Virus record (IMG/VR): IMGVR_UViG_3300032214_000609
Location: 1 to 41,921 of that record
DNA from: a virus
DNA: 41,921 nt
Direction: 5' to 3' (one strand)
In this document: one piece after another, positions 1-41,921 of the stretch
Numbering within the stretch: position 1 is the first letter of the stretch
How the letters are laid out: each line of letters opens with the position of its first letter
Made by a program: the position numbers and the translations under genes
The notes under the pieces: generated by a model
Database searches by the model: none
What the model saw: only the letters and a program-made list of their open reading frames with translations
Told to the model about the DNA's origin: nothing

Positions 1-442
1 CACCTGGACCATATAAAATAACATTCTTAGCTGTAGAAAATCCTACATTTAGGATACTAACTGTTTTATCCATGAATACAAATTTCTCTGCTACTGGATT
101 CTTTACTGCGTTCTTTTTTGTTGCCATTGCTTTCTTTGTTTTTAAGGAGTTTTGATTTAATTGCTTTACTTTTTCCATTACTTCTGTAATGTCTACTATT
201 TCTTCTTCTTTAAGAATGTAATCATCTGGTTCGAATGACCAACCATCCATGTTGAATGATTTACCTTTGTCCATTGGTGAATTAAATTTATCAGGAATAT
301 CCATTCCTATATATTTATTCATATCACCATCTTCAGCCCAACCATCTGGATAACCACCATCAGGATGATTACAATATCCATCTTCTGTCCAAATATCATC
401 TGATTTAAATTCTTCTACTGTCTTGAATCTATATTTACTCAT
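1..442 (-). CDS. AAA+ ATPase, N-terminal part (runs off left edge)
   Basis: I read an open frame from the ATG at 442 leftwards to the window edge, giving 147 residues without a stop. The first ~65 residues are acidic and rich in Asp, Gly and Trp. A Lys-rich stretch follows at about 90-115. The visible part ends with NVILYGPG at residues 140-147, which is the start of a Walker A loop (GPxGxGK) preceded by the usual hydrophobic strand. This fits an AAA+ ATPase of the MoxR/AAA_5 kind, which would use ATP to remodel a protein partner; the remaining motifs lie outside the window. It is the last gene of the leftward cluster and starts 24 bases after the preceding stop, behind a terminator-like hairpin that could reduce its transcription. 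The frame is certain. The ATPase call rests on the P-loop start alone. Confidence 0.6.
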   Translation of the reverse strand, partial: MSKYRFKTVEEFKSDDIWTEDGYCNHPDGGYPDGWAEDGDMNKYIGMDIPDKFNSPMDKGKSFNMDGWSFEPDDYILKEEEIVDITEVMEKVKQLNQNSLKTKKAMATKKNAVKNPVAEKFVFMDKTVSILNVGFSTAKNVILYGPG

Positions 443-456
443 AGCTTTAATGTAAA

Positions 457-479
457 AGGAGAGCCATTATAGCTCTCCT
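457..479 (-). terminator. Hairpin with stop codon in its loop, possible attenuator
   Basis: An 8-bp perfect inverted repeat (457-464 with 472-479) has a 7-base loop. On the minus strand it is followed by TTTTA, a weak U tract. The TAA stop of the upstream 83-aa gene (469-467) sits in the loop. It lies between that gene and the AAA+ ATPase gene, so it may act as a leaky terminator or a translation-coupled attenuator. Confidence 0.5.
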
Positions 480-718
480 GTTGATTCTTCTTCTTCCTCA
501 CCACACATGATGTCAAACTGATCACCAATGTGTCTTAATGTCTTTCCTAATTGTATAGCAAGATTCTTTAATGCCTCAGGCGTTAGACTATCTAACCACT
601 CCTGTTGCTTTTCTTCTGTACAATCTTCAAAACATGTAGGCTTTCTTCTCTCATCACCTGGTAGAGTGTCAAATATGAACACACCAGATAGATTTCTACG
701 TGGTGTATCAATCTTCAT
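467..718 (-). CDS. Small acidic protein of unknown function
   Basis: This 83-aa protein is not one I recognise. It begins MKIDTPRRNL and ends in a run of glutamates (GEEEEESTGEL). I chose the ATG at 718, which overlaps the end of the upstream gene by 11 bases; an in-frame ATG three codons earlier (727) is equally possible. A longer open frame reaches 877, but that extension lies inside the upstream gene and is not needed. Overlap and strand place it in the leftward operon between the 160-aa protein and the AAA+ ATPase. Its stop codon lies in the loop of a hairpin. Confidence 0.55.
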   Translation of the reverse strand: MKIDTPRRNLSGVFIFDTLPGDERRKPTCFEDCTEEKQQEWLDSLTPEALKNLAIQLGKTLRHIGDQFDIMCGEEEEESTGEL

Positions 719-1190
719 CACCTGCATCTTCTGAATTACGAGCGATGTTATCAAGGAAATCCTTGATATGTTGTGGAAGATCATCACCACTGATTGCACT
801 TCCTTTACTATCTCCATGCCCATCTTGAGCAAGTTTGATAAGGAAGTCTCTAATCTCTTCTGGCATATCTTCTGCATCTAATGCAATCTTCTTCACTACA
901 CCTCTCATCTTTTGTTCCATCATCTGAGCAAAGCCATCTAATTTCTCTTGTAAATACAATCCTGCTATTACAACTAATTGATTATAACTAAACTCGTGAA
1001 GTGCTAGTTCTACTAGCATACTTGCACAATGATCCTCTTTGATGTTTTTGTCTTCATCAAATAGATGATTCTTTAATAGATCTGATATTTGCTGTTGCAA
1101 ATCATCCATATATATTGGTTCTACACCAATAGCTTTATGGAACTTCTTTTGACCGTGATCAAAAGTAAAAATACTTGTTGTTGTATTCAT
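708..1190 (-). CDS. Unknown 160-aa acidic helical protein
   Basis: The protein starts MNTTTSIFTF and looks largely helical and acidic. It contains two related stretches, EEIRDFLIKLAQDG (about residues 110-123) and QHIKDFLDNIARNS (about 140-153), which look like an internal duplication of a short helix. No catalytic motif or membrane segment is visible. The start is preceded by the leader AAATCCTTAATAAC, found upstream of two other genes in this cluster, with 7 bases between it and the ATG. It overlaps the next gene by 11 bases, so the two are probably translationally coupled. I cannot assign a function. Confidence 0.65.
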   Translation of the reverse strand: MNTTTSIFTFDHGQKKFHKAIGVEPIYMDDLQQQISDLLKNHLFDEDKNIKEDHCASMLVELALHEFSYNQLVVIAGLYLQEKLDGFAQMMEQKMRGVVKKIALDAEDMPEEIRDFLIKLAQDGHGDSKGSAISGDDLPQHIKDFLDNIARNSEDAGDED

Positions 1191-1197
1191 TTTGTTT

Positions 1198-1212
1198 GTT
1201 ATTAAGGATTTA
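1198..1212 (-). promoter_or_regulatory. Leader repeat, copy 1
   Basis: On the minus strand this reads TAAATCCTTAATAAC. It lies 7 bases before the ATG of the 160-aa gene and overlaps the stop codon of the preceding 51-aa gene. The same 14-mer occurs exactly at 3027-3041 and 3288-3301, always just upstream of a leftward gene. It resembles neither a Shine-Dalgarno sequence nor the -7 element of Bacteroidota. Confidence 0.45.
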
Positions 1213-1365
1213 TTGTTCTATTCTATCCCGAACACCTAATGTTCGTTCTTTTACCACTCCACTTCTGAAGTTGTATAACACTTCTACGATTAAACGTCTA
1301 GCCTTGATGCGATTTAAAGGATTAGTTGACCCAACTAATGTACCTCTTGCTATCCTAGGTCTCAT
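1210..1365 (-). CDS. Small basic protein, 51 aa
   Basis: An open frame starts at the ATG at 1365 (MRPRIARGTLVGSTN) and ends in TAA at 1210. The product is strongly basic, with about ten arginines and lysines, so nucleic-acid binding is conceivable, though no known fold is evident. It fills the space between the 83-aa membrane protein (ending at 1370) and the 160-aa protein with only four bases upstream, which is typical of a real gene in this packed operon. Its stop codon overlaps the leader repeat of the next gene. Confidence 0.55.
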   Translation of the reverse strand: MRPRIARGTLVGSTNPLNRIKARRLIVEVLYNFRSGVVKERTLGVRDRIEQ

Positions 1366-1369
1366 TATA

Positions 1370-1621
1370 TTAAAATAATAAACGTGTTAGGTTTATTACA
1401 GCTAGTAATGCAAAGATTACTCCTGAGATAATTAGAGATGTTCTTAATCTCTTGTTTTCTTTTCTATAGAGTTCTATTTCCATTTCACACAGATCAATCA
1501 ATTTAGTCTTACCTTCGATGATTTCACCAGCTAGTCCTAACAATCTTTGTTGTGTGTGTAATAGATCTTCTAATTTCTCAACTTGATGAACAATTGGTTC
1601 TTTTTCTTCTTTTTTTGCCAT
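1370..1621 (-). CDS. Coiled-coil protein with C-terminal membrane anchor
   Basis: This 83-aa protein starts MAKKEEKEP. Residues 10-60 are charged and heptad-like, consistent with a coiled coil. Residues 61-82 form one hydrophobic segment (SLIISGVIFALLAVINL) ending close to the C-terminus. This is a tail-anchored layout, with the bulk of the protein in the cytoplasm. Position among several other small membrane proteins would allow a role in lysis (holin or spanin-like accessory) or in membrane remodelling, but nothing in the sequence proves it. Confidence 0.6.
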   Translation of the reverse strand: MAKKEEKEPIVHQVEKLEDLLHTQQRLLGLAGEIIEGKTKLIDLCEMEIELYRKENKRLRTSLIISGVIFALLAVINLTRLLF

Positions 1622-1637
1622 TTTTATTAGTATTTAG

Positions 1638-1736
1638 TTAGTCTTTAAATATTTTCTTGCCAAAGTATAAGAATACTCTAGCGACTAGCACCCACAAGAC
1701 TATGCTTATGAGTGCCTTTGCTAGAATCTCCAACAT
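1638..1736 (-). CDS. Single-span membrane microprotein, 32 aa
   Basis: This tiny frame begins at the ATG at 1736 (MLEILAKALISIVLWVLVAR) and ends KKIFKD before TAA. About 20 residues form one membrane helix, followed by a basic tail. Its ATG overlaps the TAA of the upstream 56-aa gene (TAATG), and GGAG lies a few bases before the start. The overlap and the coherent transmembrane pattern argue for a real gene; the function is unknown. Confidence 0.5.
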   Translation of the reverse strand: MLEILAKALISIVLWVLVARVFLYFGKKIFKD

Positions 1737-1906
1737 TACTCCTTCTTATCTGCTATCTCCATTCCCATAATAACTGGAAATGTTATTGGACTTAATAACC
1801 AGATGAACCACGCTTCTGTTGGTACATCGCTATTCTTTCTAAAAGATTCGATCAACATACCTAACATGATTAAGTATGTGATCATTACGTATAATAATAT
1901 TATCAT
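1736..1906 (-). CDS. Two-span membrane protein, 56 aa
   Basis: Read from the ATG at 1906, the protein has a first hydrophobic segment (IILLYVMITYLIMLGML, residues 2-18), a short polar loop (ESFRKNSDVPTEAW) and a second one (FIWLLSPITFPVIMGM, residues 34-49), with a charged tail. The start overlaps the stop of the 63-aa gene upstream (ATGA), and the stop overlaps the next start (TAATG). Two spans with a short loop resemble small phage holins, but I have no family match. Confidence 0.55.
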   Translation of the reverse strand: MIILLYVMITYLIMLGMLIESFRKNSDVPTEAWFIWLLSPITFPVIMGMEIADKKE

Positions 1907-2094
1907 AATCCTATGAATTGATCAAAACAACTGTCTAAGATGTCTTGAAGGTTGAACTTCTCTTGTTGTAACTCGTTTATTCTATCATCAATGGTGTGAA
2001 TGTTCACATCATCGTAACTTTCTTTAAGACTATCCAATGAATGTACTTCCATATGAATATCTTGTAACCTCTGTTGGATATCTTCTACTCTCAT
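1903..2094 (-). CDS. Small coiled-coil protein, 63 aa
   Basis: The product (MRVEDIQQRLQDIHMEVHS...) is acidic and shows heptad spacing of hydrophobic residues over most of its length, consistent with a coiled coil that probably dimerises or binds a partner. It has no membrane segment. Its stop overlaps the next start by four bases (ATGA). I recognise no family. Confidence 0.6.
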   Translation of the reverse strand: MRVEDIQQRLQDIHMEVHSLDSLKESYDDVNIHTIDDRINELQQEKFNLQDILDSCFDQFIGL

Positions 2095-2096
2095 GA

Positions 2097-2234
2097 TTAT
2101 ACGTGTCTATGAGTTGACCAATATCTTCTTTGTTGTTTGCATCTAGATGCACAGCTCTCAGTGCATATAGCAACAAGAACTAATGTTGTAATGATATACA
2201 ACACGCCTAATGTAGTGTAAGGACGTTTTTTCAT
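2097..2234 (-). CDS. Small exported or membrane-anchored Cys-containing protein, 45 aa
   Basis: The frame starts at the ATG at 2234. A basic start (MKKRP) is followed by a hydrophobic stretch (LGVLYIITTLVLVAIC, about residues 9-24) and a short tail with three cysteines and many basic residues. This looks like a signal peptide or membrane anchor with a small exported tail. The cysteines recall a lipoprotein, but no classic lipobox (small residue before Cys) is present. It fits exactly between its neighbours, with two bases on each side. Confidence 0.5.
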   Translation of the reverse strand: MKKRPYTTLGVLYIITTLVLVAICTESCASRCKQQRRYWSTHRHV

Positions 2235-2236
2235 GA

Positions 2237-2569
2237 TTAATTAGTTTTAAAATGAATTTTCTTTGGAAATATTCCATTAAAGACAAACTTTGTAACATTA
2301 CATAACCAAACAGGTGTAAAACCTAAATGATATATGCATCCATTACTTGCTGTCTTAACTATTCTCTTAAGTGTTTCATATCCTTCAGGACATTTATCTT
2401 CTGTTGATAGACTTAATAGAACAGTGTCACCATTGTTTGATAGATGATCTAATAATGTATCAGCACCACCTACCATTTGTAACTCACCTTTTGTTCCAGT
2501 CCAATCAGGAAGATCAATATACCATCGACCTTCCTCTTTATTGAACCTGTAAGAATTTGTTTCTTTCAT
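2237..2569 (-). CDS. DUF6717-like protein
   Basis: This 110-aa soluble protein contains the pattern NSYRFNKEEGRWYIDLPDW (residues 5-23), then GxKGELQMVGGADTLLDHLS (about 26-46). I associate this layout with DUF6717, a family of short proteins in Bacteroidota and their phages whose function is not known. The length agrees with that family. It lies inside the run of small membrane-protein genes and shares their strand and tight spacing. The family name is from memory and should be checked against Pfam. Confidence 0.65.
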   Translation of the reverse strand: MKETNSYRFNKEEGRWYIDLPDWTGTKGELQMVGGADTLLDHLSNNGDTVLLSLSTEDKCPEGYETLKRIVKTASNGCIYHLGFTPVWLCNVTKFVFNGIFPKKIHFKTN

Positions 2570-2572
2570 GAT

Positions 2573-2776
2573 TTAATCTTCTAAGCGTTTATCAAGATCA
2601 GAACCAAGTATAATACATGGTATCCAACCAAACAATAACATGCAGAACAATGTTCCACCATTTGTCATACATTCTTTGTATGATAGATCAGATAGCATCC
2701 AACCTATTAGTCCTATTGTACACCATACAATAAGAAACGTAGCTAATACAGCTAACATAATTTTAGTTGATTTCAT
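2573..2776 (-). CDS. Two-span membrane protein, 67 aa
   Basis: The protein has a basic N-terminus (MKSTK), a first hydrophobic span (IMLAVLATFLIVWCTIGLIGWML, residues 6-28), a polar loop with Tyr, Lys and Cys, and a second span (LFCMLLFGWIPCIILG, residues 43-58), then a charged tail (SDLDKRLED). This is a small hairpin membrane protein. It starts six bases after its upstream neighbour's stop. A holin-like role is possible on size and topology only. Confidence 0.6.
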   Translation of the reverse strand: MKSTKIMLAVLATFLIVWCTIGLIGWMLSDLSYKECMTNGGTLFCMLLFGWIPCIILGSDLDKRLED

Positions 2777-2782
2777 AAGCTA

Positions 2783-3025
2783 TTAATGTTTAAACCCAAT
2801 GTATATACTATCACTAACTGATGTTACAATCAATGTATCACCTGCTTTAGCAATCTGTATTTCTTCTGGATATGATATTGGTTTTGTTTTGATTTCATTG
2901 CTTTCATTAATTACATCATTAATGTAAACAGCAAAATAGCTAAATACATAAAGAATACATATAGTGAACACTATAATGAATACATTGTTTACTAATTGGT
3001 TTACTAATTGGTTAGTTGTTTTCAT
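2783..3025 (-). CDS. Single-span membrane protein, 80 aa
   Basis: Residues 1-10 contain an imperfect direct repeat (NQLVNQLVN), followed by a hydrophobic span (VFIIVFTICILYVFSYFAVYI, about residues 14-34). The remaining ~45 residues are polar and probably extracytoplasmic. The gene is preceded by the leader repeat AAATCCTTAATAAC with one base before the ATG. The function is unknown. Confidence 0.6.
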   Translation of the reverse strand: MKTTNQLVNQLVNNVFIIVFTICILYVFSYFAVYINDVINESNEIKTKPISYPEEIQIAKAGDTLIVTSVSDSIYIGFKH

Positions 3026-3026
3026 T

Positions 3027-3041
3027 GTTATTAAGGATTTA
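3027..3041 (-). promoter_or_regulatory. Leader repeat, copy 2
   Basis: On the minus strand this reads TAAATCCTTAATAAC, one base before the ATG of the 80-aa membrane protein at 3025. It is identical over 15 bases to copy 1 (1198-1212) and over 14 bases to copy 3 (3288-3301). Confidence 0.45.
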
Positions 3042-3044
3042 GTG

Positions 3045-3287
3045 TTATAAATTACTCTTTATGTATTCTAATACATCTTTTGATGCAAGAGCTATAAACT
3101 TTGATTGATTCATATGATCAAACATTCTATATACAGTCATTACATTGTTTTGATGGTTCTGAATACTATTTATTCTTTCAAGTTTCTCTGTAACATATCC
3201 AAACTCATTATCATATTGCAACCATATAAGACTTGCAATATTAATCATCTCGTTGAATATCTCTTCACTAGGTGTTATATTTTCCAT
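3045..3287 (-). CDS. Unknown 80-aa protein
   Basis: I start this gene at the ATG at 3287 (MENITPSEEIFNEM), because the shared leader repeat ends immediately before it. An upstream in-frame start (3317) would swallow that leader. The protein is mixed-charge and appears helical, with no membrane segment or metal-binding pattern. It is near the beginning of the leftward operon. No function can be given. Confidence 0.55.
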   Translation of the reverse strand: MENITPSEEIFNEMINIASLIWLQYDNEFGYVTEKLERINSIQNHQNNVMTVYRMFDHMNQSKFIALASKDVLEYIKSNL

Positions 3288-3301
3288 GTTATTAAGGATT
3301 T
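3288..3301 (-). promoter_or_regulatory. Leader repeat, copy 3
   Basis: On the minus strand AAATCCTTAATAAC directly abuts the ATG at 3287. It matches copies 1 and 2 over 14 of 14 bases. Confidence 0.45.
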
Positions 3302-3328
3302 GCGGCTGAAGAGCCAATTAATGTTATT

Positions 3329-3460
3329 CTATATATAGAAAGATAATAGATATAGAATAATAGATCTATCTTTTATAAGAGACTGAACTTTATAATAGTT
3401 ATTCTCTAAGACTATATCTTGTTCTATATCATTTAGTCTTTGTTCTATGTATTCTTTCAT
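3329..3460 (-). CDS. Small protein, 43 aa
   Basis: An open frame runs from the ATG at 3460 (MKEYIEQRLNDIEQDIV) to TAG at 3329. The first 30 residues are helical and charged, and the C-terminus is hydrophobic (IILYLLSFYI). The bases before the start (AGCAATAAC) resemble the end of the leader repeat seen upstream of other genes here. It would be the first gene of the leftward operon. The evidence is only the open frame and its position, so confidence is moderate. Confidence 0.4.
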   Translation of the reverse strand: MKEYIEQRLNDIEQDIVLENNYYKVQSLIKDRSIILYLLSFYI

Positions 3461-3757
3461 GTTATTGCTATATATATTTAGTTATGTTTCAATATTGTAT
3501 GTTCAATGTTTAGACCCTTTTTAGGTGGGTATGTGTACACTGCTATTCATTCACACTCAAACAATATATACATTTTGTTAGAGAATTATCAGTGAATGAT
3601 GTATTTGATTACATTATTCTCATATGGTCTCCGTAAAAACTTATGAATAATGCAATGTGATGTTTATTTAGTCTATATACATTTATAAAGAAAAAGAAAA
3701 GGTGGGATTTTATTGCCCACCCGATCTGCCACCCTCTATATATGAGAAATGCAAGGC
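3461..3757. other. Intergenic region with G-tracts, no gene
   Basis: About 300 bases hold no credible frame. They contain GGTGGGTATGT at 3524-3534, which recurs at 4281-4291, and an 8-base palindrome GTGTACAC at 3533-3540. The right end holds the terminator of the 114-aa gene (3691-3721). The promoter of the leftward operon should lie here, but I found no clean TAnnTTTG element on the minus strand. Confidence 0.4.
3691..3721 (-). terminator. Rho-independent terminator of the 114-aa gene
   Basis: On the minus strand the 6-bp stem GGTGGG/CCCACC (3716-3721 with 3701-3706) has a 9-base AT-rich loop and is followed by TTTTCTTTTTC. It sits 37 bases after the stop of the 3758-4102 gene and separates that gene from the small-gene operon. 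Confidence 0.7.
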
Positions 3758-4102
3758 TTAAAGCCCTGCATACTCACTTGGATTAACCATTCGTTGAGGC
3801 TTAAAGTTCTCAACAGTAATCGCAGCGTTAATCATTTCTTTCTCTTTGAAAGCGTTAGCTTTCGTCCAGCTAATGTAATTGTCTAAACTGTAACCTTCAT
3901 CAGTAACAGTAAGCATCACTTTACTAACATCACCTTTGTCTAAATCAACAATAAAGTCATCATCTTCATGAACTGCAAATGCTTTACTATTGTAAGCGTA
4001 AAGTCTGTAATTTTTACCTGCATAACCTTCAGTTTCGCTTTTGTAAGTTCTTACTGTGTTAGTCTTCTTGATTAACAAAATGTCTTGTCCTGTAATTTCC
4101 AT
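3758..4102 (-). CDS. Unknown 114-aa protein, probably early expressed
   Basis: The protein starts MEITGQDILLIKK and looks like a small mixed alpha/beta soluble protein. It contains an acidic cluster (VHEDDDFIVDLDKGD, about residues 44-58) and no Cys, metal or nucleotide-binding motif. It is a separate transcription unit with its own terminator downstream and a divergent promoter region upstream. Its codon use appears somewhat richer in G and C than that of the neighbouring small genes. Being alone beside the divergent region suggests strong early expression, but I recognise no family. Confidence 0.65.
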   Translation of the reverse strand: MEITGQDILLIKKTNTVRTYKSETEGYAGKNYRLYAYNSKAFAVHEDDDFIVDLDKGDVSKVMLTVTDEGYSLDNYISWTKANAFKEKEMINAAITVENFKPQRMVNPSEYAGL

Positions 4103-4148
4103 AATTTCTGTTTTTTAATGGATTAAATGGGGGGGCACCTTGCTCACC

Positions 4149-4156
4149 CAAACATA
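4149..4156 (-). promoter_or_regulatory. Possible -7 element for the leftward 114-aa gene
   Basis: On the minus strand this reads TATGTTTG, a full match to TAnnTTTG, about 47 bases before the ATG at 4102. No TTTG is found 19-21 bases upstream, so only half of the Bacteroidota promoter pattern is present. Confidence 0.35.
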
Positions 4157-4349
4157 GGTGGGGTGGTTGGTTGGAAGTACCCTACACAGCCACACACACA
4201 ACAGGTTTCCAAGTTTTGAAAAAAAAATTTGAAAAAAAATTTGGTAGATATTGAAAATATGTTATACCTTTGGCTGGGTGGGTGGGTATGTCTATGTAGA
4301 TATTTCTTTCATAATATAGCATAGGAATAAAATATTTCTTCTTAATGTA

Positions 4350-4379
4350 TTGATTATGAATATTTATTTTCTATCTTTG
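4350..4379 (+). promoter_or_regulatory. Bacteroidota-type promoter for the rightward operon
   Basis: TTG (4350-4352), a 19-base spacer and TATCTTTG (4372-4379) match the TTTG-N19-TAnnTTTG consensus closely. Transcription would start near 4386, giving a leader of about 18 bases before the ATG at 4404. Confidence 0.65.
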
Positions 4380-4403
4380 TCCATAGAATGTCAAAACTAA
4401 ATT

Positions 4404-4808
4404 ATGGAACCAACTAAGATTATAGTACAAAGACTAAAGAAGAATGTAGATAATGACATGGAATTAGCCATGAAATACTATTCTATTCTATCTGTTATAA
4501 ATTCTCTCAATCTAACTGAAAGAGAAATACAACTCATATCTTTTACAGCTATTAAGGGAAACATTACATATGCTAATGTGAGAGAGGAGTTTTGTAAAAC
4601 ATACAATAGTACATCTCCTTCTATTAATAACATCATCTCCAAACTGAAAAGAATAGGTATATTTATTAAGGAGAATGGTAAGGTGAAGGTAAATCCTGTT
4701 ATAGTGATTGATTTTAGTAAAGATTTAACGTTAGATATAAAACTAGTACATGGAGAAACCAATATCAATGTCAGTGAAGGAGTGGATCATCAAGAAGATG
4801 TCCATTAG
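4404..4808 (+). CDS. Winged-helix-like DNA-binding protein
   Basis: This 134-aa protein has a central region that reads like a winged helix-turn-helix. A helix (LTEREIQLISFTAI, about residues 36-49) and a possible second one precede a Ser-rich turn and recognition helix (TSPSINNIISKLKRIGIF, about 70-87), followed by a short wing (KENGKVKVNP). Such folds bind DNA in MarR-like regulators and in phage replication or packaging factors. It is the first gene of the rightward operon and overlaps the IHF-like gene by 59 bases, so the two are probably coupled. It could be a regulator or a packaging accessory; the fold is inferred by eye. Confidence 0.55.
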   Translation: MEPTKIIVQRLKKNVDNDMELAMKYYSILSVINSLNLTEREIQLISFTAIKGNITYANVREEFCKTYNSTSPSINNIISKLKRIGIFIKENGKVKVNPVIVIDFSKDLTLDIKLVHGETNINVSEGVDHQEDVH

Positions 4809-5112
4809 TATGGTGATATCAGAGAAGATTATTGATTCTGTTGTTATACATCAGTTTGATTCAGCTAATGATGCTCTTAATGTTAATAAAAGTGTGGAGA
4901 TTTCTGGATTTGGTAAGTTCTATTTCAACCAGAAGAAAGCTCTTGCACAATACAACAAGTTGTTAAAGATAAAGCAATCATACGAGACATCTCTAGCTGA
5001 CGAAAACATTACATATACAAAAAGGAATGCTCTTCTGCTTAAGATGCAGATTGTAGACTCAAGTATAAAAACACTAAAACCAAAAATAGATGAGCCTGGG
5101 ACAAATTTATGA
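4750..5112 (+). CDS. IHF/HU-like DNA-binding protein
   Basis: The 120-aa product carries VEISGFGKFYFN (about residues 47-58), matching the G-F-G-x-F turn of the IHF/HU family that precedes the DNA-binding arms. It then departs from bacterial IHF with a long, charged, helical C-terminus. One IHF-like subunit next to the terminase is a known feature of crAss-like phages, where it may bend DNA for packaging or organise the genome. I list the first ATG (4750), but starts at 4768 (MSVKEW) or 4798 would reduce the unusually long overlap with the upstream gene. It overlaps the next gene by 23 bases. Confidence 0.7.
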   Translation: MEKPISMSVKEWIIKKMSISMVISEKIIDSVVIHQFDSANDALNVNKSVEISGFGKFYFNQKKALAQYNKLLKIKQSYETSLADENITYTKRNALLLKMQIVDSSIKTLKPKIDEPGTNL

Positions 5113-5371
5113 GGGATGGAAGAATCACCTTCTTCCTGAGGAGAGAAATAAAGCTTTCATAGAACATGTTAGTCAAGAAAGACTAACTATATGTCAAGCT
5201 TGCGAAGAGCACTCTTCTAATAAGAAAGAATACAAGAGCTTAAGACGTGATGCACATTGCACTAATTGTGGATGTACATTGTCTGCTAAGACTAAATGTT
5301 TAACCTGTGATTGTCCATTAAAGAAATGGGTAGCACAACCAATGCCAGAAGACAATGGAACCACTACGTAA
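5090..5371 (+). CDS. Cys-rich zinc-binding protein
   Basis: This 93-aa protein has three cysteine clusters: CQAC at about residues 35-38, CTNCGC at 57-62, and CLTCDC at 69-74. The two CxxCxC motifs are close together, which suggests a compact zinc ribbon or a binuclear zinc site. Between the first and second clusters lies a basic stretch (KKEYKSLRRD) that could touch nucleic acid. Small Cys-rich proteins of this kind recur between the IHF-like and terminase genes of crAss-like phages, though I know of no tested function. Overlaps with both neighbours (23 and 17 bases) show it is part of the packaging operon. Confidence 0.65.
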   Translation: MSLGQIYEGWKNHLLPEERNKAFIEHVSQERLTICQACEEHSSNKKEYKSLRRDAHCTNCGCTLSAKTKCLTCDCPLKKWVAQPMPEDNGTTT

Positions 5372-5624
5372 AATTCCTTTAGAAATGCTTCTTCAGATTC
5401 TTCAAGATCTATACGATAGTGGAGCTGATTATGTAGATATATCAGGAGCCACTGATGTTAATGGTGCTCCAAGAGACACAATTAAGATTACAGTGAGACC
5501 AGAATATATGACTAATATTGACAATGATTCTGATGTAGCTATAGAAGAAGAATTTGATATGGACTGGTCTGAAGAAGATATTCCATCACGTCTTTCTGAC
5601 AAAGATTTAAATGATTTAATATAA
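5355..5624 (+). CDS. Unknown small acidic protein, 89 aa
   Basis: The N-terminus looks helical (RKIPLEMLLQILQDLYDSGAD). A short beta segment follows (DTIKITVRPEYM, about residues 46-57), and the last 30 residues are strongly acidic (IEEEFDMDWSEEDIP). The layout suggests a small partner-binding protein. It overlaps the previous gene by 17 bases and shares the A of TAATG with the next one. I recognise no family. Confidence 0.6.
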   Translation: MEPLRKIPLEMLLQILQDLYDSGADYVDISGATDVNGAPRDTIKITVRPEYMTNIDNDSDVAIEEEFDMDWSEEDIPSRLSDKDLNDLI

Positions 5625-5896
5625 TGGCAAGAAAACCAAATTACTATCGCCACATAATTAAGGTGTTGGAAAGCTTATATAAAGCTCATCCTACATATAA
5701 TATAGGAAGACACTTATCCACTGCATTAGATGGACACATAGATGTATGGGGTGTAAGTGATAAAGAATTTCTACATGCTTTACAGAAATATGAAATAGAA
5801 CTCAATATGGATGTCAATCATGAAGAAGATATAGAAGACATCATAGAAGATGGCATGAATTTGGGGAGAACATTATTTGAAGAGGAGGAAGATTAA
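5624..5896 (+). CDS. Unknown small protein with acidic tail, 90 aa
   Basis: The first half is basic and aromatic (ARKPNYYRHIIKVLESLYKAHP), possibly a nucleic-acid or protein-binding helix. The C-terminal third is acidic (HEEDIEDIIEDG, ending FEEEED). The protein starts within the stop of the upstream gene (TAATG) and ends 11 bases before the next start. It belongs to the short run of small genes directly before the terminase; no function can be given. Confidence 0.6.
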   Translation: MARKPNYYRHIIKVLESLYKAHPTYNIGRHLSTALDGHIDVWGVSDKEFLHALQKYEIELNMDVNHEEDIEDIIEDGMNLGRTLFEEEED

Positions 5897-5907
5897 AAAC
5901 AAACACA

Positions 5908-6240
5908 ATGGCAATAAAAAAAACTACATATATAAACACAGAACTTGATTGGGCTGAGGAACAGTTATCAAGCTGGAAACAATACGTTGATGCAAATCCT
6001 TTACATGAGTTAGAGGATAGAATCAAATGGAAAGAAACTAAAGCTGGTGGTGCTATGCCTATGGTGATTGCATCTATTGAAGCTCAGGGGAAGTTTGTCC
6101 AAGAGACAATGAAAAACTACTTAGCTCTATTAGAGCAAGTGGAAAAACTACGTGAGAAAGAAGAAGCAAAGGTGGTGCCTGTAAGAGGTGGTGTTGAACT
6201 AGGAAGTATGGCAGAGGATTTCTTAAAGGGTAGAAAATAA
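5908..6240 (+). CDS. Candidate terminase small subunit (position only)
   Basis: This 110-aa protein is mainly helical, with a probable coiled coil from about residue 60 to 92 (MVIASIEAQGKFVQETMKNYLALLEQVEKLREKEE). Its stop overlaps the TerL start (TAATG), so the two are translated together. Small helical, oligomerising proteins just before TerL are often the small terminase subunit that recognises the packaging site. There is no clear helix-turn-helix at the N-terminus, and crAss-like TerS proteins are poorly defined. The assignment is by location and coiled coil alone. Confidence 0.45.
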   Translation: MAIKKTTYINTELDWAEEQLSSWKQYVDANPLHELEDRIKWKETKAGGAMPMVIASIEAQGKFVQETMKNYLALLEQVEKLREKEEAKVVPVRGGVELGSMAEDFLKGRK

Positions 6241-8267
6241 TGGATGGATTACAAAGCATTGACTATAAAGACTGGTTCATCAATCAGAAAAGAGTTCCTC
6301 AAAAAGACTCAGAGGAATACAGAGAGTTTTATGCTTTTCATAAACAACTGTGTATTGATGGTTGTACAATGGGAGGAGTTTATATTAACCCTTTTCTATA
6401 TTGGCATTTAAACTTCTGGAATACAGAGGTGGATGTTATCGATGACAGAGGAAGAATATCACAGAAATATGCCAATCCTTATCTACGTGATAATGAGTGG
6501 ATAATCACAAACGAAATAGATAGAGCACATAACGAAAAGAAAGGCCTAGTAATATTAGGCATTCGTCGTTTAGCTAAGTCAGTAATTGAGAGCTCTTACA
6601 TAGGTCATGGGGCCACGTTCGATGAGAACTCCCAGAACATTATTGCAGGACTGAATGCTCCCGATATAAAGCTTATCACAGATAAGATTGACAAAGGATT
6701 AAACTTCTTACCAGAAGCCTGGAGATGGCAGAGGGTAGAAGACAATTGGAAAAACCAAGTTACATTAGGGATCAAGACAAAAGCAGGAGAGAGAATCCCC
6801 TTTTCTCAGATCCTTATTCGTAACTTAGATGGTGGTAACAATGAAGAGGCTATTGCAGGTACAAAACCTAGAAGGCTTATTATTGATGAGATAGGTAAGG
6901 GTAACTTCTTACGTGGATTACAAGCTGCTACACCAGGATTCACTACACCATTTGGTTGGGGATGTTCGCCTATACTTACAGGTACAGGTGGAGATATGCA
7001 AAACTTCATGGACGCAAAGAGTCTTATGTTTGATGTGGCCAATTTCAACTTCTTAGAATACAATAGTGCTAAGGATGATCAAAGAATCCATGGACTATTT
7101 ATTTCTCATAAGTATAGAATGGAAGCTAAAGAAGATTCTACATTAGGTGCGTTCTTAGAACAACCAGCAGATTCAGAATTACATAATGTAAAAATGTTAG
7201 TCTCTAATTTAGAGATAGCAGATAAGATTACAAATGAAAACCTTGATAGATTAAAGAAAGCTGGTGATAGACTTGCTTATTTAAAAGAGAAGATGTATTA
7301 TCCACAAGAAGTGGATGACATATTCTTGAACGAGGATACAAATATATTTGATATTGAAGCAGCTAAACGTCAGAAATCCAGACTGTTAGCACAAGAGAGA
7401 ACAGGAACACCTGTTGTTTTATATGATGATGGAGATGGTGTGAAACATGAATTCACAGATAAGTTACCAATATCAAACTTCCCTCTTAATAATAGTGACA
7501 ATAAAGAAGCTCCTGTAGTGATATATGAGTTTCCTATATCAGATCCTCCATATGGATTGTATGTAGCAGGGATTGACCCTTATAGACAAGGAAAGTCTGC
7601 ATATTCAAGTTCGCTTGGATCTGTATACATATATAAACGTATGCATGCTATATCAGGAGAGAAGTATCAAGACATGTTTGTGGCCAGCTATTGTGCTAGA
7701 CCAGACAAGAAAGAAACATGGGAAGAACAAGCTAGATATTTAATTAAGTATTACAATGCTAGAGCTCTATGTGAGAATGACGAGATATCATTCATTGACT
7801 ACATGATAGCTAAAGGAGATGCTCATTACTTAGAGAAACAACCAGACTGGTTAAAAGAAATAGTTCCTAACACCACTGTTAGAAGAGATTATGGAATACA
7901 TAGATCTTCTGAGAAAATACGAGACTTCTTACATGGATGTCTTAAGAAATATTCAGAAGAAGTGGTACATACAGAGAAGGATGAGGATGGAAACATCAAG
8001 TCTGAAATAAAAGGTATGGCTAAAATATTTGATCCTGTTCTATTAGAGGAGATGATACAATATAATGAATCAGGCAACTTTGACCGTATCATTGCTGCAG
8101 AGCTTGCAATAGCTTTGGCAATGAAACTAGATCCCATTATGGGAAAAATAGGAGGAGAGGAAGATGGAAGAATGAAATCAATGTTCACTAAGAACAAAAA
8201 AAATACTCTGTTTACAGAAAGCAGATCAATGTTTAACACACCAAAGAAAAATAAATTGTTTAGATAA
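6240..8267 (+). CDS. terL: Terminase large subunit
   Basis: This 675-aa protein is the DNA-packaging motor ATPase and nuclease. The deviant Walker A is GIRRLAKS at about residues 107-114, with Arg in place of the usual Gly-rich loop as in other large terminases. Walker B with the catalytic Glu is RLIIDEIG at about 211-218. The C-terminal RNase H-like nuclease shows its three acidic positions: AGIDPYRQGK near 445, LCENDEISF near 512 and NFDRIIAAEL near 615. The length suits crAss-like TerL. Start and stop each share a base with the neighbouring genes, linking it to the candidate small subunit and portal. All key residues appear intact. Confidence 0.93.
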   Translation: MDGLQSIDYKDWFINQKRVPQKDSEEYREFYAFHKQLCIDGCTMGGVYINPFLYWHLNFWNTEVDVIDDRGRISQKYANPYLRDNEWIITNEIDRAHNEKKGLVILGIRRLAKSVIESSYIGHGATFDENSQNIIAGLNAPDIKLITDKIDKGLNFLPEAWRWQRVEDNWKNQVTLGIKTKAGERIPFSQILIRNLDGGNNEEAIAGTKPRRLIIDEIGKGNFLRGLQAATPGFTTPFGWGCSPILTGTGGDMQNFMDAKSLMFDVANFNFLEYNSAKDDQRIHGLFISHKYRMEAKEDSTLGAFLEQPADSELHNVKMLVSNLEIADKITNENLDRLKKAGDRLAYLKEKMYYPQEVDDIFLNEDTNIFDIEAAKRQKSRLLAQERTGTPVVLYDDGDGVKHEFTDKLPISNFPLNNSDNKEAPVVIYEFPISDPPYGLYVAGIDPYRQGKSAYSSSLGSVYIYKRMHAISGEKYQDMFVASYCARPDKKETWEEQARYLIKYYNARALCENDEISFIDYMIAKGDAHYLEKQPDWLKEIVPNTTVRRDYGIHRSSEKIRDFLHGCLKKYSEEVVHTEKDEDGNIKSEIKGMAKIFDPVLLEEMIQYNESGNFDRIIAAELAIALAMKLDPIMGKIGGEEDGRMKSMFTKNKKNTLFTESRSMFNTPKKNKLFR

Positions 8268-10852
8268 TGGCAATAATTAGATATACCAAAGACGCTACCA
8301 TTAGGTATGCATACTTAAACATCTTTCCTGATCAGTTCAAAACAGAAAAGGAAAAACAAGATGAAAGTTGGATTAAGAATACAATGGACTATTTCTCTAA
8401 TAAAGCATATGCTGAGTATGTGAAGAATAGAGACACATTCGTTAAGAATTATGATCTTATGAAAGGAATCTTACGTATGGAAGATTTCTATCAAGAACCA
8501 GAGGTGAGAAGCTTCACAGATGTATTAACATCTGATCTAGAACTTCCTGCTTATGTAAAGATGTATTCTATTATTACCACTCCTGTTAATGAATTAGTAG
8601 GAGAAATTTCTAAACGTCCTGATACATTTAGAGTGAAAGCTTTTGATGATGATAGTAAGGCAGAAGAGTTACAGTTTAAAACAGATGCATTACAACAATA
8701 TGTAATTAGTCAAGTTCAACAACAACTTGCTGAAAAAGCTGCTATTGCAGGAGAAGAAATTGAACCTGAGCAATTACAGCAAATGACAATGGAACAGGTT
8801 AAAGATCAGTTAGATAGCTATACATCTGTTGCTGAAAAATGGGCCAATCACGTTCTTACATGTCAAAAAGCTGAGTTTAATTTAAAAGAAAAATCTGAAG
8901 ATGCATTCAGAGACATGTTGATTTCTGCTAGAGAATTTTACCATATATATGAAGACAACTCAAAACTTGGTTTCAACATCGAAGTGGCTAACCCAAAGAA
9001 CACTTGGTTTCTTACCACTCCTGATAGAAAATGGATATCTGATCCCACAGGTAGAGCTCAAGGAGCCTATGCTGCTGGTACAGTACAAGTTATGGAGCTT
9101 TCGGAGATCATTGAAAGCATACCAGATCTTACAAAAGAGGAGATCGATCACTTACGTTCATCATTACAAGATTATGGATTAATTAATGTACGTGAATCAA
9201 ACTTAGGTAATCCAGATGCTATTCCTGGACAAGACTCTGTAATGTATGATACATTTGACCCATTAGTGTTACAAACACGTATGATCATTGAATCAGAAAT
9301 GAAAGAGAATAACGATGGATTAAAAGACTTTTTAGGACTTACTAATAACGTAAGTTCATTTGGATATAAATACGTTGTTGTACGCTCTTATTGGATCTCT
9401 AAAAGAAAGATAGGTAAGCTTATTTATATTGATGAGATGGGTAATGAGCAATCAATGTTAGTTGATGAAACTTACAAATCAGGAACTATTCCTACACAAC
9501 AATCATTAGAATGGGGATGGATTAATGAATGGTACCAAGGAACTAAGATTGGTCCAGACATCTATCACATTAAACCATTTAAGTTATTAAACTATTGTCC
9601 TATTATAGGTACAACATATGAGGTGAAGAACACAGAGGCTAAATCTCTTGTAGACTTAATGAAACCTTTCCAAGTCCTTTACAACGTATGTATGAACCAA
9701 TTGTACAAACTTCTAGAGAAAGAAGTAGGTAAGGTTCAACTTATGTCATTAAGACATATTCCTATTCCTAAAGATGGAGATGCACAAGATGCTCTTGACA
9801 TATGGGAAATGGAAGCACGTAATAGAGGTGTGGTATTTATTGATGACTCTCCAGAGAACTTAAAAGCTCCTAGTTCATTTAATCAATTTACAGCTCTTGA
9901 TCTTACACGTACATCAGAGATACAATCTAGATATACATTAGCACAACAATTAAAAGCTGAGTGTTGGGAACTTATAGGTATGTCTAGACAACGTATGGGT
10001 GAGGTTTCTGCTTCTGAAAGTGCTACAGGTACAAACACTGCTATGCAACAATCATATTCTCAAACAGAGCCTTTATTTATAGCACATGAGTATGTGATGG
10101 GACAACTATATCAAGCCATCATAGATGCTGCATTGTATGTAGAGAGTTCTAAACCACAGAGTACGCTTTCATACATTACAAATGAAGGAGAATCTGCATT
10201 TGTACAAGTGAATGGATCAGATCTTAAATTCCGTGACTTAAAAGTGTTTTTAACTAATAGACCTGAAGATACACAAATGTTCAATGAGCTTCGTGCATTG
10301 GCACAACCTTTGATGCAGAATGGTGGTTCATTATATGATGTCATAGAACTTTACAGTACTAAGTCTATGAGAGAAATGAAGAAAACATTCAAAGATCTTA
10401 GAGACCAACAGATTGCTCAACAACAACAAACTCAACAACTTGAACAACAAAAACTTGAACAACAAGGTCAAGTGGCCCAAGCTCAAATGCAACAAGCTGT
10501 TCAATTGGCACAAGAGCAACAAACTCATGATGATTATCAAAATCAACTTGATAGATTATCTAGAGAGAAAATTGCTATTATTCAAGCTACAGGATTTGGA
10601 AAAGTGGAAAGTGAAGATGTTAATGCTAATGCTGTTCCTGATGTACTAGAGGTTAGTAAGTTGAACCAAGAGCAAAATAAACTTACGAAAGACTATGGAC
10701 TAAAGATGGCTGATATTCAATCTAAGAATAAACAAGCTTCTGATAAAATGTCTATAGAAAAAGAAAAATTACAAGTGGCTAGAGAAAATATGGCAAATGA
10801 TTTAGCAGTGGCTAAAGAAAATGCCAAGGGCAGAAATAACAAAAAAGGTTAA
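8267..10852 (+). CDS. Portal protein
   Basis: The 861-aa product directly follows TerL (TAATG overlap), the normal place for the portal, the dodecameric ring through which DNA enters and leaves the capsid. The size and overall pattern fit crAss-like portals. An early segment, PVNELVGEISKRPDTFRV (about residues 106-123), is typical. Q-rich helical stretches occur at about 140-185 and, much more strongly, 710-760 (IAQQQQTQQLEQQKLEQQ). The last 100 residues are charged coiled coil, probably the barrel or crown inside the capsid. A hairpin and then a promoter separate it from the scaffold gene. Confidence 0.88.
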   Translation: MAIIRYTKDATIRYAYLNIFPDQFKTEKEKQDESWIKNTMDYFSNKAYAEYVKNRDTFVKNYDLMKGILRMEDFYQEPEVRSFTDVLTSDLELPAYVKMYSIITTPVNELVGEISKRPDTFRVKAFDDDSKAEELQFKTDALQQYVISQVQQQLAEKAAIAGEEIEPEQLQQMTMEQVKDQLDSYTSVAEKWANHVLTCQKAEFNLKEKSEDAFRDMLISAREFYHIYEDNSKLGFNIEVANPKNTWFLTTPDRKWISDPTGRAQGAYAAGTVQVMELSEIIESIPDLTKEEIDHLRSSLQDYGLINVRESNLGNPDAIPGQDSVMYDTFDPLVLQTRMIIESEMKENNDGLKDFLGLTNNVSSFGYKYVVVRSYWISKRKIGKLIYIDEMGNEQSMLVDETYKSGTIPTQQSLEWGWINEWYQGTKIGPDIYHIKPFKLLNYCPIIGTTYEVKNTEAKSLVDLMKPFQVLYNVCMNQLYKLLEKEVGKVQLMSLRHIPIPKDGDAQDALDIWEMEARNRGVVFIDDSPENLKAPSSFNQFTALDLTRTSEIQSRYTLAQQLKAECWELIGMSRQRMGEVSASESATGTNTAMQQSYSQTEPLFIAHEYVMGQLYQAIIDAALYVESSKPQSTLSYITNEGESAFVQVNGSDLKFRDLKVFLTNRPEDTQMFNELRALAQPLMQNGGSLYDVIELYSTKSMREMKKTFKDLRDQQIAQQQQTQQLEQQKLEQQGQVAQAQMQQAVQLAQEQQTHDDYQNQLDRLSREKIAIIQATGFGKVESEDVNANAVPDVLEVSKLNQEQNKLTKDYGLKMADIQSKNKQASDKMSIEKEKLQVARENMANDLAVAKENAKGRNNKKG

Positions 10853-10857
10853 AAAAC

Positions 10858-10877
10858 TTCTCCTCTTCGGAGGAGAA
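10858..10877. terminator. UUCG-capped hairpin after the portal gene
   Basis: A perfect 8-bp stem (TTCTCCTC/GAGGAGAA) closes a TTCG tetraloop, an exceptionally stable RNA hairpin, six bases after the portal stop. On the plus strand it is flanked by A-runs, not followed by U's, so it is not a classic terminator in the direction of transcription; it could protect the 3' end of an RNA. On the minus strand it is followed by GTTTTTT and would terminate antisense transcription. Confidence 0.5.
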
Positions 10878-10931
10878 AAAAACATTAATGCTATATTATC
10901 TAGAAAATTGGATTAGTTTGATTCATAACCC

Positions 10932-10962
10932 TTTGATATTAAATAGTGTTGTTATACTTTTA
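10932..10962 (+). promoter_or_regulatory. Bacteroidota-type promoter for the capsid genes
   Basis: TTTG (10932-10935), a 19-base spacer and TACTTTTA (10955-10962) match TTTG-N19-TAnnTTTG with one mismatch. Transcription would start near 10969, about 27 bases before the scaffold ATG. Confidence 0.7.
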
Positions 10963-10995
10963 CATTAAATAAACCAAACATAAATACAACTACAT

Positions 10996-12264
10996 ATGGC
11001 TGATAATTTAGAAACTATGGGTAACTTTAGTATCCAAGATACTATGGAAATGGGAATGGGTAACCAAGAACTATTAAATGACTTGTTTTCCCCTGAGACA
11101 GCATCTTCTAATCCTGATGATGTTCAACCTATTATTAAAGACGCAGAACCTGCAACTCCTCCTGCTAAACCAGCAGTACCAAAAGGTAAAGAGGTAACAC
11201 CAGTTGAGGATGATGCTGATGATAAAGAAAAAGGACAATCTCTAATATCAAATTTCTTAGGTGATAACACCAATGAAGAAGATGAAGATGAAGATGATGC
11301 ACCTGCTCCAGCAGCAAAAGCACCAGTTACTGATGCTACTGCAGATGATGATGCAGATGATGATGGTGCTCCTGAAGGAACACAATTCACTGCTCTTGCA
11401 AATGATCTTTATAAATTAGGAGTGTTCACGGATGATGATGGAAATCAAGAACCAGTAAGCACTGCAGAAGAATTTTTAGATAGATTCAATGCTGAAAAGA
11501 AAAAAGGTGCTGCTGAAATAGTTGAAAATTTCATAGGGCAATTTGGTGAAGATTACCAAGAAGCTTTTGATGCCATATTTGTAAAAGGAGTTAATCCAAA
11601 AGAATATTTTGGTACATATAACCAAGTTGTAAACTTTGCTGAGATGGATCTTTCTGATGAAGGTAATCAAGTGAGAATAATGAAACAAGCATTATCTGAT
11701 CAAGGGTTTGATCCAGAAGATGTAGAAACAGAAATCGAAAGATTAAAAAATTATGGTGACTTAGAGAATGTATCTGCTAAACACCACAAAGTTTTGGTTA
11801 AAAAAGAAGCTTCTAAGCTTCAACAAATGGAAGCTAATGCTGAACAAGAGTTGAAACAAAAGCAAGCTATTAAAAATCAATACATTACAAATGTTCAATC
11901 AATCTTACAAGATAAGATAAAGAATAAAGAGTTTGATGGTATTCCTATCAATCCAAAATTAGCAGGCGAACTACAAGACTTCTTATTAGTTGATAAGTGG
12001 AAAACTCCTTCAGGAGAAACTCTTACAGATTTTGATCGTGCTATTCTGGATATGAAAAGACCAGAGAATCATGAGATGAAAGTGAAGTTAGGACTTCTTA
12101 TGAAAATGTTAGAAAAAGATCCTACATTATCAACTATACAAAGAACAGGTGTGACTAAAAAGTCTAATCAACTGTTTGGAGAAGTTGCAAGACAAGTAGA
12201 GAAAGCTAAAACAACTGGATCTACTGGTACTGGTGGTGCTAATTCAAAATCATGGTTCTTATAA
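10996..12264 (+). CDS. Putative capsid scaffolding protein
   Basis: This 422-aa protein lies between portal and major capsid protein, where scaffolds are found. The first 130 residues are disordered and very acidic, with Pro/Ala linkers and runs such as NEEDEDEDDAPAP (about 94-106) and DADDDGAPEG. The middle and C-terminal parts are helical and charged, with a coiled-coil segment at about 265-300 (EASKLQQMEANAEQELKQKQ). A long acidic, helical, capsid-adjacent protein fits a scaffold that is removed during maturation. No protease was found nearby, so how it leaves is open. It has its own promoter, shared with the capsid gene. Confidence 0.65.
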   Translation: MADNLETMGNFSIQDTMEMGMGNQELLNDLFSPETASSNPDDVQPIIKDAEPATPPAKPAVPKGKEVTPVEDDADDKEKGQSLISNFLGDNTNEEDEDEDDAPAPAAKAPVTDATADDDADDDGAPEGTQFTALANDLYKLGVFTDDDGNQEPVSTAEEFLDRFNAEKKKGAAEIVENFIGQFGEDYQEAFDAIFVKGVNPKEYFGTYNQVVNFAEMDLSDEGNQVRIMKQALSDQGFDPEDVETEIERLKNYGDLENVSAKHHKVLVKKEASKLQQMEANAEQELKQKQAIKNQYITNVQSILQDKIKNKEFDGIPINPKLAGELQDFLLVDKWKTPSGETLTDFDRAILDMKRPENHEMKVKLGLLMKMLEKDPTLSTIQRTGVTKKSNQLFGEVARQVEKAKTTGSTGTGGANSKSWFL

Positions 12265-12300
12265 CAAAACAATAAATAATTAACAAAAAAACGAATAACA

Positions 12301-13863
12301 ATGGCAATTCAAACAATTCCTGGGTTAACTGGTTTTACTTATGCTCGTGTAGCGTCCATGGACAAACGTGCTGTAGGAAAACTAACTGACTCTAACCACT
12401 TAGAGAGTTTTCACTCTACTGAGCCTGCAGACTATGATAAAAAGATTATCTCTTTATATACTCAGAGCTCACTTTACAGTAATGACTTCTTAGACATGAT
12501 CAACAAAAGCACACCTTATTACATCGATAATAATAGTGATGCTTGGAAATGGCAAGTAGCAGTTCCTTACAAATTCCCAAAAATCATTGACATCCCTTCT
12601 TCTACACAAGACTTAATTGATCTTGGTAAGACAGGTATTGATGGACAAGAATTCTCTTTAGTATTAGATACTAATGAATTTTCTAAAAATGCTATCATCT
12701 CTGTAGGTACACGTCAATATGGTCCTAGATTCTATGTAATCAAAGATCCAGTGCCTTGGAATATGGGATTCTTGTACACATTTACATTAGTAACTGATAA
12801 CCCAGTTGTAGACTTTGTAAACCCTGTGTTTTTACAATATGGTGTTGAACTAGAATTAGTTGATGCTGCTATTGGTGAATTTGATCAAGACTTATTAGGT
12901 CTTCCAAGATTAGGTGAGCAAATCACTATGTTCGAATCTTTAGGTTCTGCATATGGATATGAGCACAAAATCACAGAATGGGCTGATGACAAAATGATGA
13001 GAGATGCTTCTGGTAAACCATTAGACATTTTAGTGTATGCTCCACAAAGACGTAACCAATTACCTTTAACTCGTAATGATGTTAAATGGGAACCGTTCAT
13101 CGAATTCTGGATGCGTAAATCAATGTTAGAATTAAAAGTTAAACGTATGATCTGGGCTAAACCAGGTACAGTTAAAACTAACGGTTCTAAACAAGAATTG
13201 AAAAGAACATCTGCTGGTGTATACCACAGAATGCGTAACAATGGAAACTTAGTACAATACAACAGAGGTGAATTCTCTGCTAACTTAATCCGTTCTGTAT
13301 TTGGAGATTTATTCTACAGACGTGTGGACGTTAAAGATAGAAGTGTTAAAATGTATACTAATGAAGCTGGATTCGATGTATTCCAACAAGCTTTGAAAAC
13401 AGATGCATTAAACTCTGGATTAACTTTCATGGCAGATTCTGGAAACAGATATATGCAAGGTGAAGGACAACACATCACTTACAACTTTGCATTTGATGCA
13501 ATGGTAACTCGTGAGACTGGACGTGTTGAATTAATCCACTTAAAAGAATTAGATTTACCACAATCTAACTTAGAATTTGGACAAAACAAAAAATCTACTC
13601 CAGTATTTATGGTGTTTGATGTTTCTCCAATGTCTGATGGATCAATGGTAAACAACATCCGTGAAGTACGTATGAAGGGTGCACCTTCTATGACTTGGGG
13701 TTATATTGATGGTACTCGTCACCACTTAGGTTTTGCTAAATCTCAAGGTATGAGTTCTGCTAATAAATTCCCAGGATACGAAATCTGGATGAAAGATAGA
13801 TGCGATGTATTTATTGAAGACCTTTCTAGAACTGTGTTGATCGAGGAAATGCCACAATTCTAA
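12301..13863 (+). CDS. Major capsid protein
   Basis: The 520-aa product matches my recollection of crAss-like major capsid proteins, which have an HK97-type fold. It starts MAIQTIPGLTGFTYARV; aromatic and beta-rich segments follow, with PYKFPKIIDIPSS near 89-101 and FVNPVFLQYGVELEL near 174-188. The C-terminus is EEMPQF. The length fits the family and there is no obvious extra domain. It begins 36 bases after the scaffold gene, behind an A-rich leader. A structured RNA segment and the tRNA follow it. Confidence 0.88.
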   Translation: MAIQTIPGLTGFTYARVASMDKRAVGKLTDSNHLESFHSTEPADYDKKIISLYTQSSLYSNDFLDMINKSTPYYIDNNSDAWKWQVAVPYKFPKIIDIPSSTQDLIDLGKTGIDGQEFSLVLDTNEFSKNAIISVGTRQYGPRFYVIKDPVPWNMGFLYTFTLVTDNPVVDFVNPVFLQYGVELELVDAAIGEFDQDLLGLPRLGEQITMFESLGSAYGYEHKITEWADDKMMRDASGKPLDILVYAPQRRNQLPLTRNDVKWEPFIEFWMRKSMLELKVKRMIWAKPGTVKTNGSKQELKRTSAGVYHRMRNNGNLVQYNRGEFSANLIRSVFGDLFYRRVDVKDRSVKMYTNEAGFDVFQQALKTDALNSGLTFMADSGNRYMQGEGQHITYNFAFDAMVTRETGRVELIHLKELDLPQSNLEFGQNKKSTPVFMVFDVSPMSDGSMVNNIREVRMKGAPSMTWGYIDGTRHHLGFAKSQGMSSANKFPGYEIWMKDRCDVFIEDLSRTVLIEEMPQF

Positions 13864-13874
13864 TAATAAAATCC

Positions 13875-14034
13875 GAGAAGATTCCCCTCAACTCCTCTCC
13901 CTCCTAAGAGGGGATGATTCTCAAACCTAGTGCCTAACTAAGCATTTGCCTTAGCACCTGCACTTTAAAATAGTAAATTAAGAGTGATGGATTGGGGTGT
14001 CCCTGGTCGCATATCCTTTCAATAGGAACACTCT
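13875..14034 (+). ncRNA. Structured RNA segment between capsid gene and tRNA
   Basis: This non-coding stretch contains three successive foldable elements. The first pairs 13875-13889 with 13908-13922 (7 bp TCCCCTC/GAGGGGA, a 3x3 internal loop, then 5 bp). The second pairs AGTGC 13929-13933 with GCACT 13960-13964 around an inner stem (13938-13943 with 13948-13954, one bulge). The third pairs AGAGTG 13981-13986 with CACTCT 14029-14034, enclosing TCCT/AGGA. None has a U tract. They may stabilise the capsid mRNA, guide tRNA processing or form a small RNA. No tRNA or known RNA family is recognised here. Confidence 0.4.
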
Positions 14035-14040
14035 GCAAAT

Positions 14041-14114
14041 CGTGTGGTAGAGCAGTTGGTTAGCTTGCTGGACTCATAATCCAGAGGTCGAAGGTTCGAG
14101 TCCTTCCCACGCAA
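14041..14114 (+). tRNA. tRNA-Met (CAU), initiator-like
   Basis: A full cloverleaf can be drawn. Acceptor stem 14041-14047 pairs with 14107-14113, D arm is 14050-14066, anticodon stem 14068-14072 pairs with 14080-14084, with loop CTCATAA and anticodon CAT at 14075-14077. T arm is GAAGG-TTCGAGT-CCTTC, and A is the discriminator at 14114. No CCA is encoded. The first pair is C1 x A72, unpaired, and the D stem has A11:U24; both are hallmarks of bacterial initiator tRNA. The anticodon stem has G29:C41 and G30:C40 but A31:U39, so only two of the three initiator G:C pairs are kept. Isoleucine tRNA with a modified CAU anticodon is a less likely alternative. Confidence 0.88.
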
Positions 14115-14147
14115 CTAAAATAAACCAAATTATTAAATAACTACATT

Positions 14148-15119
14148 ATGGGTAAAACAGGCAAAATTTCTACTATTAAAAGAGACTATTCAAATAGTGC
14201 TCAATTACAAACTATGGATAGTGGATTATCACAGAAAGGAATGACAAGAATCCCTGGAACAGGAGTATTCAAATATCCTTATAAAGAATTGGATGGAAAG
14301 TATAGAACAGGCTTAGATGAGACTGCTGCTTATATTAAAAGAATCCAAGATCCTTTAGAAAAAGAATTAGAAATTGAAAGAGTGAAAGCTCTTAGAATAA
14401 AACTTGAAAATGAAATAGGCGATATTGATTTAGGACCTCGTTCATCATTTTGGAATTATGGCTTATCATTATCAACAGATGACCAAACACACGTTCAGTC
14501 AGTTAAGTTATTAGATGGTGATAACTATTTTGATTTATCAGTTCCTTTTCAAGAAATAGCCTTTTCATGGTTGAGAGTACATCCAACTATTGCATCTTCA
14601 TACCAAGCTTGGGAAAGAGGAGAATATGCTGCAGATACACAATTCTACGTTGTAGATGATGAGATTGAAAATGCAGTGATCTTCAAGAAAAAACAATTGA
14701 TCAACAAAGCAATTGTTAAGTTTGATAGTATGACTCCTGAGAAGAAACGTAAAGTTGCAAGACTTTTAGGTCTTCCAGTATCAGAAGATTCAAAAGAAGA
14801 AGTGGTATACAACTTAGTAGATAATGTATTGAAACAAACAGAATTCAAGAATGGTAAGTATTCAGGATTGAATCCAGTTGAAGTGTTCAATAGATTTGCT
14901 GACATGAAAGAAGATTTACTCCATATTAAAGATTTAGTAAAACAAGCTGTAGCTCATTCAATATATAGAATCAAACCAAACGGTAAGGTTTATGAAGGTG
15001 AATATGAAATAGCTAAAGATGAAGAAGATTTAATTAGATTCTTAGCTGATGATGATAACCAAGATGAGTTATTAGTATTAGAAGGCAAATTAAAAACTAA
15101 AAAGCTAGCCTCGGTATAA
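14148..15119 (+). CDS. Conserved crAss-like structural protein, 323 aa
   Basis: The protein starts MGKTGKISTIKRDYSNSAQL and is soluble, with a disordered N-terminus, a helical part rich in Lys and Glu (about residues 55-90), a compact domain with SSFWNYGLSLSTDDQ (about 98-112), and an acidic C-terminus (AKDEEDLIRFLADDDNQDEL). The position right after the major capsid protein and tRNA, together with the general sequence, fits a conserved crAss-like virion or assembly protein, but I cannot name its role. Its stop codon lies in the loop of a hairpin. Confidence 0.55.
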   Translation: MGKTGKISTIKRDYSNSAQLQTMDSGLSQKGMTRIPGTGVFKYPYKELDGKYRTGLDETAAYIKRIQDPLEKELEIERVKALRIKLENEIGDIDLGPRSSFWNYGLSLSTDDQTHVQSVKLLDGDNYFDLSVPFQEIAFSWLRVHPTIASSYQAWERGEYAADTQFYVVDDEIENAVIFKKKQLINKAIVKFDSMTPEKKRKVARLLGLPVSEDSKEEVVYNLVDNVLKQTEFKNGKYSGLNPVEVFNRFADMKEDLLHIKDLVKQAVAHSIYRIKPNGKVYEGEYEIAKDEEDLIRFLADDDNQDELLVLEGKLKTKKLASV

Positions 15120-15129
15120 CCGAGGTTAG
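15105..15129 (+). terminator. Hairpin with stop codon in its loop
   Basis: A 10-bp stem (15105-15114 with 15120-15129, one G-U pair) closes a 5-base loop TATAA that contains the TAA stop of the 323-aa gene. It is followed by GTTTAAAATAT, only a weak U tract. The layout matches the minus-strand hairpin at 457-479. Confidence 0.5.
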
Positions 15130-15148
15130 GTTTAAAATATAAAAGAAT

Positions 15149-15880
15149 ATGATACCAGTAGATAGTTTATTATATAAGATTGATCAGAAACTAAATAAAC
15201 TATCAACTAATGAGCACCAACAGATTCAATTAGAAGACAAGATCTTAGCTTTGAATGAGGCTCAGATTAAGTTGATAAAACAAAAGATCGATGGTATTAG
15301 TACTGCTAGTCAGTTAGGCCAAGATGCGTTTAAAAAACGTTATGAAGACTTACAAAGTCTTATAATGAATTATAATCATCAACCTTTAGATCTTACACTA
15401 AAGAATCTTGAATTAAATCAATGGTGTACATATGTACATAATCTTACTCCAAAATATATGTTCTACATAGATTCATATTTATTGGCAGATAAAGGAAGAT
15501 GCAAGGATAGAAAGATTTGGATTAATCGAGATCTTGCAAAACATGGTGACCTACAGTTTATATTAAACAATGATCATTACAAACCAAGTTTTGAATATCA
15601 AGAAACATTCAACTCTTTATCATCAGATGAGATAAGTTACTTTACAGATGGTACATTTACCCCAACTAAAGTTTACATAATGTACATGAGATATCCTCAA
15701 TATATAAATAAAACAGGATATATAATGTTAGATGGAACTCCATCATTTGATCAAGATTGTGAACTTGAATTATATTTAGAAGATGAACTGTTAGATCTTA
15801 CAGTACAGAATCTAGCAATGTATACTGAAAATGCTTCTGCAGCTCAGAGTGCTCAGTTCAGAATACAAACAAACGAATAA
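15149..15880 (+). CDS. Conserved crAss-like structural protein, 243 aa
   Basis: The first ~75 residues form a coiled coil (KIDQKLNKLSTNEHQQIQLE...QIKLIKQKIDG). The remainder is mixed alpha/beta and aromatic, with HGDLQFILNNDHYKPSFEYQ (about 132-151) and PTKVYIMYMRYPQYINKTGY (about 172-191). It ends in an Ala/Ser/Gln-rich helix. The order capsid protein, 323-aa protein, this protein and auxiliary capsid protein looks like a conserved crAss-like block, so a connector or neck component is likely. That role is inferred from synteny only. Confidence 0.55.
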   Translation: MIPVDSLLYKIDQKLNKLSTNEHQQIQLEDKILALNEAQIKLIKQKIDGISTASQLGQDAFKKRYEDLQSLIMNYNHQPLDLTLKNLELNQWCTYVHNLTPKYMFYIDSYLLADKGRCKDRKIWINRDLAKHGDLQFILNNDHYKPSFEYQETFNSLSSDEISYFTDGTFTPTKVYIMYMRYPQYINKTGYIMLDGTPSFDQDCELELYLEDELLDLTVQNLAMYTENASAAQSAQFRIQTNE

Positions 15881-15909
15881 ACTTTATTAACATTTAAAAT
15901 AAATTTAAA

Positions 15910-17091
15910 ATGGCTGATTTTTCATTAACCACGTTGTTCGTGGTTCCAGTGGGGCAAACTGCACTCCCTAGCTCTGGCTCAACACAAAACTTGACTGCAG
16001 GACAAGTTGGTATTTTTGGAAGCGATTATTCAGTAGCTACTGCTGTGAATATTGCTGCTTTCCCTTATTTCTACGTAGCTCAAGGTAGAACAAACACTTA
16101 TTTACAAGGATCTAAAAGATCTGACAAAATCAAAGGATGTCCTTCAGGATCTGGTTGTAGTTCAAACGTAACAGAATGGTACAAAGTATCAGGATGTCCT
16201 ACAGCTGCAAACCAAATCACTGATGTAACTGATTTCACTGTACAATGTGGAGAAGTTATCACGTTAACTTTACGTGCTCACTCTTCTTACATTGACACAT
16301 TGTATTTCAATGGATTTACACGTTCAGTAACTATACAAGCACCTTGTTGTGATTGTGACGCTAATCCATGTGCTGATGTAAGTACTAACACTATCATCAA
16401 TGAATTGATTTATCAATTAAACTTAAAAGCTCCAGGAAACAACCCTGACAACATTTCTTTCTCTACATTCTATACATTTGAAAATGTAGGTGGAACAATT
16501 TTACGTATTACAGGAAAACCATTAACTAAATATGGACAACCTTGTGATGTAGCAGCGTTCCCTTTTGAATATGACAGAATGTCTTTCAGAACATTTGTAT
16601 ACGCAGGTCCAGCTACTACTGCTGACTTTATCGTTGCAGATGCTTGTAACTTTGTTGCTCAACCAATCATCACTCAACGTGCTTCTTATGCTTCAGGTAC
16701 ATCTGCAGAAATTGCTCAATTAGAGAAAAACTTCTACAGCTACCAAGCAGGTTATTTGAAACACCTTTACAGAATGAATGGATACAATGAGAACTTTGAG
16801 TCTTGGGTATCTGATGGTGCTACTTATGATACATACTACATTAAATTTAATGAGTATAACAAATCTGAGTACCAATGGGGTGATTACATTATGGAAGATT
16901 CTACAGTGATCATCGCTGCTCCAAATGCTGCTTCACAAACTGGTGGTGCTACAATTGCTGCAGACATTGAGGCTGTATTAGAAGCTGCTTTAGGTACTGT
17001 AGTTGATAACAATGTTTGTATCACAACTACAACTACTACTTCTAGTGCTCCTGCTTCTACAACAACAACTACTTCTACAAATATTCCTTAA
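15910..17091 (+). CDS. Auxiliary capsid / major decoration protein candidate
   Basis: This 393-aa protein begins MADFSLTTLFVVPVGQTALP and is beta-rich. Cysteines fall at about residues 77-130, including the dense group APCCDCDANPC. The pattern of a Ser/Thr-rich N-terminal beta domain followed by YIDTLYFNGFTRSVTIQAPCC is what I recall from an abundant crAss-like structural protein, probably the auxiliary capsid protein. The C-terminus carries a threonine linker (T6, then STTTTTSTNIP) of the type found on the fibre proteins, which would project from the capsid surface. A strong hairpin follows the gene, in line with high expression. Confidence 0.6.
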   Translation: MADFSLTTLFVVPVGQTALPSSGSTQNLTAGQVGIFGSDYSVATAVNIAAFPYFYVAQGRTNTYLQGSKRSDKIKGCPSGSGCSSNVTEWYKVSGCPTAANQITDVTDFTVQCGEVITLTLRAHSSYIDTLYFNGFTRSVTIQAPCCDCDANPCADVSTNTIINELIYQLNLKAPGNNPDNISFSTFYTFENVGGTILRITGKPLTKYGQPCDVAAFPFEYDRMSFRTFVYAGPATTADFIVADACNFVAQPIITQRASYASGTSAEIAQLEKNFYSYQAGYLKHLYRMNGYNENFESWVSDGATYDTYYIKFNEYNKSEYQWGDYIMEDSTVIIAAPNAASQTGGATIAADIEAVLEAALGTVVDNNVCITTTTTTSSAPASTTTTTSTNIP

Positions 17092-17121
17092 GAATAAGAG
17101 GTAAAATTTAAACAATAACCT

Positions 17122-17160
17122 ATGCCAGGGGAAAGAGGATAACTCATATTCCTCTGGCAT
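17122..17160 (+). terminator. Strong hairpin after the auxiliary capsid gene
   Basis: A 12-bp stem with one G-U pair (ATGCCAGGGGAA 17122-17133 with TTCCTCTGGCAT 17149-17160) has a 15-base loop and is followed by ATTTATTT. It lies 30 bases after the stop of the 393-aa gene and probably terminates or processes the capsid transcript. Confidence 0.6.
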
Positions 17161-17178
17161 ATTTATTTAAAAAACAAC

Positions 17179-17742
17179 ATGGCAAACTTACAATTAGATA
17201 TATTAGTAGTTCCTACTTACAGTGTACTTACAATTGGTATTGCAGATGCTTCTGTATATCCTACTAATCCTCCAGTGGTGTCTGCACCATCTATTGAGAT
17301 TGATATTCCTGGATTTGGAACCAAAATATTACCATTCGTTCCTAATGAAATCAATGTATTTACATCATCTAATTTGGGAATAACAGATGTTGGTTGTAAT
17401 CAACCTCTTCCTGATGGAGTTTATAGAATTAAATATTCAGTTGCTCCTGCATATGCAAACTATGTAGAGAAAACAATATTACGTGTTGATAGACTTCAAG
17501 AGAAGTTTGACAATGCGTTTTTGCAATTAAATATGATGGAGTGCGATAGAGCTCTTAAAACTCAATCTAGTGTACAATTAAACACAATCAACTTCTTTAT
17601 ACAAGGAGCTATTGCGGCAGCTAATAACTGTGCAGAATATGAATCAAACACATTATATATTCAAGCAGATAATATGTTAAACAACTTTTTAAAATCCAAC
17701 TGTGGTTGTTCTGGTAACAATTACTTATTAAACTTTTATTAA
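17179..17742 (+). CDS. Conserved virion protein, 187 aa, probable fibre or neck component
   Basis: The N-terminal ~110 residues are beta-rich, beginning MANLQLDILVVPTYSVLTIG, with a Gly/Pro segment (DIPGFGTKILPFVPNE). The C-terminal ~70 residues are helical and contain MMECDRALKTQSS and NCGCSGNN. A beta domain followed by a helical, Cys-containing end resembles a fibre-binding or joining protein. It is immediately followed by the 31-aa microprotein and the 631-aa fibre, whose N-terminus is also Cys-rich and helical, so the three may assemble together. No family name can be given. Confidence 0.55.
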   Translation: MANLQLDILVVPTYSVLTIGIADASVYPTNPPVVSAPSIEIDIPGFGTKILPFVPNEINVFTSSNLGITDVGCNQPLPDGVYRIKYSVAPAYANYVEKTILRVDRLQEKFDNAFLQLNMMECDRALKTQSSVQLNTINFFIQGAIAAANNCAEYESNTLYIQADNMLNNFLKSNCGCSGNNYLLNFY

Positions 17743-17744
17743 TT

Positions 17745-17840
17745 ATGGCACAATGTACTTCATGTGGAGCTAAAGTGGGATGTGGATGTCAACTAACCAA
17801 TGGGTTATGTGCACACTGTGCATCTAAAGTTCAAAAATAA
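17745..17840 (+). CDS. Cys-rich microprotein, 31 aa
   Basis: The frame starts two bases after the preceding stop and encodes MAQCTSCGAKVGCGCQLTNG followed by LCAHCASKVQK. Six cysteines fall as CxxC, CxC and CxxC, enough for one or two zinc ions or for disulfides. Despite its size it has a proper ATG, no gap upstream and 13 bases before the next gene. The Cys spacing is very unlikely in a random frame. It sits exactly between a Cys-ending structural protein and a fibre with a CPEC start. It may be a zinc-stabilised plug or assembly factor. Usual gene callers would miss it. Confidence 0.7.
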   Translation: MAQCTSCGAKVGCGCQLTNGLCAHCASKVQK

Positions 17841-17853
17841 ATAAGACTAGATT

Positions 17854-19749
17854 ATGTTATCACCAAGATTAACTAATTGCCCAGAATGTGCAAACATTCC
17901 TTCTTTACTTAAAAAAATAGATTGCAAGTTAGCAGAACTTGGCAATAATTTGTACAACAATATTTCATATATGTTGAACAAACCTATACCTGCTGGTGAC
18001 ATACTTCAGCTGATAGCATATAGAAGAATACTTATGCATAAGTATTGTAATCCTAATTACGTACATGAATATTCTGTTCAAATGATTGCTAGCAGAGTGA
18101 TACGTCTTACATTAGGGTGCATTAGTAGATGTAATGAATTAGAACGTTGCTTAGAGGAACCTTGTGACATTAAGATTGTACCAAATCCTACAACTACTAG
18201 TACAAGTACACTTCCTCCATCTACAACTACTACTAGTACAACAGTAGTACCAACTACAACAACAACAAGTTCTAGTACATCTACAACAACAAGTACAAGT
18301 AGTTCTACAACAACTACTACAACTACTGGCTTTCCATTGAGTAGCTGTTCAGTATTAGTTAATGAAGTTAATGGTAATATTGTTGGATATAATACAAGTA
18401 CAAATCAAAGTACAGTATTAGCTAATCTTCCTTTAAGTCCTGATGTAGCAAATACTGCTACAAAAATGTGGTTATATTATAATATTGATTCAATTATAAA
18501 AGAATATAATATTACACTTAACCCTTGGACATTAAGTTACAATAGAGATATTAGTTATCCAGTTGGTGTAGTATTGGGTGCAGGATTAACTGCTAAAGAT
18601 GATGTTACATTAATAACAACAAATAATTTAGCATCTCCATCACCAATTATAAAAATTAATATAACAGGTTCTACTGCTATTGTAACTTCTACAATTACAT
18701 CATTAGATCCTGGATATTATATAAGTGGAGATATATTAATTACTACAACAGGAAAAATAATATGTACAGCTAATTCTGGAAGTGTATATAAATTATTCCA
18801 ATATGATGAAATAACAGGAACCAAAGAAGTAGAAGTTGATATTTCTGCATTTATTGGATTAGAGTATCCTCTTGGATTAGCTGAAAATAATAATAAGTTA
18901 TACGTATTGTGTAGTTTAGGTTCTGTATATGAAGTAAATTTAAATTCACCATACACATTAACATTAGTTAATGTTGGAGACTTTACTGTATCAGGAGCAT
19001 CGCAATCTCCAGAATGTGCTACAGTAAATTTAATTGTTGCACCAACAACTACCACTACAACTACACTTGCTCCAATAAATCCTGATGATATTGCTGGATT
19101 ATGGGCATGGTATAAAGGAGATGCTGGTGTAATAGGTGGAGCACAAGTTACTACTTGGACAGATCAATCTATACTAGGTAATGATTTACTAACTGAATTA
19201 ACAGCTTATCCAGAAGCAGTGACTGACACTGTAGGAACATTAAGCACAACAGTTGTTAGAAAAGTTAATTTTGCAACACTTGCAAATATGGCAACAGCTG
19301 CTGATTTTCCTAATACCAATTCTACTGGTAGTACTATGTTTGTAGTTTGTAAAGTTATTACTTCTCCTGGTATATTACAATATGTAGTGAAGGCACCAAA
19401 TATAGAGTTGTATACTGACACTGCACCTGCTATGAATTCTAAAATTGCAGGAGGAGCAACGTTAACTCAAACTGTAGCTTATAATCAATACTATACATTT
19501 AGAAACGGTACAGATTTAATCAATGAATATTTTTCTGTAAATAATACAACAACTTTAACTTCACCTGATGCTGCTGGATTTTATTTAGCACGTAAATTTA
19601 GAATATTTGCACAAAATGGTCCAGGTACTTTTCCATCTGAACAAGGTGATGTAGCATTTGCTGAAATTATAGTTTACAATACATCATTAACACCTACTGA
19701 AATTCTTGGAGTTGAAACATATCTAAGAAATAAATATAATCACTATTAA
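17854..19749 (+). CDS. Fibre protein with propeller-like and LamG-like domains
   Basis: This 631-aa protein is modular. Residues 1-110 are a Cys-containing helical domain (NCPECANIPSLLKKIDCKL...), probably the attachment part. Residues 114-166 are a Thr/Ser linker ending in seven threonines. Residues ~170-395 contain repeated beta units (NGNIVGYNTSTNQS, YKLFQYDEITGTKE, GSVYEVNLNSPYTL) that look like a propeller. A second T7 linker follows (about 399-405), then residues ~410-631 resemble a concanavalin-like LamG domain (IAGLWAWYKGDAGV...VTTWTDQS, ending YLRNKYNHY). Such domains bind sugars, so the protein may recognise host surface polysaccharide. Confidence 0.65.
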   Translation: MLSPRLTNCPECANIPSLLKKIDCKLAELGNNLYNNISYMLNKPIPAGDILQLIAYRRILMHKYCNPNYVHEYSVQMIASRVIRLTLGCISRCNELERCLEEPCDIKIVPNPTTTSTSTLPPSTTTTSTTVVPTTTTTSSSTSTTTSTSSSTTTTTTTGFPLSSCSVLVNEVNGNIVGYNTSTNQSTVLANLPLSPDVANTATKMWLYYNIDSIIKEYNITLNPWTLSYNRDISYPVGVVLGAGLTAKDDVTLITTNNLASPSPIIKINITGSTAIVTSTITSLDPGYYISGDILITTTGKIICTANSGSVYKLFQYDEITGTKEVEVDISAFIGLEYPLGLAENNNKLYVLCSLGSVYEVNLNSPYTLTLVNVGDFTVSGASQSPECATVNLIVAPTTTTTTTLAPINPDDIAGLWAWYKGDAGVIGGAQVTTWTDQSILGNDLLTELTAYPEAVTDTVGTLSTTVVRKVNFATLANMATAADFPNTNSTGSTMFVVCKVITSPGILQYVVKAPNIELYTDTAPAMNSKIAGGATLTQTVAYNQYYTFRNGTDLINEYFSVNNTTTLTSPDAAGFYLARKFRIFAQNGPGTFPSEQGDVAFAEIIVYNTSLTPTEILGVETYLRNKYNHY

Positions 19750-19760
19750 TAATTAAAACT

Positions 19761-20897
19761 ATGTCAAACTGCTCAAATTGTTATAACGGATGTACAGAGA
19801 TTGTCTCTGACAGATGTGTTAAATATACAGGAATAGATGTTCCTGTCCTAGGAATACAAACAGGTGATTCATTATCATTTGTTGAACAAGCATTAATTAC
19901 ATTTCTTACATCTACATTAGATGGTACAGGAGTGAAGATTGATCTTGGTGATACAGTGGTATGTAACCTTGTACAACAATATCTTCCAACATGTAAAGAT
20001 CTTACTATTGTAGATATATCAAAAGCTCTTATAGAAGCTGCTTGTGATCTTCAAGAACAAGTAGATGCTATTGATGCAGATCTTGCTATATTGAATGCTG
20101 ATTATTCAATTGGATGTTTAACAGGTGTTACAGCATCTTCAGATACACATGCTATTGTACAAGCTGTTATTAATAAACTATGTCAAGTACAAGTTGATTT
20201 AACAGCATTAGCTTTAAATGTTTCTACAAACTATGTAAGTGTTGCTGATATAGATTCTTATATTCAAGCATACTTGAATAGTATAAGTGTTTCTACATTA
20301 GTAAATAATAAAATGGTTCCATTTACAGTTCTTCCTTATTTTGGTCCATTAAGTAATTTTGATGGTTCAGGAGCAGGTATAGGTGATTGGTTAAAAATTT
20401 ATTTATGTAATGGTCAAAATTTAACTCCTGACTTAAGAGGACGCACGTTAGTTGGTGCTACTACAGGAATGTTTGGAGGACCATTAGCACCAGCAGTTGA
20501 TTTCAATATACCAGGATCAGGAAGTCCTAATTATATATTAGGAAGTGTTGCAGGAGCTAATCAAGTTGTATTAGATATTACACAAGTACCTTCACATACA
20601 CACTCAGCTACAGCAGTTTCAACAGTTACACCAGCTACACATTCACATTTAGCAGTGGGTAATGGAACATCTAGCACATTAAATGCAAATGAACCAATTA
20701 ATCAAGGTAATAGTACAGGTGGAAATTTAGGATATTCTTTAAGATCTACAGCTGCAGGAGTTGCTAGTACTGGTAAAACAAATGATGTTACAATAAGTGC
20801 AACTACAAATGTTTCAAATGCTCCTATAGGAGGAGGACTTGGTCATGCAAACATACAACCTTCAATAGGAAGTTATTTTATTATTTACCTACCTTAA
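19761..20897 (+). CDS. Tail fibre with phage tail-collar domain
   Basis: The 378-aa product has a Cys-rich start (CSNCYNGC), then VKYTGIDVPVLGIQTGDSLS (about residues 20-39), related to the N-terminal domains of the next two fibre proteins. A helical shaft region follows (about 60-190). The C-terminal half is a tail-collar domain: GDWLKIYLCNGQNLTPDLRG (about 209-228), QVPSHTHS (about 275-282) and the ending GHANIQPSIGSYFIIYLP. Collar-type ends form trimeric receptor-binding tips in many phages. Unlike its neighbours it carries no threonine linker. It is probably a short tail or head fibre. Confidence 0.78.
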   Translation: MSNCSNCYNGCTEIVSDRCVKYTGIDVPVLGIQTGDSLSFVEQALITFLTSTLDGTGVKIDLGDTVVCNLVQQYLPTCKDLTIVDISKALIEAACDLQEQVDAIDADLAILNADYSIGCLTGVTASSDTHAIVQAVINKLCQVQVDLTALALNVSTNYVSVADIDSYIQAYLNSISVSTLVNNKMVPFTVLPYFGPLSNFDGSGAGIGDWLKIYLCNGQNLTPDLRGRTLVGATTGMFGGPLAPAVDFNIPGSGSPNYILGSVAGANQVVLDITQVPSHTHSATAVSTVTPATHSHLAVGNGTSSTLNANEPINQGNSTGGNLGYSLRSTAAGVASTGKTNDVTISATTNVSNAPIGGGLGHANIQPSIGSYFIIYLP

Positions 20898-20910
20898 TTA
20901 ATTTATCAAG

Positions 20911-22773
20911 ATGGCATATCCTTTTTTACCAGTCAATCCTTGCTGCACAGATGTAGTTTTGAATACACCTTGTGGATGTAGTTCTACAATCACTAACGGT
21001 GGTTGTAATAACAACAATCCATGCTCAACGCATTTAACTGCATCTAGCACTATTGTATATGATGGTCCTGTACTTCCATGTATAGTGGCTGAACCATGTG
21101 ATACGTTGAATGTAATCTTACAGAAGATAGATGAGATTATTTGTAATTTATTAACACAGATAAATTATTTAAATAATCAAGTTACTAATATTACTAATCA
21201 AGTGATTACTATTAATGGTGATATAATTAATATATACAATATATTAGATGAGTGTTGTTCTGCAACCACTACATCTACTACCACTACAGCAGCTCCTTGT
21301 GAAAGCTTCTCATTAGATAATACAGGAACTGAGGCAGTAGCTATTATTATTACTGATTGTATTACAGGAGACCAAGAAGCAATTGTATTATTGCCAGGAG
21401 AAACAAATATTTGTGTTGAAACAGATAGTCCTCTAACTGTTCCTGGAACTGTTATAGTGACACCAAATGGTCCTTGTGGTCCAACAACTACCACAACTAC
21501 CACTATAGCACCTACTACTACAACCACCACTACATCTTATGCTTGTGAATGTATTACAATATATAATGGGGATAGTAATTTACAAATTGTAACTTACACT
21601 GATTGTAATGGTATAGTTAATGAAGTGATTGTTATAGATCCTTTTGAAACAGTTCAAGTTTGTGGATGTTGTGCATCAGCTACTAATGAGCTTGTAACTA
21701 TTTCGGTAGGTGCAAATTGTATTGATGGAGCATGTCCATCTCCTACAACAACTACTACTACAACTGCTCTATGTAACTGTTTTAATACAGAGATCACTAT
21801 ATTATCAGAAACATTAGCTGCTACAGATAATAATGAAATTACAGTGTTGTATAATGATTGCTTTACTAATCCATATATCAATATATATGATACACCAGGT
21901 GTTTACTCATTAGGTTGTGTAGATCAGTCTGTAGGAATAACTGCATTAGGAGAAGTTGATGGTATAGAACAAGCTTTCTATATTGAAATTTCAACAGGTA
22001 GTCCTTGTTGTGGTGATATAGGACCAACTACCACTACAACTACAATAGCACCTACAACTACTACCACTACTACATTATCTTGTAACTGTGTAGACATAAT
22101 CATTAGTCAAGATGATATTGATGATGCTACAGGAAATACAATGGCATTTCTTAATGGTACAGTTCTTTTATGGCCAGAGAAAGATGCTAGTTGTGAAGGA
22201 CAATTAGCTGGACAAGATCCACCTGCTAGTTTTTCAGTTGCAGGAACTTATACATATTGTTTAAAAGCAAATGTAATTCCTATTCTTGAATTAATATATG
22301 TAAAAGATAATGAGACAGTAACTGTTATACAGAGTCAAGTTGTTAATTTAGGAACTCCTTGTTTAGTTAATGGTGAATGTATTCCTACAACTACAACAAC
22401 AACAACATTAGAACCTACGACAACTACTACAACTACATTGGTACCTACGACAACAACAACTACAACTTCTGGTATTACTTGTGACTGTTTAACTTTTGAA
22501 AATACAGATACAATATCTCATAACTTAGGATATACTGATTGTAGTAATTTCCCTGTTACAGGTATAAATATTGATCCGTCTGAAATTATAAGTTTTTGTG
22601 GTGATAACCCAGTTGTTAGTAATCCTAGTGTAACAATTACATTTGGAGGAGCTTGTGTTTTAGAAGTTTGCCCAACTACTACAACTACAACTACAATTTT
22701 AGATTGTTCATTTATAGGAACTGCTAATGAAGTTCCAACTACAACAACTACAACCACTTTAAGCCCAGGATAA
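20911..22773 (+). CDS. Multi-module decoration fibre with ten threonine linkers
   Basis: Residues 1-118 of this 620-aa protein form an attachment domain: a Cys-rich start, IVYDGPVLPC (about 47-56), and a heptad-like Ile/Asn helix (about 72-112). Five beta modules of roughly 60-110 residues follow, each starting near a Cys pair and several with a Y-x-D-C motif. They are separated by P-T7 linkers at about residues 192, 202, 279, 382, 493, 503, 513, 589 and 610, plus one T6 at 373. The codons within the linkers differ, so the threonine number rather than the DNA repeat is conserved. It ends TTTTTTTLSPG. I infer a bead-on-string surface fibre; its ligands are unknown. Confidence 0.65.
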   Translation: MAYPFLPVNPCCTDVVLNTPCGCSSTITNGGCNNNNPCSTHLTASSTIVYDGPVLPCIVAEPCDTLNVILQKIDEIICNLLTQINYLNNQVTNITNQVITINGDIINIYNILDECCSATTTSTTTTAAPCESFSLDNTGTEAVAIIITDCITGDQEAIVLLPGETNICVETDSPLTVPGTVIVTPNGPCGPTTTTTTTIAPTTTTTTTSYACECITIYNGDSNLQIVTYTDCNGIVNEVIVIDPFETVQVCGCCASATNELVTISVGANCIDGACPSPTTTTTTTALCNCFNTEITILSETLAATDNNEITVLYNDCFTNPYINIYDTPGVYSLGCVDQSVGITALGEVDGIEQAFYIEISTGSPCCGDIGPTTTTTTIAPTTTTTTTLSCNCVDIIISQDDIDDATGNTMAFLNGTVLLWPEKDASCEGQLAGQDPPASFSVAGTYTYCLKANVIPILELIYVKDNETVTVIQSQVVNLGTPCLVNGECIPTTTTTTTLEPTTTTTTTLVPTTTTTTTSGITCDCLTFENTDTISHNLGYTDCSNFPVTGINIDPSEIISFCGDNPVVSNPSVTITFGGACVLEVCPTTTTTTTILDCSFIGTANEVPTTTTTTTLSPG

Positions 22774-22774
22774 C

Positions 22775-23710
22775 ATGAGTTGCTCTCAAGTAAATAACAC
22801 AACAATACATGGAACGAGTACTATCACATATGATGGTACTCCACTTCCTTGTACAGACGTGAATACATGTGATGGATTAAATACTATCCTTGATAAGTTT
22901 GACACTATTATATGTGATGTTAAAGAAAGTGTTGATATTCTTACAGAAGAAATAACAGATATTACAGAAACTATAATGATTATAGGAGAGGATATTATCA
23001 ATATTTATAATCAGTTAGAAATATGCTGTCCTACATGTGATTTTACTGGAACTGCTGATCAGTTACCAGATCCAACTACCACAACTACAAGTAGTAGTTC
23101 TACCAGTACTTCTACTACAACAAGTAGTTCTAGTACAACTTCTACTACAAGTAGTACAACTACTGTACCACCAACTTCTACTACAACAAGTACTAGTAGT
23201 TCAACTAGCACAAGTACTTCTACTAGTACTTCTACTTCTACTAGTACATCTACAAGTACAAGTACTTCTACTAGTACGTCTAGTACATCAACTACTACTA
23301 GTACAACTACTGCAGCACCTGCTTTAGGATGTATTAAAGTTACTAATACTATTTCCTCAGGAGGTACGTCAGAATGTGATGGAACACCATATCCTATAAT
23401 ACTTGGAAGTGTTACAGTTGAGTTATTAGATAATTTAGGTAATCCAGTAATTGCTACAGAAGACATTACAGTAACTCTTGCATTTGAAACTAGACAATGT
23501 TTTGATCCTGGACCTATTCCAATTAATCAACCTGTAACTATTAATACTGGCACATCTTCAAATGGTTATGGTTATACAGAACAAATAGTTAATGATTGTG
23601 GAGTAAATGACTGTCAAACATTGACTGACTTTTTCCAATCAGTAGTTAGTATATCTCCAAGCAGTTATTCATTGTGTCCTGAAACAACAACTACTACCAC
23701 TACACTTTAA
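22775..23710 (+). CDS. Decoration fibre with long Ser/Thr stalk
   Basis: This 311-aa protein begins one base after the previous stop. Residues 1-90 are a paralogue of the previous protein's attachment domain (ITYDGTPLPC, then a helix ending IINIYNQLEICC). Residues ~104-183 are almost pure Ser/Thr, much of it alternating. Residues ~187-300 are a single beta module with several cysteines, starting LGCIKVTNTIS. The protein ends in seven threonines and a Leu. The shared first domain suggests that both proteins occupy the same virion site, perhaps as alternative or mixed fibres. Confidence 0.65.
   Translation: MSCSQVNNTTIHGTSTITYDGTPLPCTDVNTCDGLNTILDKFDTIICDVKESVDILTEEITDITETIMIIGEDIINIYNQLEICCPTCDFTGTADQLPDPTTTTTSSSSTSTSTTTSSSSTTSTTSSTTTVPPTSTTTSTSSSTSTSTSTSTSTSTSTSTSTSTSTSTSSTSTTTSTTTAAPALGCIKVTNTISSGGTSECDGTPYPIILGSVTVELLDNLGNPVIATEDITVTLAFETRQCFDPGPIPINQPVTINTGTSSNGYGYTEQIVNDCGVNDCQTLTDFFQSVVSISPSSYSLCPETTTTTTTL
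23082..23312 (+). repeat. Low-complexity ACN/AGT/TCT tract encoding the Ser/Thr stalk
   Basis: About 230 bases made of imperfect copies of ACTTCTACTAGT-like units encode alternating Ser and Thr. A related tract occurs in the next gene (about 23958-24155). They are coding repeats, not CRISPR: there are no fixed-length spacers. The similarity between the tracts could allow recombination between the two genes. Confidence 0.75.
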
Positions 23711-23737
23711 TTTAAAATCAATTAATATATAAAAAAT

Positions 23738-24760
23738 ATGACAACGTTAATAACATTAAACATACCAGTTGGTGGGGACGCAGGTCCTTTTAATTTATAC
23801 TCAAATACAGATGGGTACACAGTACCATTTGCAACAGGTATATCTGCAGCTGCTTTAACAGCTGGTTATACATCAACAGTGGTTCCTGATGGAACAACAA
23901 TCATTAGAGTGGTATCTACAGGAGTATGTACAAACTATATTGATATAACAATCAATTTAGTTACAACTACCACAACTACTAGTACAAGTTCTACAACTAC
24001 TAGTACTACTACCACTGCTCCTCCTACAACTACCACTACAAGTAGTTCTAGTACATCAACTAGTACATCAACCAGTACTTCTACTAGCACCTCTACTTCT
24101 ACTTCTACAAGTACAACTACATCAACTAGTAGTACTACTACAACCACTACTACATTTCCTCCATTAATATTATGTATAAATTATGAGGTAAGTGGTGAAA
24201 ATACGTTTGTTAATTGGACTGATTGTGATGGAAATCCTCAATCATATGAACTTACTGTATTTGAGACTTATCTGTTCTGTGCATTAGAAGGTACAGTTAC
24301 TGCAACAGGTGCAACAATTATACCTGGAGGACCTTGTGGTGGCGAAGTTACTTGTACTGAATTTACATTAGCTAGTTTATTTCCACAAAATATAAATTTT
24401 GACTATATAGATTGTGCTGGTGCTTCTCAAAGCATAACATTAAATGATACATCAACTGTAGTTTGTGCACAAAGTGTAACTCCTCCAACACAACCAAGTA
24501 ATCAATGGTCAATAATTTTAGGTGGTGATTGTACACCAGCAACTACTACAACAACAACTACCACTTTTGGTCCATGTACTGAATTTGTTGCAGATGGTAC
24601 AATAGAGGGTGGTGGAACAGTAAGTTATACTGATTGTTTTGGTAATCCTCAGTCACTTGTAGTTCCTTCTGGTATTGTTAGTGATCCTTTCTGTGCATTT
24701 GCAGGTTCAGTAGACGCAGGTGGTGTAGCAATACTTATAATAGGTCCTTGTACACCTTAA
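23738..24760 (+). CDS. Decoration fibre, second attachment-domain type
   Basis: Residues 1-72 of this 340-aa protein form a compact beta domain with DAGPFNLYSNTDGY and TTIIRVVSTGVC. The same domain opens the next gene and the gene after the muzzle protein. A Ser/Thr stalk (about 75-145) follows, then three related modules of 60-75 residues (starting near LILCINYEVS, VTCTEFTLAS and FGPCTEFVAD), each with Y/W-x-D-C and ending in a Gly-Cys or Pro-Cys turn. A T8 linker separates modules two and three. I infer a surface fibre in which the modules may bind glycans. Confidence 0.65.
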   Translation: MTTLITLNIPVGGDAGPFNLYSNTDGYTVPFATGISAAALTAGYTSTVVPDGTTIIRVVSTGVCTNYIDITINLVTTTTTTSTSSTTTSTTTTAPPTTTTTSSSSTSTSTSTSTSTSTSTSTSTSTTTSTSSTTTTTTTFPPLILCINYEVSGENTFVNWTDCDGNPQSYELTVFETYLFCALEGTVTATGATIIPGGPCGGEVTCTEFTLASLFPQNINFDYIDCAGASQSITLNDTSTVVCAQSVTPPTQPSNQWSIILGGDCTPATTTTTTTTFGPCTEFVADGTIEGGGTVSYTDCFGNPQSLVVPSGIVSDPFCAFAGSVDAGGVAILIIGPCTP

Positions 24761-24778
24761 TTTAAAATCAATAATATT

Positions 24779-25093
24779 ATGACAGTATTAATAACATTAA
24801 CAATAGCAGGGACTGATTCAGGTCCATTTGATTTGTATTCAAATTTAGATGGGTATGTATCAGCTTTTGAAACAGGAGTCTCTAAATCTGCTTTATTAGC
24901 AGGATATTCTTCTGCACTAGTTCCTGATTACACAACAATTATTAGAGTGAAGTCAGATGGTGTGTGTTTAAATTACGTAGATATTATATTAACATCTGCT
25001 ACAACTACAACCACATCAACAACAGCAGTACCAACAACCACAACAACAACAACTGTAGCACCAACAACAACTACGACTACTACAATACCTTAA
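24779..25093 (+). CDS. Short decoration protein: attachment domain plus two T7 linkers
   Basis: This 104-aa protein repeats the attachment domain of the previous gene (MTVLITLTIAGTDSGPFDLY...TTIIRVKSDGVC, residues 1-70), then has only a short Thr-rich end with two P-T7 linkers and a final Ile-Pro. The leader before its ATG also repeats that of the previous gene (TTAATTTAAAATCAAT). It looks like a tandem duplicate that lost, or has not yet gained, distal modules. It may cap unused attachment sites. It is the last gene before the terminator. Confidence 0.65.
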   Translation: MTVLITLTIAGTDSGPFDLYSNLDGYVSAFETGVSKSALLAGYSSALVPDYTTIIRVKSDGVCLNYVDIILTSATTTTTSTTAVPTTTTTTTVAPTTTTTTTIP

Positions 25094-25102
25094 AACAATA
25101 AA

Positions 25103-25170
25103 AAATCTTGTTTTGTTGGTTTTACAAGATTTCTCCTAGGGACAAATTGTCTCTAGGAGTTTTTGTTTCT
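25103..25170 (+). terminator. Double hairpin terminator ending the fibre cassette
   Basis: The first hairpin pairs AAATCTTGT (25103-25111) with ACAAGATTT (25124-25132). The second has an 11-bp stem with one G-U pair (25133-25143 with 25149-25159) and a 5-base loop, followed directly by TTTTTGTTTCT. The second is a textbook Rho-independent terminator. Confidence 0.88.
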
Positions 25171-25212
25171 AACTAATTTAGTTATAAATAATTAACTCTC
25201 TAACTAAAATTA

Positions 25213-25245
25213 TTTGGAATATATGAAAACTATTATTTATCTTTA
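25213..25245 (+). promoter_or_regulatory. Possible promoter for the neck/tail operon
   Basis: TTTG (25213-25216), a 21-base spacer and TATCTTTA (25238-25245) resemble the Bacteroidota consensus, with the spacer two bases long and one mismatch in the -7 element. The position right after a strong terminator and 27 bases before the metallophosphoesterase start supports it. Confidence 0.5.
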
Positions 25246-25272
25246 CAATATTTTTAACTAATATAAGTACAT

Positions 25273-26487
25273 ATGTCTGAAAATCAAAGTTTGTTAAACC
25301 GATTAGAAGAGTTGTTAAGTCAGAAGAAAAGTAAAAAATTCTACGCTGAGAAACTAGGGATAAGTGAATTTGAGGTCAATGAACTCATGAAAGAACTTAA
25401 AGAAAAAGATAATGAAGATGTGGTTAAAAACTTTGCAGAAGAACGTAAAGTGAATGTTGAGAAAGGAACAATAGAAAGTACAATAGTTACAGACTTCGAA
25501 CCTAAAGATGATATTGAACTAGCTAAGCTACATAAAATAAATTTAGATAAATACATCATAACCAACTACTGGTCTAAGATGTTACCAAGTGGGAGGTTTA
25601 CTTCCTCAATCTTTTCAAAAAGAAAAGAAGCAAAAGATTACTCTCCTGAAGACTTTGCTAAGTTTTTAGAAAACTACAAACCAAATAATGTATCAATCAC
25701 CAAAGTAGATCGTACTAATAGTAAAGACTACGTAGATGTAGAAATCTCTATATCTGATTATCATTTAGCTAAGAGAACAGTAGATGGTGATAATGATGTG
25801 ACAACAAGAGCTTTAAGATATGTTACTGTGGCTCAGTCTTTGATTGATAAAGTGGAAGCTTGTTACAATATAAACACTGTTGTTCTTCCTATATCAAATG
25901 ATTACTTCCATACTGATAACTATCAACATCAAACTACAAATGGTACTCCACAAGATACTATAATGGATTATGCTGATGAGTATGAAGTAGGATTTGCTAT
26001 TCTTGTAGATACAATCAACATATTAAGAAAACATTCTAGCACTGTAAAGGTGGTATTGGTACAAGGAAATCATGACAGAACTAAATCTTTTTACTTAGCT
26101 CATGCATTAGATGTATTCTTTAAAGATGTAGAAGATGTAGAGTTTATAAGAGAACATAGTGTTATTAAAGGTTTGACATTAGGAAATACATTTATTGGAT
26201 GGCACCATGGTAATTGTAAGTTAGAAGACTTACCATTATTGTTTGCAACACATCCAAAATATAGTCATCAATTTGGTGATGCTGTTTACAGAGAGGTACA
26301 TACAGGAGATAAACATCACTATATGGCTAAAGAGGTTAAGGGAGTGAGAATACAACAAATGCCTAGCTTATCAGGAACTGATAGATGGCACTTAGATAAT
26401 AACTTCGTACACTCAGTACGTGCTGCTCTTGCTTTAGTCTATGATCTTAATCTAGGTAAAATAGCAGAGTTTGAAACTAGAATATAA
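25273..26487 (+). CDS. Calcineurin-like metallophosphoesterase
   Basis: The 404-aa product shows the two-metal phosphoesterase motifs in order: SDYHL (D162, H164), SNDYFHTDN near 210 in the place of GDxxH/N, GNHD at 265-268, GWHHG at 309-313 and GDKHH at 345-349. The second motif lacks the usual Gly before Asp but keeps Asp and a following His. A small helical N-terminal region (residues 5-45, KFYAEKLGISEFEVNELMKE) reads like a helix-turn-helix. Relatives include SbcD-like nucleases and other hydrolases; the substrate cannot be told. It opens the neck/tail operon, so it could act on DNA at packaging or entry, or be carried in the virion. Confidence 0.82.
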   Translation: MSENQSLLNRLEELLSQKKSKKFYAEKLGISEFEVNELMKELKEKDNEDVVKNFAEERKVNVEKGTIESTIVTDFEPKDDIELAKLHKINLDKYIITNYWSKMLPSGRFTSSIFSKRKEAKDYSPEDFAKFLENYKPNNVSITKVDRTNSKDYVDVEISISDYHLAKRTVDGDNDVTTRALRYVTVAQSLIDKVEACYNINTVVLPISNDYFHTDNYQHQTTNGTPQDTIMDYADEYEVGFAILVDTINILRKHSSTVKVVLVQGNHDRTKSFYLAHALDVFFKDVEDVEFIREHSVIKGLTLGNTFIGWHHGNCKLEDLPLLFATHPKYSHQFGDAVYREVHTGDKHHYMAKEVKGVRIQQMPSLSGTDRWHLDNNFVHSVRAALALVYDLNLGKIAEFETRI

Positions 26488-26489
26488 CT

Positions 26490-27218
26490 ATGGCAACATT
26501 AAGAAAATTAGTATCCGATGTTAGAAGTGTCCACAAGATACTTTCTACAGACAGTCTTATTACAGATAGAGCAATCGCATCTGAGATAAGAAACAATGCT
26601 TTAATGCTAATTAAAAGAGAAACCAATCTAAGAAAACTTTGGGCCACTGATACATTATTCACTACTATTCCTTGTTTAGAAATGATAGAAGTATCTATTT
26701 CTGAATGTTGTAATTATGTAGATGAATGTAGTATAGCTAGAACTAAGTTTAAACTTCCACGTATATCAGAAGGTAATTACCAATATGTAATACAAGGAGT
26801 TTACTCTATCAATGCTATGAGTGGTCAAGGAAAGAAACTAAAAGAAATAACTATTAATAGATATATAAATCTTTTAAAGCTTCCTATAATCAAGAAAGAA
26901 GAATACTACTGGATATCTAATGGATATCTATATGTAAACAATCCTTTACTTAAAGCAATCAGATTTGTAGCTTTATTTGAAGAAGATGTTGAAAATGAAA
27001 TTATGTATCCAGAATGTGGATGTGGAACTCCAGATTATACACTCGAACAATTGTGTATGAATCCATTAGATAAAGAGTTTCCTCTTCCTGGATACTTAGA
27101 ACAACAAACATTACAACTTACATCTCAAAAACTTTTATCTACATATTTCAACCTTAAAACAGATACTAGTTCAGAAGGAATAGATGGTCAAGCTCCAAAC
27201 TCAAAACCAACTAATTAA
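26490..27218 (+). CDS. Ring/neck structural protein candidate
   Basis: This 242-aa protein begins with helices (MATLRKLVSDVRSVHKILS, ITDRAIASEIRNNALMLIKR), then LWATDTLFTTIPCLEMIEVSISECC at about residues 50-75. I recall this pattern from conserved crAss-like structural proteins in the ring stack between portal and muzzle. A beta-rich middle (LPRISEGNYQYVIQGVYSIN) and a disordered, Pro/Ser-rich C-terminus follow. It lies two bases after the phosphoesterase gene and overlaps the next start (TAATG). The ring assignment is by recollection and synteny. Confidence 0.6.
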   Translation: MATLRKLVSDVRSVHKILSTDSLITDRAIASEIRNNALMLIKRETNLRKLWATDTLFTTIPCLEMIEVSISECCNYVDECSIARTKFKLPRISEGNYQYVIQGVYSINAMSGQGKKLKEITINRYINLLKLPIIKKEEYYWISNGYLYVNNPLLKAIRFVALFEEDVENEIMYPECGCGTPDYTLEQLCMNPLDKEFPLPGYLEQQTLQLTSQKLLSTYFNLKTDTSSEGIDGQAPNSKPTN

Positions 27219-27697
27219 TGAGAACAAAGATTGATTGGAGAAGCTCTAGCAAAGAAAACTATAATCAGTTTTGTAAAAAGAATCCATCTATAAAACTTAC
27301 ATATGATGAATGGAGAAATATTCTCTATACGTTCAATGAGTCTTATAAAGAATATATTTTAGAAACAGGAGATAGAGCAAAGTTACCTTATGGGTTTGGA
27401 GAGTTCTCAATCAATAAAAAGAAAAGAAGAAGGTTAAAAAATAATATAGATGGTAAAGAGTTTGTAAACCTACCAATCGATTGGCAAAAAACTAAAGAAA
27501 AAGGAAAGGTTATTTATAACTTCAATTATCATACAGAGGGATACTTCTTTGGTTGGATGTGGTTTAAAAATACAGCACGTTTCAGAAATGCTGATCTGTG
27601 GTATTTTAAACCTTCAAGACTTACATCAAGACTATTATCACATTACATAAAAACCAACGACAAGTACCAAAATATTTACCGAGAATGGAAAAAATAA
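27218..27697 (+). CDS. Conserved crAss-like small basic protein, 159 aa
   Basis: The product starts MRTKIDWRSSSKENYNQFCK and is strongly basic, with GFGEFSINKKKRRRLKN (about residues 63-79) and an aromatic C-terminal half (TEGYFFGWMWFKNTARF, then WYFKPSRLTSRLLSHYIK). The pattern is conserved in crAss-like phages at this position between two ring proteins. The many Lys and Arg residues next to aromatic patches suggest nucleic-acid contact, perhaps with DNA in the neck channel or during assembly. No enzyme motif is visible and its function is unknown to me. Confidence 0.55.
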   Translation: MRTKIDWRSSSKENYNQFCKKNPSIKLTYDEWRNILYTFNESYKEYILETGDRAKLPYGFGEFSINKKKRRRLKNNIDGKEFVNLPIDWQKTKEKGKVIYNFNYHTEGYFFGWMWFKNTARFRNADLWYFKPSRLTSRLLSHYIKTNDKYQNIYREWKK

Positions 27698-27703
27698 TGA
27701 ACT

Positions 27704-28678
27704 ATGTCATACTATTATAAATACAATTTTGTATCCCCAGAGCCTGTCTACTCAACAGTTAAAGAAGAGCTTAAGAGCTATTTTGATACTGGTGCAGTGG
27801 ACGATCTTTTATTTCCTACTTACTTAGACAAAGCTCTAAAGAAGTTAGGAAGAACAACCTTTGTTATAAGCGAAGAGATTCTTTATATAGAAGATTTTGA
27901 AGCTAGACTTCCTGATAATTTCTATGCTGTAAGAGAAGCGTGGATGTGTACACAAGTTTCTGGATATCCATATCAATCAGCTAACTCATTCTATTCTCAA
28001 GCAGCTAATGCAACTACTATTCAAGTGGCTCCATTAACTATTGGAGGAACTCCTTGTAATAGACCTGGTTGTCAAGTTCCACAATGTGATGGTACATGTA
28101 TGCCAGAATTAGTTCAAGCTGTATATAAAACAAATAACACTGTGGCTAGAGGATTTACTCATGAGTATTTACTTAAACCTGGAAATATATCTGCAAGACA
28201 AAACTGTGGAGTGGAATATACAAACAATTGGGACTTCTATGCAGAAGCTCCTCCTATACATGAGTTCACTCCTGGTGCTGCTAGTTATGACTCATTTGAT
28301 ATTAGAGACAATAAGTTTGTAACTAATTTTAGAAATGGTGTTGTTCACTTGTTATTTTATGCTACAGAATACGATGAGATAGGTAATCAAATGATTCCTG
28401 ATAATTATCGTATTAGAGAATATGTAGAAGCATTCATTAAATTTAAAATGTTTGAAACTCTTACGAATCAAACTAATGATGAAACTTTCAATCAGTTACA
28501 ACAAAAGATGATGTATCATAAGCAGGCCTATGAGGAAGCTTACATCATGGCTGAGATTGAAATGAAAAAACAAAGTCCTTGGGAAAAACAAAGAAGAATC
28601 AAAAATGATCTTAACAGGTTTAATATGTACGAACTTCCTAACAGAACTAATCGTTATGGAAGAAGACGTAATAATTAA
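27704..28678 (+). CDS. Ring protein / tail-tubular-like adaptor candidate
   Basis: This 324-aa protein opens with SYYYKYNFVSPEPVYSTVKE and DDLLFPTYLDKALKKLG (about residues 34-50), then ARLPDNFYAVREAWMC (about 69-84). This resembles the crAss-like ring protein that precedes the muzzle gene and is distantly like the tail tubular or gp4-type adaptors of podoviruses. A Cys-rich insert (CNRPGCQVPQCDGTC, about 116-130) may bind zinc. The C-terminus is helical and basic. It ends five bases before the muzzle gene. Confidence 0.65.
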   Translation: MSYYYKYNFVSPEPVYSTVKEELKSYFDTGAVDDLLFPTYLDKALKKLGRTTFVISEEILYIEDFEARLPDNFYAVREAWMCTQVSGYPYQSANSFYSQAANATTIQVAPLTIGGTPCNRPGCQVPQCDGTCMPELVQAVYKTNNTVARGFTHEYLLKPGNISARQNCGVEYTNNWDFYAEAPPIHEFTPGAASYDSFDIRDNKFVTNFRNGVVHLLFYATEYDEIGNQMIPDNYRIREYVEAFIKFKMFETLTNQTNDETFNQLQQKMMYHKQAYEEAYIMAEIEMKKQSPWEKQRRIKNDLNRFNMYELPNRTNRYGRRRNN

Positions 28679-28683
28679 TCATT

Positions 28684-31600
28684 ATGGCTGAAGAAAAACA
28701 ACAATCAAACATAAGACAAGAGTATAACAATGCTACTGTAGGACTGAACATGGATCAATCTGTTAATCAGATTAAACCAGGTACTCTTACATATGCATTA
28801 AACGCTGCTTTAGAAAACTTTGACGCAAACTCTGTTAATTATCAAAATGAACCAGGTAATGAATTATGTGTTAGTTTCCCTAATGGATACTCTTTAATAG
28901 GAAATTATTTCATACAAGAAAAAAATAAACAAATATTCTTTTTAGTAAATTCTTCTACAGGACAAAGTGAAATAGGACAAATGATTAATAATGATTGTGT
29001 TTACAGAAAAATTGTAAATGCTGATTGTCTTAATTTCAACATAAACTATCCAATACATAAAGTGGTACACAGAATAACAAATTGTGCTACAGAAATATAT
29101 TGGACAGATGGACTTAATGCTAGAAGATATATGGACATTGATGCAATTCCTTATATAACAGAAATAGTTCCTAACACATGTGATGTAATTATAACTAATG
29201 AATTAGATTGTAATAAATTAAAAATACAACCAGACTTCAGCATTCCTCAATTAGAAATTGTAGATGTTGTTTCTGGAGGAGAACTTTTTGCTGGTACATA
29301 TCAGTTTGCAGTTCAGTATTCAGACATTTCTGGTAATCCTTATACAAGTTATTATTCAGTAACAAATCCTTGTCCTATAGCTGATACAGGTATCACTACA
29401 GTTAACTTTAATTACAATGTAGGAAAATCTATAATTGTTAATGTTTCTAATCTTGAAACATCAGGACAGTTTCAATATTTTAATCTAGCTGTAATTAAAA
29501 CAATAAACAATGTTTCTTCAGTTGAATTATTAGGAACATATTATATTGATAATTTCTTTAGAAAAGTAACATACACAGGTCAAAGTGTCACTAACATAAA
29601 ACTTGCTATAGAAGATATATTTGAAAAGTTTCCTTATTATGATATAGCACAGGATATCACTGTAGCACAAGATGTACTTATATGGGATCAACTTTCAGCT
29701 ATTGATAGAATTAATTATCAAGATATAGCTAATCAAATTACTTTATTGTGGGAGAGTTGGAGAATCCCTGCTACAGAAAATTACTCAGATGAATTGAATG
29801 CTACAAACTTACGTGGATACTTACGTGATGAGGTGTATGCATTTGAAATAGTATTTTTATTAGATAATGGAAAACAGACAGATGGTTTTCATATTCCTGG
29901 TAGAGTGCAAAACAATAATGAGTTTTCACAACCAAACATATTTCCATCTAATCCAGATTTTATAGGTATCCCTGATCCAATTACAGGATCAAGTCCTTAT
30001 TGGAAAATATATAATACAGGTTCTGTATTAGGTACATATCCTGGATTTACAAATGCTCCTGATTATAAAGGACCATATGAATTTGGAGAATTTGCATATT
30101 GGGAATCTGAAGAAACATATCCTTGTAATGAAAAGGTATGGGGGGATCTTGCTGGTCAACCTATTAGACATCACAAGTTTCCAGATATATTAATTAGTCC
30201 TGCGTTTGAATCAGCTACTCCACAAATTATAGCTGATCAGTATGCAGTGGAATTACAAACAAATAGTGCTGTTTATCCAATTGGTGTAAAAATAGATGTT
30301 AATCAAATTAAACAATTAATAGGCTCTTCTAGTTTAACTAATGAAGAAAAAGCACAAATTGTAGGATTTAAAATAGTAAGAGGAGATAGAAGTACAAACA
30401 GATCTATTATTGCTAAAGGCATGTTACGTAATGTAGGAACATACGAAAGACAAAACGAAACTTTTTATTTTCCAAACTATCCATATAATGATCTTGGAAA
30501 TGTATTAGGAGAAGATCCTTTTTTAGGAGCAACGAATAATGCATATTTAGAAGTGTGTGAACCTTTTGATGTAACTATTTTAAAATTTAACAAAGTAGAT
30601 GCTACAGGTCCTTACATGGAAGTTAAGTATACAGATTGTAATACAAACAAAAGTCTTACTGAAAAATTTTATGAATTAGGTACACATAGAATTTGTTCTA
30701 TTACAAAGCCTACATTTTTAGGAAAAGGTGTTTTTAATAGAATGGAACAAACAGGTAGTGGTCCAGTTCCTTATGGTTACACTACTCTTCAAATATTTTG
30801 GGGAAACATTCCTGAAGATGATAAATGTATAGCTTATTCTTCATATGCAAATTATGATGTTTGGGCAATTAGGATAGGTCAAAATGATTTTGGGTTTGAT
30901 CACGCTGGATTTGCAGCTTGTTGGCTTGATGCTATATCAGGAAGTATAGAAGGACCTTGGGTTGTAGGTGGAAGACCTTTGCAAGTACACACTGTTGCAG
31001 GAAGTGGAGAACCTCAAGAATGTAGAGGAGCTGATAAACAACAAAGAATTTATTTAGAAAGAGAAGTTAGAGATCCAGATTGTAAAAAAGAAACTCCGCA
31101 ACCACCGCTACCTTCAAATGATATTGCTAGAACTAGACAAATATTTAATTCTCCAGAAACTTCTTTTGGACAACCTTTCTTAGGTGATATATTGAAACTG
31201 GAAAATGTAATGTATGGTGCTGGAAAAGCACATTTTGTAGAGGTGAGAGATAATGCTAAGTATAGACTTTTAAGTGAAGAAGCACAACGAGTTGCATTAG
31301 ATAGTTGTTTTGGTATTGCAGGTGGTGGTAACATTGCTGCAGTATTTGCAGCATATCAAGCATATTTAGAAATTTATGTAAACGGTATTACAAGAAAGAA
31401 CTTTGCTTATTCATTTAATTCTAGAGCTAGTTATTCTTATTCTTCACCAATAAATAATAATCTTGGTATAAAACAAAGAGACCTTGACATACAAAGATAT
31501 TTAATTCCAGGTGTACAAAATGTAGGAGATGATAATAACATAAATAACTTCAATAGAGAAACATCTGTTTATTTAAAAACTAATGAAGATAAATCAGCTT

Positions 31601-34041
31601 TTCCTTTTCCAAATCAAACTGATTCATTATTATATTTAGGACAACCTTTAATTAGTGACTATTCTAGATTTACAATAGGTGGATCAAATGCTTGTGCTAC
31701 ACCAGAGAGAGAACAAGATATACAAGTTGTTTCTTATTATGGATCTTTAAAAAATATAGCTCTAACTCAATGGGGACAAATATATTCGTATCAAACAATT
31801 GATACAGGATTTCAATTAATATTTAATGGTACTAATCCAGCTGAAGCCACTGTATTTGGTGGTGATACATTTATTTCTAGATTTGCATATAAAACAAAAC
31901 TTCCTTTCTTTTTAGAAAATAGAGTGAATGCTCCTGATGATTCAGATGTGTTTTATGATGCTATAGGGAATATTGCCTATCCAAAATACTGGCATTCTGC
32001 AAGAAGTATATTAAGAAGTGCTAGTGGACTTGTAAACTTTATATCTTTCAAAGCTACTAGTTTTGATTGTCCTAATGATACAACACAATACACTAGTGCT
32101 AATTCTCCAAGTGAGTTAACTTACTATGATGGGTATTTCTATATGTTTGCATATGGAGTTCCTAGTTTCTATTGTGAGACATCTTATAATCTTGATCTTC
32201 GTCAAGCATTTAATAATAGAGAAGGAGATTTCTGGCCACATGTTTCATCTGGTATTCCTGATGATTGGGTGCAACAATCTTTTGTTCCTATTGAACAAGA
32301 CAACACTTATTATTATAATGTAACGTTCTCTAAACAAAATAAAGAAAACTTTTTCTCTCACCTTCCTAATGATTGGGAGAGTAGATGTTTTACAGAATAT
32401 CCATTTAGAGCTATCTACTCAGATGTTCAAATTGTAGATACTGACAATAGAGTGAACAACTGGTTAATATATAGAGCAATTTCATATTTTGATTTTCCTC
32501 AAAATTATGGAAATCTAACGTCATTAGATGGTATTCAAAATAAAGCTGTACTTGCTAGGTTTGAAAACAAATCATTGTTATATAATACAATGCTTACAAT
32601 TGATACAAGTAATCCACAAGCGGCTTACATTGGTAATCCAGCATTGTTTAGAAGTGCTCCTCCAATTGATTTTGCTGAAACAGATCTTGGATATGTAGGA
32701 AGTCAAAACAAGATGTTATTAAAGATTCCTCAAGGACAAGTAACTGTTGATGCTAAACGTGGACAAATATTCCTTATATCAGGAACACAAGCTGTTGACA
32801 TGACAGGATTTGGTTCTGGTGTAAATAGATTTATGACAGACCATTTATCATTTGAGATACTTAGATATTTTCCAAAAGCAGATGTAGATAACCATTTTAA
32901 TGGTATTGGTTTACATGGTGTGTATGATAGTAAATTTGATAGAGTTATTATTACTAAACTAGATTACATTCCTTTAGATAAAGATATTAAATATGATGAT
33001 GTTACAAAAGAATTTTATTTAGAATCTACAATAAATGATTTTACATTTAGAGATCAAGTATATTTAGATGATCCTGATTACTTCTGTAATAAATCTTGGA
33101 CTATATCATTTAACTTCAACACTAAGTCTTGGGTGAGTTTCCATAGTTATATTCCTAATTTCTATATAGGAGAAAACAATTTCTTCTATTCAGGACTTAA
33201 TGGGTGTTGTGATTCTATAAATGGAGAAGCTACATTTGAAGCTTTTGTTGGTGATATTAATAGAATAATACCTACAACTACCACTACAACAACTGCTATA
33301 AAAATTACTACATCAACAACAAGTACTACTACAACTATGTTATATTGCGATTTAGAAGGAACAGTTATTGAAACATCATGTGAGTTAGAAGGAGATGGAG
33401 TAATTACAGTTCCTCCTGTACCCACAACTACAATTTGTCAAAGAAGTAATGTCCCTAATTCAGATGTATTTGTTACAGGATATTTAGAAAGCTGTGGTCC
33501 TGAAGTTATTACAACAGGTAGTTTAGAAGATGCTTGTGCAGGAATTGCTTATTTAAATTCAGTTAATTTAAATTATGTTATTATAAATTCAATATCAATT
33601 GGTTATTTTTCATTAGAGCTTGGTCAAATGGTTTATTTAAATGCAGAATCTACAGATTGTACAACAGTTCCTGATGGATTCTACTTTACAGAAGAAAGTT
33701 CTTTTTACACTACTGTTTATGAAACTCAAGATGGAATGATAGTTGGAATATATAATTGTAGCACTACAACAACTACTACAACATTTGTTCCTAATACATT
33801 CTGTTATACAGTTTACATGTATGGTGATTTAACATTGTTCTGGGTAGATGGAACTGGAACACTTAATCAATTAGATAAATACAATGTAGATGATTATGCA
33901 ATTGTTCTATGTGCTCAATACGAATCAATTTATCTTGTTTCTGAAGATGAAGATAGTTCTATATTTGTAGACGCATGTGGTGACCCATGTACAAGTGTAA
34001 TTGATTGCCCACCTACTACTACAACAACAACTACAATATAA
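28684..34041 (+). CDS. Muzzle ('stabilization') protein with threonine-linked extension
   Basis: The 1785-aa protein begins NIRQEYNNATVGLNMDQSVN and QIKPGTLTYALNAALENFD, the N-terminal pattern of the crAss-like muzzle protein, which forms the distal part of the short tail and holds cargo proteins in place. Residues 1 to about 1525 are beta-rich. Near 1529 the protein turns into P-T7 linkers and Cys-containing modules like those of the fibres: a linker at about 1530, a second at about 1694 and a third at the extreme C-terminus (CPPTTTTTTTI). This extension of about 255 residues is not something I expect in the family. The stop overlaps the next start (TAATG). Confidence 0.8.
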   Translation: MAEEKQQSNIRQEYNNATVGLNMDQSVNQIKPGTLTYALNAALENFDANSVNYQNEPGNELCVSFPNGYSLIGNYFIQEKNKQIFFLVNSSTGQSEIGQMINNDCVYRKIVNADCLNFNINYPIHKVVHRITNCATEIYWTDGLNARRYMDIDAIPYITEIVPNTCDVIITNELDCNKLKIQPDFSIPQLEIVDVVSGGELFAGTYQFAVQYSDISGNPYTSYYSVTNPCPIADTGITTVNFNYNVGKSIIVNVSNLETSGQFQYFNLAVIKTINNVSSVELLGTYYIDNFFRKVTYTGQSVTNIKLAIEDIFEKFPYYDIAQDITVAQDVLIWDQLSAIDRINYQDIANQITLLWESWRIPATENYSDELNATNLRGYLRDEVYAFEIVFLLDNGKQTDGFHIPGRVQNNNEFSQPNIFPSNPDFIGIPDPITGSSPYWKIYNTGSVLGTYPGFTNAPDYKGPYEFGEFAYWESEETYPCNEKVWGDLAGQPIRHHKFPDILISPAFESATPQIIADQYAVELQTNSAVYPIGVKIDVNQIKQLIGSSSLTNEEKAQIVGFKIVRGDRSTNRSIIAKGMLRNVGTYERQNETFYFPNYPYNDLGNVLGEDPFLGATNNAYLEVCEPFDVTILKFNKVDATGPYMEVKYTDCNTNKSLTEKFYELGTHRICSITKPTFLGKGVFNRMEQTGSGPVPYGYTTLQIFWGNIPEDDKCIAYSSYANYDVWAIRIGQNDFGFDHAGFAACWLDAISGSIEGPWVVGGRPLQVHTVAGSGEPQECRGADKQQRIYLEREVRDPDCKKETPQPPLPSNDIARTRQIFNSPETSFGQPFLGDILKLENVMYGAGKAHFVEVRDNAKYRLLSEEAQRVALDSCFGIAGGGNIAAVFAAYQAYLEIYVNGITRKNFAYSFNSRASYSYSSPINNNLGIKQRDLDIQRYLIPGVQNVGDDNNINNFNRETSVYLKTNEDKSAFPFPNQTDSLLYLGQPLISDYSRFTIGGSNACATPEREQDIQVVSYYGSLKNIALTQWGQIYSYQTIDTGFQLIFNGTNPAEATVFGGDTFISRFAYKTKLPFFLENRVNAPDDSDVFYDAIGNIAYPKYWHSARSILRSASGLVNFISFKATSFDCPNDTTQYTSANSPSELTYYDGYFYMFAYGVPSFYCETSYNLDLRQAFNNREGDFWPHVSSGIPDDWVQQSFVPIEQDNTYYYNVTFSKQNKENFFSHLPNDWESRCFTEYPFRAIYSDVQIVDTDNRVNNWLIYRAISYFDFPQNYGNLTSLDGIQNKAVLARFENKSLLYNTMLTIDTSNPQAAYIGNPALFRSAPPIDFAETDLGYVGSQNKMLLKIPQGQVTVDAKRGQIFLISGTQAVDMTGFGSGVNRFMTDHLSFEILRYFPKADVDNHFNGIGLHGVYDSKFDRVIITKLDYIPLDKDIKYDDVTKEFYLESTINDFTFRDQVYLDDPDYFCNKSWTISFNFNTKSWVSFHSYIPNFYIGENNFFYSGLNGCCDSINGEATFEAFVGDINRIIPTTTTTTTAIKITTSTTSTTTTMLYCDLEGTVIETSCELEGDGVITVPPVPTTTICQRSNVPNSDVFVTGYLESCGPEVITTGSLEDACAGIAYLNSVNLNYVIINSISIGYFSLELGQMVYLNAESTDCTTVPDGFYFTEESSFYTTVYETQDGMIVGIYNCSTTTTTTTFVPNTFCYTVYMYGDLTLFWVDGTGTLNQLDKYNVDDYAIVLCAQYESIYLVSEDEDSSIFVDACGDPCTSVIDCPPTTTTTTTI

Positions 34042-34907
34042 TGAAAAGAGAAATTACAATAAAGCTAACACAGACAGGTCCTAATGCAGGACCTTTTAGT
34101 GTTGTTGATAACTTTGGAAATGTACTTGATGAATTAGTAAGTAGAAAAGAGTTAATAAGAGGTAAAACATATCTTGTTGATGTTGTCAGTACTGTTATAA
34201 TAATTAGATCTATTGGTGAATGTATTTTTGAGAAATCATTTCCTTTAGAAGAAACAAACTTTGTAGATTATGCAGCTATTGGATATACACAATCAAAGAC
34301 AGCATGTCTATGGACACATTTGAATAATATAAGAATTTATAATTATTTCTATAATAATATAAGACCGTACGTTATTGAATATCCATTTGCTTATCAATAT
34401 CAAGATGAAATCTTACAGAACGTTAAAGACTATACTAAGGCATATGAATATCTTTCTATATCTGATGGTGTGTTTAATGATAACGCAAGAATAGAAACAA
34501 ACAATAAATGGTTTAACAAAGCTATTCTATATAATGGACAACAGAGTTCTGGAATATTAGAACTTGTTCCTAAACCTATGAATAACTTACAAGCATACGG
34601 AAAGTATCCAATATATAATACAGATAGTAAAACAATCACTTATACCAAGAGTGATAACTTCTATCAGTATAATACATTCTGGGCTTTAGAGAAGAGTTCT
34701 CAGGTTCCATTGTTTAGAACATCATGTGAGTCTATGTCAATAGATAAAGTGGTGAATCAAGAGAATATGGACTATGGATTGAGAAGTTTTAAGAAAGCAA
34801 CAATAAGAGCAAAAGAATTGAAGGTGAGACACATTCTTGATAACTCTGCAACAACACATTTAGTGTCTCAATTTATATTAACACCTGCACAAATATCTTA
34901 TAAGTAA
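34041..34907 (+). CDS. Muzzle-associated protein with fibre-type attachment domain, 288 aa
   Basis: I start at the ATG at 34041, which overlaps the muzzle stop; an in-frame TTG at 34005 would lie inside the muzzle gene. Residues 1-70 resemble the attachment domain of the two small fibres (NAGPFSVVDNFGNV...VIIIRSIGEC). The remainder (PYVIEYPFAYQYQDEILQNV, NNKWFNKAILYNGQQSSGIL, NFYQYNTFWALEK) resembles the C-terminal end of crAss-like muzzle proteins as I recall them. It may therefore be a piece split from an ancestral longer muzzle gene and given its own plug. It probably sits at the tail tip. Confidence 0.6.
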   Translation: MKREITIKLTQTGPNAGPFSVVDNFGNVLDELVSRKELIRGKTYLVDVVSTVIIIRSIGECIFEKSFPLEETNFVDYAAIGYTQSKTACLWTHLNNIRIYNYFYNNIRPYVIEYPFAYQYQDEILQNVKDYTKAYEYLSISDGVFNDNARIETNNKWFNKAILYNGQQSSGILELVPKPMNNLQAYGKYPIYNTDSKTITYTKSDNFYQYNTFWALEKSSQVPLFRTSCESMSIDKVVNQENMDYGLRSFKKATIRAKELKVRHILDNSATTHLVSQFILTPAQISYK

Positions 34908-37900
34908 TGAGTAATAGTGGTAAAGTAAAATGCACATGTGGATGGAGTTGGAACAAATCTGATTCTAGTAAGAAAGATATGTACGTATGTCATGAGTGTG
35001 GTAGAGACAATAGTAACAACATGAAGAATGGTGGTTGGTTAGACAATTATAATGATTCAGAAGTATCATTACCAGAAGGATTTGTTGGTATGGGTAATAA
35101 CACCAAAGGAAGAAACTATTCTCCTGCATGGGGTGGACAGTTTGAAGATGGTGGAGAACTTACTCCTATTGCACAGAATGGAACAAGAGCAGATAGTTTA
35201 TTTTTATTAAAAAATAATAAAATAATTAAAAACTTAGAAAAAAGTGGTTATAAATGGACAGGTAAAAGAGATAATTATAATAATAAAGTTTTATGGAAAA
35301 AAGAGTATGACTTTCTAGAGAAAAACCTTCCAAAACTAATAGCTAATGATAAAAAAAAGAAACAAAAAACTAAACCTTATAGTACATATATAGACAAGCG
35401 TAATAAACTTTTAGGAACGCAAGATTGGCTTGAGTTAGGTAATGAAGATTATTATATGCCTAAACAATATATACATCCAGATATAGTTCCACAATTTAGT
35501 GGTGATTTAAAAAGAGAAAATAAAGACCGAATCCATTCTATATATTCATATGGATATGATGATTTAGCTATTACACCATTTGATATGCTAACACCAGAAC
35601 AAAAAAAACTAAGAGTTAAAAAATATGGAACAGATGGTGTACCTAAAAGTTATATTAAAGGCATTAAAGATAAATTAAATAAAGATCCAGAAATAAAACC
35701 AACTGGAGCACCTATTTATAATAAAGTTGAAAAAAGATATGAGTGGGAAGGAACACTTAATCCTTTACCAAAACAACAAAAAGTGGAAGCTATAAACTTA
35801 CCACCAATGCAAAATCAATCTGTAAGTTTTCCTAATCAAGAAATAGATGTAAGAACACTAGCTCAAGCACCTACATCATTTGACATATCTTCTCAAAGAT
35901 ATAATATGCAAGGACCAAGTGATTATTATAATTATAATGAAGAAGGTGTTGATTATGAAACAGCACTTAGAGCACAACAAGCTGCTGAAAAATATAATAC
36001 AGAGATAGAAAAAAGATATGGTCCTCAGAATGAATATAGAACAGAAAAATCTAGACAAGAGGCAGCCAGAAGATTAGAACAATTAAAACAGGATGTTAAG
36101 GTGAGACCTAATTATCAAATGGGTGGATCTGTTTATCCAGTTAACTATGTTCCTGAAGCACAGATGGGTGCATCTATTCCAGGAGCTGTAGGTTTCTCAT
36201 ATGCACGTACACAATCTCCTGCTCCTAGTAATGGGAAGTATGCAAAGAAAACAATGGCTTCTGCTCAGAAAGGAAAAACTATTCCTAAACTTGATATAAG
36301 TCAACTTGATTTAACTATACCTAAGTCTACAGGATATGCTTGGGCTGATAACATAGTTAAGAAGAATAAAAAAGGATTAGAAAAAGTTAAAGAGCTAAAG
36401 ACCAAAGTTGATGATAGAGGAATTGCTGCTATCAAGAAACAATATAAAGTTGATGATGCAACAGCAAAAAAATTATATAATAATAGTAAAAATTTAGAAC
36501 AAGAACAATCTGAAGTTAGATCATACACTCCTCAATCTACACTTTCAAAAACATGGGATGTTATTACAAACCCAATGACAGCACTTGGTTATGTTGCAAG
36601 AAATGAAGATTTACCTGATAACTTTACAAGAGGTGACAGAAGTAATCTTGATATGGCAACTGATGTTATTAACCCAGCAGCTTGGGCTAATTATGGAGCA
36701 CTTGGATTAAGTGATCTTTCAAATGTTCCTGGACAATTATTAGAAGGAGATTTTCAAGGTGCTGGTGAATCAACATTAATTGGTACACTAAATATGCTTG
36801 GTGCAGTTCCATTAGGTCAAGAATTGAAACCTTTTATACCTTCTGCACTAAAAACTTTACCTAAAGCAAAGAACGTTAAAGATGCATTAGGTACATTTAG
36901 AGGAATTCCTACTGAACGATCTTTACCAAGATTGTCTCCTGAAGAATTAAAAGTATATAGACAAGTTCAAGAAGTAGGAAGAATGAGAGCAACTAATAAA
37001 CCTATTTCTGAACAATATAGATATGCTGTAGATCAAAATCTACCAGAAGAACATTTACAAAAAGTATTTGGTAGAGGTAGAGAAGAAATAGAAAGGATTT
37101 TACCAAATGAAATAGAAGCTCAAGCTTTAAGAGATGCTAATCCAATACCTATATCAGAAAGATTTGATTTAACTAGACCACCTAGACAACCAAGATCTAC
37201 ACCTATGGATCAGGAAGCTAATGACTTGTTTAATCAAATGCCTGAATCACTTAGAGCAAGAATTCAAGCTATAGATCCTAGACGTAATACACAAGTACCT
37301 ACATCACTAGATGACATGTTTGCACAACTAGATGCAGGAACACATTCTTCTCAAACAAGTGGAGGTTATGGTGACATAAGACGAAGAATGGGAAATTGGG
37401 ATGATGAAATGAATGCAGCTAGAAGAGTAGATCCTGAAGCACAGAATGCTGTGAGAAGTTATTCAGACGATTATGATGAATTTATAGAACCTGATACATC
37501 TGGACCTATTACCACAGAGGTAAACCAAAGTTCAAAAATAGAAAGAGCTACTGATGCATTAGAACAATTTAGTGGAGCAGCTAATAGAATTGGAGAGAGT
37601 CAAGCTGCAAGATTACAAAATAAACTTAATCAAGCTATTTCTGAATATCCATATTACGAAGGTCCAGTTTTGCAGAATGTACCATCATTATCATTGAGTA
37701 GTTCTGGTTCATTAAAGAATGTTTCTAACAAAGTTGGTAAACAATCTTTTTCTGGTATAGGTCCAGGAGATGTATTTACAGGAAGTCTTAATACATCTCA
37801 TAGTTCATATCTTCCTCAGTTAAAACAAATATTTAAATACAATCAAGGAGCTCCTCAATTCTTTGGATATCAACCAATGAACACTCTAGGATTCTTAAAT

Positions 37901-38410
37901 AATTTTAATTATTCTGTTGATGATATTGCAAAATATCTTAACACAGAAATAGATGATCAAATCAGAAGAGGAATAGTTCCTGATAATATATTAAGACCAT
38001 ATGCTACAAATAAACCTGGTGCAAGATATCAGTCTGTACAACTTCCTCATTATGGTATAAAACAAAACCCTCTTACACATAGAGAAGGTGGAGTCATTAA
38101 AGATGACAGAGGACAATGGGATCATCCAGGAGAGATAACAGAAATCAATAGTAACGAAATAACAATGGGACCAGATCCTATTACAGGTAAGAAATTAACA
38201 AGACCTTTAATTGGAGTATCTGATACAGGTGATGTAAAAATAATGAAGCCTGGTAAAAATTATAAGTTTAAGGGTAAGAAGGTTACGGAATATCCTATGG
38301 CTAAGAATGGATTAAGACAAGAACAAAAAGGTTTGGTTAACTTAGATCAATTAACTAACTTTACAAACTATAATACAAAACAACCAGGAGGCTGGTTAGA
38401 TAAATATTAA
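34907..38410 (+). CDS. Large cargo/ejection protein candidate with zinc ribbon
   Basis: This 1167-aa protein has an N-terminal zinc ribbon (C9, C11, C28, C31), followed by GGWLDNY at residues 42-48, and it ends in GGWLDKY (1161-1167). Long low-complexity, charged and disordered regions fill the middle. A segment at about 1060-1140 (HREGGVIKDDRGQWDHPGEI, then MGPDPITGKK and GVSDTGDVKIMKPG) is a compact beta domain. The position after the muzzle matches the crAss-like cargo proteins that travel in the capsid or tail and enter the cell. The start shares a base with the previous stop (TAATG). No enzymatic motif was found. Confidence 0.55.
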   Translation: MSNSGKVKCTCGWSWNKSDSSKKDMYVCHECGRDNSNNMKNGGWLDNYNDSEVSLPEGFVGMGNNTKGRNYSPAWGGQFEDGGELTPIAQNGTRADSLFLLKNNKIIKNLEKSGYKWTGKRDNYNNKVLWKKEYDFLEKNLPKLIANDKKKKQKTKPYSTYIDKRNKLLGTQDWLELGNEDYYMPKQYIHPDIVPQFSGDLKRENKDRIHSIYSYGYDDLAITPFDMLTPEQKKLRVKKYGTDGVPKSYIKGIKDKLNKDPEIKPTGAPIYNKVEKRYEWEGTLNPLPKQQKVEAINLPPMQNQSVSFPNQEIDVRTLAQAPTSFDISSQRYNMQGPSDYYNYNEEGVDYETALRAQQAAEKYNTEIEKRYGPQNEYRTEKSRQEAARRLEQLKQDVKVRPNYQMGGSVYPVNYVPEAQMGASIPGAVGFSYARTQSPAPSNGKYAKKTMASAQKGKTIPKLDISQLDLTIPKSTGYAWADNIVKKNKKGLEKVKELKTKVDDRGIAAIKKQYKVDDATAKKLYNNSKNLEQEQSEVRSYTPQSTLSKTWDVITNPMTALGYVARNEDLPDNFTRGDRSNLDMATDVINPAAWANYGALGLSDLSNVPGQLLEGDFQGAGESTLIGTLNMLGAVPLGQELKPFIPSALKTLPKAKNVKDALGTFRGIPTERSLPRLSPEELKVYRQVQEVGRMRATNKPISEQYRYAVDQNLPEEHLQKVFGRGREEIERILPNEIEAQALRDANPIPISERFDLTRPPRQPRSTPMDQEANDLFNQMPESLRARIQAIDPRRNTQVPTSLDDMFAQLDAGTHSSQTSGGYGDIRRRMGNWDDEMNAARRVDPEAQNAVRSYSDDYDEFIEPDTSGPITTEVNQSSKIERATDALEQFSGAANRIGESQAARLQNKLNQAISEYPYYEGPVLQNVPSLSLSSSGSLKNVSNKVGKQSFSGIGPGDVFTGSLNTSHSSYLPQLKQIFKYNQGAPQFFGYQPMNTLGFLNNFNYSVDDIAKYLNTEIDDQIRRGIVPDNILRPYATNKPGARYQSVQLPHYGIKQNPLTHREGGVIKDDRGQWDHPGEITEINSNEITMGPDPITGKKLTRPLIGVSDTGDVKIMKPGKNYKFKGKKVTEYPMAKNGLRQEQKGLVNLDQLTNFTNYNTKQPGGWLDKY

Positions 38411-38413
38411 AAT

Positions 38414-41400
38414 ATGAAAGCAGAATTCTTAAAAATCGCAGGTGTAAAATCTGATAAAGCATTTTACAAAAAGTACCCAACTGAAGCAGCATTCTTCAAA
38501 GCTCATCCAGAAGCTAAGAAATCAGTTAAGAAAGCTCAGTATGGTGTAGTGGCTGGCGTTAGTAATTATTTACAATCAATGAATAATGTTCCTAATATGC
38601 AGAACATGATGCAAGGACAGATGCAATCTCCTGGTGTTAATGCTGGAATGTTTAGTGGTTCACAAGTTGATAATAGTGTATCTACAATTAATGCTTCTCA
38701 ATTAGCAGATGATAAATCTGGATATGCTTTTGCTGGAGGTCCTAATACTAACGTTGATAAACTAAATAATCTTGGTAGTCAATTAAGTACTTATGCACCT
38801 ATGGCTGGTCAACTTATTTCTGGTTATCAAAACTTAAGAGCAGGTAGAAGAGCTAGAAAAGAAGCAGAGATGTGGGCTAAGGTTACAGGTCTTCAAGCAC
38901 AAGCAGCTGAATCTGTAGATGTAGATGATCCAAGACAATACACAGAAAATGCAGAAAGAAGAAGAAGAGCATTTATGCCTGAAATGACAGGTGAAGAATT
39001 CTTTCCTGTATATGGTGTGGGTACAAATGTACTTGGTAGAAATGGTGCTAGATTACAAGATGGAGGAATGATTGGTGGTAATCCTACAGAAATACAAAAT
39101 ACTTACGGTAATGGTAATTCTTTATATGACAATCTTGAGTATGAACCACTATATGATGTAGATCAAGTTAAATCATATAAAATGGGAGGTTATCTACCTA
39201 AAGCATTTGCTGGGGCAGAGATGTTTGAACCATCTAGTATGATGTCTTCAATGGGAGGAGGAGGAACTCCATGGGGAGCAATTGGAGGAATAGGTTCTGG
39301 TATTGCTGGTAACCTGACAGGAAATGATGGTGGTGGACAGATTGGTGGTGCTCTTGGTGGTGCTGCTGGTATGGCTCTTGGTGGACCAATGGGAGCAGCA
39401 ATAGGTAGTACACTTGGAACAGCTGTAGGTGGATTGCTAGATACAAATGATAGAGATAGAAAAAAAGCTGAACAAACAACAAAATGGAATACTAACAGAA
39501 TGATTGCTTCTCAATATAGAGAATCTTTACAACAAGGACCATTTGGTTCATATATGAGAAATGGTGGATACATGAATCCTGAATACAATCCACAAGTGAT
39601 TACAATGTTTGGAGATGTTAATGCCCAAGACTTTGCTGACTATGCACACAAAGATCAATTTAGAGCTGGTGGAAACATTAAAGGTAATTACAAACAACCA
39701 AGTGCTAGAGCTCTTTCTACAATGGAAGAAGGTGGTGAATTACAAACTCATTGGGGAGGACATGCTGAACTAATGTCTTACAATCCTTATATGCCAGGAT
39801 CTGGTGAAACAGTATTGTTTAGAGGACAATCACATAATGATTCTGATAGAGAAGGTAACACTGGTATTGGTATTACATATGGTGATAATCCTGTAGAAGT
39901 AGAAAGAGGAGAACCTATGTTTGAAATGCAATCTGGTGGACAGGTAAATCCTGAAACAGGAAAACCAGAAAACACTGGTGTAGTATTTGGTAATATGCAA
40001 ATAAATAAAAAAGTGGCAGGAGAAATTAATGATCCAGATCTTATGAAAATAGCAAACATGTATGATGGAAAGAAATTCAAAAATGTAGGAATAGATCTTT
40101 CTAAACAAGAAGTTAAACAGAATAAAATTATTTCTAAGAATACAGATATTTTAGATTCATTCAAAGTGGAATCATCTATTGATAAAGCAAAACTTGCTGC
40201 ATTGCAAGCTAACATTGAAGGAGCTAAATCTAATCTTAAAAACATAGCTAATACTAAAATAATATTAGCAAACTTCCAAAACTCAATCAATGAGGCTAAA
40301 GAAGAAATGTCTGAAAACTTTGGAGAAAACATTAGTGCTGAAGATCTTGCTAAAGGATATGTTAAGCTTGATAAAGATCCAGTTACAATGAATGCTAAAT
40401 GGGGTGGTGATATTATTAAGAAAGCAAAAGATGGGGATAAACCAAGATCATTCAAGTCTGATAGAGAAGCTGCTGCTGCAGGATATCGTAAAGGTGCTGA
40501 TGGTAAATATTACAGAAAGATTAAAAAGTTTTCTACTAAAGATACAGAAACTAAATCTGCTAGTGCTATGGATTATATCCCTAAACAATCAGCAGATAAA
40601 TCAACTGGATTATATGGTGATATAACACCAGCACAATTTGAAGAATATAAAAATAAAAATAAATGGTTTAATTGGACTGGTTTTGATCCAAAGAATCCAG
40701 ATGATGTAGATAGATATGCAAAAGCATTTAATGCTGAAGCTGAAAAAAGAGGATCAAAAGCTAGAATGTTACCAGATGATGCAACTACTGGTAAAACAAA
40801 ATATGTTGGAAAACAATTTATGAGTTCTACTTTAGAGGAAGCTAAAAAAACAGAACCTGCAATAACTGAAGAAGAATTAACAGCAACTGTTGAAGAACCA
40901 GAGTATGCTCCTATGGAAGAAGAAAAATCTAAATTTCCTTGGTTACCACTTATTAGTCAAGGTTTGAGATTTTTTACGCCTACAGATCAACAAGCACTTT
41001 CTCCTAGACAATTAATGGGAGAGATGTATGCTATGTCAACTAATCAATTAGAACCTGTACAAGCAACTCCATATTCTCCAGAATTAAGAATTCCTTATGA
41101 TATAAGTAGACAAGCAGCTAAAAATGATTTACTTGCACAAACAAGAGCTGCACAAAGAATGGCTCAAGGAAATCCTGCTGCACAGGCATACATTGCTGGA
41201 CAGGCATATAATCCTATGCAACAATTAAACGAGCAAGACTTTATTGATAATCAAAGAATGAAAGATGCTGTATATTCTGGAAACATTCAAACATTGAATG
41301 ATGCAGAGTTAAGAAACTTAGAAATCTATGATAGACAATATCAAAGACAAGCACAAGCTTTATCTAATACTAAAGCTACATCCCAAGCAGCTATTAGTTC

Positions 41401-41746
41401 TATATCTGATAAGTATGCTAAGAATGCACTTGAGAATAGAAAACTTAGTATATACGAAAACATGTATCCTAACTTTAGATTTGGTCTAGATGGTAGAGCT
41501 CAAAACTATGGATTACATTTCTTTGACACTACTGTAGGAGGAGGTAAATCATCTAGCAAAGGAGGATTAGCTGAAGGTAAAGAATTTACATATGACGCTA
41601 ATGGTAACATTATAGGAGTTAGAGCTGGTGATAAAGATTCAAAAAAAGAAGATTTTGAAGAAATAGAAAGCATTAGTAAGAATGGAAAGTCTATTAAAAA
41701 AGATGGTAAGAACAGTTCAATACTAAAAGCTTTCAAAAATTTATAA
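38414..41746 (+). CDS. Large cargo/ejection protein candidate with glycine-zipper segment
   Basis: This 1110-aa protein starts MKAEFLKIAGVKSDKAFYKK. Residues ~276-343 are glycine- and alanine-rich (GAIGGIGSGIAGNL, GGALGGAAGMALGGPMGAAI), a glycine-zipper pattern that can insert into membranes. Residues ~445-530 hold a beta domain (HWGGHAELMSYNPYMPGSGE, GIGITYGDNPVEVERGEPMF, VVFGNMQINK). A helical region (about 530-640) is followed by charged linkers. The C-terminus is helical with many Gln and Ala residues (QAAKNDLLAQTRAAQRMAQG). A membrane-active segment plus long helices fits an internal protein that helps DNA cross the envelope. This is inference. Confidence 0.55.
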   Translation: MKAEFLKIAGVKSDKAFYKKYPTEAAFFKAHPEAKKSVKKAQYGVVAGVSNYLQSMNNVPNMQNMMQGQMQSPGVNAGMFSGSQVDNSVSTINASQLADDKSGYAFAGGPNTNVDKLNNLGSQLSTYAPMAGQLISGYQNLRAGRRARKEAEMWAKVTGLQAQAAESVDVDDPRQYTENAERRRRAFMPEMTGEEFFPVYGVGTNVLGRNGARLQDGGMIGGNPTEIQNTYGNGNSLYDNLEYEPLYDVDQVKSYKMGGYLPKAFAGAEMFEPSSMMSSMGGGGTPWGAIGGIGSGIAGNLTGNDGGGQIGGALGGAAGMALGGPMGAAIGSTLGTAVGGLLDTNDRDRKKAEQTTKWNTNRMIASQYRESLQQGPFGSYMRNGGYMNPEYNPQVITMFGDVNAQDFADYAHKDQFRAGGNIKGNYKQPSARALSTMEEGGELQTHWGGHAELMSYNPYMPGSGETVLFRGQSHNDSDREGNTGIGITYGDNPVEVERGEPMFEMQSGGQVNPETGKPENTGVVFGNMQINKKVAGEINDPDLMKIANMYDGKKFKNVGIDLSKQEVKQNKIISKNTDILDSFKVESSIDKAKLAALQANIEGAKSNLKNIANTKIILANFQNSINEAKEEMSENFGENISAEDLAKGYVKLDKDPVTMNAKWGGDIIKKAKDGDKPRSFKSDREAAAAGYRKGADGKYYRKIKKFSTKDTETKSASAMDYIPKQSADKSTGLYGDITPAQFEEYKNKNKWFNWTGFDPKNPDDVDRYAKAFNAEAEKRGSKARMLPDDATTGKTKYVGKQFMSSTLEEAKKTEPAITEEELTATVEEPEYAPMEEEKSKFPWLPLISQGLRFFTPTDQQALSPRQLMGEMYAMSTNQLEPVQATPYSPELRIPYDISRQAAKNDLLAQTRAAQRMAQGNPAAQAYIAGQAYNPMQQLNEQDFIDNQRMKDAVYSGNIQTLNDAELRNLEIYDRQYQRQAQALSNTKATSQAAISSISDKYAKNALENRKLSIYENMYPNFRFGLDGRAQNYGLHFFDTTVGGGKSSSKGGLAEGKEFTYDANGNIIGVRAGDKDSKKEDFEEIESISKNGKSIKKDGKNSSILKAFKNL

Positions 41747-41788
41747 CTAATTTAATGATAAAGAATTAACAAAACACATTATACACTA

Positions 41789-41819
41789 TTGTATAATCTA
41801 ATAATTCATATTATATTTG
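41789..41819 (+). promoter_or_regulatory. Bacteroidota-type promoter before the last gene
   Basis: TTG (41789-41791), a 20-base spacer and TATATTTG (41812-41819) fit TTTG-N19-TAnnTTTG, with a perfect -7 element. Transcription would start near 41826, about ten bases before the ATG at 41835. Confidence 0.6.
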
Positions 41820-41834
41820 CTTAATTAACTCGCT

Positions 41835-41921
41835 ATGGCTTCATTTACAGATAAAATCCCAACTTTCAACCCTTACGTAGAGCAGCAACCTGTGGATGCA
41901 ATGCTTAAAGTTGGTGTATAC
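41835..41921 (+). CDS. N-terminus of a further virion/cargo protein (runs off right edge)
   Basis: The first 29 codons (MASFTDKIPTFNPYVEQQPV and DAMLKVGVY) are open to the window end. I recall similar starts in large proteins encoded after the cargo genes of crAss-like phages, in the region where giant virion proteins, including the virion RNA polymerase, are found. The fragment is too short to decide. It has its own promoter, unlike the genes just before it. Confidence 0.6.
   Translation, partial: MASFTDKIPTFNPYVEQQPVDAMLKVGVY

Follow-up and report, generated by a model that had tools for sequence, protein, structure and literature searches.

Introduction

What kind of element lies where the leftward and rightward genes of a phage genome part, and why are tracts of G and of A crowded there around a single gene? 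This question is raised by a 41,921-base virus record (IMGVR_UViG_3300032214_000609; this whole stretch is hereafter called the window), in which positions 3700-4400 split a leftward block carrying replication genes from a rightward late block that encodes the terminase, portal and capsid proteins. An initial annotation of the sequence had suggested that this composition could be an origin of replication, a regulator-binding array or a G-quadruplex, an interpretation that the comparisons presented here support in part. To our knowledge, crAss-like phages have hardly been mapped with respect to their replication origins and late-gene switches, and in the literature searched, of which few subscription papers formed part, neither a G-block promoter nor a late-promoter box was found for these phages. 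In this work, we describe the region as what is rather probably the early/late control region of a crAss-like phage, constituted by a promoter (P1) whose predicted start lies in a G-block, a second promoter (P2) that may be activated through a box, and a left-hand cluster that ends a swapped gene cassette. That it is a control region containing P1 and P2 we regard as very likely, and that the G-block has been selected as a former of quadruplexes or R-loops as about an even chance.

Materials and methods

Relatives of the window were found in IMG/VR through the terminase large subunit (TerL; 6240..8267, plus strand; phrog_6681, E 5.8e-86), and the best 80 of 509 were kept as the first set. From these, 76 loci with the downstream gene p134 (window included), minus 2 that were too short and 9 that were repeats over 200 nt, gave 65 distinct loci for the conservation counts; L003 was left out as the same contig as L044. 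A second set was found via p134 (best 80 of 310), from which 36 new loci were examined after removal of loci shared with the first set and of loci with less than 230 nt upstream, near-identical contigs being included. Three relatives (G004, G009 and G011; 112.8-114.4 kb), each closed by an end overlap of 107-127 nt, were read whole.

Results

A crAss-like phage as the source of the window

The window displays the terminase, portal and capsid layout of crAss-like phages, and these three proteins, which match phrog_6681, 6547 and 11589, respectively, are related to those of that group; the window is a fragment of such a phage. Its TerL found its best match in the phage collection in Leptolyngbya phage Lbo-JY46 (40%), followed by Cellulophaga phages phi4:1 and phi17:2 (32%), and matched that of the Crassvirales record cr10_1 at 27%, while a megablast of the first 20 kb of the window against the same collection returned 0 matches. 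Genes for a DnaB-type helicase (50.7 bits against a cut-off of 27) and for RecA (286.6 bits) are located in the leftward block of G009, together with a 333-aa frame with primase-type matches under the curated cut-offs and a 653-aa frame for which the Pfam search gave no match. In the late block of this relative, at a place that the window stops short of, frames of 4564 and 1611 aa were searched in three pieces for a giant virion RNA polymerase, with no Pfam match at E 0.01. At gathering scores, Rfam identified a tRNA and nothing else over the window.

The G-tract clusters are several different things

The motif GGTGGG, which had been reported to occur at least five times around the solitary gene, was found at 3524, 3701, 3716 (minus strand), 4157, 4277 and 4281, so that 6 of its 8 matches in the window fall within 3524-4286. 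The total of 8 is unremarkable (mean of 4.14 in shuffled sequences, 8 of 100 shuffles reaching 8); the clustering is non-random, as random placement of 8 motifs brought 6 of them together in 763 bases in 0 of 200,000 trials. The 11-base exact repeat and the neighboring A tracts were also confirmed, GGTGGGTATGT being identical at 3524 and 4281, with A9 at 4219-4227 and A8 at 4232-4239. Nevertheless, GGTGGGTATGT is not a repeat family: among its 29 occurrences in the collected loci (duplicates included), 26 lie at the right-hand element, and the other 3 are the window's own copy at 3524 and single copies in two relatives. The copy at 3524 (minus strand) sits in another block, CAGTGTACACATACCCACC, whose counterparts in 26 loci inspected by eye lack the full CATACCCACC, and the 3524/4281 pair looks like a coincidence of sequence.

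The clusters are several different things rather than a single array. The copies at 4277 and 4281 belong to one G-block, that at 4157 to the leader of the leftward gene, those at 3701 and 3716 to the arms of a hairpin, and that at 3524 stands alone. Of the earlier interpretation, a regulator site is supported in the form of the box described below, which precedes P2 by about 50 nt, and not in that of the GGTGGG copies.

The right cluster is a predicted Bacteroidota-type promoter with a G-rich start

From its sequence, the right cluster is predicted to be a Bacteroidota-type promoter, P1. After a conserved CACACACACAA..GG block which opens the right half of the intergenic element (4191..4218), it reads rightward as A9, A8, TTTG, 21 nt, TACCTTTG and the G-block GGCTGGGTGGGTGGG. 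The A9 and A8 tracts (4219..4239, plus strand) resemble an UP element and lie directly upstream of the -33 element TTTG (4240..4243, plus strand), itself 21 nt before the -7 element TACCTTTG (4265..4272, plus strand), which fits TAHHTTTG. The -7 consensus described for Flavobacterium johnsoniae is TAHHTTTG, with transcription starting 4-5 nt downstream (PMC6847099); both elements, -33 TTTG and -7 TAHHTTTG, and their spacing are common to P1 and to the Bacteroidota primary-sigma promoter described there. From this start distance, the P1 RNA is expected to begin at 4277-4278, inside the G-block (4272..4286, plus strand).

The layout is conserved. Among distinct loci of the first set, the -7 element TAHHTTTG was found in 61/65, TTTG lay 18-21 nt before it in 54/63 (exactly 21 nt in 45), and in 60/63 the longest A run in the interval examined upstream of P1 was at least 5. 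Conservation of the repeats in relatives had been proposed as a check; the G-block was present in 65/65 distinct loci and in 32/36 loci of the second set, where the stretch read from L167, L182 and L183 contains no block and the contig of L166 is cut short; with these 4 of 36 loci without it, the block is not indispensable.

Four GG tracts occur in the G-block of 64 of the 65 distinct loci, while its sequence varies from GGCTGGGTGGGTGGG to GGGGCGGTGGTTGGG to GGGGGGGATAAAGGGGGGG (25 different 19-base versions in 74 loci; G4Hunter scores of 1.42-2.95). A stricter G count misses L064, L075, L081, L082, L083 and L085, and a looser count recovers all six. Most blocks allow just two G layers, and four GGG tracts occur only in two types with GGGGGGG (3/74 loci). 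The retention of four tracts despite sequence change points to a start region capable of forming a quadruplex or an R-loop; the quadruplex that had been suggested thus stands as a capability, its folding being a prediction.

The combination is also nearly unique within the genomes read. TAHHTTTG occurs at 104, 93, 103 and 34 sites in G004, G009, G011 and the window, respectively, and is followed by four GG tracts at 1, 1, 2 and 1 of them, so that, unlike P1, the other TAHHTTTG sites of these genomes are devoid of a G-block, with one exception in G011. In the viral collection, the pattern TANNTTTGGNGGGTGGGTGGG matched 79 stretches, 73 of which have p134 just downstream in sense; the other six include 3 that are cut off but alike and 3 that share another context. 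In 84,980 prokaryote species genomes it matched 3 stretches (two archaeal and one from Denitrificimonas). Four of the five outgroup records (L104, L105, L106 and L108) carry a host-type -7-like site with no such G-block, and the G runs of the fifth (L107) differ in kind.

A predicted second promoter is preceded by a phased box

Downstream of P1, the late operon is preceded by P2, with the -7 element TATCTTTG (4372..4379, plus strand). TAHHTTTG lies at most 70 nt from the p134 start in 60/63 distinct loci, as compared with 3% of 6000 random 70-nt stretches from three relatives. The box ATAATATAGC, the reverse of GCTATATTAT, lies 51 nt before P2 (4311..4320, plus strand), and its spacing falls in two classes: in the 65 distinct loci, 40-43 nt in 21, 50-53 nt in 31 and 44-49 nt in none, the remaining 13 being 11 without an exact box and 2 without a -7 match after it. 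Placed on a tree of 52 loci, these spacing classes require about 4 changes (mean of 16.4 with shuffled labels), so that, the loci being related, the classes do not represent 52 independent events.

In the forward orientation, the box matched 14 times in the three genomes and the window. Five of these, in the three genomes, lie exactly 45 nt from a strict -7, all five being late-strand sites outside the portal-scaffold gap; four lie 55 nt from a relaxed -7 (TAHHTTTR) in that gap; and five are without a -7, four of them corresponding to the element's own box read backwards and one lying elsewhere. The copy of the window in the portal-scaffold gap, GCTATATTAT (10890..10899, plus strand), is found 55 nt before TACTTTTA, a relaxed -7. 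Across the first set, 54 of 58 distinct forward box contexts are located 4.5-5.0 kb after the TerL start, and the relaxed -7 follows at 55 nt in 52 of the 58, at 56 nt in one and not at all in 5. With shuffled boxes as control, a strict -7 was found at 44-46 nt in 2/932 cases and a relaxed -7 at 54-56 nt in 6/932. The differences between 45 and 55 nt, and between 41 and 51 nt, amount to one helix turn, as expected for an activator facing the polymerase.

Phage activators of the T4 MotA type bind sites upstream of host-type promoters. As in that type, a short box stands here at a fixed spacing before the promoter; unlike it, the box lies 40-55 nt upstream and occurs in both orientations. From its gene position, p134 is a candidate activator of P2. 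This first gene of the late block (4404..4808, plus strand) encodes a protein modeled as a winged-helix DNA-binding protein (AlphaFold2 mean pLDDT 79), and a fold search with the model gave 977 matches, weak and, among the matches listed, mostly to winged-helix regulators, none of the 977 having an E value up to 0.001. The gene p120 (4750..5112, plus strand) encodes an HU-like protein (Bac_DNA_binding; 27.1 bits, cut-off 22.4). By eye, a small ORF was seen between the G-block and p134 in L005, L065, L078, L082, L083 and L085, ending at ATAATATAGC in some of them; in the group of the window this ORF is gone and the ATAATATAGC box remains.

The solitary gene is a swapped cassette

The gene between the clusters is, as had been noted, a single leftward gene at a strand switch (3758-4102, minus strand; 114 aa). 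It had also been described as bounded by terminators, which holds on one side, by eye: a terminator-like hairpin, GGTGGG-9 nt-CCCACC followed by the T-run TTTTCTTTTT (3691..3721, minus strand), was seen only 3' of the gene, which it ends, and a consensus terminator scan of 2800-5000 listed none.

By blastp, the first leftward genes of the loci form groups of 36, 12 (including the window) and 9, plus several small ones; the automatic choice of this gene was wrong for some loci, which yielded short spurious frames (e.g., L007, L008, L012 and L039). The left half of the intergenic element (4127..4180), which contains G/C boxes and the leader of this gene, varies with the cassette family. Across 40 loci belonging to the three main groups, its residual identity is higher by 0.108 for loci of the same gene group, a value reached in 0 of 2000 permutations, in which labels are shuffled freely and relatedness is handled by regression on p134 identity only. 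Its correlation with the right arm is r 0.21 (40 loci); for the right half, r is 0.77 and the gene-group residual +0.010, reached in 166 of 2000 permutations. The two halves have different histories, which makes the element mosaic, its junction lying near 4180-4191. The sequence comparison thus identifies the solitary gene as a swapped cassette with which the intergenic left half travels. When nine of the leftward frames in the window were compared, leaving out that at 467-877, each was found in 2 to 18 of 36 relatives. The whole left arm is thus plastic, and the swapping does not by itself point to a special hotspot.

The 114-aa protein is predicted to fold as a small barrel bearing a helix at its C terminus (mean pLDDT 82), OB-like at a weak level: Foldseek gave no match at E 0.001, and a second fold comparison gave a best Z of 4.6 over 73-74 residues (rmsd 3.7) with mixed OB-fold proteins. 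Binding of single-stranded DNA is our guess from this model. Five examples from the cassette gene families had no Pfam or PHROG match under E 0.09. For the RNA of the left half, neither single folds nor the alignment fold revealed a common fold, the mean z against mononucleotide shuffles being -1.6 for the plus strand, which is not the leader strand, and -0.7 for the minus strand. Of seven left-half patterns scanned in the window and the three whole genomes, the longer ones are confined to the element or to isolated other places, and the short GTGGGG recurs. A leftward host-type promoter in the left half was considered and rejected, as TATGTTTG suits only the window and part of its family.

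The left G cluster mirrors the right one

Just 3' of the cassette gene lies the left G element, TATATAGA-GGGTGG-6 nt-GGGTGGG (3716..3743, minus strand), which also reads as TATATA..GGGTGG..GGGTGGG on the minus strand. It reads outward, mirroring the right G-block on the opposite strand, and the hairpin, which is kept in L044, shares its first arm with it. A like element after the first leftward gene was found with both G parts in 32 of 63 distinct loci, a count lowered by wrong gene choice, with the first part only in 5, and not in 26, several of which have a doubtful first-gene call. The next leftward transcript may begin at this left G cluster.

Further blocks recur on this side. The sequence ATTAAGGATTT (minus strand: AAATCCTTAAT) is repeated before leftward start codons (1190-1220, 3019-3040 and 3280-3301 in the window). 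In the stretch that separates the cassette from the next leftward gene (about 3480-3640 in the window), AAACTTTT..ACGAGGGAGAA..AAACTTTT and CAGTGTACACAT.CCAC are common to several relatives, as is TATATAGCATTATG at the start of that gene.

GC skew at the element

Cumulative GC skew had been proposed as a check for an origin. In all three circular relatives the minimum was found at the element (G004, G009) or about 0.3 kb off (G011), and the maximum 72-76 kb away, at a convergent switch. Neither a minimum far from the element nor a lack of conservation, the two outcomes named at the outset as contrary to the idea, was therefore observed. Gene strand switches, as it happens, at both the minimum and the maximum. 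In G011, three head-on ORFs, one of which is a clear gene of 695 aa (glycosyltransferase-like, by eye), have a sense GC3 skew of +0.160, as compared with +0.125 for co-directional genes of the same arm. The head-on ORFs of G004 and G009 go in the opposite direction, with a negative GC3 skew of -0.073 to -0.248 (each group comprising 2-3 ORFs with 325-387 sites), and were taken for spurious frames. Since skew follows the gene strand in G011, an extremum is expected at a strand switch without an origin, and the skew test cannot show one; on balance, the skew reflects transcription and does not decide the question of the origin.

Discussion

According to the reading we favor, two tandem host-type promoters, of the Bacteroidota sigma type, would drive transcription rightward into the terminase and virion genes. 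At P1, the A tracts would serve as the upstream element and the RNA would start inside the G-block; on firing, the nascent G-rich RNA could pair with the template strand, which is rich in C, and the G-rich non-template strand thus displaced could form a two- or three-layered quadruplex that would hold an R-loop at the start site, thereby setting or delaying late transcription. P2, in turn, would be turned on when an activator encoded by the phage binds the box on a fixed helix face, and the left G cluster would mark the end of the swapped leftward cassette (gene, leader and hairpin). In phiCrAss001, the late genes are thought to depend on the host RNA polymerase (PMC8375218), and its early, middle and late modules follow gene orientation, which is the same arrangement as proposed here; the available part of that report does not mention a G-block, and the two phages were compared by description.

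In a replication origin, transcription from P1 through the G-block would instead yield an R-loop that primes replication, the A tracts acting as the unwinding region. We consider this unlikely: the position of the skew extremes, the strict pattern being single in each of the 10 records, out of 14, in which it is found and the DnaB-type helicase and RecA genes of the G009 leftward block all favor it, but skew tracks the gene strand in G011, the left half of the region is exchanged along with the cassette gene, L167, L182 and L183 dispense with the G-block, and no initiator-type repeats were established. More doubtful still is a start-site quadruplex acting as a genome switch, in which the P1 R-loop would both gate late transcription and prime replication (or direct cassette exchange); if true, a single element would serve a crAss-like phage as late promoter and as origin at once. 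A run of G at a promoter start may also slip, as it does in the pyrimidine operons of other bacteria, and the predicted P1 start does fall in GGG. The G-run might then merely make the start sensitive to GTP or prone to slippage, without a quadruplex, which we judge as unlikely as an origin, as a single G run would suffice for this and four tracts over about 15-20 nt are kept in 64 of 65 loci as the sequence changes. The G-run could also act as a protein site.

The mosaic junction inside the intergenic region brings to mind the pilE locus of Neisseria gonorrhoeae, where a chromosomal G4 with a small-RNA promoter is needed for antigenic variation (PMC3547852). By analogy, a transcription-driven quadruplex would promote the exchange of the adjoining cassette. 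According to that report, the RNA starts inside the G4 sequence; here, a start predicted from promoter spacing falls in a G4-forming sequence about 170 bp from the variable gene. Unlike the pilE G4, however, the element is a predicted phage late promoter with mostly two-layer tracts, and the left arm is plastic throughout, so that a recombination site of this kind appears improbable. We give even less weight to a packaging start (pac/cos) beside the terminase genes, bound by the locally encoded HU-like and winged-helix proteins. Such a site would suit the head of a terminase operon with its small DNA-binding proteins, but the conserved parts are promoter elements at promoter spacing, and with the end overlaps that close the three relatives the termini are not mappable. 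The control region with P1 and P2, which we prefer to these alternatives, offers a precise target of about 120 bases that is single in the genomes read, and the phased box would predict part of the phage late regulon from sequence alone.

Other features of the relatives

L104, the best named-phage match by TerL, is recorded from a cyanobacterium (Leptolyngbya), yet the Bacteroidota-type TATCTTTG precedes its terminase-side genes. Upstream of the rightward genes leading to the terminase, Flavobacterium phage FpV4 (L108, 1-560) displays repeated GTGAGGGGTTTG-like motifs, and cr10_1 (L107, 2700-3150) a G-rich stretch. A tmRNA scan found none in the window; among ten loci scanned, tmRNA genes were identified in the leftward arm of two relatives, at 14088-14411 of L099 and 1084-1473 of L026 (both on the minus strand), with the tags ANAQIEANMNKVFSLLGEEVAVAA and VDQVNANMSKVFSLINSNVEELEMAA, respectively.
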